DNA of 64,000 bases from Streptomyces pristinaespiralis. GTDB lineage: Bacteria > Actinomycetota > Actinomycetes > Streptomycetales > Streptomycetaceae. Shown here piece after piece: positions 1 through 64,000 of the stretch. Numbering within the stretch: the stretch's first letter is position 1; every line of letters starts with the position of its first letter. The notes below the pieces were generated by a model that was not told the origin of the DNA, made no database searches, and worked only from the letters and a program-made list of their open reading frames with translations. A program made the position numbers and the translations under genes. The stretch is taken from assembly GCF_001278075.1 (NCBI RefSeq), contig NZ_CP011340.1, positions 4,154,001 to 4,218,000 on the forward strand. The letters are read 5' to 3'.

Positions 1-2757
1 CTGGAGAACCTGGAGTCGCGGTTCGCCGAGTCCGACGACTTCCTGGCGCAGCTGGGTGCGAAGCGGACCGAGGTGTACGAGGCGTTCGCGGCCCGGCGGC
101 AGACCCTCCAGGACGCGCGGGCGAGGCGCGCCGAGCGGCTGGCGGGGTCGGCGGAACGGGTGCTGGAGACGATCTCCCGGCGGCTCGCCACCCTCGGTGA
201 CACCGACGGGATCAACACCTACTTCGCTTCCGACCCGATGGTCGCCAAGGTCCGCCGCACCGCGGAGGAGCTGCGCGAACTGGGCGACGGAGCACGGGCG
301 GAGGAGCTCGAAGGACGGCTGAAGGCCGCGCGCCAGGAGGCGGCACGGGCCCTGCGCGACCGGACGGACCTGTACGCGGACGGCGGGTCGGCGATCCGGC
401 TGGGCCGTCACCGGTTCGCGGTGAACACCCAGCCGTTCGAGCTCACGCTCGTGCCGCAGGGCGACGCGCTGGCGTTCGCACTCACCGGCACGGACTACCG
501 TTCGCCGGTCACCGACGCCGCAGCTCCCGGCTTCGCGGACACCCGCCCCTACTGGGAGCAGACGCTGCCGTCGGAGAACGCGTCGGTGTACCGCGCCGAG
601 CACCTGGCCGCCCGGCTGCTCGACGAGCACGGCGCCGCGGCCCTGGCCGGCGCCGACCTCTCCGACCTCGTGCGGAGGGCGGCTGAGGCCTCCTACGACG
701 AGGGCTACGAGCGGGGCGTGCACGACCATGACGCGGCCCTGATCCTCGGCGCGCTGCTCCGCCTCCACGAGCGGGCCGGGCTGCTGCGCCACCCACCACG
801 GGCGCGGGCCGCGGCGCAGCTGTTCTGGGCGCACGGCACCGACGAGGCCGTGCGCACGTCCTGGACCCGGCGGGCGGTTTCGCTGGCACGGGCCCGTGAG
901 ACGTTCGGTCTGGCGCCGGCCATCGGCGCGTTCCGGGCCGAGATGGCGCGGGAGATCGGGGACGCGCTCGCCGCGGAGTACCTCTTCGAGGAGCTGACGT
1001 GCGCACCTGAAGGGTTTGTGACGAGTGCGTCCGCCCGCACGCTGCTGGATAAGTTCCGCCGCACGGTGGGTACTTCCGCGTACGAGGAGGACCTGGCGGC
1101 GCTCGGCGACGACCTGGCGGCCCGCCGTCAGGTCGTGGAGAACTGGCTGGGCGCCTACACCGGGGCGACGGGGGCCGACACCACCGACCTCGTGGAGGCC
1201 GTCGCCATCGAGCTGTGCCCCGGCCTGGTCCGGTACGAGTGCGCGGCTCAGCTCACCGAGCGGGTCGAGGGGCTGCTCGGCGGCCACGCCCGCATCGAGC
1301 GCCGGTCGATGACCGTCCGGATCGACGAACTGCTGTCCCGGACCCGGCACTTCCGTGAGGAGGTCGCTCCGGGGTTCCGCGCATACCAGCAGCGCAGGAC
1401 CGCCCTGGCCACCGCCGAGCGGGACATGCTGCGCCTCGACGAGCACCGGCCGCGCGTGATGCCGGCGTTCGTGCGCAACCGTCTCATCGACGAGGTCTAT
1501 CTGCCGCTGATCGGCGACAACCTGGCCAAGCAGCTGGGGACGGCCGGCGAGTCCCGGCGCACCGACAGCAACGGGCTGCTCCTGCTGGTCTCCCCGCCGG
1601 GTTATGGCAAGACGACGCTCATGGAGTACGTCGCCGACCGGCTCGGCCTGCTCCTGGTCAAGGTCAACGGCCCCGCGCTGGGCCATGCGGTGACGTCGCT
1701 GGATCCCGAGGAGGCGCCGAACGCGACCGCCCGCCAGGAGGTCCAAAAGATCAACTTCGCCTTGGAGGCGGGGAGCAATGTCCTGTTGTACCTGGACGAC
1801 ATCCAGCACACGTCGCCCGAGCTGCTGCAGAAGTTCATCTCCCTGTGCGACGCGCAGCGCCGCATGGAGGGCGTGTGGCGGGGCGCGACCCGCACCTACG
1901 ACCTGCGGGGGAAGCGCTTCGCGGTGTGCATGGCGGGCAATCCGTACACCGAGTCGGGGCAGCGGTTCCGGATCCCGGACATGCTCGCGAACCGTGCCGA
2001 CGTGTGGAACCTGGGTGACGTGCTGACGGGCAAGGAGGACGTGTTCGCCCTGAGCTTCGTCGAGAACGCGCTCACCTCCCACCCGCTGCTGGCGCCCCTC
2101 GCGGGCCGCGACCGGACCGAACTGGAGCTGCTGGTCCGGCTCGCGTCCGAAGACGCGACCGCACGGGCCGACATGCTCGGCCACTCCTACGCCCCGGCCG
2201 AGCTGGAACAGATCCTGGCGGTCCTGCGGCATCTGCTGACCGCCCGGCGCACGGTCCTCGCGGTGAACTCCGCGTACATCGCCTCCGCGGCGAGCAGCGA
2301 CGAGACCCGCTCGGAACCGCCGTTCCGGCTCCAGGGCTCCTACCGCAACATGAACAAGATCGTGGAGCGGATCAGCCCGGTGATGAACGACGCCGAGCTG
2401 GCGGCCGTGGTCGAGGACCACTACACGGGCGAGGCACAGACGCTGACGACGGGCGCCGAGGCGGCGCTGCTCAAGCTGGCGGAGCTGCGGGGGGTGCTGA
2501 GCGGGGAGCAGGAGGCGCGCTGGGAGGAGATCAGGACGCGGTACGTGCGCGCCCAGGCCCTCGGCGGACCGGACGGCGACCCGCTGACACGGGCCGTCGC
2601 CGCGCTCGGGCTGCTCGCGGACCGGGTGGCGGCGGTCGAGTCCGCGATCACGCGGGCCGCCGACCCGCGCCACGTCCTGGCACGGCCGCAGGGACGCCAC
2701 GCGGCGTCCACGGCGCGGCCGTCGGTGTCCGACGGCGGGCCCGCCGCGCTTGGGTGA
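1..2757 (+). CDS. DNA repair ATPase-like AAA+ protein (5' end outside window)
   Basis: The frame is open from the first base, so this is the C-terminal 918 codons of a longer protein. The N-terminal visible part is helical and charged (coiled-coil-like). A Walker A motif, SPPGYGKTTL, lies at visible residues 531-540 and a Walker B, LLYLDDIQ, near 594-601. They are followed by a region typical of MoxR-like or related AAA+ ATPases, with a YRNMNKI segment near the C-terminal end. Streptomyces genomes carry a very large protein of this type annotated as a DNA repair ATPase; that name is inherited and its substrate is unknown. The last residues are Ala/Arg/Gly-rich and run straight into the repeat array downstream. 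The ATPase assignment is secure; the biological role is not. Confidence 0.8.
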   Translation: MENLESRFAESDDFLAQLGAKRTEVYEAFAARRQTLQDARARRAERLAGSAERVLETISRRLATLGDTDGINTYFASDPMVAKVRRTAEELRELGDGARAEELEGRLKAARQEAARALRDRTDLYADGGSAIRLGRHRFAVNTQPFELTLVPQGDALAFALTGTDYRSPVTDAAAPGFADTRPYWEQTLPSENASVYRAEHLAARLLDEHGAAALAGADLSDLVRRAAEASYDEGYERGVHDHDAALILGALLRLHERAGLLRHPPRARAAAQLFWAHGTDEAVRTSWTRRAVSLARARETFGLAPAIGAFRAEMAREIGDALAAEYLFEELTCAPEGFVTSASARTLLDKFRRTVGTSAYEEDLAALGDDLAARRQVVENWLGAYTGATGADTTDLVEAVAIELCPGLVRYECAAQLTERVEGLLGGHARIERRSMTVRIDELLSRTRHFREEVAPGFRAYQQRRTALATAERDMLRLDEHRPRVMPAFVRNRLIDEVYLPLIGDNLAKQLGTAGESRRTDSNGLLLLVSPPGYGKTTLMEYVADRLGLLLVKVNGPALGHAVTSLDPEEAPNATARQEVQKINFALEAGSNVLLYLDDIQHTSPELLQKFISLCDAQRRMEGVWRGATRTYDLRGKRFAVCMAGNPYTESGQRFRIPDMLANRADVWNLGDVLTGKEDVFALSFVENALTSHPLLAPLAGRDRTELELLVRLASEDATARADMLGHSYAPAELEQILAVLRHLLTARRTVLAVNSAYIASAASSDETRSEPPFRLQGSYRNMNKIVERISPVMNDAELAAVVEDHYTGEAQTLTTGAEAALLKLAELRGVLSGEQEARWEEIRTRYVRAQALGGPDGDPLTRAVAALGLLADRVAAVESAITRAADPRHVLARPQGRHAASTARPSVSDGGPAALG

Positions 2758-2797
2758 CGGCCGGCTGCCGGCGGACCGCCCCGGCGGGGGCTCGCGT

Positions 2798-3076
2798 GAC
2801 CGCCCGCATCCCGGTCCGGCCCGGCGGACCTGCCGGACCGGGACCAACCGCAGCTGCTCACTGTCGCCGTCCGGCCCACTGGGCCCGCGAGACCGCCCGC
2901 ATCCCGGTCCGGCCCGGCGGACCTGCCGGACCGGGACCAACCGCAGCTGCTCACTGTCGCCGTCCGGCCCACTGGGCCCGCGAGACCAGCCGCATCCCGA
3001 TCCGGCCCGGCGGACCTGCCGGACCGGGACCAACCGCAGCTGCTCACTGCCGCCGTCCGGCCCACTGGGCCCGCCC
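2798..3076. repeat. 93-bp tandem repeat array, three near-identical copies
   Basis: Three head-to-tail copies begin at 2798, 2891 and 2984, each opening GACCGCCCGCATCCCG or a close variant (the third has GACCAGCCGCATCCCG). The period is exactly 93 bp, a multiple of three, so all frames stay open through it on both strands. The copies differ at only a few positions. Weaker, decayed copies appear to continue to about 3300. No credible gene start or codon pattern fits, so I read it as a noncoding minisatellite that makes long artefactual frames. Confidence 0.8.
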
Positions 3077-3404
3077 GCTCGCCCGCTACCGCCGTCCAGG
3101 GGCGGGCCCCGCCGGACCTGGATCAACCGCGACAGCCGACTGTCGCCGACCGCCGACCGGCGGCCGGCGGCCGGCCCCGGTGGGGCCCGCGTGACCACCC
3201 GCTACCGCCGTCGCGGTCCGACGACCGGCCCGGGTCGGGGCCCGCGTGGCCGCTGCTGCGGCCGTCGCCGTCCGATGGCCCGCCCGGCGGGGATCGTGGG
3301 ACCGCCCGCTGCCGGGGACCGTTGCGGCGGCCGCGAGGAAGGCTCCGGGGGAAGTTATCCACAGGCTGCGGAGGACGGAGACGAAATCCGCTTTCATTGG
3401 GGGC
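3077..3404. other. Noncoding GC-rich spacer with degenerate repeat copies
   Basis: This stretch separates the repeat array from the S9 peptidase. It holds recurrent CGCTACCGCCGTC and GGGCCCGCGTG words that look like decayed versions of the upstream repeat. The last 60 bases before the peptidase are less GC-rich (TTATCCACAGG, GAAATCCGCTTTCATTGG) and probably contain the promoter and ribosome-binding site of that gene. No gene is supported. Confidence 0.5.
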
Positions 3405-5237
3405 ATGAGCGACGCACCCACCACGCCCGACATGCCCGGCACCTCTCCCATGCCCGACTGGGAGAAGCGGTTCCGGGCGCCGCGCGTCTCGCTGCCCGAC
3501 TGGGCGGAGGACGCACCGCACCGTTCCCTCTTCGTCTCGAACGCGACAGGGACGTACGAGCTGTACGCCTGGGACCGGTCGACGGGGGAGCAGCGCCAGG
3601 TCACCGACCGGCCCAACGGCACGACGGACGGGATACTCACCCCTGACGGCGAGGCCGTGTGGTGGTTCTCCGACACCGACGGCGACGAGTTCGGCGTCTG
3701 GATGCGGCAGCCGTTCCACGGCGGGGACGACGTGCCCGCCGCGCCGGGCCTGGAGCCCTCCTACCCGGCGGGCCTCGCCATCGGCCGGGACGGCACCACC
3801 GCCGTCGTCGGCCGCTCCACCGACGAGGACGGCACGACGATCCATGTCGTACGGGCGGGCGCGGCGCCCGTCGAGATCTACCGGCACCGGGAGTCGGCGG
3901 GGGTGGGCGACCTCTCGCACGACGGCTCGCTGCTCGCGATCGAACACACCGAGCACGGCGACGCCATGCACTCCGCGCTGCGCGTGACCCGCCTCGACGG
4001 CAGCACGGTCGCCGAGCTGGACGACACGCGCGGCGGCACGGTGGAGCTGGGCCTCGAGGTGCTCGGTTTCGCGCCGGTCGGGGGCGACACCAGGCTGCTC
4101 GTCGGCCACCAGCGGCGCGGCCGGTGGGAGCCCATGATCTGGGACGTCGCCTCCGGTGAGGAGACCGAGCTCGGCATCGAGCTGCCGGGCGATGTGAACG
4201 CGGAGTGGTATCCGGACGGTTCCGCGCTGCTGATCGCGCACAGCTTCGAGGCACGCGGCGAGCTGTGGCGCTACGACCTGGCGACGCGGGCGCTGACGCA
4301 GATCGAGACCCCGGCCGGTTCCGTCTCCGGCGCGACGGCCCGGCCGGACGGCACGGTGGAGTATCTGTGGTCGTCCGCGGCCCGGCCGCCGAGTGTCCGC
4401 TCGACCGGCGGCGCCGTGGTCCTCGACCCCCCTGGCATGAAGGCGCCCGCCTCCGTGCCGGTCGAGGACGTCTGGATCGAAGGCCCCGGCGGCCGTATCC
4501 ACGCCCTGGTGCAGAAGCCGGCCGGGGCGGAAGGACCGCTGCCCACCGTCTTCGAGATCCACGGCGGCCCCGCCTGGCACGACAGCGACTCCTTCGCCGC
4601 GGGTCCCGCCGCCTGGATCGACCACGGCTACGCGGTCGTCCGCGTGAACTACCGGGGCTCCACGGGCTACGGCCGCGAGTGGACGGACGCCTTGAAGCAC
4701 CGCGTCGGCCTGATCGAGCTGGAGGACATCACGGCGGTCCGCGAGTGGGCGGTCGGCTCGGGCCTCGCCGACCCGGCGAAGCTCGTCCTGGCGGGCGGCT
4801 CGTGGGGCGGCTATCTCACGCTGCTGGGCCTCGGCACCCAGCCGGAGGCATGGGCGGTCGGCCTGGCGGCGGTACCGGTCGCCGACTTCGTCACCTCGTA
4901 CCACGACGAGATGGAGAACCTGAAGGCGCTGGACCGCACGCTGTTCGGCGGCAGCCCGGAAGAGGTGCCGGAGCGTTACGAGGCCTCGTCTCCGCTGACC
5001 TACGTGGACGCGGTCCGTGCCCCGGTCTACATCTCGGCCGGTGTCAACGACCCGCGGTGCCCGATACGGCAGATCGACAACTACGTGGACAGGCTCGCGG
5101 CGCGCGGCGCGGTCCACGAGGTGTACCGGTACGACGCGGGGCACGGCTCGCTCGTGGTGGAGGAGCGGATCAAGCAGGTACGGCTGGAGATCGACTTCGC
5201 CGAGAGGTATCTGAAGGGGGCGGCGACACAGCGGTGA
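3405..5237 (+). CDS. S9 family prolyl oligopeptidase-like serine peptidase
   Basis: The 610-residue protein has an N-terminal WD/beta-propeller-like half and a C-terminal alpha/beta-hydrolase domain, the arrangement of the S9 (prolyl oligopeptidase/acylaminoacyl-peptidase) family. The catalytic triad is visible: Ser466 in GGSWGGY, Asp549 in GVNDPRCP and His580 in DAGHGS. There is no signal peptide, so it should be cytoplasmic and act on short peptides. The ATG at 3405 is chosen because it follows a G-rich ribosome-binding site (TTGGGGGC). An upstream in-frame start at 3246 would add 53 low-complexity residues. It is monocistronic or loosely linked to the SURF1 gene 93 bp downstream. The exact substrate cannot be told. 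Confidence 0.9.
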   Translation: MSDAPTTPDMPGTSPMPDWEKRFRAPRVSLPDWAEDAPHRSLFVSNATGTYELYAWDRSTGEQRQVTDRPNGTTDGILTPDGEAVWWFSDTDGDEFGVWMRQPFHGGDDVPAAPGLEPSYPAGLAIGRDGTTAVVGRSTDEDGTTIHVVRAGAAPVEIYRHRESAGVGDLSHDGSLLAIEHTEHGDAMHSALRVTRLDGSTVAELDDTRGGTVELGLEVLGFAPVGGDTRLLVGHQRRGRWEPMIWDVASGEETELGIELPGDVNAEWYPDGSALLIAHSFEARGELWRYDLATRALTQIETPAGSVSGATARPDGTVEYLWSSAARPPSVRSTGGAVVLDPPGMKAPASVPVEDVWIEGPGGRIHALVQKPAGAEGPLPTVFEIHGGPAWHDSDSFAAGPAAWIDHGYAVVRVNYRGSTGYGREWTDALKHRVGLIELEDITAVREWAVGSGLADPAKLVLAGGSWGGYLTLLGLGTQPEAWAVGLAAVPVADFVTSYHDEMENLKALDRTLFGGSPEEVPERYEASSPLTYVDAVRAPVYISAGVNDPRCPIRQIDNYVDRLAARGAVHEVYRYDAGHGSLVVEERIKQVRLEIDFAERYLKGAATQR

Positions 5238-5330
5238 CCCTGGCGGGGCCTGCCCGTCCGGCACCCGATGGGTGGCCCGGCCGGCGGCCCCGCCACCAAG
5301 AACGGCTGAGGTGTTCCGTACCGTGGAGGG

Positions 5331-6089
5331 GTGTACCGATTCCTGCTGACGCCCCGCTGGTGGGGGATCAACGTCTTCGTCCTGCTGGCGATCCCGTTCT
5401 GCATCTTCATGGGCTCGTGGCAGCTGGGCAGGTTCGAGGACCGCGTCGACTCCCACCGTGAGGCGGAGCGGAAGCCGGACGCGGACCAGCAGCAGGCGGC
5501 ACCGCTGGACGAGCTGCTACCGGTCGACAAGGAGACGTCGGGCCGGCTGGCCACGGCGTCGGGCCGGTACGGCGAGCAGTTCGTCGTACCCGGGCGTGAA
5601 CTCGACGGCAGGCGCGGCTCGTACGTGCTGACGCTGCTGGAGACGGACAACGGCCGGATGCTGCCCGTGGTCCGCGGCTGGATGCCCGAGGGGGGCCGGG
5701 CCCCGGCCGCTCCGGCGGGCGAGGTCACGGTCACGGGAGCCCTTCAGGCCTCCGAGTCGACGGGCACCGACGGCGTGCACACGGCCGGCGGTCTGCCCGC
5801 CGGGCAGCTGGGCATGATCAGCGCGGCGTCACTGGTGAACCTGGTGCCGGACGACGTGTACGACGCGTGGGTCACGCTGTCGAAGGCGGACAGCGGCCTG
5901 ACGCCCGTGCCCGCGTCCGCGCCGCAGAACAGCGGCCTCGACCTCAAGGCGTTTCAGAACCTGGGCTACACGGGCGAGTGGTTCGTCTTCGCGGGCTTCG
6001 TGCTCTTCATGTGGTTCCGCCTGGTCCGCCGCGAGGCGGAGGCGGCGCGGGACCGCTCGCTCGGCCTGGACCCCGAGACCGCGAGCTGA
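5331..6089 (+). CDS. SURF1 family cytochrome oxidase biogenesis protein
   Basis: The protein has 252 residues and two membrane helices, one at about residues 10-30 (beginning WWGINVFVLLAIPF) and one near 215-235 (WFVFAGFVLFMWFRLVRR). Between them is a periplasm-facing domain containing the GSWQLGRFEDR and VRGWMP-type segments of the SURF1 family. SURF1 proteins help insert haem or assemble aa3-type cytochrome c oxidase in the cytoplasmic membrane. The GTG start at 5331 follows GTGGAGGG, a good ribosome-binding site. Length and topology are normal for actinobacterial SURF1. Confidence 0.9.
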   Translation: MYRFLLTPRWWGINVFVLLAIPFCIFMGSWQLGRFEDRVDSHREAERKPDADQQQAAPLDELLPVDKETSGRLATASGRYGEQFVVPGRELDGRRGSYVLTLLETDNGRMLPVVRGWMPEGGRAPAAPAGEVTVTGALQASESTGTDGVHTAGGLPAGQLGMISAASLVNLVPDDVYDAWVTLSKADSGLTPVPASAPQNSGLDLKAFQNLGYTGEWFVFAGFVLFMWFRLVRREAEAARDRSLGLDPETAS

Positions 6090-6599
6090 CGCTCCGGGCC
6101 GCACTCGGGCCCGGCCCGGTCCGTGGCACCCGCCCCGGGTCACGGCCCGACGATCCGGTCCGCCGCCCGGCTCCGGCCGCACCCCGGCTCCGCCGGCCCG
6201 GGCCGCCGTCTGACGACGCCGGACCGCCGTCCGGTTCCGGCCGCACACCCCTGGGCGCTGTCTGATCGTCCGGGCACAGCCCCCGGGCCACCGCCCGGTG
6301 CGTCGGTGCGCCGTGGGCCCGGGCCCCGGGCCATCGACCGGTCCATCAGCGCGCGCAGCCTGCCCACCGCCCCGGGCCGGCCCACCGACCTGGCCTGCCG
6401 GCCGACCCGGCCCGGCCCGTGGCGTCGCGTACAAGTCGCCGCCCGTCCACCCGGTCCTGCCCCGGGGGACCGTCGGACCCCGCGGTCCACCCCGGCCGTA
6501 CCCGCGCTTACGCGATCAGCCCAGCAGTCCCCGCCGGTCAGGCCCGCCGCTCCCCGCGCTCCCGCAGGGCGAAACCCGCACGCCCGCGCGGCGCGGCCG
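6090..6599. other. 510-bp GC-rich intergenic region with no gene seen
   Basis: This stretch lies between the convergent SURF1 gene and the sigma-partner gene. It is dominated by repeated CGGCCCGG, CCGGTCCGG and CCGCCGTCCGG words. All frames are open for long runs, but the translations are Pro/Arg/Gly low-complexity with no start context or family resemblance. It probably contains the terminators of both flanking genes. Nothing else is supported. Confidence 0.5.
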
Positions 6600-7802
6600 T
6601 CACTGGTCCGTCAGGACACCCGTGTGGTAGATCGTTCCGGCACACGCGTTCGCGACGACCGACTGTCCGTACACGCCGCCGCTCAGCGCCGAGTACGTGA
6701 CCGTCACGCTGCCTTCCTTGACGCCGTCCTCCGTCATGAGCTGGGGCTCGACGGCGCTCTCGCCGCTGCCGCCGCTGTCGCCGGTGCCACCGCCCTGACC
6801 GCCGCCACCGCCGCCCCCTGAGACCTCGCCCTCCGTGGGTGAGGGGTCGGGCGAGGGTTGCACGGTCGGACAGGTGTCGGAGGGGACCCAGGCGAACTTC
6901 ATCGCGAACGCCTCGGACGCCATCGCGACCGCCACGTCCGTCTCCGTCGGCGACGGGTCGGGCAGACCGCCCGCCGCGTCGCCCGCGACGTGACGCACCA
7001 CGCTGATCCGCGTCTGGTCGGCCGCGCCGGACGTCTGGAAGCCGATCGAGGAGCGCCCGATGATGCAGTCGGTGCTCGAGACGTTGGTGACGCGGAAGGT
7101 GCCGTACACCTTGCCCTCGCCGTCCGGTCCGCCCGTCTCCGTGGAGACGCTCAGCTGACCGGCCGTGCAGGTCTCCACCTCGCCCACGGCAGGCGGCTGG
7201 ACCGCGCCGGAGCCGCCGTCCCCGCCGCCGGTGGGCTGCGCGACCGGCGGGTTCGCTCCGGCGCTCTGACCGGGCGGCACCGCGGGGCCCGTGCCCTGCG
7301 TGGGCCCCTTGGTGCCGTTGTCCCCGCCGGTGACGCCCGGGGCGTTGCCCGTGCCGCCCTGTGCCTGCTCGCCGTGCCCGGCGTTGACCGGGTTCGCGCT
7401 GTCGCTGCCGCTCGAGTTCGCCACGTGGACGAAGGCGGGGACGGCGGTGCCGATCAGCAGTGCCGCCGCGGCCGCCCCGACGAGTGCCTGCCTCTTGCGG
7501 GCCCGCCGCGCCGGTACCGCCCGGCGCAGGTGGTCCAGTGCGCCGGCGGAAGGCTGGATGTCCTCCACGACGCCGTGCAGCAGCCGCCGCAGCGCGTCCT
7601 CGTCGGTCCCGATCTCCGTGCCGAGGTCATCGGTCGGCCCGTTGTTCACAATCTCGTTCCCAGTCCGGTCGTCAGACGGCCCGTCCGGCCCGTAATGCCC
7701 AGAGCTCTGTGCGTGCTCTCGTTCGCGCTTGCCTTGGTGCTCGCGCCCGCTTTCGTGTCTGCGTTCGTGCTCGCGTTCGTGCTCGCGTTCGTGCCCGCTC
7801 AT
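6600..7802 (-). CDS. Membrane protein coupled to SigE-type sigma factor; His/Glu/Arg-repeat N-terminus
   Basis: The 400-residue protein starts with an ATG that overlaps the stop of the sigma-factor gene (ATGA), so the two are translationally coupled. Residues 1-36 are built from HERE/HERR-like repeats (MSGHEREHEREHERRHES). A cytoplasmic segment, one membrane helix (about 105-127), a long Pro/Gly/Asn-rich linker and an extracytoplasmic domain with paired cysteines follow. A sigma-coupled, single-span protein of this topology is what an anti-sigma factor or sigma-controlled sensor looks like. However, I see no ZAS zinc motif, so the anti-sigma role is inferred from position only. The His-rich start might bind metal. 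The outer domain resembles DUF4232-like secreted domains. Confidence 0.75.
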   Translation of the reverse strand: MSGHEREHEREHERRHESGREHQGKREREHAQSSGHYGPDGPSDDRTGNEIVNNGPTDDLGTEIGTDEDALRRLLHGVVEDIQPSAGALDHLRRAVPARRARKRQALVGAAAAALLIGTAVPAFVHVANSSGSDSANPVNAGHGEQAQGGTGNAPGVTGGDNGTKGPTQGTGPAVPPGQSAGANPPVAQPTGGGDGGSGAVQPPAVGEVETCTAGQLSVSTETGGPDGEGKVYGTFRVTNVSSTDCIIGRSSIGFQTSGAADQTRISVVRHVAGDAAGGLPDPSPTETDVAVAMASEAFAMKFAWVPSDTCPTVQPSPDPSPTEGEVSGGGGGGGQGGGTGDSGGSGESAVEPQLMTEDGVKEGSVTVTYSALSGGVYGQSVVANACAGTIYHTGVLTDQ

Positions 7803-8374
7803 TTGGTGGCCTCCATGGCGACGCGCAGCGCCGCGATACCCCGTGAGCCGTACGCCTTCACCGAGCCGAGTGAGACCCCGAGGGTCTCCGCCACCTGCGC
7901 CTCGGTCATGTCGGCGAAGTATCGCAGCACCAGTACTTCGCGCTGCCGCCGCTGAAGCCCGCGCATCGCCTTGATGAGTGCGTCCCGCTCCAGCTGGTCG
8001 TACGCGCCTTCCTCGGCGCTCGCCATGTCGGGCATGGGCTTGGAGAGCAGCTTGAGGCCGAGGATCCGCCTGCGCAGCGCGGAGCGCGAGAGGTTGACCA
8101 CGGTCTGCCGCAGGTAGGCGAGGGTCTTCTCCGGGTCACGCACTCGGTTGCGCGCCGAGTGGACCCGGATGAACGCCTCCTGGACGACGTCCTCGCAGGA
8201 GGCCGTGTCGTCGAGGAGCAGCGCGGCGAGACCCAGCAGCGACCGGTAGTGGGCGCGGTAGGTCTCGGTGAGGTGGTCGACGGTGGTGCCCGTGGCCATG
8301 GTGTCGTCAGCACCCTGCCGCTGGGACGTGACGCGGGACGTCCGCGAAGCGGGCATGGGAGCGATCACCGGCAT
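7799..8374 (-). CDS. SigE-family ECF RNA polymerase sigma factor
   Basis: The 191-residue protein carries sigma region 2 (YRAHYRSLLGLAALLLDD, then DVVQEAFIRVH) and region 4 (QREVLVLRYFADMTEAQVAE, then SLGSVKAYGSRGIAALR). These are diagnostic of the actinobacterial SigE/SigE-like ECF group. It would direct RNA polymerase to a small set of stress or envelope promoters. The start at 8374 (MPVIAPMP) matches what I recall of relatives, but its ribosome-binding site is weak and a later ATG at 8299 (MATGTTVDHL) is possible. The gene overlaps its membrane partner by 4 bp, suggesting a sigma/regulator pair. Confidence 0.88.
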   Translation of the reverse strand: MPVIAPMPASRTSRVTSQRQGADDTMATGTTVDHLTETYRAHYRSLLGLAALLLDDTASCEDVVQEAFIRVHSARNRVRDPEKTLAYLRQTVVNLSRSALRRRILGLKLLSKPMPDMASAEEGAYDQLERDALIKAMRGLQRRQREVLVLRYFADMTEAQVAETLGVSLGSVKAYGSRGIAALRVAMEATK

Positions 8375-8761
8375 GCCGCCGGCTGGGCGGGGCCTGCGGA
8401 GCGGTCGCACTGCTGCGCCGCGTACCGGGACCCTTGCGATGTCGAGAACCTCTGCCACGCCAGTTGGACACGCTTCCCCCCGCCAGGGTTGTACGCGTAC
8501 GCCACCGCTTTTGACGGTGGACCAAATGTCCGCATGCGCACCGCTCTTCCCCAATGCCCCATTTTTTTGCAGCACCGCGCCGAGGTGCCCACAAAGACGC
8601 TTCCCGCCCAACTACCGGTTGCAGTAAGGGAGAAGCGAACTATCAAACATGCCGATGCCCCAGTCCAAGTGGTACAGATTTCGACTTCCTCACAGGGCGT
8701 CCACAGATCCTACAAAGGACCACCACGGAATCGAGTCGTATTTACTGCTGGGACCACGAGA
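8375..8761. other. 387-bp intergenic region with a relatively AT-rich patch
   Basis: It lies between the 3' end of asd and the sigma-factor gene, so it should hold the sigma promoter and the asd terminator. Bases of about 8560-8765 are clearly richer in A and T than the surroundings (for example CATTTTTTTGCAGC and AAGCGAACTATCAAACATGCC). A plus-strand frame beginning near 8649 reads MPMPQSKWYRFRLPHR but has no ribosome-binding site and runs into antisense asd, so I do not call it a gene. Confidence 0.45.
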
Positions 8762-9853
8762 TTACGAGATGGTTCCGGCGCCCCTGCCGCCGCCCGCCCC
8801 TGAGCCGTACTCGGCGGCCACGGCCTCCGCGATCTGCGCCGAGTTCAGGGCCGCGCCTTTGCGGAGATTGTCACCGCACACGAACATCTCGAGGCCGCAG
8901 GCGTCGTCCGGCGAGCGCCGCACCCGCCCCACCCATGTCGGGTCCGTCCCCACCACGTCCGCGGGCGTGGGGAAGTCGCCCGCCTCCGGGTTGTCGTAGA
9001 GGACCACACCGGGAGAGGTCGCGAGGACCTCGTGCGCCCGCTCCACGGTGATCTCGTTCTCGAAGCGCGCGTGCACCGACAGCGAGTGCGTGGTGAGCAC
9101 CGGCACGCGTACGCAGGTGGCCGTGACCTTCAGCCCCGGCAGATCGAGGATCTTGCGGGTCTCCGCCCGCAGCCCGAGCTCTTCGGTGGACCAGCCGTCG
9201 TCGGCGAGCGTGCCCGTCCAGGGGACCACGTTGAGGGCGATCGGAGCCGGGAACGGCCCGAGGTCGTCGCCCACGGCACGCCGTACGTCTCCGGGACCGG
9301 TGCCCAGTTCCGTGCCGGCGACCATGGACAGCTGTTGGCGCAGAGCGGCCACGGCGTCACGTCCGGCGCCGCTGACGGCCTGGTAGGACGAGACGACCAG
9401 TTCCCGCAGCCCGAACTCGGCGTGCAGCGCGCCGACGGCCGGGATCATGGCGAGCGTGGTGTCGTGCGGGCCGGCGACGATGCCTCGCGGACGCACCCGC
9501 ACGGCATGCGGGTTCACCTCGGGCACGACCAGCGGGACGTCCGGGTCCGCCCGGAAGGCCGGCGACGCGTCCACGACGACCGCGCCCTTGGCCACGGCGA
9601 CGGGCGCCCAGCGCTCCGACACCTCGCCCGGCACCAGGAAGAGCGCGACGTCGATGCCGTCGAAGACGCTCTCCTCGAGCGACAGGACCTCGCACTGCTC
9701 CCCGCGCACGGCCAGCTTGCGGCCGGCCGAGCGCGGGGAGGCGGCGAGTCTGATCTCGCCCCAGACGTCCGCGTGCTGGGAAAGGATCTCGAGCATCACC
9801 GCGCCGACTGCTCCGGTCGCACCGACGACCGCGAGCGCCGGCTTGCGGTTCAT
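8762..9853 (-). CDS. asd: Aspartate-semialdehyde dehydrogenase homologue lacking the catalytic cysteine
   Basis: This 363-residue protein is full length for Asd, the NADPH enzyme that makes aspartate semialdehyde for lysine, threonine and methionine. The Rossmann motif GATGAVG (residues 11-17), Gln158 in [10 protein letters not shown] and His256 in [11 protein letters not shown] are kept. The active-site block normally reading ANPNCTT is AGPHDTT here, with Asp131 replacing the nucleophilic cysteine. The usual VDNSGAFR-type block reads VDASPAFR. On known mechanism it should not form the thioester and is predicted inactive. It overlaps ask by 4 bp (ATGA). Streptomyces often have a second asd elsewhere, which would explain tolerance. 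It may be regulatory or decaying. Confidence 0.85.
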
Positions 9854-10371
9854 CGCCCGGTGCCGCCGTAGACGACCGCCTCGTCGGAATCGGAGTCGAG
9901 CCCGAAGGCGCTGTGCACGGCGCGGACGGCCTCGTTGACGTCGTCGGCGCGGGTGACCACAGAGATGCGGATCTCGGAGGTCGAGATCAGCTCGATGTTC
10001 ACCCCGGCGTCCGACAGCGCCTCGAAGAACGAGGCGGTGACGCCCGGGTTGGTCTTCATACCGGCGCCGACCAGGGAGATCTTGCCGATCTGGTCGTCGT
10101 AGCGCAGCGAGTCGAAGCCGATCGAGCTCTTCGCCTTCTCCAGGGCGTCCATGGCCTTGCGGCCGTCCGTCTTGGGGAGGGTGAAGGAGATGTCCGTCAG
10201 CGCGGTGGTGGCCGCGGAGACGTTCTGGACGACCATGTCGATGTTGATCTCGGCGTTCGCGATCGTGCGGAAGATGGCCGCGGCCTCGCCCGGCTTGTCC
10301 GGCACCCCGACGACCGTGATCTTCGCCTCGGAGACGTCGTGGGCGACTCCGGAGATGATGGCGTGCTCCAC
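9850..10371 (-). CDS. ask: Aspartokinase beta subunit from internal GTG start
   Basis: Inside ask a GTG codon at 10371-10369 (reading [12 protein letters not shown]) is preceded by AAGGGG about 9 nt upstream. Initiation there would give a 173-residue protein containing only the two ACT domains. Many actinobacterial and Bacillus aspartokinases are alpha2-beta2 enzymes whose beta chain arises this way, and the C. glutamicum beta chain is nearly the same length. The internal ribosome-binding site is seen directly; its use is inferred. Confidence 0.55.
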
Positions 10372-11121
10372 CTTCTGATCCCCTTGCGGTTCGTTGCTGA
10401 CCCAGGTGCCTCGCAGTCCCGAGAAGGACGAGCGGACGTGGATCGGGATGTTGTATCGGCGTGCGTACTCGACGCAGCGGTGCAGGAGCACCTTGGAGCC
10501 GGAGGCGGCGAGCTCCAGCATGTCCTCGGAGGAGATCCAGTCGATCTTCCGGGCCTTCTTCACGACCCGCGGGTCGGCGGTGAAGACACCGTCGACGTCG
10601 GTGTAGATCTCGCAGACCTCGGCGTCCAGCGCGGCGGCGAGGGCGACGGCGGTCGTGTCCGACCCGCCCCGGCCGAGCGTGGTGATGTCCTTCTTGTCCT
10701 GGGACACACCCTGGAAGCCGGCGACGATGGCGATGTTGCCCTCGTCGAGCGCCGTGCGGATCCGGCCCGGCGTCACATCGATGATGCGCGCTTTGTTGTG
10801 GACCGAGTCGGTGATGACGCCGGCCTGGCTGCCGGTGAACGACTGGGCCTCGTGGCCCAGGTTCTTGATCGCCATGGCGAGCAGCGCCATGGAGATCCGC
10901 TCTCCTGCGGTCAGCAGCATGTCGAACTCACGCCCGGCAGGGATCGGGGATACCTGCTCGGCGAGATCGATCAGCTCGTCCGTCGTGTCACCCATCGCCG
11001 ACACCACGACGACCACCTGGTGGCCGTTCTTCTTGGCATCGACGATTCGCTTGGCGACCCGCTTGATGCCTTCGGCATCGGCTACGGAGGAGCCTCCGTA
11101 CTTCTGCACGACAAGGCCCAC
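9850..11121 (-). CDS. ask: Aspartokinase (aspartate kinase, alpha subunit)
   Basis: The 423-residue protein phosphorylates aspartate, the first step of the aspartate family pathway. The N-terminal kinase signature KYGGSS lies at residues 7-12, [13 protein letters not shown] is in the middle, and two ACT regulatory domains fill the C-terminal third (for example [11 protein letters not shown] and [18 protein letters not shown]). The GTG start at 11121 has a strong GAGGAG ribosome-binding site. The gene is followed by the asd homologue with a 4-bp overlap. ACT domains imply feedback inhibition by lysine and/or threonine, as in corynebacterial LysC. An internal start for a beta subunit is listed separately. 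Confidence 0.95.
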
Positions 11122-11370
11122 GTGCGCTCCTCGTTCGGTCTTGTGCAGTCAATACTGCGGTCGGCTCAGTCTATCGAGCGGCCGCGGATCGCCCCTGTGA
11201 TGTCACATGGTGAGATGTCCCGCTCAACAGGTGATCATCCGGAAGTCCCGGAGGGGCGCCCGCGGCCGTTCGGACTGGCTACTGCCCAAGGGGCGGGGAG
11301 CTACGCGAAGTGTGGGCCGGCTCACACGCGCCGGTGCCGGGATCCGGCCGCCCCGGCCCTGACCGGCCGT

Positions 11371-11406
11371 GGGCCGGTCAGTGGGCCGGTCAGTGGGCCG
11401 GTCAGT
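11371..11406. repeat. Three tandem copies of GGGCCGGTCAGT
   Basis: A perfect 12-bp unit is repeated at 11371, 11383 and 11395, with a partial copy just before (GACCGGCCGT). The array covers the stop codon (11402-11404) of the DUF5063 gene, so copy-number change could move that stop. No dyad strong enough for a terminator is evident within the unit. Confidence 0.8.
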
Positions 11407-12061
11407 GGGTCCGGCGCAGCTCCGGCGGCCCGAGGATCTCCTCGACCATGACCCGGCCCGCTTCCTCGGCCAGCGCCTCCTCGGTCAGGTCCTCGTCCGT
11501 GTCGAGGCCGTCGAGCTCGGCGAGCGGCTGGTCGAGCCGGACGTGCGCGACCAGGGACTGGAGGGCCCGGAGGGTCGCGGAGGCGGTCGGCCCCCAGTTG
11601 GAGAAGTACGAGAACTGCCACCACCACAGGGCCTCGGTGGTGCGGCCGGCCCGGTAGTGGGCGAGCCCGTGGCGCAGGTCCATGACGATGTCGGCGAGGC
11701 TGTCGGAGATCCGCGAAGGGACCGGCGCCTTGCGCGGCTCGTAGGGGTCGAAGACCTCCGAGAAGACGTCCACCGGGTCGAGCATCGTCGCGAAGCGCAT
11801 GCGCAGGTCGTCGACGTCGGCGTCCGGGCCGGTGTCCGGCTCGTACCGCTCGTCCGGGACGATGTCCTCGTGGGCGCCGAGGCGGCCGCCGGTCAGCAGC
11901 AGCTGGGAGACCTCGAGCAGCAGGAACGGCACCGCACTGTCCGGTTCGTCGCCCTTCGCCACCTCGGTCGTGGCGACGATGAAGGACTCGATCGAGTCGG
12001 CGATCTGAACCGCGAAGTCGTCCGGGTTCTGGTCAACGGCGTGCAGCATGGCGTCAGACAT
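11402..12061 (-). CDS. DUF5063 domain-containing protein
   Basis: The 219-residue acidic, soluble protein is a conserved actinobacterial family found next to recR. It contains the conserved block [25 protein letters not shown] (residues about 133-153) and a [13 protein letters not shown] helix. No catalytic motif is visible. The ATG at 12061 is preferred because it overlaps the recR stop by 8 bp, giving translational coupling in a recR-DUF5063 unit. The function is unknown. The association with recR suggests, without proof, a link to recombination or replication repair. Confidence 0.82.
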
Positions 12062-12653
12062 CGAGCAGTCGTCTCCCCTCGAAGGCACGCCCGAGCGTGA
12101 CCTCGTCGGCGTATTCCAAGTCTCCCCCGACAGGGAGTCCACTGGCCAGCCTGGTGACCTTCAAACCCATCGGCTTGATCATTCTGGCGAGGTACGTAGC
12201 CGTGGCCTCGCCCTCCAGGTTGGGATCCGTGGCCAGGATCAACTCGGTGACGGTGCCGTCCGCGAGCCGGGCCAGCAGCTCACGGATCCGCAGGTCGTCG
12301 GGGCCGACACCCTCGATGGGGCTGATGGCCCCGCCCAGGACGTGGTAGCGCCCCCGGAACTCACGCGTGCGCTCGATCGCGACGACGTCCTTCGGCTCCT
12401 CGACGACACAGATCACCGAGGGGTCGCGGCGCGGGTCGCGGCAGATGTTGCACTGCTCCTGCTGGGCCACGTTCCCGCAGACCGCGCAGAAGCGGACCTT
12501 GTCCTTGACCTCGAGGAGGGCGTGCGCGAGCCGGCGCACGTCGGCCGGCTCCGTCTGGAGGATGTGGAAGGCGATCCGCTGCGCGCTCTTGGGACCGACG
12601 CCGGGCAGCCTGCCCAGTTCGTCGATGAGGTCCTGAACCACGCCTTCGTACAA
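12054..12653 (-). CDS. recR: Recombination mediator protein RecR
   Basis: The 199-residue protein has the normal RecR length and domain order. It opens with a helix-hairpin-helix ([18 protein letters not shown]), followed by a C4 zinc finger (FCAVCGN then CNIC), a Toprim domain ([14 protein letters not shown] through [17 protein letters not shown]) and a C-terminal wrap ([13 protein letters not shown]). RecR works with RecO/RecF to load RecA on SSB-coated gaps. It lies in the standard ybaB-recR order, with ybaB 80 bp upstream, and is coupled to the DUF5063 gene downstream. Confidence 0.96.
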
Positions 12654-12732
12654 CGGAACGCCTCTCCTTGGAGTGCTTGCTGCTTACGGTAGTTGGTGAC
12701 CGAGAGGTAGGGGAGACGTATCTCCGGACGTC

Positions 12733-13068
12733 TCAGAAGGGCATGCCCGGCATGCCGCCCAGGCCCTGGGCGAGCGGGCCGAGCTTGTCCTGCTGGAGCT
12801 GCTGCGCGTTCTCGTTGGCGGCCTGGACGGCGGCCACGACGAGGTCGGCCAGGGTCTCGGTGTCCTCCGGGTCCACGGCCTTGGGGTCGATGACCAGGCC
12901 GCGGAGCTCGCCGGAGCCCGTGACGGTCGCCTTCACGAGCCCGCCGCCGGCCTGGCCCTCGACCTCGGTCTGCGCGAGCTCTTCCTGGGCCTTCGCCAGG
13001 TCCTGCTGCATCTTCTGGGCCTGCTGGAGCAGCTGCTGCATGTTGGGCTGGCCACCACCGGGGATCAC
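12733..13068 (-). CDS. YbaB/EbfC family nucleoid-associated protein
   Basis: The 111-residue protein begins [17 protein letters not shown] after the start. It has the YbaB features of a Gln-rich helical N-terminus, a central [18 protein letters not shown] strand block and a helical tail ending GGMPGMPF. YbaB dimers bind DNA and may associate with the nucleoid or with RecR-linked repair. The GTG at 13068 is chosen because AGGAG lies 6 nt upstream. An upstream ATG would add 15 atypical residues. Confidence 0.93.
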
Positions 13069-13468
13069 GGTCACTCCTGGCTTCGTCGACGACTGGGAAT
13101 CCCGTACGTCCAAACGCTCCGTACGTTTCGGTACACCTGAGCCTACGTGCTCGCCCAGCAGCGTGCCCTACCCGCTTCCGGCAACTCTTTCGAGTGAGCG
13201 GCGGGGCTGTTTCCGGAGCTCCTTTACCTGACCAGGACCCCCATGTGGGCGGCAATCCGGGCATCGGGGGCCCACAGCCCTCCATTCGGCGGTATGAAGG
13301 GGCCTGCGCAGCACTGGGACGCATGCGCGCCTCGTACGTCACGCGGTGTAGCGTCAGCACCTTTTCAGCACCTTTTCGGACCTGATGGTTCAGAGTCGGT
13401 CGTCAGTCCTGGTCACGTCAGTCCTGTCGTCGGTCCTGGTCGTCAGCAGAGCGCAGAGGAGTGCACCG
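13069..13468. promoter_or_regulatory. Divergent promoter region between ybaB and the SLATT gene
   Basis: This 400-bp stretch holds no convincing gene. Near 13357-13380 the decamer AGCACCTTTT occurs twice in tandem, 11 bp apart. At about 13400-13445 the phrase GTCAGTCCTG recurs. These direct repeats sit immediately upstream of the SLATT gene and could be regulator sites or part of its promoter. Confidence 0.4.
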
Positions 13469-14212
13469 GTGAGCCAGCCGGAGATGCAGCCCGGCGGGCC
13501 CGCCCGCGGGGAGGGCGGCGAGGTGCCGCTGGGTGACCTGACGGGGCGGCCCTTCCCCCTCGGGGACTGGGGCGAGCCCGCGGCCCGCCTCGACGAGCTC
13601 TACCGCTGGGTCGAGGCGGACGCGCTGCGCACCGTGGACTGGTACCTCTCCGACCGGGTCCGCAAGCGCCGGACCGCGCGTCTGCTGCGCCTGGGCACGG
13701 CACTCGGCGTCGTCGCCGGCTCCGCCCTGCCCCTGCTCGACCTCACCGGCACCCTGGTCAGGGCCGCGCCCTGGGGATACGTCTCACTGCTCCTCGCGGC
13801 GGCGTGCCTGGCATGCGACCGGTACTTCGGGCTGACAGCCGGCTGGATGCGGGACGTGGCCACCGCGCAGGCGGTGCAGCGCCGGCTCCAGGCGCTGCAG
13901 TACGACTGGGCGTCGGAGAGCGTGCGCGAGGTGCTGGGCCCGGCGGAGGGAACGGCGAGCGAGGCGGCAGAGCGCTGCCTCGGCGTGCTCCGCCGCTTCT
14001 CGGAGGACGTCTCCGACCTGGTCCGCTCGGAGACCGCGGACTGGATGACGGACTTCCGGCCCGGTCCGGCGCCGCTGCGGCTGCACTCGGCGCCGCCGCG
14101 CGCGGTGACGGACGCCCATCCGGCCCCGGGCGTCATCCAGGGCCGCTTCCCGCTCCCTCCCGCCTCCCGCCCGAACATGCCGCGACAGCGCCCTCCGGAG
14201 CCGCCGCGCTGA
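13469..14212 (+). CDS. SLATT domain-containing two-helix membrane protein
   Basis: The 247-residue protein has a short acidic N-terminus, a WVEADALRTVDWYLSDRVRKRR amphipathic segment, and two closely spaced membrane helices (about residues 70-90 and 98-115). A cytoplasmic helical region (AVQRRLQALQYDW) and a Pro-rich tail follow. That arrangement defines the SLATT superfamily, proposed pore-forming effectors that often sit with nucleotide-signalling conflict genes. No such partner is adjacent, and the family member near recR is conserved in Streptomyces, so a housekeeping role is equally possible. The GTG at 13469 follows AGAGGAG. Confidence 0.8.
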   Translation: MSQPEMQPGGPARGEGGEVPLGDLTGRPFPLGDWGEPAARLDELYRWVEADALRTVDWYLSDRVRKRRTARLLRLGTALGVVAGSALPLLDLTGTLVRAAPWGYVSLLLAAACLACDRYFGLTAGWMRDVATAQAVQRRLQALQYDWASESVREVLGPAEGTASEAAERCLGVLRRFSEDVSDLVRSETADWMTDFRPGPAPLRLHSAPPRAVTDAHPAPGVIQGRFPLPPASRPNMPRQRPPEPPR

Positions 14213-14293
14213 CGCACGTCTCGCCGACGGCCTCCCGGTGCGGTTGCTCATCCGCACCGGGGACCGTGCCGGAACGAGGCCCTGCCGGAACGA

Positions 14294-14317
14294 GGTGCCC
14301 GACCGCCGTCGGGCACC
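14294..14317. terminator. Bidirectional hairpin terminator
   Basis: A perfect 10-bp stem (GGTGCCCGAC / GTCGGGCACC) with a 4-base loop sits between the convergent SLATT gene and the hypothetical gene ending at 14373. No U-run follows, which is usual for Streptomyces. Confidence 0.75.
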
Positions 14318-14372
14318 TGTCCGGCGTCCCGACCGCGGGGGCGCGGACGGCCGCTCGGCCTGGGATGGCCGC

Positions 14373-15185
14373 TCAGCTGAAGATGATCATCGAGCCCTGC
14401 CCGAGACTTCGCGTCGCCGCCGCGTGCAGCCCCAGCCACACGTGCCGTTCACGGGCGAACGGACTCTCGTCGTACGGGATCGGCCCCGCCGGCTCCTCGA
14501 GCGCCGTGGGTCGCTCCGGCGGTTCCGGCGCGGCCGGCGGGTTCGCCGGGTCGATGCCGATGGAGGGGGCCACGTACTCCAGCTCGCGCAGCAGGCCCTG
14601 CGTTGATCCCAACGGCCCGCCGCCCTCGAGGAGTTCGTCGTTGAACAGCGGGTTGGCGAAGTCGACCGGGACGTAGGCACCGGCGTGGTCGTAGTGCCAC
14701 ACCAGGTGCGACTGCTGCGCCGTCGACTCGAACATCTCCAGCAACTGCTCGTAGTCTCCGCCCAGTTCGTCGACCGGGGTCACCGCGAGCCCGCACAGCT
14801 GCAGCAGATAGGCGCGCCGCAGGAAGTGCAGCGCGTCGTAGTCGAAGCCGGCGACCGGCGCGACGTCGCCGGACAGGCCCGGCATGTAGGCGAAGACGGG
14901 CACCGTCGGCAGGCCCGCGCCGGTCAACGCCTTGTCGTAGGCGGCGATCTCTTCGGCGAAGGGATTGTCGGGGCTGTGGCACAGCACGTCGACAAGGGGG
15001 ACCAGCCACAGGTCACAGGCCAAGGGAGGGCTCGCTCTCAGCAGTTCGGGCACGGGGGTGCGGTGGAGGGTCGTGGGCGGGAGGACGCGGGGACGGCGGC
15101 TCCAGGTGGAGAAAGCGTGAAGAACGACGATGGTCGGGACAGCGTAGTGCCGTCGGCGCGGCGCGCGAAGGGTTCCGTTCGACAC
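14373..15185 (-). CDS. Conserved Streptomyces hypothetical protein
   Basis: The 270-residue frame is not matched to a named family. It reads as a soluble globular protein: CDLWLVPLVDVLCHSPDN, then EEIAAYDKALTGAGLPTVPVF, an aromatic-rich middle (FDYDALHFLRRAYLLQLCGL) and an acidic Pro-rich stretch before HVWLGLHAAATRSLG. There is no signal peptide or membrane helix. The codon usage and hydrophobic patterning are those of a real gene. The GTG at 15185 has no clear ribosome-binding site, and the true start may lie up to 50 codons later. It is monocistronic, convergent with the SLATT gene. Confidence 0.65.
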   Translation of the reverse strand: MSNGTLRAPRRRHYAVPTIVVLHAFSTWSRRPRVLPPTTLHRTPVPELLRASPPLACDLWLVPLVDVLCHSPDNPFAEEIAAYDKALTGAGLPTVPVFAYMPGLSGDVAPVAGFDYDALHFLRRAYLLQLCGLAVTPVDELGGDYEQLLEMFESTAQQSHLVWHYDHAGAYVPVDFANPLFNDELLEGGGPLGSTQGLLRELEYVAPSIGIDPANPPAAPEPPERPTALEEPAGPIPYDESPFARERHVWLGLHAAATRSLGQGSMIIFS

Positions 15186-15304
15186 GGTTCGGTACGTTCC
15201 GGTACCCCTTTGTCACTCCTCTCCCACGACCCATACCCACACCCCGGCCGCCCTCTGCCCCGGCCGGCCCGGCAGTTTCCGTACGGCTTCGGGCAGCGGC
15301 ACGC

Positions 15305-16036
15305 TCACCCCTCGCGCCGCGTCTGCCTCTCGCGCTGCTCCATGCGTTCCGCCCAGACCAGTGCGTGGTCGTCGTAGGCCCGGATCTCGGCACGGACGCC
15401 TGCCGCGTCGCCGCGGGCCACCGCCTCGACGATGTCCTGGTGGCCGCCCCAGAGCCGGGCGGGCAGTTCCGGGTCCAGGCGCAGGAACGGTACGGAGAAG
15501 ACCCAGGCCTGCACGCGCAGCCGGTGCAGGAAGTCGCAGAGGTAGCGGTTGGCGACGAGCGCACCGAGTTCACGCCAGAAGCGCAGGTCGTAGCCGATGA
15601 GGATGTCCAGGTCGCCGGTGCGGGCCGCCCGTGCGGCCTCCTCCGCCCGGCGGCGCACGGACAGCATGGCCTGCGGGGCCGGCGGCGAGGGTCTGCTCCG
15701 CGCGACGTGGCCGAAGATCGCGTCCACGATCAGCGACCGGGTCTCGACCATGGTCCGGAAGTCGTCGAAGGTGAACCGGTGCACCTTGAAACCGCGGTGC
15801 TGGTCGGAGTCGAGGAGGCCCTGCGCGGACAGGTCGACGAGGGCCTCGCGCACGGGGGTCGCCGAGACGCCGTACTGGTCGGCGATCTCCTTGACGGTGA
15901 ACTCCTGCCCCGGCTGCATCCGCCCCGCGAGCACCTCGTCACGCAGCGCGTCGGCGATCTGTTGCCGCAGAGTGCTGCGGGTGACGGCACTCGCGTTGCC
16001 GTTCCCGCCACTGCCGCCGCTGCCGTAGCCGGGCAT
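15305..16036 (-). CDS. GntR/FadR-family transcriptional regulator with FCD domain
   Basis: The 243-residue protein has an N-terminal winged helix (RQQIADALRDEVLAGRMQPG, then ADQYGVSATPVREALVDL) and an all-helical FCD ligand-binding domain (ETRSLIVDAIFGHVAR, HQDIVEAVARGDA). FadR-subfamily members bind small carboxylates and usually repress nearby catabolic genes. The ATG at 16036 has AAGGAG upstream; about 100 extra in-frame codons before it are noncoding. No obvious catabolic operon abuts it. The class III aminotransferase 600 bp away is a possible target. Confidence 0.9.
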   Translation of the reverse strand: MPGYGSGGSGGNGNASAVTRSTLRQQIADALRDEVLAGRMQPGQEFTVKEIADQYGVSATPVREALVDLSAQGLLDSDQHRGFKVHRFTFDDFRTMVETRSLIVDAIFGHVARSRPSPPAPQAMLSVRRRAEEAARAARTGDLDILIGYDLRFWRELGALVANRYLCDFLHRLRVQAWVFSVPFLRLDPELPARLWGGHQDIVEAVARGDAAGVRAEIRAYDDHALVWAERMEQRERQTRREG

Positions 16037-16142
16037 CGTGGGCTTCTCCTTCGCCTTCGGTCCCGGACACGATAGGCCAGGGGTGAAACGGCCGGTACGC
16101 GGGCGGCGTACGGTCCAAAGCGGGAGGGGAGGCGAGATCCGG

Positions 16143-16583
16143 GTGCGGGAGACGTTCGAGGCGGCCACCGGCGACGGCCCGCCGGTGTCAGGGCCGGGCA
16201 GGGCAGCGGAGGTACGGACGGCGTTCGAGGGGCTGCTCCAGATCCGGCGGGTGACGAACACCACGGGCGGCGAGGCCGTGCCCGCGCCGTGGGAGCTGAT
16301 GCGGACGGTCCGCGCGGTGGCGCTGGCGCTGGAGGCCTCGGGCTTCCCGCCCTCCGCCGTCCTCGACGAGCGGCGCACGGCCACGGGCTACCGCGTCCGG
16401 CCCGGCGAGCGCCCGCACACGGTGTACGTCAATTGGCTCGGCCCGCCGGGCAGCGGGGCGGCCCAGGAAGAGGAGGACCGCCTCAAGGCGTGCGCCGAGG
16501 TGCTGGCGGGGCTGGGCTGGGAGGGGCTGCTCTACCGGGGCCCCAGGAAGCGGCGGTTCCTCGAGGTCGAACCGGGCGCCTGA
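16143..16583 (+). CDS. Conserved actinobacterial hypothetical protein
   Basis: The 146-residue soluble protein contains an amphipathic helix-rich middle (WELMRTVRAVALALEASGF), a strand block TGYRVRPGERPHTVYVNWLG and a C-terminal GLLYRGPRKRRFLEVEPG. I do not recognise the family beyond its being a common Streptomyces protein. The GTG at 16143 follows a purine-rich GAGGGGAGGCGAG stretch and is preferred over an upstream ATG that would overlap the GntR promoter. It is divergent from gntR, so the two may share control. Confidence 0.7.
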   Translation: MRETFEAATGDGPPVSGPGRAAEVRTAFEGLLQIRRVTNTTGGEAVPAPWELMRTVRAVALALEASGFPPSAVLDERRTATGYRVRPGERPHTVYVNWLGPPGSGAAQEEEDRLKACAEVLAGLGWEGLLYRGPRKRRFLEVEPGA

Positions 16584-16596
16584 AGCGGACGGTGAG

Positions 16597-16645
16597 GCGC
16601 CGCCCCCTCGACCGGACATGACCGGCCGGCCGAGGGGGTGGCGGC
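16597..16645. terminator. Bidirectional hairpin terminator
   Basis: The sequence GCCGCCCCCTCG pairs with CGAGGGGGTGGCGGC across a 20-base loop. It lies between the convergent hypothetical gene (stop 16583) and the aminotransferase (stop 16657). Confidence 0.7.
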
Positions 16646-16656
16646 AGGGGCGACGC

Positions 16657-18012
16657 TCAGGCCACCCACTCGTCGGCGACCGACAGCGCCGCGTCCAGCG
16701 CGGCCAGGCCCTCCTTCGCCTCGGCCTCGCTCACGTTGCACGCGGGGACGGCGTGCGTGCGGTTCATGTTGATGAAGGGCCACAGGCCGTTCTTCTTGCA
16801 GGCCGCGCCGAACGCCGCCATCGCCGCGTTCGCCTCGCCGGACGCGTTGTAGGGCACCAGCGGCTCGCGGGTCTCGCGGTCACGGACCAGTTCCAGGGCC
16901 CAGAAGACACCCAGGCCGCGCACCTCGCCCACCGAGGGGTGGCGCTCCGCGAGCTCGCGCAGCCCCGGTCCGAGCACGGTCTCCCCGACGGCCGCCGCGT
17001 TCTCGACGACCTTCTCGTCCGCCATGACCTGGATGGTCGCGACGGCCGCCGCGCACGCCAGCGGGTGGCCGGAGTAGGTGAGTCCGCCGGGGTAGGGGCG
17101 CTTGTCGAAGGTCGCGGCGATCTCGGCGGAGATCGCGACGCCGCCGAGCGGCACGTAGCCCGAGTTGACGCCCTTGGCGAAGGTGATCAGGTCCGGCACC
17201 ACATCGAAGTGGTCGGCGGCGAACCAGGCGCCGGTACGTCCGAAGCCCGCCATGACCTCGTCGAGGACGAACACGATGCCGTACCGGTCGCAGATCTCGC
17301 GGACACCCGCGAGATAGCCGGGGGGCGGCGTCATGATGCCGGCCGTGCCCGGGATCGTCTCGAGGATGATCGCCGCGATCGTCTGCGGGCCCTCGAAGGC
17401 GATGGTGTCCTCGAGGTGCGTCAGGGCGCGGGCGCACTCCTCGGCCTCGGTCGAGGAGTAGAAGGGCGACCGGTACAGGAACGGCGCCCAGAAGTGGACG
17501 ACGCCGGCCGTGCCGTTGTCGCTGGCCCAGCGGCGCGGGTCGCCGGTGATGTTGACCGCCGTCGCCGTGCCGCCGTGGTACGAGCGGTAGGCGGAGAGCA
17601 CCTTCGGACGGCCCGTGTGCAGACGGGCCATCCGGATCGCGTTCTCCACGGCCTCCGCGCCGCCGTTGGTGAAGAAGATCTTGTCCAGGTCGCCGGGGGT
17701 GCGCTCGGCTATCAGCCGGGCCGCCTCCGAGCGCGCCTCCACGGCGAAGGCGGGGGCGAAGGTGGCGAGTTTGCCGGCCTGCTCCTGGATCGCGGCGACG
17801 ACCTTCGGGTGCTGGTAACCGATGTTGGTGTAGACGAGACCGCTGGTGAAGTCGAGGTAGCGGTTGCCGTCGTAGTCCCAGAAGTAGGACCCCTCTGCGC
17901 CGGCGACGGCGAGCGGGTCGATCAGGCCCTGGGCTGACCAGGAGTGGAACACATGGGCGCGGTCGGCCGCCTTGACGGCAGCTCCGGTCTGCGGGTCGGC
18001 ATGAGGGGTCAT
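16657..18012 (-). CDS. Class III PLP-dependent aminotransferase (aspartate aminotransferase family)
   Basis: The 451-residue protein has the fold-type I, class III signatures GGAEAVENAIRMAR, SYHGGTATAV, the VLDEVMAGFGRTG block and the PLP lysine in TFAKGVNSGYVPLGG. Such enzymes move amino groups from omega-amino acids (beta-alanine, GABA, taurine and similar) or amines to pyruvate or 2-oxoglutarate in the cytoplasm. The substrate cannot be read from sequence. The relatives I recall are annotated simply as aspartate aminotransferase family. The start ATG at 18012 lies back-to-back with the DJ-1/MarR operon, whose operator is 105 bp away. Confidence 0.9.
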   Translation of the reverse strand: MTPHADPQTGAAVKAADRAHVFHSWSAQGLIDPLAVAGAEGSYFWDYDGNRYLDFTSGLVYTNIGYQHPKVVAAIQEQAGKLATFAPAFAVEARSEAARLIAERTPGDLDKIFFTNGGAEAVENAIRMARLHTGRPKVLSAYRSYHGGTATAVNITGDPRRWASDNGTAGVVHFWAPFLYRSPFYSSTEAEECARALTHLEDTIAFEGPQTIAAIILETIPGTAGIMTPPPGYLAGVREICDRYGIVFVLDEVMAGFGRTGAWFAADHFDVVPDLITFAKGVNSGYVPLGGVAISAEIAATFDKRPYPGGLTYSGHPLACAAAVATIQVMADEKVVENAAAVGETVLGPGLRELAERHPSVGEVRGLGVFWALELVRDRETREPLVPYNASGEANAAMAAFGAACKKNGLWPFINMNRTHAVPACNVSEAEAKEGLAALDAALSVADEWVA

Positions 18013-18116
18013 GCGGCTCAGCGTAGGGAACCGCCGGCCGCAGCCGACATGGCCACCTTGTATGGCCCCGGCCGCTTATCTGGGCAGGGTGTCGCCCCTT
18101 TTCGCCCCCCCTTATT

Positions 18117-18151
18117 GACAGCATACTGTCGTCATGACAGGCTGCTGTCAT
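18117..18151. promoter_or_regulatory. Double palindromic operator, likely for the adjacent MarR regulator
   Basis: Two related inverted repeats lie side by side: GACAG-N4-CTGTC at 18117-18130 and ATGACAG-N4-CTGTCAT at 18134-18151. Their centres are 19 bp apart. A TTGACA -35-like hexamer (18115-18120) overlaps the first. Dyads of this kind just upstream of a gene pair ending in marR are typical autoregulatory MarR sites. Confidence 0.75.
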
Positions 18152-18187
18152 AAGCGACGGAGCAGGACACGCGTCAAGGAGGGCACC

Positions 18188-18781
18188 ATGACCCGCGGGA
18201 CCGTTCATCTGGCCGTTTACGACACCTACGCCGACTGGGAGACGGGGCACACCACCGCCCACCTCACCCAGAACGGCTTCACCGTGAAGACGGTCGGACT
18301 CACCACGCACCCCGTCACCACCATGGGCGGCGTCCGCGTCCAGCCCGATCTGGCCCTCGTGGACCTCGACCCGACGGACAGCGAGCTGCTGATCCTCACC
18401 GGAGCGACCCTGTGGGACACCGGCGACGTCCTCTCCCCCTTCGCCGCCAAGGCCCGCGCGTTCCTCGACGCGGGCGTCCCCGTCGCGGCGATCTGCGGCG
18501 CGACCGCCGGTCTCGCGCGCGAGGGCCTGCTCGACGACCGCGCCCACACCAGCGCCGTGTCGTTCTATCTGGCCGCCACGGGTTACAAGGGCGGCGACCA
18601 CTACGTCGACGCGGACGCCGTCACCGACGGCGACCTGATCACCGCTGGTCCGACCGAGCCCGTCGCCTTCGCCCGCGAGGTCTTCGCCCGCCTCGGCGTG
18701 TACGAGGGCGAGAAGCTGGACGCCTGGTACCGGCTGTTCCACGACTCCGACCCGGCCGCCTACGAGGTCCTGAACGGATGA
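18188..18781 (+). CDS. DJ-1/PfpI family protein
   Basis: The 197-residue cytoplasmic protein has the DJ-1/PfpI flavodoxin-like fold. The reactive Cys103 sits in AAICGATAGLAREGLL (the nucleophile elbow), and the N-terminus reads VHLAVYDTYADWETG. Members act as glutamine amidotransferase-like hydrolases, glyoxalases or chaperones, often in electrophile stress. The ATG at 18188 has a strong AAGGAGGG site. It overlaps marR by 4 bp (ATGA), and the double dyad lies 36 bp upstream, so MarR very probably represses the pair and responds to the stressor that the enzyme handles. Confidence 0.88.
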   Translation: MTRGTVHLAVYDTYADWETGHTTAHLTQNGFTVKTVGLTTHPVTTMGGVRVQPDLALVDLDPTDSELLILTGATLWDTGDVLSPFAAKARAFLDAGVPVAAICGATAGLAREGLLDDRAHTSAVSFYLAATGYKGGDHYVDADAVTDGDLITAGPTEPVAFAREVFARLGVYEGEKLDAWYRLFHDSDPAAYEVLNG

Positions 18782-19275
18782 GGCCGGACCGCCACCCCCA
18801 GGAACTGCTGACCCGCACGGCCCTCGGCGTCTTCCGGCTGAACGGGCAGTTCGTCACCGTCTCCGACCGCCTGGCCAGGGAGGCGGGGCTGACGGCGGCG
18901 CGCTGGCAGGTCCTCGGCGCCGTGGTGCGGGAGCCGCAGTCCGTGGCCGGGATCGCCCGCACGATGGGCATCACCCGCCAGAGCGTGCAGCGCGTCGCCG
19001 ACGTGCTCGCCGAGCAGGGGCTGGCCGAGTACCGCCCCAACCCGGCCCACCGGCGCGCGAAGCTGCTGCACGCGACGGAGGAGGGCAGGGCGGCCGTCAA
19101 GCAGCTCGATCCCGGTCACGCACGGCTGGCGAACCGGCTGCTGGGCGCCCTCGGGGAGGATGAGTTCGCGAAGACCGTGCGGGTTCTGGAGCAGCTTTCA
19201 CGGGCGATGGACACGATCGACGCCGAGGACACGGCCGGCGGGGCGGCCCTCCCTCCGTCCGGACCGGAAGCCTGA
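18778..19275 (+). CDS. MarR-family transcriptional regulator
   Basis: The 165-residue protein has a MarR winged helix: LTAARWQVLGAVVREP, IARTMGITRQSVQRVADVL (recognition helix), then a beta-wing with NPAHRRAKLLHATEEG. A C-terminal dimerisation helix and a low-complexity tail follow. It is translationally coupled to the DJ-1 gene and probably binds the two dyads at 18117-18151. No cysteine stands out as an oxidation sensor; the ligand is unknown. Confidence 0.9.
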   Translation: MRPDRHPQELLTRTALGVFRLNGQFVTVSDRLAREAGLTAARWQVLGAVVREPQSVAGIARTMGITRQSVQRVADVLAEQGLAEYRPNPAHRRAKLLHATEEGRAAVKQLDPGHARLANRLLGALGEDEFAKTVRVLEQLSRAMDTIDAEDTAGGAALPPSGPEA

Positions 19276-19467
19276 CGCTTCGAGGCCCGGTGCGGGCAGC
19301 CTTCGAGGACCTGGTGTTCAGGAGCCCGGCGCGGGAGCGTGCTGCCGGGCCGGGGCCCGGGCCGGTCCGGTGGTGTTCCCGAGGGACCGCTGACCTGTGT
19401 GGCCCCGGGCGGGCCCACTATCCTCGGTCCGTCGAGCATTTCGGTACGGGGGAAGGGCCGCGCGGCG

Positions 19468-21135
19468 ATGGAGCAGCTGGCACCAGGGGATCCACATCAC
19501 ATCGGCGAGTACCGGATCCTGACCCGGCTCGGCGCGGGCGGCATGGGCCAGGTCTATCTCGCCCGCTCCGACCGCGGACGCACCGTCGCGGTGAAGCTCG
19601 TGCGGCAGGAGCTCGCGGAGCAGGAGGAGTTCCGTAACCGCTTCCGGCTCGAGGTCCGGGCCGCGCTGCGCGTCGGCGGGAGGTGGACCGCGCCCGTCCT
19701 CGACGCGGACACGGAGGCCCCGGTCCCCTGGGTCGCCACCGGTTACATCGCCGGGCCCGCGCTGCACACCGTCGTCTCCGGCGAGCACGGACCGCTGCCG
19801 GAGCGCAGCGTCCGCCTGCTGGCCTCCGGTCTGGCGCACGCGCTGACGGACATCCACCGGGCCGGTCTGATCCACCGCGACCTCAAGCCGTCGAACATCC
19901 TGCTCACCATCGACGGGCCGCGTGTCATCGACTTCGGCATCGCCCGCGCGCTGGAGACGGTCGCCGACGGCGGCCTCACCCGCACCGGAGCACTCGTCGG
20001 CTCGCCCGGTTTCATGTCGCCCGAGCAGGTGCGCGGCGACCGGATCACCCCTGCGTGCGACGTCTTCTGTCTGGGGTCCGTACTCGCCTACGCGGCGACG
20101 GGACGGCTCCCGTTCGGCTCCGCCGCGAGCGGCGGCCACGCGCAGATGTTCCGTATCGCGCAGGAGGAACCGGACCTGACCGGCGTCCCCGAGGCTCTGC
20201 TCGACCTGGTCCGCGACTGTCTGCACAAGGAGGCCGAGGAACGGCCGGCCCTGGAGGAGGTCCTTCGCCGGACGGCCGCCGACGCGGACGGCGAGCCGTG
20301 GCTGCCGGGTGCGCTGATCGCCCAGCTCGGCCGCCACGCGGTCCAGTTGCTGGACGCCGAGCAGCCGCAGGCGCCGGCCCAGCCGCCGACGATGACGGCG
20401 GCTCCTCGCGCGATACCGACACCTCCTCCCGCCCCGGCGCCGATGCCGGCCGCCGCGCCGCACACGCCGCCCGGACCCGCGTACGGCTATCCGCAGACTC
20501 CGCAGCCCTACCACCCCGCGCCGTACCACCAGGCCACGTACCCGCCCGGACCCCATGCCCCGGCCCGGGACGAGGCGGGACGGCGGGGCTCGCGGGGCGG
20601 GACCCTCGCGCTGATCGCCGTCGCGCTGGTCGTCGCACTCGGCGCGGGCGGCTCGGTGTACGCGTTCATGTCCAAGGACAAGGGGAAGCGGACGACCGCG
20701 GACCCGAAGCCCTCGGTCACGTCCTCGGCCCCCACCTCTCCCCCCGCCTCGTCGGGCACTCCCTCGCCGACCGGCACGCCCCCGACCGCCCAGGCGGCGG
20801 GTGACGTGCCGCAGGAGTACATCGGCACCTGGCGGGCCTCCTTCGAGACGGCGGACGGCACCAACACCCGGATCATGACGATCACCCAGGGCGCGACGGG
20901 CGAACAGGTCATGACCCTGAGCGGAACGGGCCCCAACTACGACTGCCGCTGGTCGGCCACCCTCCGCGCCCCGGGACCGCCGCTGGAACTCGACCCCACG
21001 GTCGTCACGTTCGGCGATCGCGTCTCGTGCGCCCCGGGCCAGTGGAGCCGGTTGAACATGGCCGGCGACGTCACCGTCGTCCGTGAGCTCGTGGGCTCGA
21101 CCGGTGAGCCGCTCACCTACACCAAGACGGGCTGA
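19468..21135 (+). CDS. Transmembrane Ser/Thr protein kinase, one FxGxW-type sensor domain
   Basis: This 555-residue Hanks-type kinase has an intact catalytic core: glycine loop LGAGGMGQV, Lys43 in VAVKLVR, HRDLKPSN, DFGIA and SPEQ. After a Pro/Ala-rich cytoplasmic linker comes one membrane helix (TLALIAVALVVALGAGG), then a Thr/Ser/Pro stalk and an outer domain starting EYIGTWRASFE. It would phosphorylate cytoplasmic proteins in response to an outside signal. The ATG at 19468 is favoured; its ribosome-binding site is modest (GGGGGAAGGG). The outer domain resembles those of the second kinase at 24085, making them paralogues. Confidence 0.9.
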   Translation: MEQLAPGDPHHIGEYRILTRLGAGGMGQVYLARSDRGRTVAVKLVRQELAEQEEFRNRFRLEVRAALRVGGRWTAPVLDADTEAPVPWVATGYIAGPALHTVVSGEHGPLPERSVRLLASGLAHALTDIHRAGLIHRDLKPSNILLTIDGPRVIDFGIARALETVADGGLTRTGALVGSPGFMSPEQVRGDRITPACDVFCLGSVLAYAATGRLPFGSAASGGHAQMFRIAQEEPDLTGVPEALLDLVRDCLHKEAEERPALEEVLRRTAADADGEPWLPGALIAQLGRHAVQLLDAEQPQAPAQPPTMTAAPRAIPTPPPAPAPMPAAAPHTPPGPAYGYPQTPQPYHPAPYHQATYPPGPHAPARDEAGRRGSRGGTLALIAVALVVALGAGGSVYAFMSKDKGKRTTADPKPSVTSSAPTSPPASSGTPSPTGTPPTAQAAGDVPQEYIGTWRASFETADGTNTRIMTITQGATGEQVMTLSGTGPNYDCRWSATLRAPGPPLELDPTVVTFGDRVSCAPGQWSRLNMAGDVTVVRELVGSTGEPLTYTKTG

Positions 21136-21172
21136 GAGGAGCGCGGTGGCCGGGAAGGACCGCGCGCTCCTC
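21136..21172. terminator. Bidirectional hairpin terminator
   Basis: GAGGAGCGCGGT pairs with ACCGCGCGCTCCTC (2-nt bulge) just after the kinase stop and just before the convergent protease stop at 21184. Confidence 0.7.
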
Positions 21173-21183
21173 CCCGCGCCGGG

Positions 21184-22539
21184 TCAGCCCCAGCTCGCGC
21201 TGTGGAAGTCCCGGTACTCCCTGCGCTCCTGGGCCGACACGAGCCACCGCGCGGCCAGCAGTCCGGTCAGGCTGAGGCCGATCAGACCCGCGCCCAGGGC
21301 CGGGCTGCCGAAGTCGACGATCGAGCTGACCGCCCGCGACCCGAGTCCCTCACCGGACCGCGGCGGCGCGGGCAGGGGTGGGGGCGGGGCGCCGCCCTCC
21401 GACTCGTCGGCCGCCCCGCCGGGGGCGGGCGGGCCGCCCGTCAGGTCCACGCCGAGCTTCTCCATGGCGGTGGTCACCGGCTGGAAGTAGGTCGTGCCGC
21501 CCGTGGTGCAGTCCCCGTCGCCGCCCGAGGTGACGCCGAGCGCCAGGCCCTCGGAGAACAGCGGCCCGCCGCTGTCCCCCGGCTCGGCGCAGACCGTGGT
21601 CTCGATCAGTCCGGTCACCGTCCCCTCGGGGTAGTTCACCGTCGCGTTCACGGCTGTCACCTCCCCGGAGCGGAACCCGGTCGTACTGCCGCTGCGGAAC
21701 ACCCGCTGACCGACGGCCGGTTCGCCGGCTCCGACGATCTGCACGCCCCGGCCGCCGCCGATGTCCACGACGTTGGTGCGGTCCAGGACGTCGACGTCCT
21801 CGTAGCGCACGAGGGAGTAGTCGTCGCCGGGGAAGCTGGCGGCCGTGGTGGTGCCGACGAGTTCGTCGCCCTGCCGGTCACGGAACCAGGTGGAGTCCTG
21901 CGGGCCGCAGTGCCCCGCCGTCAGAATGAAGATGTCCTGCCCGTTGGTGACGTTGAACCCCGCGGTGCACCGCCGCTGGTCCCCGAAGACCGCGGTGCCG
22001 CCGTTGACCCTGGTCGTGAAGGTCCCCGTGGTGCGTTCCATGCGGACGAAGCCGCCGATCTCCTCCGCGAGGCCGGTCATGCGCGACCAGTCGCCGGCGG
22101 AGACGGTGCTGTCCGCGCGGACGGTGATGCTGTTGGCCGCGTAGTCGACCGCCCATGCGGTACCGGGCACCCGCGGCGCGGAGCGCAGGGTCTCGGTGGC
22201 CGAGCGGAGCCGCTCCATGCTGTGGCGCACCACTCGGGCCTCCCCGCCGGCCCGCCGCACCTCCTCCGCGGCCTCCTGATCGGTGACGGCGACGACCGTC
22301 TTCCCGTCGGGTCCCGTCCAGCTGCCGGCCGTACGGGCGGGGCCGAGCCGCGACACCAGCCCGGCCGCCGGGTCGTCGGCGGCCCGTGGATCAGCGGCGG
22401 CCGGCGGTCCGGCGGCAGGCGGTTCGCCCGCCATGGCGCCGGAGACCATCAGGCCGCCGCTGAGCAGCCCGACCGCGGCGGCCAGCCGCACGGCCCGCCG
22501 GAGCTTCCGTCGTACGCCCCTTAGTCGTGCGTGCGTCAT
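21184..22539 (-). CDS. Streptogrisin-like S1 serine protease with C-terminal membrane anchor
   Basis: The 451-residue protein has an Arg-rich signal peptide (residues 1-37), a pro-region, and an alpha-lytic/streptogrisin protease domain. The triad is His210 (LTAGHCG), Asp240 (GDDYSLVRY) and Ser323 (GDSGGP). Unlike most secreted streptogrisins it continues with a Pro/Gly-rich linker, a C-terminal helix (GAGLIGLSLTGLLAARWLV) and a short cytoplasmic tail, so it should stay membrane-bound on the outside. Cysteines flanking the triad imply normal disulfides. The ATG at 22539 directly precedes the Arg-rich n-region. Confidence 0.88.
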   Translation of the reverse strand: MTHARLRGVRRKLRRAVRLAAAVGLLSGGLMVSGAMAGEPPAAGPPAAADPRAADDPAAGLVSRLGPARTAGSWTGPDGKTVVAVTDQEAAEEVRRAGGEARVVRHSMERLRSATETLRSAPRVPGTAWAVDYAANSITVRADSTVSAGDWSRMTGLAEEIGGFVRMERTTGTFTTRVNGGTAVFGDQRRCTAGFNVTNGQDIFILTAGHCGPQDSTWFRDRQGDELVGTTTAASFPGDDYSLVRYEDVDVLDRTNVVDIGGGRGVQIVGAGEPAVGQRVFRSGSTTGFRSGEVTAVNATVNYPEGTVTGLIETTVCAEPGDSGGPLFSEGLALGVTSGGDGDCTTGGTTYFQPVTTAMEKLGVDLTGGPPAPGGAADESEGGAPPPPLPAPPRSGEGLGSRAVSSIVDFGSPALGAGLIGLSLTGLLAARWLVSAQERREYRDFHSASWG

Positions 22540-22574
22540 GCGCGGCCCCAAGGTCGTGACTGAACGGCTTCGCC

Positions 22575-22610
22575 AGTGCCGGGGCCCCGGACGCCGAGGC
22601 CCCCGGCACT
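22575..22610. terminator. Hairpin terminator
   Basis: A perfect 10-bp stem (AGTGCCGGGG / CCCCGGCACT) with a 16-base loop lies between the secreted-protein gene (stop 22650, minus strand) and the protease gene, so it would end the former transcript. Confidence 0.65.
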
Positions 22611-22649
22611 CAGTACGTGCGGCGGCACCCAACCGTTCAGCCGCCGCCC

Positions 22650-23921
22650 CTACAGGGTCATCGAGTACACGTAGCGGTTGCCCTCGTACTCGTTGACCGA
22701 CCACAGGACACCGGCCCGGGCGTCATGGCTGAGGTCCTCCGGTCCTTCCGCCTGGTGCCAGGCGAATGCGGCCGGGGGGTCACCGACGGCCTGCTTGCGC
22801 CAGGTCCGGACGGTCCCGTAGCGATCGGGCCCGGCGCTCGCCGACAGGTAGTAGGTGCCGAGGACGCTCACGGCGCCCTGCACCTGGCCGCCGTGGCGGA
22901 TACGGTCACGGGCGACGGACCTGACCAGTCCGCCCGGCCGGACGGGGACCAACGCGCCGGTGCCCGGGTCGAGGTTCCAGCGGACGGCGCGCGACGACGT
23001 CTCGAGCGGGCGCATGAACTCGCTCACCACGAGGGAGTGCGGACGGGTCGTGACATCCACCGCCACCTGCGAGTAGCGCTGCTGGACCTCTACTTGGTTC
23101 GGCGCCACGTGGTCGTAGGCGCGGCTCTGCGGCAGGACGTACTTGTAGCGGTGCGCGTAGTACTTGCCCTTCCAGTAACCGCACTTGTCCGCCCGGCCGC
23201 CCGTGGCGACCTCGAGCATCTCGTCGGTGTTGAAGACGCGCAGGCCCTTCACGGTGTCCGCGATGTAGAGGCGGTTGCCGTACCAGGCGATCCCTCCGGC
23301 GTGCAGGGTCGCGGGCCGGAAGGTGAAACGGCGTCCTTGCACCCACGGTTCGACGAGCAGCACGTGCCGGTACCTCGGCGCGCCGGGGTCAGAAAGATCC
23401 ACGATGCTGATCCGGGCCCCCTGGTCCTTCTCACCCGCGCGGGCGTACCAGGAGACCATGAGGATGTCAGGGGTGGTGCCGCCGGCACCGGTGTAGTGGT
23501 TGCTGATGCCCTGCGGACGCCAGTACTTGGTCCTGAAGTCGTTGGAGATGCTGTTCTCCTCGTCGGCGCCCTGCCATTGGAACGAGGTGCGCAGCCTGGG
23601 CAGGCTCGCCCCCGGCCAGTCCGGCCGCGCGGGCCGGCCCTTCCTGTTCGCGTCGGCCAGGATGCCGGCGAGCGAGGCCCTGGCCAGTCCGTGGCGTTCC
23701 TCGGGCCGCTCGCTGTCCGCCATGAGGAGGAGTCTCTTGATCACGTCCGGGTAGCTGGTGCCGGTTCCCTTGGCGCGGGTGCGCACGCGCAGGTCGAGCG
23801 GCATCGGGTCGGCGGCGGCTTGTGCCGCCCGGGCGCCGTGCGGCAGCAGCAGACCGCCCGCGGTGGCCGCCACCGGTGCCGCCGCCATGCCCCGCAGGAT
23901 CGTTCTCCGTGTGGTGTCCAT
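22650..23921 (-). CDS. Tat-secreted conserved protein, possibly beta-propeller
   Basis: The 423-residue protein starts TTRRTILRGMAAAPVAAT, a twin-arginine signal ending near ARAAQA. The mature part contains repeated strand-like units (ARISIVDLSDPG, RLYIADTVKGLRVF, RYSQVAVDVTTRPH, VSVLGTYYLSASAG), consistent with a secreted beta-propeller. No enzyme motif is visible. The ATG at 23921 is chosen because it places the RR motif correctly; upstream codons are spurious. It is divergent from the second kinase (start 24085), sharing a 163-bp control region. A surface or secreted sensor role linked to that kinase is only a guess. Confidence 0.8.
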   Translation of the reverse strand: MDTTRRTILRGMAAAPVAATAGGLLLPHGARAAQAAADPMPLDLRVRTRAKGTGTSYPDVIKRLLLMADSERPEERHGLARASLAGILADANRKGRPARPDWPGASLPRLRTSFQWQGADEENSISNDFRTKYWRPQGISNHYTGAGGTTPDILMVSWYARAGEKDQGARISIVDLSDPGAPRYRHVLLVEPWVQGRRFTFRPATLHAGGIAWYGNRLYIADTVKGLRVFNTDEMLEVATGGRADKCGYWKGKYYAHRYKYVLPQSRAYDHVAPNQVEVQQRYSQVAVDVTTRPHSLVVSEFMRPLETSSRAVRWNLDPGTGALVPVRPGGLVRSVARDRIRHGGQVQGAVSVLGTYYLSASAGPDRYGTVRTWRKQAVGDPPAAFAWHQAEGPEDLSHDARAGVLWSVNEYEGNRYVYSMTL

Positions 23922-24084
23922 GACGATGGACCGTAGGAGCGGACGGGCAGGGTCGTCCCGCCTCGGGGCTGTCCGGGACATGTCCCGGACACGCCGGGCG
24001 CCACCCGTCACCCAACTCCTCCGCCAAGCCGGTGACTTGCTGCTTGCACGGGCCGCGTGCTCCACGTTGTGCGAAGATCCGGGC

Positions 24085-25923
24085 GTGGATGCCCTGTTGC
24101 CCGAAGACCCCACCCAGATCGGCCCGTTCCGGCTGCTCGGACGGCTCGGAGTCGGCGGAATGGGCCGCGTCTATCTCGCCCGGTCCGCGGGCGGCCGCAC
24201 CGTGGCCGTCAAACTCGTGCGGGCGGAGCTCGCCGCGCAGGACGAGTTCCGGCGCCGGTTCGCCCGTGAGGTCGAGGCGCTGGAGCGGGTCGGAGGGGCC
24301 GGGACGACCCCCGTCATCGCCTCGGACACCGACGCGCAGGCGCCCTGGGTGGCCATCGGATATGTGCCGGGGCCGTCGCTGCGGAGCGTCGTCGTCGACC
24401 AGTACGGGCCGCTGCCGGCGCACTCCGTGCGCGCCCTGGCCGCGGGGCTTGCCGACGCGCTCGGGCACATCCACGCCGCCGGGCTGCTGCACCGGGACCT
24501 GAAGCCCTCCAACGTCCTGCTCACCGTCGACGGCCCCCGCATCATCGACTTCGGCATCGCACGCGCCGTGGACACCGTCACCGACGGAGGGCTGACGACG
24601 ACCGGCGCGGTCGTCGGATCACCCGGTTTCATGTCGCCGGAACAGGTACGGGGCGAGCGGCTCACACCCGCTTCGGACGTGTTCTGCCTGGGTGCCGTGC
24701 TGGCCTACGCGGCCACCGGGCGCCCGCCGTTCGGGTCCGCGGACAGCGGGGTGCACGCCGTGCTGTTCCGCATCGCCCACGAGGAGCCGGATCTCGCCGG
24801 GCTCGCGCCCGAGCTGGAACCTCTCGTGCGGGGCTGCCTGAACAAGGATCCGGCCGCCCGGCCGACGGCGGCCGAGCTGGCGGGCGTGTCCCTTCCCGAC
24901 GAGCCGTGGCTGCCGGCCGGCCTGCTGGCCGGACTGGGGCGGCACGCGGCCCGGCTGCTCGACGCGGACGGTGACCCGACACCGCCGACGCCGGTCACCG
25001 TGCCGGCCGCGCCGCGCAGGCGCCGGCGTGCCCCACTGGTCGCCGCGGCCGCGGTCACCGTTCTCGCCGTCGCCGGCACCTTCACGGCCCTGCACTTCAA
25101 GGACCGCGGCGGCACGGACGACGGGGCGGGCGGCACGGACGGATCCGGCAGCCCTGCCGCGTCGGCCGGCGGCCCCGACGGCATCGTTCCGGACGACTTC
25201 CTCGGCGCCTGGGAGGGCGTCCTGCGGGGCAGTGCCGACGCGCCGTACGAGACCGGGCGGATCGAGATCACCCAGGGCCGGGCCGGCGAGAAGACCGGCG
25301 TGTACGTGCACGTCACCGGCGAGCGGCTGTGCATGGGCCGCTCCACGCTCGTCTCCGCGGACGCCGACCGGATCGTGTTCGGCGAGAGCGACGTCACCAC
25401 GAGCGTGCCCGAGAAGCGCTGCACCCCCGCGGCACACCAGACCCTGACCGTACGGTCGCCCGAGGTGCTGGAGTGGACGTCGGGCGACGTCAGCGCCACG
25501 TTCCACCGGTCGCAGAAGGGGCCCAAGGCCGTGCCGTCCGCCTTCGTCGGCCACTGGCGGCAGCAGTTCGACGTGCTCGACGCCCCGCCGGACCACGAGG
25601 AGTCCCGTTCCTTCGAGCTGACGGTCACCCAGGGGCCGGTCGGCGCCCCGCTCGCACGGTTCAGCGAGAACTACCCGCGCACCGACGAGGAGACCGGCGA
25701 GGAGACCGGCGACCTGGTGCACTGCGAGAGCACCGCCGTGCTCGGCGGCGTCGGCGACCTGGTCGTCCTCGGCCCGCCGCAGCTGGAGCCGGGTTCCGAT
25801 CCCGAGTGCTCCCCGTCGGGCTCCGCGCAGAACCTGCGCGTCGACCGCTTCGAGGGCAAGGAGCGCCTCCTCATGTACGGGATGAGCGCCGACGGCGAAC
25901 CGGCGGAGTACGTCCGCAGGTGA
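24085..25923 (+). CDS. Transmembrane Ser/Thr protein kinase, two FxGxW-type sensor domains
   Basis: The 612-residue kinase has an intact core (LGVGGMGRVY, AVKLVRAE, HRDLKPSN, DFGIA, SPEQ), one membrane helix ([17 protein letters not shown]) and a larger outer region. That region holds two similar modules beginning DFLGAWEGVL and AFVGHWRQQF, each followed by ITQG or VTQG and a conserved cysteine pair. The kinase at 19468 has a single such module, so domain duplication or loss has occurred. The GTG at 24085 has only a weak ribosome-binding site. The outer modules look lipocalin-like and may bind a ligand; which one is unknown. Confidence 0.9.
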   Translation: MDALLPEDPTQIGPFRLLGRLGVGGMGRVYLARSAGGRTVAVKLVRAELAAQDEFRRRFAREVEALERVGGAGTTPVIASDTDAQAPWVAIGYVPGPSLRSVVVDQYGPLPAHSVRALAAGLADALGHIHAAGLLHRDLKPSNVLLTVDGPRIIDFGIARAVDTVTDGGLTTTGAVVGSPGFMSPEQVRGERLTPASDVFCLGAVLAYAATGRPPFGSADSGVHAVLFRIAHEEPDLAGLAPELEPLVRGCLNKDPAARPTAAELAGVSLPDEPWLPAGLLAGLGRHAARLLDADGDPTPPTPVTVPAAPRRRRRAPLVAAAAVTVLAVAGTFTALHFKDRGGTDDGAGGTDGSGSPAASAGGPDGIVPDDFLGAWEGVLRGSADAPYETGRIEITQGRAGEKTGVYVHVTGERLCMGRSTLVSADADRIVFGESDVTTSVPEKRCTPAAHQTLTVRSPEVLEWTSGDVSATFHRSQKGPKAVPSAFVGHWRQQFDVLDAPPDHEESRSFELTVTQGPVGAPLARFSENYPRTDEETGEETGDLVHCESTAVLGGVGDLVVLGPPQLEPGSDPECSPSGSAQNLRVDRFEGKERLLMYGMSADGEPAEYVRR

Positions 25924-26048
25924 GCCGCCAGGGCGGTTGAACGCCGGACCAACTTTGGGCGTCCGGTCGCACAAGCCGCTCCCCCGCCCCGCGCTCCCTC
26001 CGTACGGTGGCCGCTCCACCGTGGGACGCGAGGAGCGAGGGGGCACCC

Positions 26049-27575
26049 GTGGAGTGGCTCAATGCCGAGAACGTCGTGGCCGTGCTCACCGCCGTGCTGG
26101 GCATCCTCGCCTCCGGCGGCGTGCTCTGGTACGAGCGGCGGGTGCCGCGGCGCCGACGTATCGGGTACCGGGTGCAGATGGACACCCCGATCGGCAGCGA
26201 CGTCCGCGCCGGCCGGCCCAACTTCCGGCTCGGGCTGTTCAACGAGGCCCCGGAGATGTCCGATGCCACGCTCGTCCTGCTGCGCATCGAGAACGACGGC
26301 TCGCAGAGCATCGCGGACAACGACTACACCGGCCGGGAGATCCACGGCCTCACCGCGGAGTTCACCGATCGCACCGTACGCGCCATAGCGGTCACCCAGC
26401 CGCCGGGCGCCGAGCACCTGATGGACCACTTCACGGCGGCCGCCGGCATGCGGCACACCGGCGGAACGATTCACCTGCCGCGCGTCCCCCTGAACCAGGG
26501 CCAGCACTTCAAGCTGCTGGTGCTGCTCACCGGCGGCCCGGTCGGCAGCGCGATCCGGGTGACCGGCGGCCTGCGGGACGGCGACGTGGCCCCCAACCGC
26601 AGCACCACTCCCGACGACACCCCTCCGCTGTTCAGCCGCGCTGCCCGGGTGATCACCGTGCTGCTGACCGTCTGCGTCGTGGCGCTCGCCACGATCATCG
26701 TCGCGCGGGACGACTCCCGTCCGCCGATCGGCTGCGCACGCGGGGAGCTCACCGTCACCGGCTCGACGGCCTTCGCGCCGGTGGTGCGGGAGCTGGCGAA
26801 GAAGTACGAGAAGGACTGCGAGGGCGCCACCGTCACCGTCGACGCGCACGGCAGCAACGCCGGCATCAGGGCACTCGCGGAAGCGGGCGCCGCGTCGCAG
26901 GACGGTTCACCGGCGGTGATCGCACTCGCCGACGGCCCCAAGCCGGGCGGCTATCCGCAGCTCCGTGAGACCCGGGTCGCCGTCTCCGTCTTCTCGCTCG
27001 TCGTCAACGACCGCGTCACGCTGAAGAACCTCTCCCTCGACGCCGTCCGCAAGCTCTACCGGGGCGAGATCACCGACTGGTCGCAGCTCGGCGGTCCCGA
27101 CCTGCCGGTCCTCCTCGTCAGCCGGGACGCCAACTCCGGTACCCGGGAGGTCTTCCAGCGCCGGGTCCTGCACCGCAACGAGCCCGTGAACTCCTCGCGC
27201 GACTGCACGCACAAGGACGACGCGGAGGCTCCCGTCGTCCGCTGCGAACTCAGCAGCACCGAACAGGTGCTGGCGACGGTCGCCGATCTGCCGGGTGCGA
27301 TCGGCTACAGCGAACTGCGCTCCGGCAGCGGCCTGAAGGGCCTGCACCGCCTGACCATCGACGGCGACGCGCCGTCCGTCGACGACATCGGCGAGACGGG
27401 CTACCCGTACCGCGAGATCGAGTACGCCTACACCTACGGCCGGCCGCCCGCCGACTCGCTCGTCTCCAGCTTCCTCACCTACATGAGCCGCGGCGGCGGG
27501 CAGGACGTGATCACCACGCACGGGCACCTGCCGTGCGCGACGCCGAAGGGGCTGCGGATCTGCGGGGAGGAGTGA
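26049..27575 (+). CDS. Membrane-tethered PstS-like substrate-binding protein
   Basis: The 508-residue protein has an unusual layout. An N-terminal membrane helix (VVAVLTAVLGILASGGVLW) is followed by a domain of about 160 residues that I do not recognise, then a second helix (VITVLLTVCVVALATIIV). A C-terminal periplasmic-binding-protein domain of PstS type completes it: LTVTGSTAFAPVVREL, LYRGEITDWSQLGG, SRDANSGTREVFQ. The last motif is the classic phosphate/anion-binding TGT/SGT region. No ABC transporter genes are near. Next to two sensor kinases, it looks more like a receptor than an importer subunit. The GTG start has GAGGAGCGAGGGGG upstream. Confidence 0.82.
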   Translation: MEWLNAENVVAVLTAVLGILASGGVLWYERRVPRRRRIGYRVQMDTPIGSDVRAGRPNFRLGLFNEAPEMSDATLVLLRIENDGSQSIADNDYTGREIHGLTAEFTDRTVRAIAVTQPPGAEHLMDHFTAAAGMRHTGGTIHLPRVPLNQGQHFKLLVLLTGGPVGSAIRVTGGLRDGDVAPNRSTTPDDTPPLFSRAARVITVLLTVCVVALATIIVARDDSRPPIGCARGELTVTGSTAFAPVVRELAKKYEKDCEGATVTVDAHGSNAGIRALAEAGAASQDGSPAVIALADGPKPGGYPQLRETRVAVSVFSLVVNDRVTLKNLSLDAVRKLYRGEITDWSQLGGPDLPVLLVSRDANSGTREVFQRRVLHRNEPVNSSRDCTHKDDAEAPVVRCELSSTEQVLATVADLPGAIGYSELRSGSGLKGLHRLTIDGDAPSVDDIGETGYPYREIEYAYTYGRPPADSLVSSFLTYMSRGGGQDVITTHGHLPCATPKGLRICGEE

Positions 27576-27580
27576 GCCGG

Positions 27581-27790
27581 TCAGTCCTCTGCGGGCATCA
27601 GTCCGGTCACCTTGCCGCTGGGATCGGCGTCGAGATAGCCGCCGGCGCCGTACTCGTCGGAGAGGTAGAGGCCCACGCCCAGCGGGGTGTCGAAGGTGTC
27701 GCTCGGCACCCGGGCCACCAGGTAGCGCGAGGTCGGATCCATCACGTTCAGGTCCTTGTGCGCCCGCTCCAGCAGGGCGGGGATCATGTC
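27581..27790 (-). pseudogene. Detached C-terminal end of the third Ser/Thr kinase (after in-frame TAA)
   Basis: Directly after the kinase stop codon TAA (27793-27791) the same reading frame stays open for 69 more codons: D, then MIPALLERAHKDLNV, and on to GVGLYLSDEYGAGGYLDAD, ending at TGA 27581. This reads as protein, not noise. It completes the extracytoplasmic module begun at the kinase C-terminus (HRPFRLDDFD, stop, DMIPALLERA). I interpret it as the tail cut off by a nonsense mutation. Reinitiation at the ATG at 27787 could yield a free 68-residue peptide. Confidence 0.65.
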
Positions 27791-29266
27791 TTAGTCGAAG
27801 TCGTCCAGGCGGAACGGACGGTGGCCGCTCGGCAGGGTGCCGCTGATGATGCCCTTCCGCGCGCCCTCACCGACGCGGTAGGTCCAGCTGTCGTACCGCT
27901 TGTCGTCGCCGTCGACCATCACTTCGACCGACACGTGCTCCGGGTACACGGTCAGGCCACCGGCCCTGTCCGTACCCGTCTTCGCCTCGATGTCCGCGAT
28001 CGCCGTGCGGATGCCGTCAGGAGTCAGCAGGTCGACCTGCTCGGCGCTCTTCGACGGCGTGGGACTCGGCGGGGTGGGCGTGGGGGTCCTCTCCCCGGTG
28101 ACGGCCGGCCCCGACGGCTTCGCCCCCGCCTCGCCGCCCTTTCCGCCGTCGGGCAGCAGCGTCCACACCAGGACGCCTGTCAGCACGGTCGCGACGACGG
28201 ACGCGCCGATCGCGAGCCGGCGGCCCGCGGCACGCCCGGCCGGCACCGGCCGGGTCACCGCCCCCTGCGGCGCCCAGGCCGCGGCGGACGGGACCTTGCC
28301 CGCGTTCGTCGGCGCCGGTACCGCGTCCTCGGGAGCCGACGCCTGGGCCGGTACGGCGTCCTCGGGGGTCGCGGCGGCGGGCGGCGCGAGCCGGTACGAG
28401 GTCGTCGCCGGCGGCGACGCGGCGCGGCCCTCCACCACCTCGGCCAGCATCCGGTCCACCGCCTCGGGGCCGGGACGGGCGGCCGGGTCCTTGACCAGCA
28501 CGGCGGCCAGCAGCCCGGCCAGCGGACCGGCCTGACGCGGCGGCGGCAACTCGTCGTTGAGGACGGCCGCCAGCGTGGCGAGCGTGGTACCGCGCCGCAG
28601 CGGGTGGTGTCCCTCGACCGCGACGTACAGCATCATCGCCAGCGACCACAGGTCCGCGCCCGGCCCGCCTTCGTCCCCCGAGATCCGCTCGGGGGCCATG
28701 TAGTCGGGCGTGCCGATGATGGAGCCGGTCGCCGTCAGGACGGTCGACTCCCTGATCGCCGCGATGCCGAAGTCGGTGAGCACGGGCCTGCCGTCGGGCC
28801 GCAGCAGTACGTTCGCGGGCTTCACGTCCCGGTGCTGGATGCCGGCGTCGTGCGCGGCCCGCAGCGCCGCCAGCACCTCCCGCCCCATCCTGGCGGCCTC
28901 GACGGGCGTCATCGGCCCCCGCGCCAGCCGGTCGGCGAGCGACCCGCCGGCGACCAGTTCCATGACGAGCCACGGGTAGGTGTCCTCGCCGCCGTCGACG
29001 ACGTGGTGGATCGTCACGACGCCCGGATGCTCGACCCTGGCGAGCGCGCGCGCCTCCCGCAGCACCCGTGCCCGCAGCAAGCGGGCAGCCTCCGGGTCGT
29101 ACTCGGCCAGCCCCGGATCGGGCGGCCGTACTTCTTTCAGCGCCACGGCCCGGTCCAGCACGATGTCCCGTGCCCGCCAGACCGTCCCCATACCGCCGCC
29201 GCCGAGCCGCCCCTCCAGCTCGAACCGGCCGTCGACCACCCGTCTCGCGGGCCCCCCGTCGTTCAT
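27791..29266 (-). CDS. Transmembrane Ser/Thr protein kinase, truncated by in-frame stop
   Basis: The 491-residue kinase has an intact catalytic core: LGGGGMGTVWRA, VALKEV, HRDVKPANVLL, DFGIA and APERISG. A linker, a membrane helix (AIGASVVATVLTGVLVWTLL) and a Thr/Pro stalk follow. An outer domain (LTPDGIRTAIADIEAKTG, VYPEHVSVEVMV) ends abruptly at FRLDDFD followed by TAA, a rare stop in this GC-rich genome. The same frame then continues for 69 sensible codons. Kinase activity should survive; ligand sensing may not. The start at 29266 lacks a ribosome-binding site and may be leaderless. Confidence 0.85.
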   Translation of the reverse strand: MNDGGPARRVVDGRFELEGRLGGGGMGTVWRARDIVLDRAVALKEVRPPDPGLAEYDPEAARLLRARVLREARALARVEHPGVVTIHHVVDGGEDTYPWLVMELVAGGSLADRLARGPMTPVEAARMGREVLAALRAAHDAGIQHRDVKPANVLLRPDGRPVLTDFGIAAIRESTVLTATGSIIGTPDYMAPERISGDEGGPGADLWSLAMMLYVAVEGHHPLRRGTTLATLAAVLNDELPPPRQAGPLAGLLAAVLVKDPAARPGPEAVDRMLAEVVEGRAASPPATTSYRLAPPAAATPEDAVPAQASAPEDAVPAPTNAGKVPSAAAWAPQGAVTRPVPAGRAAGRRLAIGASVVATVLTGVLVWTLLPDGGKGGEAGAKPSGPAVTGERTPTPTPPSPTPSKSAEQVDLLTPDGIRTAIADIEAKTGTDRAGGLTVYPEHVSVEVMVDGDDKRYDSWTYRVGEGARKGIISGTLPSGHRPFRLDDFD

Positions 29267-29380
29267 GGCGGGAGCATAAGGGACACGGACGACACCGGAC
29301 GGCGGGGGCATCGCCCAGGGGGCCGGGCCGGCGGCGGGCGGGGCGGGCCCCGGTCCGCACGGCGGCGCCGGACACAAAAG

Positions 29381-29446
29381 AACCCCCGGACGCGGATCCG
29401 CGGCGAAAGCGCTCGGCCCTCGCCGCGGATCTGCCCCTCGGGGGTT
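29381..29446. terminator. Long two-part hairpin terminator of purA
   Basis: The outer stem AACCCCCG / CGGGGGTT encloses an inner stem CGCGGATCCGCGGCGA / TCGCCGCGGATCTG, followed by TTT on the plus strand and CAAAAG-type sequence on the other side. It ends purA 20 bp after its stop codon. Confidence 0.85.
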
Positions 29447-29466
29447 TCCAGTGTCCCGCGGACGAC

Positions 29467-30786
<1,320 letters not shown>

Positions 30787-30841
30787 TCAGGGGGCCGGAG
30801 CCGTGCCTGAGTCCTGGGACAGGTTGCCCCGGAATAGACGA

Positions 30842-30869
30842 AGCCCCTGGCGCAATAGCGCAAGGGGCT
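30842..30869. promoter_or_regulatory. Strong hairpin in the purA / lipid-kinase divergent region
   Basis: AGCCCCT pairs with AGGGGCT, and an inner GCGC-AATA-GCGC forms a second helix, with one mismatch between them. The element lies 35 bp upstream of the GTG at 30904 and 92 bp upstream of the purA start. Without mapped transcription starts it may be a leader hairpin, an attenuator or a terminator shielding the two genes. Confidence 0.5.
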
Positions 30870-30903
30870 CTTGCACAAAGATGCTACCCGAGGAAGGACC
30901 GAG

Positions 30904-31716
30904 GTGTCGGATCCCGACCAGCTGCTGGTGGTCATCGACCCGGTCGCCCGCCGAATGGACGGCGAGTCCGTGCGCATCGCGAAAGATGTGCTGTGCGGCG
31001 GGTCGGAGGCGAAAATCTGTCTTCCCCAGGGCCCGGAGGAATTTGCCCGGGCACTCGCCCGGAGGGGTTCGCGCAGGCCGGTGGTGGTCGGTGACGACCG
31101 GGCACTGCTGCGGGCTGTGGCCCTCCTGCACCGCGACCGCTCGCTCGGCGACGGCGTGCTGGCGCTCGTCCCCGTGGGCGCCTCCGTACGGCTCGCGCAC
31201 TCCCTCGGCGTCCCCGCCGGGGCGGTCGCGGCGGCCAGGGCCGTCCTGGAGGGGACGCCGAGGCGGCTGGACCTGCTGGTGGACGAGAGCGACGGGGTGG
31301 TCCTGGGCGATCTGGCGATCCCGGCGGCCCGCCCTGCGGCACACGCGGCGGGAGCCTCGATGTGGACGACGGCCCGCTCCCTCGTACGCACCCTGGTGCG
31401 CCCCGCCCCCTCGGCCGCCCCTGTCCGCACCCACCGGCTGCGCGTGGAGGCGGACGGGATCCTGCTCTGCGACCTGGACCGCCCGGTCGAGGACGTCACC
31501 GTCCGCGCCGGCCCGGGCGGCCGCGCGGAGGTCGTCGTACGCCACGGCGCTACCGCCGAGCCGCTGCGCGCGAGCGCCCTCTCGGTGACGGTCTCCGGCC
31601 CGGACTTCCGCTACCGCGCCGACGCGCACGTCACCGGCCCGGTCCGAACCCGCACCTGGACGGTACGGGCGGGGGCATGGGGCCTGACACTCCCGGTGAC
31701 GGCCCCGACGGGCTGA
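30904..31716 (+). CDS. Diacylglycerol/lipid kinase-like protein
   Basis: The 270-residue protein resembles the DAGK catalytic-domain superfamily in outline: an N-terminal DQLLVVIDPVARR strand, a Rossmann-like RRPVVVGDDRALLRAV block in place of the usual GGDGT, and a C-terminal beta-sandwich half (HRLRVEADGILLCDLDRPVEDV). The canonical GGDGTxNE ATP-site motif is not recognisable (PVVVGDDRALLRAV instead), so catalytic activity is doubtful. Streptomyces annotations usually call this a diacylglycerol kinase. The GTG start follows GAGGAAGGA. It is divergent from purA. Confidence 0.7.
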   Translation: MSDPDQLLVVIDPVARRMDGESVRIAKDVLCGGSEAKICLPQGPEEFARALARRGSRRPVVVGDDRALLRAVALLHRDRSLGDGVLALVPVGASVRLAHSLGVPAGAVAAARAVLEGTPRRLDLLVDESDGVVLGDLAIPAARPAAHAAGASMWTTARSLVRTLVRPAPSAAPVRTHRLRVEADGILLCDLDRPVEDVTVRAGPGGRAEVVVRHGATAEPLRASALSVTVSGPDFRYRADAHVTGPVRTRTWTVRAGAWGLTLPVTAPTG

Positions 31717-31808
31717 CCCGGGCGGGCCGCCCCGCACAGGGCGCCCCGGCGAGGCACGGCGACACGCGGCCCTACGCCGGCAGGGCCCGGCGGGCTGACC
31801 CGCCAGGG

Positions 31809-31842
31809 CCCGGCGGGCGGGGAAGGCCCCGCCCGCGCCGGG
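31809..31842. terminator. Bidirectional hairpin terminator
   Basis: CCCGGCGGGCGGGG pairs with CCCCGCCCGCGCCGGG across a 4-base loop, immediately before the GbsR-like stop codon (31843) and after the lipid-kinase gene. Confidence 0.75.
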
Positions 31843-32352
31843 TCAGGCCGCGCCGTAGAGCCGGTCGCGGTGTTCGCGCCAGCGTTCCATGAGGAGGGCT
31901 AGCTCCTTCTCCAGGAACTGGAAGAACTCCAGCGTCTCGGAGATCCGGCGGCCCGCCCCCGTCTCCGGGCCGAGGCTCACCACGCCCTCCCGCAGGGTGT
32001 GCTCCCAGCGCTTGAGGATCTGGTCGCGGTTGGTGAGTGCCTCGTACCACTGGTTGCTGTGCACGCGGTAGCGGTCGCGACGGGAGCCCGGTTCCCGCTC
32101 GCGGGAGATCATGTTGACCTGCGCGAGGTAGCGGATCGCGCCGGAGACGGCGGCGGGGCTGACCTGGAGCTGCTTCCCGAGCTCGGCCGAGGTCATCACG
32201 CCCGAGTCGGAGGAGAGCAGGGCGGCGAAGACGCGGGCCGGCATCCGGGTCATGCCCGCTTCGACCATCTGCGCGGCGAAGCGCTCCACGAAGGCGGACA
32301 CCGCGTCCGCGTCCCGCGGTTGCTGCGCTGCCGCGGTCTGTTCGGTCACCAC
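31843..32352 (-). CDS. GbsR/MarR-type transcriptional regulator of the adjacent ABC exporter
   Basis: The 169-residue protein has a winged helix (MPARVFAALLSSDSGVMTS, then LGKQLQVSPAAVSGAIRYLAQ) and a wing with EREPGSRRDRYRV. The C-terminal helices (LEFFQFLEKELALLMERW) are typical of the GbsR subgroup that sits next to ABC exporters. It is divergent from the exporter genes, and a 16-bp palindrome lies between them. It probably represses the exporter until a substrate binds. The GTG at 32352 is chosen for its AGGGGAG site; one codon later is equally possible. Confidence 0.85.
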   Translation of the reverse strand: MVTEQTAAAQQPRDADAVSAFVERFAAQMVEAGMTRMPARVFAALLSSDSGVMTSAELGKQLQVSPAAVSGAIRYLAQVNMISREREPGSRRDRYRVHSNQWYEALTNRDQILKRWEHTLREGVVSLGPETGAGRRISETLEFFQFLEKELALLMERWREHRDRLYGAA

Positions 32353-32405
32353 CGGATCATCTCCCCTTGTCACGGTCCTGAGCCGAGTTTATACGCTTCC
32401 TTAAC

Positions 32406-32421
32406 TTCACAACTTTGTGAA
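32406..32421. promoter_or_regulatory. 16-bp palindrome, likely GbsR/MarR operator
   Basis: TTCACAA-CT-TTGTGAA is a perfect 7+7 dyad, AT-rich in a GC-rich genome. It sits 20 bp before the exporter ATP-binding gene start and 54 bp before the regulator start, where a repressor could block both promoters. A TATAC/TATAAA-like box lies at about 32391 on the regulator side. Confidence 0.75.
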
Positions 32422-32441
32422 ATCAGCGTACGTTCTGAAAC

Positions 32442-33395
32442 ATGACGAAGGCAATCACCGTCTCCGGACTCCACAAGTCGTTCGGACGGACACGTGCGCT
32501 GGACGGCCTCGACCTCGCCGTCGAAACCGGTGAGGTACACGGCTTCCTCGGGCCCAACGGAGCGGGGAAGTCGACCACGATCCGGGTTCTGCTCGGGCTG
32601 CTGCGCGCCGACTCGGGCGCGGCCCAGATGCTCGGCAAGGACCCCTGGCACGACGCCGTGGAACTGCACCGGCGCCTCGCCTACGTCCCCGGTGACGTCG
32701 AGCTGTGGCCGGGGCTCACCGGCGGCGAGGCCATCGACCTGCTCTCCCGGCTGCGCGGCGGCATCGACAAGCGGCGCCGCGACGAACTCGTCGAGCGGTT
32801 CGACCTGGACCCGACCAAGAAGGGCCGGGCCTACTCCAAGGGCAACCGGCAGAAGGTCGCCATCGTCGCCGCGCTCGCGTCCGACGCCGACCTGCTGCTG
32901 CTCGACGAGCCGACCGCCGGCCTCGACCCCCTGATGGAGGTCGTCTTCCAGGACGTCATCTCCGAGGCGAAGGCCGCGGGCAGGACCGTGCTGCTCTCCA
33001 GCCACATCCTGGCCCAGGTCGAGAAGCTGGCCGACCGGGTCAGCATCATCCGGCAGGGGCGGATCGTGCAGTCCGGGACGCTGAGCGAGATGCGGCACCT
33101 GACGCGTACGACGGTCGAGGCGGAAACCGCCCGCCCCGTCACCGGCCTGGCCGAACTGCCGGGCGTGCACGACCTGGAGACCGACAGCGGGCGGGTGCGG
33201 TTCGCCGTCGACGGCAACCAGCTGGACGGCGCGATCCGCCGGCTCTCCGAGTTCGGTGTCCGCAGCCTCGTCAGCCACCCCCCGACGCTCGAGGAGTTGA
33301 TGCTGCGCCACTACGGCGACGAGCTGGGCGCCAACGGACACGGCGCCGCCGCCGGCGACACGACCCGCCTCGCCGACGACGGAGCGGCACGATGA
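32442..33395 (+). CDS. ABC exporter ATP-binding protein
   Basis: The 317-residue protein has Walker [11 protein letters not shown]-loop region [13 protein letters not shown], signature [16 protein letters not shown] (a YSKGxxQK variant of LSGGQ), Walker [15 protein letters not shown] and switch His in LLSSHIL. This is the drug-exporter (DrrA/CcmA-like) subgroup. A C-terminal extension after residue 230 resembles DrrA tails. It overlaps the permease by 4 bp (ATGA). Energises export through the membrane partner downstream; the substrate is unknown. Confidence 0.93.
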
Positions 33396-35050
33396 GCACC
33401 GCCACCGCCACGAAGGCGCCCACCGCGCCCCGCACCGCGAACGGCGGCAACGCGCTCGCCGGCACGCTCGCCCTGCTCCGCTTCGATCTGCGCAGGGACC
33501 GCGTCCGGCTGTCCGTGTGGATCCTCGCGCTGGTCGTCGGCACCGTGTCGACGGCGAGCAACTTCAAGACGCTGTACGCCGATCCGGCGGACCGCGCCTC
33601 GGTCGTGACGACCATGGACGGCCCCGCCGGGCTCGCGATGACCGGACCGCGCCACTACCTGGACGACTACAACTTCGGCGCGATGCTCGGTCACCAGATG
33701 CTCGGCTTCATGGCCGTGATGGTCGGCCTGATGAGCGTCCTGATCGTCACCCGGCACACCCGCAACGAGGAGGAGACGGGCCGCGCGGAGCTGGTGCGCT
33801 CCACCGTCGTCGGGCGGCACGCCCACCTGGCCGCGGCGCTGGCCCTCGCGGTCCTCGCCAACGTCGTCCTCGCCCTGCTGCTCACGCTGACCCTCGGCGG
33901 CATGGGCATCGAGGGCATCGACACCGGCGGCTCGCTGCTCTACGGCTCCGCGCACGCCGCCGTGGGCATCACCTTCGCCGCCGTCGCCGCCGTCACGGCG
34001 CAGATCACCGCGCACACGCGGGGCGCGTCCGGCATGGCGCTCGCCGTCGTCGGCGTCGCGTACGTACTGCGCGCGGCGGGCGACGTGGGCGGCGACGGGG
34101 CGCTCGCCTGGCTGTCGCCGATCGGCTGGGCGCAGCGCACGTACGTGTACGTCGACAACCGCTGGTGGCCGCTGCTGCTGTGCCTGGTGCTCGCCGTGCT
34201 GTGCGCCGCCGCCGGTTTCGCGCTGTCCACCCGGCGGGACGTGGGCGCGGGCCTGCGCGCGTCGCGGCTCGGCAGCGCGGTGGCGTCGGACGCGCTGGGC
34301 CGGCCGTTCGGCTTCGCCTTGCGGCTGCACCGCGGCATGCTGGCCGGATTCGGCGCGGGCCTGTTCCTCATGGGCGCGATGTACGGGTCGATCCTCGGCG
34401 ACGCGGAGGACATGCTCAAGAACATCGACCAGATCCAGGAGGCGCTCAAGGAGATCGGCGGCGCCTCGGTGGCGGAGTCGTTCGCCTCGATGGTCATGGT
34501 CGTGATCTCCGTCGTCGGGGCCGTGTACGTGGTGATGGCGGCGCTGCGGCCGCGCGCCGAGGAGACCGCGGGCCGCGCGGAGCCGCTGCTCGCTACCGGG
34601 CTGTCCCGCACCCGCTGGGTGGGCAGCCATCTCGCCGTGGCCATGGCGGGCGGCACGGTGCTGCTGCTCCTGGCCGGTGCCGGCTTCGGGATCGCGGGCG
34701 CGGCGTCCGCCTCCGACGCGGGGCTGTTCCTCGACCTGGTGGCCGCGGCGCTCGCCTACGCGCCGGCGCTGTGGGTCACGGTCGGCGTCGCCGTCGTGCT
34801 CTTCGGCTGGTTCCCGCGGGCGAGCGCGGCGGCCTGGATCGTGCCGGTGTACGCCTTCGTGGTCGGCTACCTGGGGCAGCTGCTCCGGTTCCCCGGCTGG
34901 ATGAGCGACGTCTCCCCGTTCGGGCACGTTCCCCAACTGCCCGCCGCGCAGATGAGCTGGACCCCGATGGCGGTCCTGACGCTGGTCGCGGCTGGGCTGG
35001 TGTGGGTGGGGCTCGAAGGCTTCCGCAGGCGGGACCTGGAGACGAAGTAG
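33392..35050 (+). CDS. ABC exporter membrane protein (fused two-module permease)
   Basis: The 552-residue protein has about 12 hydrophobic segments, arranged as two similar halves that each begin with a cytoplasmic [19 protein letters not shown] or [21 protein letters not shown] entry helix. This is the architecture of fused ABC-2 permeases of the antibiotic exporter type. An [17 protein letters not shown] motif in the first half recurs as [17 protein letters not shown] in the second, showing internal duplication. It is coupled to the ATPase and pairs with it one-to-one (ABC with fused TMDs, so probably an ATPase dimer). Confidence 0.9.
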
Positions 35051-35214
35051 CGCGCCGGGGACGCGGTCGCCGCCGCGTCACCCCCTCCCCGCCCGTTCCC
35101 GAACCGGGCTCCGCCCGGACCCGGCACCGCGCTCCGCCCGGTGTTCCGGGGGCGCCTCACCCTGCGCCCGGCGGCGTGGGGGACCCCCTCCGCACTCCCG
35201 CGCCTCGCGGCCGG

Positions 35215-35239
35215 CCGCCGGGGGAGGCGCCCCCGGCGG
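35215..35239. terminator. Hairpin terminator between ABC exporter and P450
   Basis: A perfect 10-bp stem (CCGCCGGGGG / CCCCCGGCGG) with a 5-base loop lies in the 253-bp spacer between convergent genes. The rest of the spacer is GC-rich with no gene seen. Confidence 0.75.
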
Positions 35240-35303
35240 GCTGATTTCGCGCGGCGGGATCGGCCCGCCCGGCGCTCGAGGGCTCCGCGCGAGGCGCGGC
35301 GGG

Positions 35304-36509
35304 TCACAGCTCGACCAGCAGTTCCTCCAGTCCCCTGATCACGAACCCGCCCTTGAACCGCGGCTCGGCCGCGAGCCGCATGTCCGGGCACCGGCGGAGC
35401 AACTCACCGAACGACGCCGCCAGTTCGATGCGTGCGAGCGGCGCGCCCAGGCAGTAGTGGATGCCGGCGCCGAAGCTCACATGCGGGTTGTCCGCGCGTG
35501 CCAGGTCCAGCGTGTCGGGGCGGTCGAAGCGGGTGCCGTCGTGGTTCGCGGAGCCGAACAGGAGCGCCAGTTCAGAGCCGCGCGGCACCACGACCCCGCC
35601 GATCTCGATGTCGTCCAGCACCCAGCGTTCGAAGAGCTGGAGCGGGGTGTCGTAACGCATCAGTTCTTCCACAGCTGTGGACAACAGCGAGTGGTCCGCC
35701 CGCAGGGCCGCCAACTGGCCCGGATGGCGGAAGAGCGTCCACCACCCGTTGGCCGTCGTGTTGACGGTCGCCTCGTGGCCCGCGTTCAGCAGCAGCACAC
35801 AGGTGGAGATCATCTCCTGCTCGCTGAGCCGGTCGCCCTCGTCGTGGGCGGCGATGAGCGCGGAGACCAGGTCGTCGCCCGGCCGCTCACGCCGCACGGC
35901 GATCAGCTCCCGTAGGTAGGCGCTGAATTCGGTCGAGGCACGCACCGCCCGCGCCGCCGTCTCCTGTGACGGGTTCAGCTCGTACATGCCGCAGATGTCC
36001 GCCGACCAGGGCCGCAGCAGTGGCCGGTCGGACTCCGGGATGCCCAGCATCTCGGCGATCACGGCCACCGGCAGCGGCTCCGCGACCTCGGCGAGCAGAT
36101 CGCCGCCGCCCGCCTTCCGGAAGTCGGCGACCAGACCGGCCGCCAGCCGCTGTACGACCGGTTCCAGCGCCTGAACGGTCCGCGGCGTGAACGCCTTCGT
36201 CACGAGACGCCGGATCCTGGTGTGGTCCGGTGCCTCGAGGTCCAGCAGACCGTGGTCGTTGAGCCTGTGGAACGGTTCGTGGGCGGCGGGCGGCGGGGTA
36301 CGGCCGAACTCCTCGTGGGTGAAGCGGTGCAGGTACGTCCGCCCCAGCCGCCGGTCCCGCAGCAGCGCCGACACGTCCGCGTGGTGCGGTACGAGCCACT
36401 GCCGGGTCGGCTCGAACCAGTGCACCCGGCCCCGCTCCCGCAGTTCCGCGAAGGCGGGATAGGGGTCGGCCACGAACTGGGGGGACCAGGGTTCGAAGAG
36501 CGCGTCCAT
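35304..36509 (-). CDS. Cytochrome P450, CYP107-like
   Basis: The 401-residue soluble P450 has all hallmarks: the I-helix NAGHEATVNT (oxygen activation), the K-helix EELMR (ExxR), and the haem-ligand loop FGAGIHYCLGAPLAR with Cys353. Length and motifs fit the CYP107 group. The syntenic S. coelicolor gene is, to my memory, CYP107T1. It needs ferredoxin and reductase partners, none of which is adjacent, so it is an orphan. It would hydroxylate an unknown small molecule, perhaps a secondary metabolite. Start ATG at 36509. Confidence 0.93.
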   Translation of the reverse strand: MDALFEPWSPQFVADPYPAFAELRERGRVHWFEPTRQWLVPHHADVSALLRDRRLGRTYLHRFTHEEFGRTPPPAAHEPFHRLNDHGLLDLEAPDHTRIRRLVTKAFTPRTVQALEPVVQRLAAGLVADFRKAGGGDLLAEVAEPLPVAVIAEMLGIPESDRPLLRPWSADICGMYELNPSQETAARAVRASTEFSAYLRELIAVRRERPGDDLVSALIAAHDEGDRLSEQEMISTCVLLLNAGHEATVNTTANGWWTLFRHPGQLAALRADHSLLSTAVEELMRYDTPLQLFERWVLDDIEIGGVVVPRGSELALLFGSANHDGTRFDRPDTLDLARADNPHVSFGAGIHYCLGAPLARIELAASFGELLRRCPDMRLAAEPRFKGGFVIRGLEELLVEL

Positions 36510-36528
36510 GCCCGGACGCTAACGCCCC

Positions 36529-37188
36529 CTACGAGGGTGTGACCAGCCTCGCCTCGTACGCGAAGACCGCCGCCTGGGTACGGTCCCGCAGCCCCAGCTT
36601 CACGAGGACCCTGCTCACGTGCGTCTTGATGGTCGACTCGGCGACGACCAGGTGCGAGGCGATCTCGGCGTTCGACAGACCCTGTGCGATCAGGACCAGG
36701 ACCTCGGTCTCGCGCTCGGTCAGGTCGGCGACCTGGGTCATCGCGGCGGGGCGCGGCGTCTCGGACAGCTTGGAGAACTCGGTGATCAGCCGGCGGGTGA
36801 CGGTCGGGGCGAGCAGCGCCTCCCCGGCGGCCACCACGCGCACGCCGTCGGCGAGCTGCCGGGCGGAGGCGTCCTTCAGCAGGAACCCGGAGGCTCCCGC
36901 GCGCAGCGCCTGGTACACGTACTCGTCCAGGTCGAAGGTGGTGAGCACCAGCACCTTGGCGCCGCCGTCCGCAGCGACGATCTCGCGGGTGGCGTCGATG
37001 CCGTTCAGCTCCGGCATGCGGATGTCCATCAGCACCACGTCGGGCGCCAGTTCGGCGACCTTGGAGACGGCTTCGCGGCCGTTGACGGCCTCGCCGACGA
37101 CCTCGATGTCGGGCATGGCGTTCAGCAGGACCGAGAAGCCCTCGCGGACCATGATCTGGTCGTCGACGATGAGCACACGGATCGTCAT
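36529..37188 (-). CDS. NarL/LuxR-type two-component response regulator
   Basis: The 219-residue protein has a receiver domain with the phospho-acceptor Asp55 (VVLMDIRMP), acidic pocket IVDDQ and the conserved Lys in FLLKDA. A LuxR-type HTH follows (LTEREVLVLIAQGLSNAEIA-type, VAESTIKTHVSRVLVKLGL). Its ATG overlaps the kinase stop by 4 bp, so the pair is cotranslated. It will act as a dimeric activator or repressor of unknown targets. Confidence 0.95.
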   Translation of the reverse strand: MTIRVLIVDDQIMVREGFSVLLNAMPDIEVVGEAVNGREAVSKVAELAPDVVLMDIRMPELNGIDATREIVAADGGAKVLVLTTFDLDEYVYQALRAGASGFLLKDASARQLADGVRVVAAGEALLAPTVTRRLITEFSKLSETPRPAAMTQVADLTERETEVLVLIAQGLSNAEIASHLVVAESTIKTHVSRVLVKLGLRDRTQAAVFAYEARLVTPS

Positions 37189-38531
37189 GACGTCTCCTCG
37201 GCGGGGGTGGCGGCGACGGGGATGAAGGCGGTGACCTCGTACCCGCCCTCTTCGGTGGGCGCCGCGGTCATCTCGCCGCTCAGCATCGTCACACGCTCCC
37301 GCATCCCGGTGATGCCGTGACCCGCTCCGATCGATCGGGGCGGGCGAAGCCCTCCTTGAGGGGCGGTGGTCGGGCGACGGGCGGGATTGACCAGACCCCG
37401 CGGCGGCGTGTTGACGACCCGCAGGCCCAGACCGCCGAGCACGTAGGAGACCTCGATCTTCGCGGTCGAGCCGGGTGCGTGCCGGAGCGCGTTGCTGAGC
37501 GCCTCCTGGATGATCCGGTACGCCGACAGCTCGACGCCCTGCGGCAGCTCGCGCACCGCTCCGGTGACCGTCTTCTCGGTCTCCAGGCCCGCCTCGCGGA
37601 CGTTGGACAGCAGGTTGTCGAGGTCGGCGAGGACGGGCTGGGGCGCGTCGGGGGCCTGGTAGTCCTCCGCCCGTACGACGCCGAGGATGCGGCGCAGTTC
37701 GGTGAGCGCGGCCACCGCGTTCTCGCGGATCGTGGCGAACGCCTTCTCCAGTTCCTCCGGCGGGTTCTCCACCCGGTAGGGGGCGGCCTCCGCCTGGATG
37801 GCGACGACCGACATGTGGTGGGCGACCACGTCGTGCAGCTCGCGGGCGATGGTGGTGCGCTCCTCCAGCAGGGTGCGCCGGTCGCGCTCGGTGGCGGTGA
37901 CCGTCTGCTGGGCTGCGACCTCCTCCTTCGCCTCACGGCGGACCAGGATCATGCTCACCATCAGCAGCAGGACGGCGGAGGTGACCAGCATGGGCGCCGC
38001 GCCGGGGCCGTAGCCGCGGCTGATCACCGTGTCGGCGAACATCCCGTACGCCGCGGTGATCACCCACATCCAGCCGGCCGTCCGGGGACGGGTCCGCAGG
38101 GCCACGACGACCAGCACGGTCAGGTGGGACAGGAACCCGGCGGGCGCCCAGGGCCAGTCGTTCCAGGAGCCCAGCACCGCCACGAACGGTGTGCTGATGA
38201 GCGACACCCACCAGGCGCCCACGGGCCTGACCAAGGTCATCGCGACCGCCCCGGCGGGGACGAACCCGCCGATGACGAAGGCGAGACCGCCCTCGTCGTC
38301 GGCGTAGGAGAGCAGGAGTGTGCACAGGGCGAGGAACAGCACCACGGTGTGCGGCAGCCACACCGCGCCCCGGCGTATCCGCTCCCCCGGCAGCCGCCGG
38401 ACCAGTGGCCCTTCGGCGTTCAGCGGCGGCAGGGGCCGGTAGGCGAACGCGTCGTGGAAGAGGTCCTGGCGGAGGCCGCTGAGTGCTCCTTGCGCCAGGT
38501 CGTATTCGGGGCTGCGGGTCTTCTGGGTCAC
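37185..38531 (-). CDS. DesK/NarX-type sensor histidine kinase
   Basis: The 448-residue membrane kinase has about five or six membrane helices in the first 200 residues. A HisKA_3 dimerisation helix carries the phospho-accepting His233 (ARELHDVVAHHMSVVAIQAE), and a split HATPase domain follows (RIIQEALSNALRHA, IGAGHGITGMRERV). It lacks an outer sensor domain, so it probably senses the membrane. The start is uncertain: GTG 38531 (TQKTRSPEYDL) is chosen, though no ribosome-binding site is evident. It is coupled to the response regulator. Confidence 0.92.
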   Translation of the reverse strand: MTQKTRSPEYDLAQGALSGLRQDLFHDAFAYRPLPPLNAEGPLVRRLPGERIRRGAVWLPHTVVLFLALCTLLLSYADDEGGLAFVIGGFVPAGAVAMTLVRPVGAWWVSLISTPFVAVLGSWNDWPWAPAGFLSHLTVLVVVALRTRPRTAGWMWVITAAYGMFADTVISRGYGPGAAPMLVTSAVLLLMVSMILVRREAKEEVAAQQTVTATERDRRTLLEERTTIARELHDVVAHHMSVVAIQAEAAPYRVENPPEELEKAFATIRENAVAALTELRRILGVVRAEDYQAPDAPQPVLADLDNLLSNVREAGLETEKTVTGAVRELPQGVELSAYRIIQEALSNALRHAPGSTAKIEVSYVLGGLGLRVVNTPPRGLVNPARRPTTAPQGGLRPPRSIGAGHGITGMRERVTMLSGEMTAAPTEEGGYEVTAFIPVAATPAEETS

Positions 38532-38659
38532 GTAATGAAGGTAAGCGGGCGCCGGGGCCCCGGTCGTCAGCATCACTGCGGATCCTGGGGCGTCCGCCTT
38601 GAGTACTACCTGGTGGGGCCACGGTTACGGCGGCCGGCGCGACGGACCCGCGTGCCGGG

Positions 38660-39481
38660 TCAGCTCCGGAAGGTGTCCGCGTGCTCCTGCGCCCACTCGG
38701 CGAAGGTGCGGGCCGGCCGTCCGGTGACCTTCTCGACGGTGTCGACGACGGTGCGGCCGACGGGCGGTGTGTTGCCGTACGCCTCCAGCAGGAAGCCGAT
38801 GACGTCCTCCGGCTGCCCCGCGGCCCTCCACTGCTCGACCGCCTGCTGCTCGCTCAGTTCGACGAGCCGGATCTTCCGGCCCCGGGCGGCGGCGAGTGTG
38901 TCGACCTTGTCCTCCAGCGTCAGCACCTGGGGGCCGGTGATCACGTACTCCTGGCCGGCGTGGCCGTCCTCGGTGAGGGCGACCGCCGCGACGGAGCCGA
39001 TGTCGGCCTCGTGGACCATGGCGCTGAGCCTGCCGGCGAAGGGTTCACGCACCTCGCCGTCGACGCGGATGCCGTCGGCCCACTCCAGGGCGTTCGCCAT
39101 GAACTCCACCGGCATCAGCACCGTCCAGGCGAGGTCGCTCTCCCGGACCGCGTCCTCCAGCAGGCTCGGACCGCCGCCGTGCAGCACGGTGATCCGCCGG
39201 ACGCCGGCCGCCTTCGCCAGCTCCAGGATGCGCGGGCCGGTCTCCAGCGGCGCGAAGTACGGGCCGCCGAAGGTGATCAGGTGCAGGCCGGTGACGCCCT
39301 CCAGGGCGGGGGCCAGGGTCTCGGCATCGGTGAGGTCGCCGCGCACGACCTCGACGCCTTCGGGGAGGCCGGCCTTCGCGGGGTCGCGCGTCAGGGCGCG
39401 GACGGACTGTCCACGCCGCAGAAGCTCCGCCACCACCTGGCGGCCTACGGTTCCGGTTGCTCCGGTCACGAGATTCGTCAT
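38660..39481 (-). CDS. NmrA-like NAD(P)H-binding oxidoreductase
   Basis: The 273-residue protein has the Rossmann motif NLVTGATGTVGRQVV at its start, VRGDLTDAETL, and a LITFGGPYF segment. It lacks the YxxxK catalytic pair of classical SDRs, which is typical of NmrA/HSCARG-type atypical SDRs that bind NAD(P)H as redox sensors or reduce quinones (QOR2-like). The ATG at 39481 is preferred over an upstream one at 39523. It is monocistronic; function not certain. Confidence 0.85.
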   Translation of the reverse strand: MTNLVTGATGTVGRQVVAELLRRGQSVRALTRDPAKAGLPEGVEVVRGDLTDAETLAPALEGVTGLHLITFGGPYFAPLETGPRILELAKAAGVRRITVLHGGGPSLLEDAVRESDLAWTVLMPVEFMANALEWADGIRVDGEVREPFAGRLSAMVHEADIGSVAAVALTEDGHAGQEYVITGPQVLTLEDKVDTLAAARGRKIRLVELSEQQAVEQWRAAGQPEDVIGFLLEAYGNTPPVGRTVVDTVEKVTGRPARTFAEWAQEHADTFRS

Positions 39482-39548
39482 GGGAAGAACGTAGGAACCC
39501 TTGCGGTCAGCTTCCGTCCGCAAGGGTCCACCGGCTCATTCGGCTTTC

Positions 39549-40418
39549 TCACCAGGCGAGTTGGGCGATCTCCTCCGCGACCACGGCGCACGCGTCGGCC
39601 GCCGGGTCGATCAGCGGGAAGTGCCCGACCTCCTCGAGGAGCGTCCAGCCGACGGTCTCGCCCGCCTTCGCCGCCGCGTCCACGAACGCCTCCGCGACGG
39701 CCGGCGGCACGACGACGTCGGTACGGCCCTGCACCACGACCGTCGCGATGCCGGTCGGCAGCAGCACGGCGGGATCACCGTGCGGGGCGCGCGCGTCGTA
39801 CTGTGCCTCGCCGCCCAGCAGTTGGCGTACGGCGCCGCCGCACACGTCCAGTTCCACGGCCGCGTCGAAATCGGCGATCGGGGCCAGCGCGACGACACCG
39901 CGCAGCGGCGGCGGCGCGGCGAGCCGCCACGGCGAGCCGGCCGGCAGGACGTGCCGGGCGGCGGCCCACAGCGCGAGGTGGCCTCCGGCGGAGTGCCCGG
40001 TCACGACGGTCCGCCGAGGGTCGGCCTGCGGCAGTGCCTGCCGCGCCAGGTCCGGCAGGGCGTCCATCGCGGCGGCCACGTCGTCGAACGTCTCCGGCCA
40101 CCGTCCGGCGACCGGCCCTTCTCCGCGCTGCCCCGGGATCTCCCGTCCGCGGCGGTACTCGACGTTCGCGACGGCGAGCCCGCGGCGTGCCAGGAAGTCG
40201 GCGAACGGCGTCACATGCCGCCGGTCGTACGGCGCCCGCCAGGCACCGCCGTGCAGCACGACCACCAGCGGCACGGTGGCGTGCCCGCTGCGCGGGGCGT
40301 AGAAGTCGACGACCTGGTCGGGATGCTCCCCGTAGGCGACGGATACGTCCGGCGCGACGGCAGGATGCGACATCGCCGACGCTTCCTCGGCGGCGTCACG
40401 GGCGACGGGGTCCGGCAT
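39549..40418 (-). CDS. Alpha/beta hydrolase, probable kynurenine formamidase
   Basis: The 289-residue protein has the hormone-sensitive-lipase-like oxyanion motif HGGAWRAP, nucleophile elbow GHSAGGH, and a C-terminal VGHFPLIDP histidine. This form is seen in bacterial and eukaryotic kynurenine formamidases of the alpha/beta type. Together with kynureninase and tryptophan dioxygenase upstream it would give N-formylkynurenine to kynurenine. The syntenic S. coelicolor trio has been reported as the tryptophan-to-anthranilate pathway. A strong hairpin lies between it and kynureninase. Start 40418 has GGAG; ATG 40373 is a rival. Confidence 0.8.
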   Translation of the reverse strand: MPDPVARDAAEEASAMSHPAVAPDVSVAYGEHPDQVVDFYAPRSGHATVPLVVVLHGGAWRAPYDRRHVTPFADFLARRGLAVANVEYRRGREIPGQRGEGPVAGRWPETFDDVAAAMDALPDLARQALPQADPRRTVVTGHSAGGHLALWAAARHVLPAGSPWRLAAPPPLRGVVALAPIADFDAAVELDVCGGAVRQLLGGEAQYDARAPHGDPAVLLPTGIATVVVQGRTDVVVPPAVAEAFVDAAAKAGETVGWTLLEEVGHFPLIDPAADACAVVAEEIAQLAW

Positions 40419-40532
40419 GTGCTGCTCCAACAGTCCCGTGGGGGTGGCCTGTTCCACCTGACCAGCGCGGACGCTACCAGTTTCGCCCCAGGCCGGCGTC
40501 GCTCCGCCCCCGGCGGCTCCGGCGACCGGGTC

Positions 40533-40562
40533 CACCCCGGGGGACGCGCGTCCCCCGGGGTG
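40533..40562. terminator. Perfect 30-bp palindrome, terminator-like, after kynureninase
   Basis: CACCCCGGGGGACGC followed directly by its exact reverse complement, 7 bp beyond the kynureninase stop. It separates kynureninase from the hydrolase gene, so the latter needs readthrough or its own promoter. Confidence 0.75.
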
Positions 40563-40569
40563 TGCGGGC

Positions 40570-41763
40570 TCAGCCGGCGAGGACCTCCGCCAGGACGCGG
40601 GCCGCGCGCTCCGTGTCGGCGAAGCCCACGTACAGCGGCGTGAAGCCGAAGCGCAGGACGTCCGGACGGCGCAGGTCGCCGACGACGCCCCTGGCCGTCA
40701 GGGTCTCCATGACCCGCGGCGCGTCCTCGCAGCGCAGCGCCACCTGACTCCCGCGTGAGGCGTGCTCCGCGGGTGTCAGGGACGTGACCCGTCCGGCCGG
40801 GACATAGGCGTCGACGCACTCCAGGAAGAAGTCCGTCAGCGCCAGGCTCTTCGCCCTGACCGTCTCGATCGCGATCCCGTCCCAGACCTCGAGCGCCGCT
40901 TCGAGGGCCAGCATGGACAGGATGTCCGGCGTGCCCACCCGGCCGCGCGTCGACCCGTCGGCCGCTTCGTACCCGGGCGTCATCGCGAACGGGTCGGCGT
41001 GCGACGTCCAGCCGGGCAGCGGCGAGTCGAAGGACGCCTGGTGGCGCTCGGCGACGTACAGGTACGCGGGCGAACCGGGGCCGCCGTTCAGGTACTTGTA
41101 GGTGCAGCCGACCGCCAGGTCGACGCCGTGGGCGTCGAGCCCCACCGGCAGGGCGCCCGCGCTGTGGCACAGGTCCCAGACCGCGAGGGCACCCGCCTCG
41201 TGGACGGCCGCCGTGAGACCGGGCAGGTCGTGCAGCCGGCCGGAGCGGTAGTCGACGTGGTTGACGAGCGCCGCCGCCGTGGTGGGGCCGAGTGCCGACG
41301 TCAGGTCCGCCGGGTCGACGGGGACGATTCGGCGGCCGGTCATCCTGGCCGCCGACGACGCTATGTACCCGTCCGTCGGGAACGTCGTCGCGTCGACGAG
41401 GATGTCCGTACGCGCCGGGTCGTCGTTCAGCCGTACGGCGCCCACGACGGCCTTGAAGACGTTGACGCTCGTGGAGTCGCCGACCACGATCTGCCCGGGC
41501 GCCGCGCCGACCAGCGGCGCGATCCGGTCACCGATCCGCTCGGGCGCGCTCCACCAGTCGCCCTCCGTCCAGGAACGGATGCGCAGCTGCCCCCACTGAC
41601 GGTTCACCACATCGGCGACGCGGTCGGGGACGTGCGCGGGCAGCGCGCCGAGCGAGTTGCCGTCGAGGTAGACGGCCTCGTCGAGGGCGAACAGCTTCCG
41701 GGCACCGGCCAGTTCGTCTGCGGCGTCGAGCGCCGCGGCCCGCTGGGCCAGGGACTCAGACAT
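40570..41763 (-). CDS. kynU: Kynureninase
   Basis: The 397-residue PLP enzyme cleaves kynurenine to anthranilate and alanine. Recognised blocks are YLDGNSLGALP near the start, the phosphate-binding GDSTSVNVFK, VDLAVGCTYKYLNGGPG with the Schiff-base lysine, LPGWTSHADPF and RFGFTPLYV. Length is normal. The ATG at 41763 overlaps the dioxygenase stop by 8 bp, so the two are translationally coupled. Anthranilate made here can re-enter tryptophan or feed secondary metabolites. Confidence 0.96.
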   Translation of the reverse strand: MSESLAQRAAALDAADELAGARKLFALDEAVYLDGNSLGALPAHVPDRVADVVNRQWGQLRIRSWTEGDWWSAPERIGDRIAPLVGAAPGQIVVGDSTSVNVFKAVVGAVRLNDDPARTDILVDATTFPTDGYIASSAARMTGRRIVPVDPADLTSALGPTTAAALVNHVDYRSGRLHDLPGLTAAVHEAGALAVWDLCHSAGALPVGLDAHGVDLAVGCTYKYLNGGPGSPAYLYVAERHQASFDSPLPGWTSHADPFAMTPGYEAADGSTRGRVGTPDILSMLALEAALEVWDGIAIETVRAKSLALTDFFLECVDAYVPAGRVTSLTPAEHASRGSQVALRCEDAPRVMETLTARGVVGDLRRPDVLRFGFTPLYVGFADTERAARVLAEVLAG

Positions 41764-42577
41764 GGCTGCGCGCCGTCCACAGCTCGGGGAAGACGTTCTT
41801 GCGGGCACGCTTCTCGAGCCAGGAGACACCGGCTGAGCCGCCTGTGCCGACCTTCGAGCCCATGGCCCGCCGGGTCGCCACCAGGTGGTCGTTGCGCCAT
41901 CGCCACACCAGCTCGCCGACATCCGTCAGCGCCTCGCCCAGGCGCACCAGTTCGGTGTCCTGGTCGGGGCCGCCGTAGACCTCGGCCCAGACGTGCTCGA
42001 CCGCCTCCGACGGCTCGTACTTCTGCGCCAGGTCGCGCTCCAGCACCTCGGCGGGCACCGCGTACCCGCGGCGGGCGAGGAGCCGCAGCACCTCGTCGTA
42101 CAGGCTCGGCTCGTGGAGGGCCTTCTCCAGTTCCGCGTGGACGCGCGGGGCGCCCCGGTGCGGCACCAGCATCGAGGCGGACTTGTCCCCGAGGAGGAAC
42201 TCCATCCGCCGGTACATCGCCGACTGGAAGCCGGAGCCCTCACCGAGGGCGTCGCGGTAGGCGTTGAACTGTGCGGGCGTCAGGTTGGCGATGGGCTTCC
42301 AGGAGGCGTTGAGCGCCTCCAGCTCGCGTGCCGACCGCTTCAGCGCGTCCATCGCCACGGGGATCCGGTCCTCGCGCAGGGCGCGTGCGGCGGTCTCCCA
42401 CTCGTGGACGACGACGGTGAACCACAGCTCCATGACCTGGGTGGTGACCAGGAAGACCATCTCGCCCGGGTCGTCCGACCGCGGATGCTGGAGGTGGGTG
42501 AGGACGTCCGCCTGGACGTAGTCCTCGTACGGCGTGGTGCCCGCGAAGTCCAGATTCGGGGCGGAGTCATGTGACAT
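41756..42577 (-). CDS. Tryptophan 2,3-dioxygenase
   Basis: The 273-residue all-helical haem protein opens the indole ring of tryptophan to N-formylkynurenine. Family markers are YEDYVQADVL near residue 17, the FLVTTQVMELWF helix, GFQSAMYRRMEFLLGDK, and the late RWRNDHLVATRRAMGSKVGTGGSAGVSWL block (haem-binding His and glycine loop; quoted in parts). The ATG at 42577 has a GAGGAG site. First gene of the tryptophan-catabolic unit; an upstream promoter likely responds to tryptophan. Confidence 0.95.
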   Translation of the reverse strand: MSHDSAPNLDFAGTTPYEDYVQADVLTHLQHPRSDDPGEMVFLVTTQVMELWFTVVVHEWETAARALREDRIPVAMDALKRSARELEALNASWKPIANLTPAQFNAYRDALGEGSGFQSAMYRRMEFLLGDKSASMLVPHRGAPRVHAELEKALHEPSLYDEVLRLLARRGYAVPAEVLERDLAQKYEPSEAVEHVWAEVYGGPDQDTELVRLGEALTDVGELVWRWRNDHLVATRRAMGSKVGTGGSAGVSWLEKRARKNVFPELWTARSHV

Positions 42578-42662
42578 TGCTGTCTCCTCGACATCCGGGT
42601 AGCGGTCCGCCCCTTCCTGTCCGGTGTGGGCCCCGGTCCCCACTCGCATCATAAGCCGAGGA

Positions 42663-43550
42663 TCACACCGGCGGTCCTGAGAGATATGTCCCGTCGTCGT
42701 CATAGGGCCACGCATTGGAGACGCAGCCGTTCAGGCCCTTGATCTGCTGCATCATCACCGGGGCGGGTTCGCCGGGCCCCGGGCAGCCCATGTGCTGCCG
42801 GATGCCGATCTCGTGCCCGACCTCGTGGTTGATGATCAGGTGCCGGTACTCGGCGGGCGTTCCGGCGAACGTCGGGGAGCCCAGCATCCAGCGCCGCAGG
42901 TTCACCACGACCCCCTCGGTGGTCTCGCAGTTCAGCTCCCCGCGGGTGTTCAGGCCCACGGCGAGGCAGAGCTTGTCGGCGGTGGCCGGTGTGGCGATCC
43001 TGATCACGAAGTCGGCGTTCGACGACACCAGCTGGAAGCGGCCGCGGCCGTTCGCGGCCCAGCCGCGCGGGTGGGCCAGGATCTGCTGGATCTCGGCGGC
43101 GGCCTGCTGGGCGGACACGTCGACGCCGTCCTCGACCTCCACCCTGTAGCGGCGCAGCGTGCCGGTGCCGGCCGCCGTCCCGGACGACTGCGCGGTGGTG
43201 AACGTGCCCGGACCCGACGCCGGCACGCTCGGCGGCGCGCTCTTGGCCGAGGCGGAGGGCGATGTCTTCGGTTTCGGCGAACTGCTGGGGCTGCTGCGCA
43301 CCGGTGACGGTGAGGCGGACGGCTCCGGTGCGGGGGCCTCGGACATCAGCGGCGCGACGTCGGCCGGGCCCGCGGCCGTGGCGGGGGGCGGTCCGCCCCG
43401 CCAGTGCGCGAGGGCGGCGCCTGCGCCCACCGACATGAGGCCGAGGCAGACGCCCAGCAGAAGTATCGGTCCGGTCGGACGGCGTCGGCCCGTGGTCCGG
43501 CGGCTCCGTCTGCGGCTGCGCCCGTTGCGGGCGGCGGCGCGCTGGCCCAA
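42663..43550 (-). CDS. DUF3152 secreted/membrane-anchored metalloprotease-like protein
   Basis: The protein has an Arg-rich cytoplasmic start, one signal-anchor helix (PILLLGVCLGLMSVGAGAAL), a long Ser/Pro/Lys linker and a C-terminal DUF3152 domain. That domain carries an HExxH zinc motif (IINHEVGHEIG) and a third candidate ligand in GIRQHMGCPG, suggesting a peptidase outside the cell. It is conserved in actinobacteria, substrate unknown. I choose a TTG start at 43550 because AGGGGAG lies 7-9 nt upstream (295 residues). A GTG at 43610 gives 315 residues but has no ribosome-binding site. Confidence 0.82.
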   Translation of the reverse strand: MGQRAAARNGRSRRRSRRTTGRRRPTGPILLLGVCLGLMSVGAGAALAHWRGGPPPATAAGPADVAPLMSEAPAPEPSASPSPVRSSPSSSPKPKTSPSASAKSAPPSVPASGPGTFTTAQSSGTAAGTGTLRRYRVEVEDGVDVSAQQAAAEIQQILAHPRGWAANGRGRFQLVSSNADFVIRIATPATADKLCLAVGLNTRGELNCETTEGVVVNLRRWMLGSPTFAGTPAEYRHLIINHEVGHEIGIRQHMGCPGPGEPAPVMMQQIKGLNGCVSNAWPYDDDGTYLSGPPV

Positions 43551-43729
43551 GACAGATCTCTCCCCTGGTTCGGCCGGTGTTGGGGGGAGAGGGTGGTGGG
43601 GGCCCCTCACCGGCTGTGATCCGTGAATCGGCAGTGTGTGCGATCGTACCGGCCGCGCGCCGGCGACCGGAGTTCCAGGTCACCAGCGCACGGACACGGT
43701 CAGGCAGGGGCAGGCCCCTGCCGTGACGT

Positions 43730-44143
43730 TCAGCCCAGCGTCTCCGCGGCGGTCTGCGAGGAGTCCCGCAGGAACGTGGTGCAGCGCTCGTGCTCTTCCT
43801 TCTCGCCGATCGCTCCGGCGGCACGGGCCAGCGCGTTCAGCGCGCGCAGGAAGCCGCGGTTGGGCTCGTGCTCCCACGGCACCGGGCCGTGGCCCTTCCA
43901 GCCGTTGCGGCGCAGCGCGTCGAGGCCGCGGTGGTAGCCGGTGCGCGCGTAGGCGTACGACTCGACGACGCTGCCCCGCTCGAAGGCGTCGTCGGCCAGC
44001 TGCGCCCAGGCGAGCGAGCTGGTCGGGTACTGGGCCGCGACCTCGGCGGCGGGGGTGCCGCCGGCCAGGAGCTCGCGCGGTCCGGGCTCGTCGGGCAGGT
44101 GGGTCGGGGGAGGCCCCCCGAGCAGGTTCTCGTGGATCGACAT
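43730..44143 (-). CDS. DUF3151 domain-containing protein
   Basis: The 137-residue soluble protein opens SIHENLLGGPPPTHLPDEP and contains SLAWAQLADDAFERG and YARTGYHRGLDALRRNGWKG. The latter are the conserved core of DUF3151, a tetratricopeptide-like actinobacterial family whose members often lie near fba. The function is unknown. The ATG at 44143 fits the family start. Confidence 0.88.
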   Translation of the reverse strand: MSIHENLLGGPPPTHLPDEPGPRELLAGGTPAAEVAAQYPTSSLAWAQLADDAFERGSVVESYAYARTGYHRGLDALRRNGWKGHGPVPWEHEPNRGFLRALNALARAAGAIGEKEEHERCTTFLRDSSQTAAETLG

Positions 44144-44219
44144 GGCCCCCAGTCTCACAGGTCGGGCGCCGTCGCGTGGCCATCGGCCCGAGGAGACCAC
44201 GACGCGGTCCCGAGCGGGG

Positions 44220-45680
44220 TCAGTCCTTGCGTTCCGGCTGCGGCTCGAGCGGCGGCGCGGCCACCCCGCAGCTCACCTTGCACTCCGGGTGGCACACGTT
44301 CACGCCCTCGGGCGGCACCCGCACCGTCCCCCAGGCGATCAGCGCCCCGGCCACCAGGATTCCCGCGCACATCGGGATCGCGAGCCGGAAGGCCTCGTCG
44401 AACGCCGTCGCCGAGCGGTACGCCTCCGGGCCCATGCCGGCGAGCAGCGGCAGGGCGGCGACCGCGAGCAGGCCGGCGGCCCGGGCCGCCGCGTTGTTGA
44501 TGCCGCTCGCGATGCCCGCCCGGCCGGTCTCCACGGACGCGAGGACGGTCGAGGTCAGCGGCGCGACCAGCGTGACCATGCCGAGGCCCATGACCAGCAG
44601 GGCGGGCAGCACGTCGACCAGGTACGACGCGTCGACGCCGACCCTCAGCGTCAGCATCATGCCGACGGCGCAGAACAGGGGGCCGACGGTCAGCGGGATG
44701 CGCGGGCCGATGCGGTCACCCAGCTCCCCGGAGCGGGCGGAGAGCAGCAGCATCAACGCGGTGGTCGGCAGCAGTGCCGCTCCCGCGCCGAGGGCCGAGT
44801 ATCCGGCCACGACCTGGAGCTGGAGCGCGACGAGGAAGAAGAAGCCGCCGAAGGCGGCGTACACGCAGAGCGTCACGAGATTCACGGCGGTGAACTGGCG
44901 GATCCGGAAGAGGGACAGCGGCAGCATCGGCTTCTCCGTACGAAGCTCGACCAGCACGAACACGGCTCCCACGAGCGCGCCGGCGAGCCCTGCCCACACC
45001 GTCGCGTCGATGAGCGCGTAGGTCACCAGCCCGAGCGCCGCCGCGCCCAGGACGGCGCCCGGCACGTCGAACCGGCCGGTCGCCGTCGGGTCGCGGGACT
45101 CCGGCACGTGCCGCAGTGCCACCGGGACGCACACGACGGCCAGCGGCACGTTGAGCAGGAACACCCAGCGCCAGCCCGGCCCGTCGACCAGCCAGCCGCC
45201 GACGAACGGGCCGATCGCCGCGCCGACGCCGCCGAGCCCGGACCACAGGCCCACGGCCCGGGACCGGTCGTCGGGATGGAAGCTCGCCTGGATGAGGGCC
45301 AGCGATCCCGGGGTGAGCAGGGCGCCTCCGATGCCCTGGAGGGCGCGGGCGGCGACCAGCACCCCGCCGTTGGGCGCCATCCCGCAGAGCAGGGAGCCCA
45401 GGGCGAACCAGATCACGCCGAGGACGAAGATCCGGCGGCGCCCGTAGCGGTCGCCGAGTGCCCCGCCGAGCAGGATCAGCGCCGCCAGCGTCAGCATGTA
45501 GGCGTTGACGGTCCACTGCAGGACGCCCAGGTCGGCGTCGAGGTCCCTGCCGATGCGGGGCAGCGCGACGTTGACGACGGTGGAGTCGAGCAGCGCCATG
45601 CCGGACCCGAGGACGGTCGTCAGGACCACCCAGCGGCCGGTGGCGGATGTCAGCCTGATGTCCCCCGGACTCGTGCCCAT
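44220..45680 (-). CDS. MFS transporter, DHA2 (14-helix) drug exporter type
   Basis: The 486-residue protein has about 14 membrane helices. DHA2 motif C-like ALLDSTVVNVALPRIG comes in helix 1, motif A GGALGDRYGRRRIFVLG in loop 2-3, and ARALQGIGGALLTPGSLA in helix 4. It would export small drugs or metabolites with proton influx. The C-terminus is odd for the family: CHPECKVSCGV, a cluster of three cysteines and a histidine that could hold metal. No TetR-like regulator is adjacent. Confidence 0.9.
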   Translation of the reverse strand: MGTSPGDIRLTSATGRWVVLTTVLGSGMALLDSTVVNVALPRIGRDLDADLGVLQWTVNAYMLTLAALILLGGALGDRYGRRRIFVLGVIWFALGSLLCGMAPNGGVLVAARALQGIGGALLTPGSLALIQASFHPDDRSRAVGLWSGLGGVGAAIGPFVGGWLVDGPGWRWVFLLNVPLAVVCVPVALRHVPESRDPTATGRFDVPGAVLGAAALGLVTYALIDATVWAGLAGALVGAVFVLVELRTEKPMLPLSLFRIRQFTAVNLVTLCVYAAFGGFFFLVALQLQVVAGYSALGAGAALLPTTALMLLLSARSGELGDRIGPRIPLTVGPLFCAVGMMLTLRVGVDASYLVDVLPALLVMGLGMVTLVAPLTSTVLASVETGRAGIASGINNAAARAAGLLAVAALPLLAGMGPEAYRSATAFDEAFRLAIPMCAGILVAGALIAWGTVRVPPEGVNVCHPECKVSCGVAAPPLEPQPERKD

Positions 45681-45762
45681 ACGGGGATCATCGCAGCCGC
45701 TTCACGACGCTACGACCCGGACGCCCGCGCGTCTTCCAGGCCCTGCGGGGACGGGCGGTCGG

Positions 45763-46917
45763 TCAGATGACGCGGCCCAGCGCCCGGATCAGGGCGTCCG
45801 CGCCGCGTTCCGCCTTGCTGCGCGGACAGCCGACGTTCAACCGGACGAAGCCCTCGCACCCGTACACCGATCCCGGCATGATCGCGACCTTCTCCCGTTC
45901 GACGAGCTCACGCTGGAGCACCGAGTCCTTCGTCCGGGAGCCGATGCCCAGCGGGCGGAGGTCGATCCAGGCGAGGTAGCCGGCCTGCGGCGGTTCCCAG
46001 CCGAGCTCCGGGAACGCCGCACCGAGCCGGTCGGCGAGCATCCGCAGGTTGCCGGCCACATAGGCGTTGAGGTCGTCCAGCCACGGTCCGCCCCGGCGAT
46101 AGGCCGCGATGTGCGCGGTCAGTGACAGCACGGCGGGCGACGCGAGGCCCTCCCCGGTCTCCATCCGGCGCACGAACGCGGCATGGTCGCCAGGGTCGCC
46201 GATGAGGCCGTACGAGCCGCTCAGGGCGGGGAAGTTGAACGCCTTGGTCCCGGAGGTGATCAGCGCCCACCGGCCGGTGCCGTAGCGGGTCCAGGGCAGA
46301 TGGACCCCGTCGCGTACGAAGTCGGCGTGGATCTCGTCGCTGACGACCGCGACGCCGTGCCGTGCCGCGAGCTCGGCGGTCCTGGTGAGCTCGTCGTGCG
46401 TCCACACCCTGCCCGTGGGGTTGTGGGGCGAGCAGAGCACCAGAACCTTGCTGTCGGGCCGGGCCAGCTGCCGTTCCAGTGCCTCGTCGTCCCCGACGGG
46501 CACTCCACGCAGGTCACGGCCCAGACCGCTGATCGCCTTGATGAAGCCGTCGTACGTGGGGGTGTGGACGACGACGCCGTCGCCGGGGCCGCTCCACATC
46601 CGCAGCAACTGGGAGAGCTGGTTGAGCACGGAGGGCGCGTACACGATGCGGCCGGTGTCGATCTCCGTGTCGTACCGGACGGCGAACCAGTGGCGGACGG
46701 CGGAGAGGAAGTCCTCGTTCCGCCAGTCGGTGTAGCCGAAGACTCCGTGCGCGACCCGGTCACGGAGGGCGTCGAGGACCACGGGAGGGGAGGCGAAGTC
46801 CATGTCGGAGATGGTGAAGGGCAGCAGGCCGTCGACTCCGAACCGGTCCGCGACACCGTCCCACTGCACGCTCCATGTCCCCCGGCGGTCGACGACCGCG
46901 TCGAAGTCGAAGCTCAC
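45763..46917 (-). CDS. MalY/PatB-type PLP enzyme (cystathionine beta-lyase-like)
   Basis: The 384-residue class I/II aminotransferase-fold protein has the MalY family pattern: PFTISDMDF near the start, GVFGYTDW, CSPHNPTGRVW, VVSDEIHADFV and the PLP lysine in SGTKAFNFPAL. MalY/PatB enzymes split cystathionine or other C-S amino acids, and some transaminate. The GTG at 46917 has a strong AGGGGAGGGG site; an upstream ATG would add 9 residues. Downstream of fba but separated by a hairpin terminator. Confidence 0.9.
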   Translation of the reverse strand: MSFDFDAVVDRRGTWSVQWDGVADRFGVDGLLPFTISDMDFASPPVVLDALRDRVAHGVFGYTDWRNEDFLSAVRHWFAVRYDTEIDTGRIVYAPSVLNQLSQLLRMWSGPGDGVVVHTPTYDGFIKAISGLGRDLRGVPVGDDEALERQLARPDSKVLVLCSPHNPTGRVWTHDELTRTAELAARHGVAVVSDEIHADFVRDGVHLPWTRYGTGRWALITSGTKAFNFPALSGSYGLIGDPGDHAAFVRRMETGEGLASPAVLSLTAHIAAYRRGGPWLDDLNAYVAGNLRMLADRLGAAFPELGWEPPQAGYLAWIDLRPLGIGSRTKDSVLQRELVEREKVAIMPGSVYGCEGFVRLNVGCPRSKAERGADALIRALGRVI

Positions 46918-46938
46918 GATTCCCCTCCCCTGTGGACA

Positions 46939-46982
46939 CACCACGGGCCCGGCGCCCGCGAGGGGGTACCGGGCCCGTGGTG
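46939..46982. terminator. Hairpin terminator of fba
   Basis: A perfect 14-bp stem (CACCACGGGCCCGG / CCGGGCCCGTGGTG) with a 16-base loop lies 10 bp past the fba stop. Confidence 0.85.
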
Positions 46983-46992
46983 AGGCGGCTGC

Positions 46993-48015
46993 TTACTTGA
47001 TCTTGGTACCGGAGGAGCGCAGCGCCGCGCAGGCCTCCGTGACACGGGTGGCCATGCCGGCCTCGGCCAGCTTGCCCCAGGTGCGCGGGTCGTAGGTCTT
47101 CTTGGAGCCGACCTCGCCGTCGACCTTCAGGACGCCGTCGTAGTTCTTGAACATGTGGTCCGCCACCGGACGCGTGAAGGCGTACTGGGTGTCGGTGTCG
47201 AGGTTCATCTTCACGACGCCGTTCTCCAGGGCCGTGGCGATCTCCTCAGCGGTCGAGCCCGAGCCACCGTGGAAGACGAAGTCGAACGGGTCGGCCTTGC
47301 CGTACTGGGCGGAGACGCCCGCCTGGAGGTCCTTCAGCAGCTCGGGGCGGAGCACGACGTTGCCCGGCTTGTAGACGCCGTGCACGTTGCCGAAGGACGC
47401 GGCCAGCAGGTAGCGACCCTTCTCGCCCAGGCCCAGGGCCTCGGCCGTGCGCAGCGCGTCGTCCACGGTGGTGTAGAGCTCGTCGTTGATCTCGTGCGAG
47501 ACACCGTCCTCCTCGCCACCGGTCGGGGTGATCTCGACCTCGAGGATGATCTTCGCGGCGGCGGCCTTCGCCAGCAGCTCCTGGCCGATCGCCAGGTTGT
47601 CGGCGAGGGTCTCGGCCGAGCCGTCCCACATGTGGGACTGGAACAGCGGGTTGCGTCCGGCCTTCACGCGCTCGGCGGAGATGTCGAGCAGCGGACGGAC
47701 ATAGCCGTCCAGCTTGTCCTTCGGGCAGTGGTCGGTGTGCAGCGCGACAGTGATGTCGTACTTGGCGGCGACGATGTGCGCGAACTCGGCCAGGGCGACG
47801 GCGCCGGTGACCATGTCCTTGCTGTACTGGCCACCCAGGAACTCGGCACCGCCGGTGGAAATCTGGATGATGCCGTCGCTCTCGGCCTCCGCGAAGCCAC
47901 GCAGTGCGGCGTGCAGGGTCTGGGACGAGGTCACGTTGATGGCGGGGTAGGCGAACTTGCCTGCCTTCGCCCGGTCAAGCATCTCGTTGTAGACCTCGGG
48001 AGTCGCGATGGGCAT
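46993..48015 (-). CDS. fba: Class II fructose-bisphosphate aldolase
   Basis: The 340-residue glycolytic/gluconeogenic enzyme interconverts fructose 1,6-bisphosphate with DHAP and glyceraldehyde 3-phosphate using Zn2+. Zinc ligand motifs are VALHTDHCPKD, the Glu in EVEITPTGGEEDG, and His in ASFGNVHGVYKPG and FVFHGGSGST. The phosphate-binding GGSGS loop is intact. Length is that of the long class IIA form. The ATG at 48015 has a good AAGGAG site. A single gene between two strong hairpins. Confidence 0.97.
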   Translation of the reverse strand: MPIATPEVYNEMLDRAKAGKFAYPAINVTSSQTLHAALRGFAEAESDGIIQISTGGAEFLGGQYSKDMVTGAVALAEFAHIVAAKYDITVALHTDHCPKDKLDGYVRPLLDISAERVKAGRNPLFQSHMWDGSAETLADNLAIGQELLAKAAAAKIILEVEITPTGGEEDGVSHEINDELYTTVDDALRTAEALGLGEKGRYLLAASFGNVHGVYKPGNVVLRPELLKDLQAGVSAQYGKADPFDFVFHGGSGSTAEEIATALENGVVKMNLDTDTQYAFTRPVADHMFKNYDGVLKVDGEVGSKKTYDPRTWGKLAEAGMATRVTEACAALRSSGTKIK

Positions 48016-48170
48016 ATGTCCGCTCCTTGTGATGTGCGGGTATGTGGTACGGGGGCCCGGGGTGCGTCCCCGGTGAACCCAGTGCCCTGACCTTGGGCGA
48101 CGTCATCGTCGCGGCCTATCTTTCCAGACTCCCGCCCGGGGTCCACCATGCCTGCCCCGCCCGCATGGCG

Positions 48171-48208
48171 AAGGGGCGGACTGTTTCACGTGAAACAGTC
48201 CGCCCCTT
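48171..48208. terminator. Perfect 38-bp palindrome: pyrE terminator containing parS
   Basis: AAGGGGCGGACTGTTTCAC is followed with no spacer by its exact reverse complement. It lies 26 bp after the pyrE stop and would form a very stable hairpin that ends pyrE transcripts, as well as duplex DNA symmetry around the parS core. Confidence 0.85.
48183..48196. promoter_or_regulatory. parS centromere site (ParB binding site)
   Basis: GTTTCACGTGAAAC matches the 14-bp Streptomyces ParB-binding consensus exactly. In Streptomyces some 20 parS copies cluster within a few hundred kilobases of oriC and nucleate the segregation complex during sporulation; the syntenic region in S. coelicolor lies in that range. 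This is the only perfect match I found in the window. Confidence 0.9.
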
Positions 48209-48233
48209 GGAATCACCCCAGCTCAGGCCATGA

Positions 48234-48773
48234 TCAGGCGAGACCGAGCTCATCGAGCGAATACGCGTTGATGTACGGCAGGCCCGCCTCCGCGATCTTG
48301 GGGGCGGCGCCGCGCTCCACGATCACGGCCACCGCGACGACCTCGCCGCCGGCCTCCCTGACCGCCTCCACGGCGGTCAGCGGGGACCCGCCGGTCGTCG
48401 ACACGTCCTCCACGACCAGGCAGCGCCGGCCCTTCACGTCCGTGCCTTCGATCCGGCGCTGCATGCCGTGCGCCTTGCCCGCCTTGCGGACGACGAACGC
48501 GTCCAGCCGCTCACCGCGCGCGGCGGAGGCGTGCAGCATCGAGGTCGCCACCGGGTCGGCGCCCAGCGTCAGCCCGCCCACGCAGTCGTAGTCCAGGTCG
48601 GCGGTGGCGTCGAGCATCACCTGACCGACCATCGGCGCGGCCTCGCCGTCCAGCGTGATCCGGCGCAGATCGATGTACCAGTCGGCCTCGATGCCCGAGG
48701 AGAGGGTCACCTTGCCGTGCACCACGGCCTTGTCCTTGATCTGCTGGAGCAGCTCAGCACGAACGTCAGTCAT
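48234..48773 (-). CDS. pyrE: Orotate phosphoribosyltransferase
   Basis: The 179-residue enzyme adds the ribose-phosphate of PRPP to orotate, giving OMP in pyrimidine synthesis. The PRPP-binding motif is CLVVEDVSTTGGSPL, preceded by SSGIEADWYIDLRR and GGLTLGADPVATS. Length fits the actinobacterial form. The ATG at 48773 is chosen from the family start TDVRAELLQQIKDKAV; 90 upstream in-frame codons are not part of it. Ends at the parS-bearing terminator. Confidence 0.96.
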   Translation of the reverse strand: MTDVRAELLQQIKDKAVVHGKVTLSSGIEADWYIDLRRITLDGEAAPMVGQVMLDATADLDYDCVGGLTLGADPVATSMLHASAARGERLDAFVVRKAGKAHGMQRRIEGTDVKGRRCLVVEDVSTTGGSPLTAVEAVREAGGEVVAVAVIVERGAAPKIAEAGLPYINAYSLDELGLA

Positions 48774-48805
48774 GGGGCTCAGCTTAAGGGCGCCGGTCCG
48801 CCGGC

Positions 48806-49603
48806 TCAGAGCCGCCGCCAGCTCCAGGTCGTGGCGATCTCCAGCGGCTCGATCGGGGTGACCAGCCGCGGATGGGTGTTGAGACCGTTCGGCGGGCCCG
48901 ACTGCGGTTCGACACAGACCGCCTCGGCCTGCTCGTCGTAGACCACGACCCACTCCGCCGGGCTGCGGACGATCAGCTCCAGCCGGCCCGGCCAGGTCAG
49001 CGTGACGTCGACCCCGTCGGGCATTCCGAAGCAGTCGTCCCACGGGCCCGGGAGCGGCGTGATGCGCTTGCCGGTCGGCAGGTGGTCCTCACCGCGCTCC
49101 TCCTGCCACTCCGGCGTGAAGGCGATCCGCACGTCCTCGCCGCCGTCACCGAGGTTGCGCAGGAACCAGGGGTGCCAGCCCGCCTGCGCGGGGAACGACG
49201 TCCCGTAGGTCTCCACACCCATCCGGACGGTGACGGAGTCCTCCGCCAGCTCGAACGTCTGGGTGACCCGCCCGGTGTACGGCCACGGGTCGGCGAGGTC
49301 GTAGGTGAAGGCCGCCTCGCTCTCGTCCGCCCGTGCGGTGCGCCACGCGGTGTCCCGGCCGGTGCCGTGAATGGCATGCGGCGGGGCGTTGAGCGGCAGC
49401 CGGTGCGGTACACCGCCGTTGCTGAACCGCCCGTCCCGCGTGCGACCGCACCACGGCACCATCGGGAACGAGCCGTACCGCTCGCCCTGCCGCAGCACCT
49501 CGGTGCCGCCGATGCGCAGGCTTCCGATGCGGCAACCGATCGTAGGATGCACGGTCAACTCGACGTCACCGGCGGCCAGCCGGATGCTCTGTTCGCTACT
49601 CAC
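48806..49603 (-). CDS. Aldose 1-epimerase family protein
   Basis: The 265-residue galactose-mutarotase-fold protein has the markers MVPWCGRTRDGRFSNGG, PPHAIHGTGRD (catalytic His), AGWHPWFLRN (second His) and CVEPQSGPPNG (Glu). These are the residues of the epimerase active site. The enzyme equilibrates sugar anomers, though related members have other roles. The GTG at 49603 is the start. The end is 32 bp before pyrE, so they may be cotranscribed. Confidence 0.9.
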   Translation of the reverse strand: MSSEQSIRLAAGDVELTVHPTIGCRIGSLRIGGTEVLRQGERYGSFPMVPWCGRTRDGRFSNGGVPHRLPLNAPPHAIHGTGRDTAWRTARADESEAAFTYDLADPWPYTGRVTQTFELAEDSVTVRMGVETYGTSFPAQAGWHPWFLRNLGDGGEDVRIAFTPEWQEERGEDHLPTGKRITPLPGPWDDCFGMPDGVDVTLTWPGRLELIVRSPAEWVVVYDEQAEAVCVEPQSGPPNGLNTHPRLVTPIEPLEIATTWSWRRL

Positions 49604-49622
49604 ACCCCGACATTACGGCGTG

Positions 49623-50615
49623 TCACCTACGGCGGCGCAGCGCCCTGCCGACCACGACCGCAGACGCCAGTGCGAGGGCCGCGGCGGGAGCCAGCCACCG
49701 CAGGGTGGCCCCCGCGGAGGAGGCGTCGGCAGCCGGGGTGGGCGCGTAGCGACCGCGTGGCGGGGCGTGGTCGACCTCCTCCGCGCTGCGGCCGATCATG
49801 GTCCGCCGTGCGTGGGCGGCCTCCGCGGGCACCGCGCCCGGCAGGCCGGACAGATCGTCGAGGTCCTCGATGCTTTCGAGGTCGTCCACCGCGTCCACGC
49901 CGTCGACCCCGTCCAGGTCCTCGGCGCCGTCGACCTCGTCGAGATCGTCGAACTCGTCGTCGGCGTCCGCACCGAGCGACGGCGGAGGTACGGGGGCGTC
50001 GAACACCGAGCCGGCGGCGTCGTCCGCACCGGTCGGGTCCTGGGCGTCGCCCCCGGTGGCGGTCGCGGGGCCACCGGTTCCGTCGGCGCCCGCCTCACCG
50101 GCCGCGTCCAGAGGCTCCGCGGCAGGAGCGGCACCGGCGCCCCCGCCTTCGGCGCGGTCCCCGGGCATCGGGTCCTCGAAGGCTGCCGCGGCCAGCGCTT
50201 CCGCGAAACGGTCGAGAAGCCGGTGCGCCGCGGAGACCTTCGCGCCGGCCGCGAGGTCGGCCAGCCGCCCCTCGGCATGCGCGGAGCCACTGAAAGTCAC
50301 CGTCGTGCCGCCGTCGGTCGGGGCCGGGCGGATCATCAGCGTCACCTTCACCGAGCCGCCGCCGCGTGCCTCCGCGCCCTCGCCCTCGACGGCGAAGGCG
50401 CCGCCCCTCTCGTCGTCCTGCTCCGTGAGGTGCAGGGCGCCGCGGTAGGTGATGGTGTGGCCGGCGACTCTGACCTTGAGCCGCCCCGACAAGGGGCCGG
50501 CCGACTCGTCTGCGTCCTGCTGGAGCCCAGGGACGCAGCGGGCGACCCTGGCCGGGTCCCGCAGCGCACGTCGGAGGGTCTCAGCCGGTACCGGAACGAA
50601 CACCTCATGCTCCAT
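49623..50615 (-). CDS. SRPBCC/CoxG-like protein with acidic linker and C-terminal anchor
   Basis: The 330-residue protein has an N-terminal SRPBCC domain of CoxG type (VPVPAETLRRALRDPARVARCVPG, KVRVAGHTITYRG). An extremely Asp/Glu/Val-rich stretch (DDLDEVDGAEDLDGVDGVD) and a C-terminal membrane helix with Arg tail (LALASAVVVGRALRRRR) follow. CoxG anchors CO dehydrogenase to membranes in Oligotropha, but no CO dehydrogenase genes are present here. The fold may bind lipid or a hydrophobic ligand at the membrane. The function is unknown. Confidence 0.78.
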   Translation of the reverse strand: MEHEVFVPVPAETLRRALRDPARVARCVPGLQQDADESAGPLSGRLKVRVAGHTITYRGALHLTEQDDERGGAFAVEGEGAEARGGGSVKVTLMIRPAPTDGGTTVTFSGSAHAEGRLADLAAGAKVSAAHRLLDRFAEALAAAAFEDPMPGDRAEGGGAGAAPAAEPLDAAGEAGADGTGGPATATGGDAQDPTGADDAAGSVFDAPVPPPSLGADADDEFDDLDEVDGAEDLDGVDGVDAVDDLESIEDLDDLSGLPGAVPAEAAHARRTMIGRSAEEVDHAPPRGRYAPTPAADASSAGATLRWLAPAAALALASAVVVGRALRRRR

Positions 50616-50733
50616 GGAAGCCGAGCCTACTCAGCACGGCCCGCCGCGTCTGCCTTTCCCGCGCGAGCCCCTCCCGTCCGCGTCTTCGCCGCCCCCGGTA
50701 GGCGGCGGCCGGGTCGGGCCGGGGGTGGAGCCG

Positions 50734-52335
50734 TCAGCGCGTGTAGCGCGGGTGGACCAGCGTCGAGGGCAGCAGACCCGTCAACCGGGTGCGCTCGGCC
50801 GCGTACGTGTCCTGCGTGAGCGTGTCCTCGACCTCCGAGCGCAGCCGCGGCGCGTCCGCGCCGATCCCGAGTTGCGGTGCGTGCCCCTCGGCCGCGATCA
50901 GCAGTCCCCAGTCCGTGGCCGCGTCCGCCCCCGCCCTGAACCGCGCAGGGCCGCCCGCCACCCCCGCCTCCGACCCGCGGACCCGGTACGGGGTCGTACC
51001 GAAACCGGCCGCCCGCAAGGTCGCGTCGACCGTCCAGTACGTATGGGGCCGCCCGGTCGGCCCTGCGTGGACCACGAGCCGTCCGCCGTCCGCCAGGACC
51101 CGCCCGGCCAGCCCGTAGAACTCCTGCGAGTAGAGCTTGGTGCTCGCCGTGATGCCCGGGTCGGGCAGGTCGCAGACGATCACGTCGTACGTGCCCTCGT
51201 GCTCACGCAGCCAGGAGAAGGCGTCCGCCGTGACGACCCGCATCCGCGGGTCGTCGTACGCGTCGTCGTTCAGCGCCACGAGTGCCGGATCGCTGCGGGC
51301 CAGCCCGACGACTCCCGGGTCGAGCTCGACGAGGGTCACCGACCGGACATCGGCGTACCGCAGCACCTCACGGGCCGCCAGCCCGTCACCGCCGCCGAGG
51401 ATCAGCACCCGGTCGTGCGGACCGCGCATGGCGGGGTGGACGAGCGCTTCGTGGTAGCGGTGCTCGTCCGCGCCCCGCACCTTCAGCCGCCCGTTCAGGA
51501 AGAGGTCCGGCGGCCGGGAAGGCCCGTCGGTGACCACGACCTCCTGGACACCGGTGCGCACGGCGACCCGCACATCGGAGCCGTAGACCGCCCGGCGGGC
51601 CGCCCGTTCGAAGTCGTCGACCATGACGGTGGCGCCGGCCAGCACCGCCACCACGAGGATGTTGAGGGTGAGCAGCCTGGTCCGCCAGCGCGGTGTGAGG
51701 TCACGGCGGAACAGCCACAGCACCAGCGCCCCGCCGGCCACGGCGTTGACCGCGCCCGTCACCAGCGCCCCGGTGAGTTCCCCCAGCCACGGCAGCAGCA
51801 GGAACGGGAACGCCAGCCCGCCGACGAGCGCCCCCACGTAGTCCGCGGCGAACAGGTCGGCGACGGTGCCGTCCGCGTCCCGCCGGGAGATGCGCTGGAT
51901 CAGCGACATCAGCAGCGGCAGCTCCGCGCCGATCAGGATGCCGATGGTCAGGCTGAAGAGCACCAGCGGCACCCCGGATCCGCCGAACCAGGCGAAGGAC
52001 GCGTAGAGCACCATGGCCGAACTGCCGCCGACCAGCGCCAGTGCCGCTTCCAGCAGTCCGAAGCCCACCGCGGCCCGGCAGCGCATCCGTTTGGCCAGCA
52101 GCGATCCGATGCCCATCGCGAACACCATCACCGACAGGACCACGGACGCCTGGGTGACGGAGTCCCCGATCAAGTACGTGGCGAGCGCGACGAGTTCCAG
52201 TTCGTAGACCAGACCGCAGGCGGCGCAGACGAAGACCGCGGCGAGCACCAGATGGCGGCCGGAGTCGGGACGCACGGGCAACAGCACCATGTCCTGGGGC
52301 GGCGAGGTCTGCGGCCGGTCGATCATCCTCGACAC
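50734..52335 (-). CDS. Membrane-bound spermidine synthase-like protein
   Basis: The 533-residue protein has 7 or so helices in the first 220 residues ([18 protein letters not shown] and onward). A C-terminal aminopropyltransferase domain follows: [55 protein letters not shown] and VIVCDLPDP. The Asp in the last motif is the usual catalytic residue, so a polyamine-forming activity is plausible. Such fused membrane forms are common in actinobacteria but poorly studied. GTG start at 52335. Confidence 0.88.
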
Positions 52336-52379
52336 GCTACGTCACCGCAACCCCACGCATTGTCACCCACAGGTGTCGA

Positions 52380-52949
52380 CTACAGACCGGAATGCTCGGG
52401 GTGGGGATCGGGGTGGCGCATGCCCCGCGCGTTCTGCGACCCGCGTGCCACGAAGCCGACGCGCGTACGCGTGACCACCAGCCGGCCCTCCTGCGGGTAC
52501 GCGTGCCAGGTCCGCCAACGCGCCTGCCCCTCACCGCTCTGCGCCACCATCGCGGTGAACGCGTGCGGGGAGCCGGGGAACGTGCCGGCGAGACCGTGGG
52601 GGTGGTCCGCGACGAGAGCCAGCAACTCCTGGGCCCGGCCCGCGAACGAGCGTTGGGAGAGCGTCTCGACACGGGCCGCGAACTCGTACTCCCAGTCGCC
52701 GAGCCGCTTCGCCACCCCGAGGGGCAGCGGTGTGCTGCTGCCGGGGATGCAGGCGACGGTCTCCGAACAGGTGCCTTTCTTCTCCTCGAGCAGCACCTGG
52801 TGGGAGGCGCCCAGCAGCCTCAACTGCAGCTTTGAGCCGGACAGTTCGAGGTCGAGGACGGCCAGGGCCGGGAGCGGCTCCCGGCCGAGCGCCCAGGCGA
52901 GGTCGTCGGCCCGGGTGTCGGTGTAGGCGGTATCGATGGTCGTGAGCAT
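52380..52949 (-). CDS. DUF2617 family protein
   Basis: The 189-residue soluble protein matches the DUF2617 pattern: DTRADDLAWALGREP near the N-terminus, LDLELSGSKLQLRLLGASHQV, and AWRTWHAYPQEGRLVVTRT-like WRTWHAYPQ. No catalytic residues are known. The ATG at 52949 is the family start. It lies 44 bp upstream of the spermidine synthase-like gene on the same strand, as in other Streptomyces, so the two are probably one transcript. Confidence 0.85.
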   Translation of the reverse strand: MLTTIDTAYTDTRADDLAWALGREPLPALAVLDLELSGSKLQLRLLGASHQVLLEEKKGTCSETVACIPGSSTPLPLGVAKRLGDWEYEFAARVETLSQRSFAGRAQELLALVADHPHGLAGTFPGSPHAFTAMVAQSGEGQARWRTWHAYPQEGRLVVTRTRVGFVARGSQNARGMRHPDPHPEHSGL

Positions 52950-53238
52950 GGGTCGGCTCCGCAAGCGCGCTTCGGCGGGTGGACGCGTGGACCTGGCACT
53001 CCGAAAAACGGTGCGCAAGACGTGTGGGGGGTGGCCTGCATCGGTCCACGTGAGGTCCGAGGGCTGGATGGATCCAACAGGTTCCGACGATGAGAAAATC
53101 ACGAAGTGGATGTCGCCCACAGCGTTTTTACCCAACTTCGCGCGGTTTCCATCCCCTCGGGGGCCCATAGGTTCAACTGTTCAACCGACGGCGAGCGGTT
53201 GAAGTCAACACATCCACCGGACAATCTGCCAACACGAA
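52950..53238. promoter_or_regulatory. Upstream region of the DUF2617 gene
   Basis: This roughly 290-bp stretch is less GC-rich than the genome (for example ATGAGAAAATCACGAAG and GCGTTTTTACCCAACTT at about 53088-53140) and includes GGTTCAACTGTTCAACC, a dyad-like element at 53171-53187. It should carry the DUF2617 promoter. No gene is supported. Confidence 0.5.
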
Positions 53239-53283
53239 GGCACCCGGCGGGTGTTGGCTTCCCACGCCCACCCGTCGGGCACC
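53239..53283. terminator. Hairpin terminator of the small Cys/Ser/Gly-rich gene
   Basis: GGCACCCGGCGGGTG pairs with CACCCGTCGGGCACC (one mismatch, two wobbles) 29 bp beyond the stop of the 53312 gene. Confidence 0.65.
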
Positions 53284-53311
53284 TTCACCATCGCGGACCA
53301 GCTGCCCCGTG

Positions 53312-53554
53312 TCAGCTGCCTCCGCCGCATCCGCCCCCGCCGCCGCACGACGAGCTGCTGCTGCTGCCGCCGCCGCACGACGAGCTGCTGCTGCCGCCGC
53401 ACGACGATCCGGAGTCGCCCCACCAGCCGCCGCCCGCGGCGCCACTGCTGCTCCGGCGCCGGCCACTGCGGCTCCCCCCGGACGCGGCCACCGCGATGAA
53501 CACGATGATCACGACAGCGATCAGCCCGAACCCGACAAACATCATGGTCCTCAC
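53312..53554 (-). CDS. Small membrane protein with Cys/Ser/Gly-rich tail
   Basis: The 80-residue protein starts with a membrane helix (MFVGFGLIAVVIIVFIAVAAS), then a basic SGRRR and a tail of about 40 residues made almost only of Gly, Ser and four Cys (SSCGGSSSSSCGGG style). The tail faces one side as a flexible, oxidisable ribbon, like the C-termini of some TPM-domain or metal-handling proteins. Ribosome-binding sites fit GTG 53554 or ATG 53545. The open frame is real-looking because hydrophobic and low-complexity zones are sharply separated; the function is unknown. Confidence 0.7.
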   Translation of the reverse strand: MRTMMFVGFGLIAVVIIVFIAVAASGGSRSGRRRSSSGAAGGGWWGDSGSSCGGSSSSSCGGGSSSSSSCGGGGGCGGGS

Positions 53555-53745
53555 CGTCCTTCTCGTTCCCCCGTCGGAGGTACCTTCCAGGCCGGTGGCT
53601 CTGGAGGGAGGGACCCCCTCGACGCTGCGTGACCGCTTCTCCCGTGTTCACGGGACGCTCATCCGCGTGGCAAGGAGATGCCCTCGGCCACTCGGAGCCA
53701 AAGCAGACTTGAGCAACTCCAGAGGTTCCGCGCAGGATGACCGCC

Positions 53746-54945
53746 ATGACGACGCACAGGACAGCAGGCGAAGAGGGCCCCCGGCCGCTGCTCAACCGCA
53801 GGCTGGCGGAGTTCGGCACCACGATCTTCGCGGAGATGTCGGCGCTGGCCCTGAGCACCGGCTCGATCAATCTCGGCCAGGGCTTCCCCGACACGGACGG
53901 CCCCGAGGAGATCAGGGAGGCGGCGGTGCGGGCCCTGCGTGACGGCCGCGGCAACCAGTACCCGCCCGGTCCCGGCGTCCCGGAGCTGCGCACCGCGATC
54001 GCGGAGCACCAGCGGCGCTTCCACGGCCTGGAGTACGACCCCGACACGGAGGTCCTGGTCACGGCGGGCGCCACGGAGGCGATCGCGGCGGCCCTGCTGG
54101 CGCTCGTGGAGCCGGGCGACGAGGTGATCGCGCTGGAGCCCTACTACGACTCGTACGCGGCGAGCATCGCCATGGCGGGCGGCGTACGGGTTCCCGTGAC
54201 CCTGCGCCCGCACGGGCCCGCCTTCCGCCTCGACCTGGACGAGCTGCGTGACGCGGTCACCGACCGCACCCGCCTGCTCCTGATCAACACGCCCCACAAC
54301 CCCACCGGCACCGTCCTGACCCGCGCGGAGCTGGCGGCGATCGCCGAGCTCGCGGTCGAACGGGACCTGCTCGTGGTCACCGACGAGGTCTACGAGCACC
54401 TGGTCTTCGACGGCGAGCACGTACCGCTGGCGTCGTTCCCCGGGATGCGCGAGCGCACCGTCACGATCTCCAGCGCCGGCAAGACGTTCTCGTTCACCGG
54501 GTGGAAGGTCGGCTGGGTCACCGCCTCCCCCGAGCTGGTGGCGACGGTCCGCTCGGCGAAGCAGTTCCTGACGTACGTCTCCGCGGGCCCGTTCCAGTAC
54601 GCGGTCGCCGAGGCGCTGCGCCTCCCGGACGCGTACTTCGACGGCCTCCGCGACGATCTGCGGGCCAAGCGTGACCTGCTGGGCGAGGGCCTGGCCGCGG
54701 CCGGGTTCACGGTGCACCGCCCTGCCGGCACGTACTTCGTCACCACCGACATCCGGCCGCTCGGCGAGACGGACGGCTTCGCCTTCTGCCGAGCGCTGCC
54801 CGAGCGCTGCGGCGTGGTGGCCATCCCGAACGCGGTCTTCTACGACCACCGCGACGAAGGGGCTCCGTTCGTGCGGTTCGCGTTCTGCAAGCGGGTGGAC
54901 GTGCTCGAGGAGGCCGTCGCCCGGCTGAAGTCCCTGGCGCCCTGA
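53746..54945 (+). CDS. Class I PLP aminotransferase (kynurenine/methionine aminotransferase-like)
   Basis: The 399-residue aminotransferase opens with the NLGQGFPDTDGPEEI motif characteristic of the KAT/glutamine-transaminase-K/YbdL subgroup. It has TAGATEAIAAALLAL, NTPHNPTGTVL, VTDEVYEHLVFDG, and the PLP lysine in SSAGKTFSFTGWKVGW. Members use kynurenine, methionine, glutamine or aromatic amino acids. A kynurenine role would fit the catabolic genes 11 kb away but is not proven. ATG 53746 has AGGA at good spacing; ATG 53737 is also possible. Confidence 0.92.
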   Translation: MTTHRTAGEEGPRPLLNRRLAEFGTTIFAEMSALALSTGSINLGQGFPDTDGPEEIREAAVRALRDGRGNQYPPGPGVPELRTAIAEHQRRFHGLEYDPDTEVLVTAGATEAIAAALLALVEPGDEVIALEPYYDSYAASIAMAGGVRVPVTLRPHGPAFRLDLDELRDAVTDRTRLLLINTPHNPTGTVLTRAELAAIAELAVERDLLVVTDEVYEHLVFDGEHVPLASFPGMRERTVTISSAGKTFSFTGWKVGWVTASPELVATVRSAKQFLTYVSAGPFQYAVAEALRLPDAYFDGLRDDLRAKRDLLGEGLAAAGFTVHRPAGTYFVTTDIRPLGETDGFAFCRALPERCGVVAIPNAVFYDHRDEGAPFVRFAFCKRVDVLEEAVARLKSLAP

Positions 54946-54955
54946 GAAAGCGGCG

Positions 54956-55001
54956 GGCCCGGCGGGCCGGCGATCAAGTGGATCGCCGGGCCCGCCGGGC
55001 C
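54956..55001. terminator. Bidirectional hairpin terminator
   Basis: A stem of about 20 bp (GGCCCGGCGGGCCGGCGATC with its complement, one bulge) lies between the convergent aminotransferase (stop 54945) and YbjN gene (stop 55019). Confidence 0.85.
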
Positions 55002-55018
55002 TCACGTGTGCGTGACGC

Positions 55019-55555
55019 TCAGGCGTCGTCGGCCGGCTTCTCCTCCTCCGGGACGGCCAGACCGAACTGCTCCGCGAGCCACTTGTCGAACTCGATCGAG
55101 GCGCGCACCCAGCTGACCGTGGACGACACGAAGTGCTCGAGGCTCACGCCCGTGCCGATGAGCATCTGCGCCTCATCGATGAGGCGGATCGTCGGAAGCT
55201 CGGCGCCCTCTTCCTCGTGGAGGTGGGTGTAGACCTTCGGCCACAGCGTGCGGCGGTTCCAGTCGTCGATGGCGTCGAGGATCTTGGCCTTCTCGGTGAC
55301 CGCGTGCGGGCGGTCGTAGAAGGTCCGCACCGAGAAGACCTGCTGCTCGTCCTCGCCACGGAACATGAAGTACGTGCGGAAGTCCTCCCACGGCGCCGCG
55401 AGGTCACCCTCGTCGTCGACGACGTACTTCAGCTCCATCTGGTCGAGGAGCTGCTTCACCAGGTCCTGGTCGGGAACGACGGGGCCCGCCGGTCCTGCGG
55501 CCTGAGGCTTGGGCTGGCCCCCGAAATTCGGAATCGAGGACGGGTCGATGGTCAC
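55019..55555 (-). CDS. YbjN domain-containing protein
   Basis: The 178-residue acidic soluble protein contains a YbjN/T3SS-chaperone-like fold: QMELKYVVDDEGDLAAPWE, TYFMFRGEDEQQVFSVRTFYD and WNRRTLWPKVYTHL, ending EEEKPADDA. YbjN proteins are small dimeric chaperone-like regulators. The GTG at 55555 (reading TIDPSSIPNFGG) has AAGGGAAA upstream. It is conserved beside clpB in Streptomyces, perhaps as part of stress handling, though no direct data are visible here. Confidence 0.82.
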   Translation of the reverse strand: MTIDPSSIPNFGGQPKPQAAGPAGPVVPDQDLVKQLLDQMELKYVVDDEGDLAAPWEDFRTYFMFRGEDEQQVFSVRTFYDRPHAVTEKAKILDAIDDWNRRTLWPKVYTHLHEEEGAELPTIRLIDEAQMLIGTGVSLEHFVSSTVSWVRASIEFDKWLAEQFGLAVPEEEKPADDA

Positions 55556-55706
55556 CGTGTATTTCCCTTCGTACGGATGCCGCCATCCTCTCCCATCCCC
55601 GGCGGGGGCTGGCAAGCCCCGCCACCCGCGATCCGCTGCGGGCTGACAAGATCTGCCGCTCCGGTGCCCGGCCTGCCGCTGTCCGGGTGACGGGGCGGAC
55701 GACGAA

Positions 55707-55750
55707 AGGGGCACGAGGACCGGGGGCGGTGCCCTCGTCCTCGTGCCCCT
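55707..55750. terminator. Hairpin terminator of clpB
   Basis: A perfect 14-bp stem (AGGGGCACGAGGAC / GTCCTCGTGCCCCT) with a 16-base loop lies 25 bp beyond the clpB stop. Confidence 0.88.
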
Positions 55751-55774
55751 GCCGGGACGCCGTCGTGCGTGGCG

Positions 55775-58369
55775 CTAGCCCGCCGCGCCCACGATCAGTC
55801 CGTCCTCGAAACGGTCCACCCGTACGGTGTCGCCGTCCTTGACCTCGCCCGCCAGGATCTCCTTCGCGAGCCGGTCCCCGATCGCCGTCTGGATCAGCCG
55901 CCGCAGCGGGCGCGCGCCGTACGCGGGGTCGTTGCCCTCCTCCGCGAGCCAGGCCAGCGCCTCAGGGGTGACGTCCAGGGTCAGCCGGCGCTCCGCCAGC
56001 CGCTGGGCCAGCCGTCCGATCTGGAGCTCCGCGATGCGCTCCAGCTCCTGCTCGGACAGGGCGGAGAAGACCACCAGGTCGTCGAGCCGGTTGAGGAACT
56101 CCGGCTTGAAGGAGGCCCGCACGACCTCCAGCACCTGCTGCTTCTTCTGCTCCTCGCCGGTCGTGGGGTCCATCAGGTACTGCGAGCCCAGGTTGGAGGT
56201 GAGGATCAGGATGGTGTTGCGGAAGTCCACCGTCCGGCCCTGTCCGTCGGTGAGGCGCCCGTCGTCGAGCACCTGGAGCAGGACGTCGAAGACCTCGGGG
56301 TGGGCCTTCTCCACCTCGTCCAGCAGCACCACGCTGTACGGACGCCGGCGCACGGCCTCGGTGAGCTGGCCGCCCTCCTCGTAGCCGACGTAGCCGGGGG
56401 GCGCGCCGACCAGGCGGGCCACGCTGTGCTTCTCGCCGTACTCGGACATGTCGATGCGGACCATCGCCCGCTCGTCGTCGAAGAGGAAGTCGGCGAGCGC
56501 CTTCGCCAGCTCCGTCTTGCCGACACCGGTCGGGCCGAGGAAGAGGAAGGAACCGGTGGGCCGGTCCGGGTCGGCGATGCCCGCCCGGGTCCTGCGCACC
56601 GCGTCGGAGACCGCCTGCACGGCCTCGGACTGGCCGATGAGCCGGCGGCCCAGCTCCTGCTCCATGCGCAGCAGCTTCTGCGTCTCGCCCTCGAGGAGGC
56701 GTCCGGCCGGGATGCCGGTCCAGGAGCCGACGACGTCCGCGATGTCGTCCGGGCCGACCTCCTCCTTGACCATCGTGTCCTTGGAGGCCTCGGCCTCGGC
56801 CTGCGCCGCCTCCTCCAGCTCGCGCTCGAGGCCGGGGATCTCCCCGTAGAGCAGCTTGGACGCGGTGTCGAAGTCGCCGTCGCGCTGGGCGCGTTCCGCC
56901 TGCCCGCGCAGGTCGTCGAGGCGTTCCTTCAGCTCACCGACGCGGTTGAGGCCCTGCTTCTCCTTCTCCCAGCGGGCGGTGAGTCCGCGCAGCTCCTCCT
57001 CCCGGTCGGCCAGGTCCCTGCGCAGCTTCTCCAGACGCTGCTTGGAGGCGGGGTCGGACTCGTTCTTGAGGGCCAGCTCCTCCATCCGCAGCCGGTCGAC
57101 GGCGCGCTGGAGTTCGTCGATCTCGACGGGCGAGGAGTCGATCTCCATGCGCAGCCGCGACGCGGACTCGTCGACGAGGTCGATGGCCTTGTCGGGCAGG
57201 AACCGGGAGGTGATGTACCGGTCGGAGAGGGTGGCGGCGGCGACCAGGGCGCTGTCGTTGATCTGCACCTTGTGGTGGGCCTCGTAACGGCCCTTGAGCC
57301 CGCGCAGGATGGCGATCGTGTCCTCGACCGACGGCTCGGCGACCAGCACCTGCTGGAAGCGGCGCTCGAGGGCCGGGTCCTTCTCGATCCGCTCGCGGTA
57401 CTCGTCGAGCGTCGTCGCGCCGACCATCCGCAGCTCGCCGCGGGCCAGCATCGGCTTGAGCATGTTGCCCGCGTCCATGGCGGAGTCGCCGCCGGCGCCC
57501 GCGCCGACGACGGTGTGCAGCTCGTCGATGAAGGTGATGATCTGGCCGTTGCTCTCCTTGATCTCGGACAGCACGGTCTTCAGCCGCTCCTCGAACTCAC
57601 CGCGGTACTTGGCGCCCGCCACCATCGCGCCGAGGTCGAGCGCGACGAGCCGCTTGTTGCGCAGCGACTCGGGCACGTCGCCCTTCACGATGCGCTGGGC
57701 GAGGCCCTCGACGACGGCGGTCTTGCCGACGCCGGGCTCGCCGATGAGGACCGGGTTGTTCTTCGTGCGCCGCGACAGGACCTGCACGACGCGGCGGATC
57801 TCCTGGTCCCGGCCGATGACCGGGTCGAGCTTGCCCTCGCGGGCCGCCTCGGTGAAGTCCGTGCCGAACTTCTCCAGCGCCTTGTACTGACCCTCCGGGT
57901 CGGGTGTGGTCACCCGGCGCCCTCCCCTTGCCTTCTCGAAAGCGTCCAGCAGTTCCTTGGCGCCCGCGCCCTGCCGGTCCAGCACCTCGCCCGCCGCGCC
58001 GCCCTTCGCCGCGATGCCGATGAGCAGGTGCTCGGTGGACAGGTACTCGTCGCCGAGCTCCTTGGCCCGCTGCGAGGCGTCGGCGATGACGGCGAGCAGC
58101 TCGCGGTTGGGCTGGGGCGGGGCGACCGTGGAGCCGGTCACGCTCGGCAGCGACGCGAGGATGCGCTCGGCCCCGGAGCGCACGGCTGCCTGGTCCGCGT
58201 CGACGGCGGCCAGCAGATCGGTGATGTTCGCGGCAGCTTGTCGTCCTTGGCCCTCCAGCAGGGCGAGAAGAAGGTGCGCCGGGGTCAGGTCCGGGTGCCC
58301 GTCGGACACCGCCCTGCTGGTGGCGGCGTTGATCGCGTCCCGGCTCTTGTTGGTCAGCTCGGCGTCCAC
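55775..58369 (-). CDS. clpB: ATP-dependent disaggregase ClpB
   Basis: The 864-residue Hsp100 protein has the full order: Clp N-domain, AAA1 ([23 protein letters not shown]), the coiled-coil middle domain ([22 protein letters not shown] in part) that binds DnaK, and AAA2 ([33 protein letters not shown]). With DnaK/DnaJ/GrpE it pulls proteins out of aggregates. Arginine fingers and pore loops look intact. A HAIR operator lies upstream, so HspR should repress it. It ends with AAG; no ClpP-binding loop is expected in this family. Confidence 0.98.
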
Positions 58370-58434
58370 GTGCGCATCTCCTCCTTGCCGAATGGACCGG
58401 TTCCCTCGGTTATGACTCGGACAACGTGCATAAA

Positions 58435-58454
58435 GTTGAGTCTATTCCACTCAG
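58435..58454. promoter_or_regulatory. HAIR element: HspR operator of clpB
   Basis: TTGAGT-CTATTCC-ACTCAG is a near-perfect match to the HspR-binding inverted repeat CTTGAGT-N7-ACTCAAG, about 70 bp upstream of clpB. HspR (encoded at 61461) should bind here with DnaK as co-repressor. It may also touch the divergent F420 gene, whose start is at 58493. Confidence 0.85.
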
Positions 58455-58492
58455 GGTGCTGTCCGACAGAGCCCGGAGGTAGGTTCCGGCCC

Positions 58493-58897
58493 ATGGCCAT
58501 CGACCCTCGCAACCCCGGCGCGTCCTACCTCAGCTTCTGGCGCGATCACCACATGTGCACACTGACGACGCCGCGCCCGGACGGCACTCCGCACGTCGTC
58601 GCGGTGGGCGTCACCTACGACCCCGAGGGCGGGTTCGCCCGGGTGATCACCAACAAGCACAGCCGCAAGGTCGCGAACGTGCTGGCCGCCGGCCCGGACG
58701 GGGCACGGGTGGCGGTCTGCCAGGTGGACAGAGGCCGCTGGGCGACGCTGGAGGGCATCGCGACGATCCGCACGGAGGCGGAGACGGTCGCGGACGCGGT
58801 GAGCCGTTACGCGGAGCGGTACGGACGCACCCCGGCCCCCAATCCGGACCGGGTGGTCATCGAGATCGCGCTCACCCGCGCGATGGGCCGGGCATAG
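58493..58897 (+). CDS. PPOX-class F420/FMN-dependent oxidoreductase
   Basis: The 134-residue split-barrel flavoprotein has LSFWRDHHMCTLTTPRPDGTPHVVAVGVTYDP-type start (quoted parts: FWRDHHMCTLTTPRPDG, VVAVGVTYDP) and the KHSRKVANVLA and DRGRWATLEGIATI segments. These are the F420/FMN phosphate-binding pattern of actinobacterial PPOX proteins (Rv1155-like). It would reduce small electrophiles with F420H2. The ATG at 58493 follows GGAGGT; divergent from clpB across the HAIR site. Heat-shock co-control is possible. Confidence 0.88.
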   Translation: MAIDPRNPGASYLSFWRDHHMCTLTTPRPDGTPHVVAVGVTYDPEGGFARVITNKHSRKVANVLAAGPDGARVAVCQVDRGRWATLEGIATIRTEAETVADAVSRYAERYGRTPAPNPDRVVIEIALTRAMGRA

Positions 58898-58935
58898 CCG
58901 GGCCGGGCGCCGGAGAAGTTTCCGGGCAGCACAAC

Positions 58936-58968
58936 GGCGCCATCGTGTTTCAGGTCCACGATGGCGCC
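58936..58968. terminator. Hairpin terminator of the F420 oxidoreductase gene
   Basis: A perfect 12-bp stem (GGCGCCATCGTG / CACGATGGCGCC) with a 9-base loop, 38 bp after the stop. Confidence 0.85.
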
Positions 58969-58985
58969 GCTGTGTGGGGGAAGCA

Positions 58986-59021
58986 CCTGAGCGATTTGAA
59001 ACGACGGGGGAATCGCTCAGG
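58986..59021. terminator. Hairpin terminator of the peptide / Rieske-like operon
   Basis: An 11-bp stem (CCTGAGCGATT / AATCGCTCAGG) with a 14-base loop overlaps the stop codon (59017-59019) of the minus-strand Rieske-like gene. It faces the opposite terminator just 18 bp away. Confidence 0.75.
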
Positions 59022-59334
59022 CACTGCGGGGGGTGGCGGTGGTGTCCGGCTCGGCCAGCTGGTGGTCACGCTGGTCGAGATTGACAAAAATCATGCCGTA
59101 CCGGATGGCACAGCGGACGGGCTGCGGAGCCCCTCGGGGCCGGCGAAGACAGCGATAGGCACGGACATCCTCGTCCTCCTCGCGTGCGACGACGATCGGC
59201 TCACCGAACAGGGTGACCATCAACGAGTCGCCACGGTGCGGAATCGCCGTGACGAGGTCGATGAAATGCCACCCGGAGCGGTAGGCCGTAGCCATCTCAC
59301 GCCGGAAGACCCGGTCGTCCGGCGGGACGGTCAC
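59017..59334 (-). CDS. Miniature Rieske-domain-like protein without Fe-S ligands
   Basis: The 105-residue protein starts TVPPDDRVFRREMATAYRSGW and holds the edge strands of a Rieske fold (LFGEPIVVAREEDEDVRAYRC; RYGMIFVNLDQRDH). The loops that carry CxH and CxxH cluster ligands are absent: between RAYRC and RYGMIF there are only about 17 residues instead of the usual several dozen. It therefore cannot hold a normal 2Fe-2S centre. The GTG at 59334 overlaps the DVGWG gene stop (GTGA), so it is translationally coupled to it. It may be a peptide-binding or modifying partner. No signal peptide. Confidence 0.65.
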   Translation of the reverse strand: MTVPPDDRVFRREMATAYRSGWHFIDLVTAIPHRGDSLMVTLFGEPIVVAREEDEDVRAYRCLRRPRGAPQPVRCAIRYGMIFVNLDQRDHQLAEPDTTATPRSA

Positions 59335-59579
59335 GCCGTCACATCCGCGCCGACACTGCCCCATCCGACATCGCCGTCGGACTGCTGGGCGGCAACGGCG
59401 GCCTTCCCAACAGGAGCTACGCCCCAGCCGACGTCGCCCTCGGACCCCTCCACGGCGACGGACCTCGCCTTGCCGGGGGCGGAGCCCCAGCCGACGTCCG
59501 AGGTCCCCGACGTCCCGATCATCAGCGCAGCAGCAGCTATCGCGGTAGCAAGCACTGACCGAAGCATTCTCTTGTACAT
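59331..59579 (-). CDS. Secreted DVGWG-repeat peptide precursor
   Basis: The 82-residue protein has a signal peptide (YKRMLRSVLATAIAAAALMIG) with a small-residue cleavage zone (TSGTS). The mature part is three units each headed DVGWG, at residues 28, 49 and 70. The first two are exactly 21 residues with GSAPGK or GVAPVGK after the head; the last is truncated. Repeated short units behind a signal are the shape of a pheromone or bacteriocin precursor processed into several copies. ATG 59579 has GAGGA at long spacing; ATG 59567 is an alternative. I do not know this family. Confidence 0.68.
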   Translation of the reverse strand: MYKRMLRSVLATAIAAAALMIGTSGTSDVGWGSAPGKARSVAVEGSEGDVGWGVAPVGKAAVAAQQSDGDVGWGSVGADVTA

Positions 59580-59708
59580 AGTCGGCTTCGTCCTCACTTG
59601 ATGACTTCCATTCCCCCGCGCAACAAGACGATGGCTCATTAGGGCATGTCAAGCCACAGGAGCGATGCATCATGTTCCTGTACGTTCAGGACCCTGGGGG
59701 GTGGAGAT
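59580..59708. promoter_or_regulatory. Divergent control region between DVGWG peptide and LuxR-type regulator
   Basis: This 129-bp region is less GC-rich and carries an inverted repeat TCCTG-TACGTT-CAGGA at 59676-59691 and the palindrome GATGCATC near 59664. Both lie close to the regulator start. They are plausible binding sites for the regulator, which would then control both itself and the peptide operon. Confidence 0.55.
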
Positions 59709-60719
59709 ATGTCAAAAAAGCATACGAAACCGACACATCCTCATCTCGTCACCGAACTCTGTGACGAGGGAGCGCGTCTCTACGCCAGCGCCTTGACCAC
59801 CGGACGCGTCGCACGTGCCGAGGTCGAACCTGCCCCCTGCCTGTTGGAGTTCGCGCTGCTGCACCCGGATCCGGACGACCCGAACTGGCTGCGGCCGGTC
59901 CCTCCGTCGTCCGCCCTGGCGCAGCGCCTGCACCCCATCGAGCGGGAGATCCAGGACCGCAGACGGTTCTCGGTGGAACTCACCGACACGTTCGAGCCCT
60001 TCATGGCCATCAGCACCCAGAAGCCTCCCACCACCCACGCCATCACGGTGCTCGAAGGCTTCGACCGCATCGACGCCGCGCTCGACGTGGCGATCGCCGA
60101 GAGCCAGACGGAAGTCCTGACCGTACAGCCCGGCGGCGGGCGGAGTGAGCACAACCTGAGCAAGGCCCTCGACCGCAGCAAGCCGCTCATCGACAACGGC
60201 ATCCGCGTCCGCACCCTGTACCAGCACACGGTCCGGCACAGTCAGCGCACCTTCGCGTACGTCGAGCGCATGGCCGGCACCAAGATGGAGATTCGTACGC
60301 TCGAAGAGCTGATCGAGCGGCTCATCATCTGTGACGAGGCGGTCGCGTTCATCCCTGCCAGGGACGACCGCCAAGTCGCCCTCGAGCTGCGGCACCCTGG
60401 CCTGGTCGCGTACCTCACCAAGGTGTTCGAACATCTCTGGGCGCGTGCCGTGCCACTCATGGAGGAAGTGCCTTACGGCCCCGCCTCCCACGGCATCAGC
60501 GGCGTGCAGCGCTCCATCGCGAAACTCCTCATCGAAGGCCATGTGGACGAGGCCATTGCCCGGCGGCTCGGTATGAACGTCCGTACCTGCCGGGCCCACA
60601 TTGCCAAGCTGGCTGCCGCGCTCGGCAGCGGCAGCCGTGCCCAACTCGGCTACCTCATCGCAAAGTCCGGGATCCTGGGAGAGACCGAAGACTACTCCGA
60701 AGGCGATACGCGCGACTGA
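59709..60719 (+). CDS. LuxR-type regulator with TrmB/PLD-like sensor domain
   Basis: The 336-residue protein has an N-terminal region (CDEGARLYASALTTGRV), a central domain of about 150 residues like the TrmB C-terminal/phospholipase-D-like sensor (AIAESQTEVLTVQPGGG; LDRSKPLIDNGIRVRTLYQ; ICDEAVAFIP) and a C-terminal LuxR HTH (LLIEGHVDEAIARRLGMNVR; THIAKL-like RAHIAKLAAALGSGSR). There is no receiver domain, so it senses a ligand directly. The ATG has GGTGGAG 5 nt upstream. Divergent from the peptide gene, it may be the peptide receptor. Confidence 0.85.
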   Translation: MSKKHTKPTHPHLVTELCDEGARLYASALTTGRVARAEVEPAPCLLEFALLHPDPDDPNWLRPVPPSSALAQRLHPIEREIQDRRRFSVELTDTFEPFMAISTQKPPTTHAITVLEGFDRIDAALDVAIAESQTEVLTVQPGGGRSEHNLSKALDRSKPLIDNGIRVRTLYQHTVRHSQRTFAYVERMAGTKMEIRTLEELIERLIICDEAVAFIPARDDRQVALELRHPGLVAYLTKVFEHLWARAVPLMEEVPYGPASHGISGVQRSIAKLLIEGHVDEAIARRLGMNVRTCRAHIAKLAAALGSGSRAQLGYLIAKSGILGETEDYSEGDTRD

Positions 60720-60966
60720 TCACCTCGCTGCACTCGGATCGTGCCCCGACCACCAGCAACACGGTGTCGCACTCCGTGTTCAGCTTGTCGAACGGGGCGT
60801 TGCGCTCGGCGGGGCGGTAGTCGGCACTCCCATCAGCGTCTCCATCACCCCCCCTTGGGCCTGGCAAGTCCTCCAGGTCATCGTGGACCGCGGGACACGT
60901 CGTACCGGAGACCCGCAGGCAATCGGCCTCTTGCGGGACCGCGAGGAAGACCTTGGGGTCAGTCAC
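60655..60966 (-). CDS. Possible small protein with CPAVH motif
   Basis: This 103-codon frame starts with a GTG that overlaps the stop of the small membrane gene by 8 bp. Its first half reads TDPKVFLAVPQEADCLRVSG then TTCPAVHDDLED, reminiscent of short CPxVH-type Streptomyces proteins often found with HTH regulators. The second half looks less protein-like and overlaps the 3' end of the LuxR gene by 65 bp. It may be a remnant. Low confidence. Confidence 0.3.
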   Translation of the reverse strand: MTDPKVFLAVPQEADCLRVSGTTCPAVHDDLEDLPGPRGGDGDADGSADYRPAERNAPFDKLNTECDTVLLVVGARSECSEVISRAYRLRSSLRSLPGSRTLR

Positions 60967-61177
60967 CGCGCGGACGCCAGACGCGGGCTTGCCGGACGGC
61001 GACGGTGGCTGCCCACAGCCACATCAGGACGCTCACGATCAGGACGGTCCCCGCCGCCGACCACAGCAGTTCACGTGTGATGTAGGACTCTCCGTCCGCG
61101 CTGACCGGGGTTGCGAGCCCAGCCGCGACGACGCTCCCGACAAGACCTGCCAGGGCTCCGATGACTGGGACCAGCAT
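60959..61177 (-). CDS. Small two-helix membrane protein
   Basis: A 72-residue frame with two clear membrane helices (LVPVIGALAGLVGSVVAAGL and LLWSAAGTVLIVSVLMWLWA) joined by a short polar loop, then a basic tail RQARVWRPRG. It has no good ribosome-binding site. The segment sits exactly between the intact regulator and the HTH remnant, as though inserted where the second regulator lost its N-terminus. Function unknown. Confidence 0.4.
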   Translation of the reverse strand: MLVPVIGALAGLVGSVVAAGLATPVSADGESYITRELLWSAAGTVLIVSVLMWLWAATVAVRQARVWRPRGD

Positions 61178-61186
61178 CGCATCGGG

Positions 61187-61390
61187 CAGTTGCCTGCCGC
61201 AGGCTACGCCGACGAGATCGTCGCCCGCCGTATGGGAGTCAGTGTGCGGACCTGTCGCACGCACATCGCCCGACTGATGCGGACGCTCGGCGCCTCGAGC
61301 CGCACCCACCTCGGTGCGCTGCTCGCTCAATCGGGCATTGTCGGTGTGGGCTACCGCGCGGCCTCACGCGGCCGCGCCGACGACAAGTGA
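61187..61390 (+). pseudogene. HTH remnant of a second LuxR/TrmB-type regulator
   Basis: The frame ending at 61390 reads AAGYADEIVARRMGVSVRTC, then RTHIARLMRTLGASSRTHLG and ALLAQSGIVG. It aligns along its length with the HTH of the regulator at 59709 (GHVDEAIARRLGMNVRTC; AHIAKLAAALGSGSRAQLG; YLIAKSGILG). No sensor domain precedes it; upstream in-frame codons are noise. It is a broken duplicate. Confidence 0.75.
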
Positions 61391-61402
61391 TCGCCGCACG
61401 CA

Positions 61403-61435
61403 AAGGGCCGGAGCGCGTTCCGCTCTCCGGCCCTT
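61403..61435. terminator. Hairpin terminator of the dnaK-hspR operon
   Basis: A perfect 11-bp stem (AAGGGCCGGAG / CTCCGGCCCTT) with an 11-base loop, 25 bp after the hspR stop. Confidence 0.85.
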
Positions 61436-61460
61436 GCCGCACCCGCTACAACTTGCCCTA

Positions 61461-61910
61461 CTACTCCGGCCGCTTGGGCCGCCAGACGACCAGCGCGCTC
61501 GCCTGCTGGACGTCCTGGTACGGGACGAGGTCGCGCCGGTAGGAAGCGTGCACCTGCGCCTCGCGCTGCTGCATCGCCGCCGCCGCGCCGTCGAGGGCCG
61601 ACGACAGCTCCGCCACCCGCTGCTGGAGAGCCGCGACCTGGTTCTCCAGTTCGATGATCCGCTTGATACCGGCCAGGTTGATGCCCTCGTCCTGGGACAA
61701 CTGCTGCACCGTACGGAGCAGTTCGATGTCACGGGCCGAGTAGCGCCTGCCGCGGCCGGCCGTGCGGTCGGGCGAGACGAGACCCAGCCGGTCGTACTGG
61801 CGCAGGGTCTGCGGGTGCAGGCCCGACAGCTGCGCGGCGACCGAGATGACGTACACCGGCGACTCGTCGGTCAGTTCGTACGGGTTGCGACTGCGCCCCG
61901 ACCGGTCCAT
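61461..61910 (-). CDS. hspR: Heat-shock repressor HspR (MerR family)
   Basis: The 149-residue protein has a MerR-type HTH (YVISVAAQLSGLHPQTLRQYD, then LGLVSPDRTAGRGRRYSARD) and a coiled-coil dimer helix (GIKRIIELENQVAALQQRV). It binds HAIR inverted repeats before dnaK and clpB. DnaK acts as its co-repressor, so free chaperone level tunes transcription. It is the last gene of dnaK-grpE-dnaJ-hspR, 1 bp after dnaJ. The target HAIR site for clpB is seen at 58435; the dnaK promoter is outside the window. Confidence 0.96.
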   Translation of the reverse strand: MDRSGRSRNPYELTDESPVYVISVAAQLSGLHPQTLRQYDRLGLVSPDRTAGRGRRYSARDIELLRTVQQLSQDEGINLAGIKRIIELENQVAALQQRVAELSSALDGAAAAMQQREAQVHASYRRDLVPYQDVQQASALVVWRPKRPE

Positions 61911-61911
61911 A

Positions 61912-63090
61912 TCAAGCTCCCTTCGCGGCCTGGAACAACTCCGCCCGCGGATCCTCGTCCGCGGTGGCTTCGCGGTAGGCCTCCAGCGCTTCCCTGGCCT
62001 TGTCGCCGAGCTCGGCGGGCACGGCGACCTCGACGGTCACCAGCAGGTCCCCGCGGGTGCCGTCCTTGCGGACCGCGCCCTTGCCGCGGGCACGCATGGT
62101 GCGCCCGGCGGGCGTACCGGCCGGCAGCTTCAGCGTGACCGGCGGGCCGCCCAGCGTGGGCACCTTGATCTCGCCGCCGAGCGCCGCCTCCGTGAAGGAG
62201 ACCGGCACCGTGACGGTGAGGTTGTCGCCCTTGCGGCCGAAGACCGGGTGCGCGTCGACGTGGACGACGACATACAGGTCGCCGGCCGGGCCACCGCGCT
62301 CGCCGGGAGCTCCCTTGCCGCGCAACCGGATCCGCTGCCCGTCGGAGACCCCCGCCGGGATGCGGACCTGCATGGTGCGCGACGAGCGGGCCCGTCCGCT
62401 GCCCTTGCAGACGTCGCACGGGTCCTGGGCGATCAGCCCGCGGCCCTTGCAGTCCACGCACGGGTCCGTCAGCGAGAAGGAACCGCTGCCGCCGCGGGAG
62501 ACCTGGCCGGTGCCCACGCACGTCGGGCACACGCGCGGCGTGCCGTTCTTGTCGCCGGTGCCGGAACAGGCCTTGCACGCGGCCGAGCTGGACATCCGCA
62601 ACGGGACCGTGGCCCCGTCCACCGCCTCGGTGAAGCTGAGCGTCACCTCGGACTCGATGTCCTGGCCGCGCCGCGGCTGGGTGCGCGTGCCCGGGCCGGC
62701 GCCTCGGTTGAACAGGCCGCCGAACACGTCCCCGAGGCCGCCGCCGAAGCCGCCGGCCTGGCCGCCGCCCGGGGCGCCTCCGAAGAGGTCGCCCAGGTCG
62801 AAGTTGAACGTGCCGCCGGGACCGCCGGCGCCCGGAGCACGGAAGCCGCCGTTGCCGAACAGGGCGCGGGCGTCGTCGTACTCCTTGCGCCGTTTCGGAT
62901 CGCCGAGGATGTCGTTGGCCTCGGAGATCTCCTTGAAGCGCTCCTCGGCCTTCGCGTCACCCTTGTTGGCGTCCGGGTGGAACTCGCGGGCGAGCTTCCG
63001 GTACGCCTTCTTGATCTCGGCCTCTGTGGCGTCCTTGGGGACGCCGAGAACCTTGTAGTAGTCCTTCTCGACGAAGTCCTTCGTGCTCAT
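61912..63090 (-). CDS. dnaJ: Chaperone DnaJ
   Basis: The 392-residue Hsp40 co-chaperone has an N-terminal J domain (DYYKVLGVPKDATEAEIKKA; HPD in REFHPDANK), a Gly/Phe-rich linker and four zinc-binding CxxCxGxG repeats (CKACSGTG, CPTCVGTG, CVDCKGRG, CDVCKGSG). Two substrate-binding beta domains complete it. It stimulates DnaK ATPase and hands over clients. Length and motifs are complete. It lies 30 bp behind grpE; the ATG at 63090 has a GAGGGA-type site. Confidence 0.97.
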   Translation of the reverse strand: MSTKDFVEKDYYKVLGVPKDATEAEIKKAYRKLAREFHPDANKGDAKAEERFKEISEANDILGDPKRRKEYDDARALFGNGGFRAPGAGGPGGTFNFDLGDLFGGAPGGGQAGGFGGGLGDVFGGLFNRGAGPGTRTQPRRGQDIESEVTLSFTEAVDGATVPLRMSSSAACKACSGTGDKNGTPRVCPTCVGTGQVSRGGSGSFSLTDPCVDCKGRGLIAQDPCDVCKGSGRARSSRTMQVRIPAGVSDGQRIRLRGKGAPGERGGPAGDLYVVVHVDAHPVFGRKGDNLTVTVPVSFTEAALGGEIKVPTLGGPPVTLKLPAGTPAGRTMRARGKGAVRKDGTRGDLLVTVEVAVPAELGDKAREALEAYREATADEDPRAELFQAAKGA

Positions 63091-63120
63091 CGACGTCCCT
63101 CCTTCCGGACGTTTCCTGCG

Positions 63121-63768
63121 TCAGCCCTCCTCGGGGCCACCGCTCTCCTCGTCGGCCGACTTCTCTTCCTTCTGTGCCGGGGCCGCGCCCGGCTGGGGCT
63201 CGGCCACCGCGACCCGCGCGGGGCGGATCGTGCGCTCGCCGATGCGGTACCCCGGCTGGAGCACGGCGACGCACGTGGTCTCCGTGACATCCGGTGCGTA
63301 CGAGTGCATCAGAGCCTCGTGGATGGTCGGGTCGAAGGGCTCGCCCTCCTTGCCGAACTGCTGCAGGCCCATCTTGGCGGCGGCCGTCTCGAGAGACTCG
63401 GCCACCGACTTGAACCCGCCCACCAGCTCCCCGTGCTCCCGGGCGCGGCCGATGTCGTCGAGCACGGGCAGGAGCTCGGTCAGCAGCGTCGCCGTGGCGA
63501 TCTCCTTGACCGTGACCCTGTCGCGCTCCACGCGCCGGCGGTAGTTCTGGTACTCGGCCTGGAGCCGCTGGAGGTCGGCGGTCCGCTCGTTGAGGGCGGT
63601 ACGCGTCTGGTCCAGCTGCGCCGTCAGGCCGGCGATCTTTGCTGCGTCCCCTGCCGGGGCCGCCGGGCCCTCCTGCTCGGAGGTCTCGGCGGGCTCGGCG
63701 GCGTCGTCAGGTGTGGCGCCGGAGGGGACGTCGGGCTTCTCGTCGAAGCCCGGGGTCTCCTCGGTCAC
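63121..63768 (-). CDS. grpE: Nucleotide exchange factor GrpE
   Basis: The 215-residue protein has a disordered acidic N-terminus, a long coiled coil ([20 protein letters not shown] and on) and the conserved DnaK-binding head ([52 protein letters not shown]). GrpE opens DnaK to release ADP. The Ala/Pro/Glu tail is longer than in E. coli, normal for Streptomyces. The GTG start overlaps the dnaK stop (GTGA). Confidence 0.96.
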
Positions 63769-64000
63769 GCGGCACCGTCCTTCTTCGGCTTGTCCTCGTC
63801 GACGATCTCGGCGTCGACGACGTCGTCGTCGGCCTGGCCGGCACCGGCCTGGCCCTCGGCGCCGGCACCCGCGGCTGCGCCCTCGGGCGCGGCGTTGGCG
63901 TACATGGCCTGGCCGAGCTTCTGGCTGACCGCGGCGACCTTCTCCGTGGCGGTGCGGATCTCGGCGGTGTCCTCGCCCTTGAGCTTCTCCTTCAGCTCGG
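63765..64000 (-). CDS. dnaK: Chaperone DnaK, C-terminal fragment (gene continues beyond window)
   Basis: Only the last 78 codons are in the window. They read [40 protein letters not shown], an Ala/Gly-rich linker and the acidic tail [19 protein letters not shown], the usual end of actinobacterial DnaK (Hsp70). The tail matches the DnaK C-terminal motif DAEIVDE. The gene is first in the heat-shock operon; its HAIR-bearing promoter is outside the window. Confidence 0.95.

Follow-up and report, generated by a model that had tools for sequence, protein, structure and literature searches.

Organisation of the locus

The window, a stretch of 64,000 nucleotides (positions 4,154,001-4,218,000) of the 8.53-Mb chromosome of Streptomyces pristinaespiralis, holds a small propeptide gene, a mini-Rieske gene coupled to it and a divergent regulator gene (Table 1). 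The trio is flanked by clpB and by hspR-dnaJ-grpE, whose ORFs were named by their own sequence. An earlier note, made from the letters of the DNA, had described a secreted peptide of DVGWG units joined to a Rieske-like protein and divergent from a regulator with a TrmB-like domain, and its account of the gene layout holds. The propeptide begins with a hydrophobic, signal-like stretch and has DVGWG at residues 28, 49 and 70, both intervals being exactly 21 residues; the codons of the third unit differ from those of the first two. Its stop and the start of the Rieske-like frame share GTGA, the regulator gives a TrmBL2-like match, and the 129-bp gap proposed as a shared promoter holds the inverted repeat TCCTG-N6-CAGGA.

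Table 1. Features of the locus, in positions of the window.
Feature	Position	Strand	Remarks
Propeptide gene, 82 aa, three units with core DVGW(G)	59331..59579	-	From translation; RBS-like GAGG before the ATG is conserved
Ligand-less mini-Rieske gene, 105 aa	59017..59334	-	GTGA overlap with the propeptide gene
Regulator gene, 336 aa, proposed receptor	59709..60719	+	Divergent from the propeptide-Rieske pair
Regulator parts (residues)			N-terminal 1-105; TrmB-like/DUF7436 sensor ~106-250; C-terminal GerE/LuxR-type HTH ~262-326
Palindrome TCCTGTACGTTCAGGA, proposed operator	59676..59691	.	Kept genus-wide; 17 bp 5' of the regulator start codon
Conserved block GCCATCGTCTT in propeptide leader or promoter	59625..59635	-	

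Two strong inverted repeats lie where the Rieske gene ends and immediately beyond (58930-58974 and 58986-59021; arms of 18 nt, 94% complementary, and of 11 nt, perfect) and are perhaps terminators between convergent genes. A scan of 58880-61000 returned no sigma-70 promoter and one terminator-like site against 0.9 expected, while Rfam at gathering scores gave no match in 58300-61600. Beyond the regulator gene, positions 61169-61348 on the plus strand, inside the frame 60953-61390, encode a C-terminal HTH remnant with 52% identity to the trio regulator, apparently what is left of a tandem paralogue that has decayed. In its place the S. coelicolor-type locus has two more genes of LuxR type, both intact (SCO3665 and SCO3666).

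A four-residue word in the propeptides

In each of the 189 loci collected, duplicates included, the mini-Rieske gene is directly preceded by a small ORF with one or more [DENF]xxW units, and 154/154 distinct loci have the regulator upstream in divergent orientation. A parser that required the family's signal-like start extracted 185 of the loci and four were read by hand (the start of L290 was seen in part only); collapsing duplicates reduced the 185 to the 154 distinct loci. The signal-like N-terminus was judged by the family motif or a hydropathy filter. Units were located with the expression [DENF]..W from position 18 on, which constrains the first and fourth residues (p1 and p4) and leaves p2 and p3 free. 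Their form is [DE]-x-x-W, N or F being rare at the first place.

Precursors of the distinct loci carry 1-10 units, and 31 of the 154 carry one. The four residues are identical across all units in 112 of the 123 multi-unit precursors, the other 11 mixing two words, while in 1000 shuffles the number of homogeneous precursors averaged 4.2 and reached 12 at most. Over 756 unit pairs the identity within precursors is 1.00, 0.99, 0.99 and 1.00 at p1 to p4, with p1 and p4 partly fixed by the expression, and it falls outside the word to 0.39 one residue before it, 0.72 at p5 and 0.29 at p6. Agreement between loci is 0.23 at p2 and 0.19 at p3, and the 154 loci have 39 distinct tetrapeptides, the commonest being EPSW, DSGW, EPTW, DSTW and DVGW. 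Because the codons differ in 482 of the 739 unit pairs with an identical word (the DNA is identical in 257), the word is kept by selection and not by recent duplication alone. Precursors end one residue past a Trp in 38/154 loci, and in 19/31 of those with one unit; the one-unit precursor of S. violaceoruber type ends ...TTSDTIWS.

The tetrapeptide repeat in the propeptide is thus confirmed as more than chance, since the core is conserved inside precursors and such an ORF is present in 189/189 loci. DVGWG as a fixed signature of the family is ruled out, DVGW being one of the 39 words, and the unit of 13-21 residues given in the earlier note contracts to an invariant four (DVGW) with a partly conserved fifth. 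The original observation was correct and its scope is larger than first read: on this comparison the DVGW repeat is one member of a hypervariable peptide family.

Multi-core RiPP precursors have repeated cores behind a leader, and the propeptide with its small operon partner recalls them; it might then be a multi-core antimicrobial or modified peptide, with the regulator governing its production or immunity. We regard this as very unlikely. No modification, export or immunity genes were recognised by eye among the ORFs flanking the trio or in the S. coelicolor-type locus, which likewise lends no support to the warfare role that the note had allowed for. In addition, the leader resembles a Sec signal, 19/154 loci have single-copy C-terminal versions, and specificity follows the sensor part of the regulator (see below).

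The regulator and its proposed operator

A structure-profile search with the regulator gave a single hit, a weak match of the sensor part to TrmBL2 (PDB 5box) over profile positions 59-252 (E 1.8e-5). In Pfam the regulator has weak matches to GerE and DUF7436, and HTH families match its C-terminal part at about 267-313; the hits comprised DUF7436, GerE and other HTH families, with no TPR among them. The N-terminal part (1-105) looks winged-helix-like by eye in the paralogue L222. GerE is matched in 11 of 15 family members, and the seven families listed for these 15 include no autoinducer-binding domain, which sets them apart from LuxR-type receptors of AHLs.

For the intergenic DNA 36 loci picked by hand were compared. 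The left half of the palindrome, TCCTG, and the right half, CAGGA, are each kept in 34/36, just 5' of the regulator start; the spacer is 6 in 28 and 5 in 6 of the loci with the left half, and ACATGATGC, which follows the palindrome, is kept in 36/36. The half-sites CCTG/CAGG resemble GerE-type boxes. We infer that the regulator controls its own gene and the propeptide-Rieske operon, presumably by binding the palindrome through its C-terminal GerE-type HTH. A wider regulon was not supported by an operator search, with 24 sites (up to 3 mismatches) against 23 in the reversed control, and the 21-mer that spans the palindrome occurs in exact form once in the 8.5-Mb genome, so that no further target of the regulator can be named.

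Co-variation of the word with the regulator sensor

Distances between tetrapeptides were compared with distances between regulators in 153 of the 154 loci, L110 being left out as its regulator is cut. Word and sensor part (106-250) correlate with r 0.72, and the partial Mantel correlation given the N-terminal part, the HTH and the Rieske protein is 0.525, against a maximum of 0.049 in 500 label permutations that ignore phylogeny. Near loci were also compared as 68 disjoint pairs: the ratio of sensor to N-terminal divergence is 0.50 in the 41 pairs that share a word and 1.08 in the 27 that do not (p 1.1e-6), and the same test on the HTH gives p 0.23.

Individual residues follow the word closely. 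Leu136 accompanies Pro at p2 in 40/40 cases among the 153 loci, Met136 accompanies Ser in 53/53 and Val136 accompanies Thr in 25/26; Val136 is also found with Ile (16/16), Val (9/9) and Leu (7/9). Asp157 is present in 79/79 loci with Ser or Thr at p2 and in 0/74 with other residues there, and Ser145 in 8/8 with Lys or Arg at p3 and 0/145 with others.

Because phylogeny could fake such a code, independent switches were counted on two trees, one of clpB DNA (112 of the 153 loci; clpB was found in 137, with at least 300 bp in 112) and one of the regulator N-terminal part, HTH and Rieske protein (153 loci). On the clpB tree Ser/Thr at p2 switches with Met/Val136 in 7/7 supported pairs (14/14 over all branches), Ser or Thr against other residues with Asp157 in 5/5 (16/16), and Lys/Arg at p3 with Ser145 in 4/4 (5/5). 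The corresponding counts on the second tree are 4/4 (14/14), 3/3 (6/6) and 1/1 (2/2), and neither tree has a switch in the opposite direction for these three links. Pro2-Leu136 has one supported independent pair per tree (4/4 and 1/1 over all branches). Changes between D and E at p1 are not joined by changes at W250 and I201 in 2/4 supported pairs on the clpB tree and about 3/4 on the other, and p3 changes jointly with Thr181 in about 3.4/6 and 1.5/5 supported pairs, respectively.

A code of Ser2-Met136, Thr2-Val136 and Ser/Thr2-Asp157 holds over independent switches, while the place of Pro2-Leu136 in it rests on few. Asp157 could take the hydroxyl of Ser or Thr, and the larger Met136 could fill the space left by Ser.

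These switches also bear on a structural alternative, in which the precursor is a small secreted protein that binds surfaces or walls by linear motifs, the DxxW units, and is tied to the regulator by ordinary linkage. Tandem aromatic motifs with free spacers, here in 1-10 copies, can indeed be avidity repeats. A shared surface target would not vary the word between near species, however, the word tracks residues 136 and 157 over independent switches, and 31/154 precursors have a single unit; we consider a role of this kind highly improbable.

The mini-Rieske protein

The mini-Rieske protein resembles the Rieske regions of ring hydroxylases in their N-terminal part, and the Pfam Rieske family matches it only below the cut-off. 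It was found in 163/199 genomes of the genus and in 327/392 of a second, overlapping sample. In six genomes (G047, G048, G050, G105, G183 and G336) the matches were weak, with E from 1e-9 to 2e-16, and may be other Rieske proteins, perhaps full-length oxygenases. The alignments used here, of 71 regulator and 45 Rieske rows, were picked by hand, and the 44 chosen homologues are 73-94% identical to the window protein. The CxH...CxxH 2Fe-2S ligand motif is absent from all 45 aligned homologues, in agreement with the description of the protein as ligand-less; of the two common cysteines, Cys62 is kept in 40 and Cys75 in 42 of the 45, their His partners being absent, and all 45 have a C-terminal PRSA.

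The earlier note had left open whether the regulator or the Rieske-like protein recognises the peptide. The Rieske gene is translationally coupled to the propeptide gene. In the 51 genomes common to both searches, counted by hand and with a regulator taken as orthologue-grade at E below 1e-125, the mini-Rieske protein and the regulator are found together in 43 and are both missing in 8, and no genome has one without the other (Fisher 1.6e-9); the near-locus test gives a weak trend for the Rieske protein (p 0.018). Once the parts of the regulator are accounted for, however, its partial correlation with the word is 0.002, within a null range of -0.04 to 0.04. With no co-variation left to it the mini-Rieske protein is disfavoured as the receptor of the peptide, and we think it exceedingly unlikely that it and not the regulator is the receiver. 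The protein is, as far as co-occurrence and co-variation indicate, a strict companion in Streptomyces and not a specificity determinant; at a guess, it might be a docking or stabilising partner.

Paralogous pairs and plasmids

A profile of the regulator (A1, E 1e-20) matched in 147/147 genomes searched in the order, with 1-15 matches each, and in 92/197 of the class. The genome of the window has seven further matches, one being the remnant at 61169-61348, and three of them adjoin a secreted-looking DxxW ORF of their own (...QDPGWV, ...ADDKWD..., and DDFVWP twice). Paralogue-linked ORFs of other Streptomyces and other genera have the words ...DPGWD, ...KDSAWG, ...NDLGWG, ...DDTGWD, ...TDSLWD and ...DDLSWG, or DTSWGG, DTTWGY and GFGWD in two copies each. 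By one filter a secreted xxxW ORF lies within 700 bp of the paralogue in 30 of 68 loci, 24 of them with [DE]xxW, while a control of 2000 placements made at random within 400 kb of one genome, that of the window, gave 3.9% (2.6% with [DE]xxW); in 38/68 the filter found none, and the ORF of L275, counted among the 30, is unconvincing and looks spurious. Two distant paralogues, L156 and L215, have a secreted ORF with DDFVWP twice, about 35-40 residues apart, and the ORFs of L262 and L278 end in a Cys-bearing word (CAGCWS and CGACWE), possibly a variant class.

From these loci 29 pairs were picked by hand; they include L279, which is outside the 700-bp limit, and leave out L219 (a near copy of L218), L275, L270 and L301. 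Asp157 is present in 12/13 pairs with Ser or Thr at p2 and in 9/16 with other residues (Fisher 0.044), and since it is common in the latter as well, the residue code is not transferred whole to the paralogues. An arginine at 168 is present in 21/22 pairs with an acidic p1 and in 3/7 without (Fisher 0.0067), a post-hoc hint that R168 may hold the acidic first residue of the peptide.

Relatives of the regulator (E 1e-15) are present in 55 of 72,556 plasmid records, and none was found at E 1e-5 among 50,697 phage records. Six plasmid loci were opened, and four (L310, L312, L314 and L315) have a small secreted-looking ORF with a word. In one the ORF ends ...SGDSAWG and lies upstream of 2-ketoarginine-methyltransferase genes; the other three pairs (...DDQWGVAHP, ...DDQWGAACP and ...DDRWELTCP) lie by AfsA-like (hotdog) and acyl-carrier genes. 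The filter found none in L311 and L313, the latter having a small frame with DENWC that lacks a signal.

The plasmid pairs bear on the idea that the read-out is intracellular, with the regulator sensing unexported or misprocessed propeptide and thereby monitoring Sec export or proteolysis. Co-variation of word and sensor would suit any direct contact of peptide and regulator, neither the regulator nor the Rieske protein has a hydrophobic N-terminus by eye, and the chromosomal locus is flanked by the chaperone genes clpB and hspR-dnaJ. A monitor would have no need, however, of a fast-changing word, and in the six stretches of plasmid that were opened, four of them with the peptide, the annotation lists no chaperone. 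We consider such a monitor improbable.

The orthologue in S. coelicolor and actinorhodin

In genome G245, whose mini-Rieske protein is identical to that named as from S. violaceoruber, the gene order is hspR, frames of 372, 394 and 327 aa, the trio regulator, peptide, Rieske and clpB. The SCO numbers of clpB and hspR are given in the available text of PMC2631018, and a table in PMC3282765 lists SCO3665 with 327 aa and SCO3666 with 394 aa. As the order in G245 fits SCO3668 to SCO3661, SCO3664 is by synteny the orthologue of the window regulator. SCO2686 was identified as a paralogue. The forward primer given for it in PMC6585502 matches G245 exactly at a single site, which lies a short way upstream of a paralogue gene; with one choice of start this frame has 338 aa, as listed for SCO2686, and the ORF beside it ends ...TDDSQWG.

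According to the available text of PMC6585502, a transposon screen gave mutants whose actinorhodin was raised more than 50-fold, SCO3664 being one of the genes hit in them, SCO3664 and SCO2686 are among eight regulatory down-modulators of actinorhodin with added support, and a SCO3664 complementation plasmid is listed. That text names no peptide partner for either regulator, whereas here each adjoins a secreted-looking ORF (DTIWS and DSQWG). The SCO3664 insertion may act partly through the overlapping SCO3665.

The BldK-linked signal has a mass of 655 Da. DTIWS, at 620.28 Da, was considered as this signal and rejected, as none of five pieces containing DTIW fits 655.

Discussion

The conserved trio, the co-variation of word and sensor and the paralogous pairs strongly support the self-contained peptide-signalling cassette, read by the regulator, that the earlier note had proposed. 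We consider it quite probable that the locus is a peptide-pheromone/receptor system in which a secreted [DE]-x-x-W word is read by the divergent regulator. The propeptide, to judge from its N-terminus, would be exported through Sec and cleaved by proteases that include signal peptidase, releasing short peptides that carry the specificity word, here DVGW or perhaps DVGWG. The mature peptide would enter cells of the same kind, probably via an oligopeptide permease, and bind the TrmB-like sensor part of the regulator. Residues 136 and 157 would read the second residue of the peptide and residues 143, 145, 151 and 181 the third, for which the co-variation is weaker. As to the direction of control, the published phenotype of the SCO3664 mutant suggests that in S. 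coelicolor the regulator holds down actinorhodin.

Most of the Streptomyces genomes examined seem to encode a tiny secreted word peptide beside the gene of its likely reader. With less assurance, we lean towards a wider reading, in which a class-wide and so far unrecognised family of actinobacterial pheromones pairs C-terminal or tandem [D/E]xxW words with TrmB-like/GerE regulators through a two-residue code, is also plasmid-borne and acts as a brake on antibiotics. This judgement takes in together the up to 15 regulator matches per genome, the specialised-metabolite neighbours on plasmids and the brake in S. coelicolor.

Streptomyces make many antibiotics, and many of the pathways are silent in the laboratory. 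A synthetic tetra- or pentapeptide predictable from the genome and added to the culture would, if the reading is true, be a direct and cheap handle on them, one that rests on SCO3664 and SCO2686 holding down actinorhodin. Specificity of the receptor, on the proposed two-residue code, would be testable by single substitutions. We found no description of this peptide family in the open-access full-text literature (PMC), so that Actinobacteria would gain a class of peptide quorum sensing absent from that literature as found, and the soil bacteria that produce antibiotics would turn out to have a chemical language, not recognised until now, that is linked to the control of antibiotics.

The closest likeness is to the RRNPP/RRNPPA systems of Bacillota (Rap-Phr, PlcR-PapR, Rgg-SHP, AimR-AimP), which according to the available text of PMC11343458 have a Sec-type propeptide gene beside that of a regulator of 250-500 aa; a small Sec-type propeptide gene beside a putative receptor gene, of 336 aa in the window, is likewise found here (ORF 189/189, regulator 154/154). 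In the same text the short RRNPP peptide is often C-terminal and sometimes repeated in 1-4 copies, tandemly duplicated Phr propeptides being among them, where here there are up to 10, and both families have several paralogous pairs per genome and specificity pairs. The hosts here are Actinomycetota and not Bacillota, and signals of Actinomycetota are typically small molecules (PMC10075063, available text). The peptide differs in having a Trp that never varies and a first residue that is acidic in nearly all cases, and the receptor in being TrmB-like with a C-terminal GerE HTH and without a TPR match; for want of TPR we do not file the family under RRNPP, despite its proposed RRNPP-like working.

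The sensor part of the regulator is like that of TrmB/TrmBL2 (PDB 5box) and DUF7436. TrmB binds DNA through its N-terminal part and its known ligands are sugars, whereas the regulator has its GerE-type HTH at the C-terminus and is proposed to bind a peptide. Gamma-butyrolactone, a population signal of Streptomyces, is a lactone made by an enzyme and controls antibiotics. The word peptide would, like it, be a population signal over antibiotic production but, unlike it, a genetically encoded one whose word differs between species.
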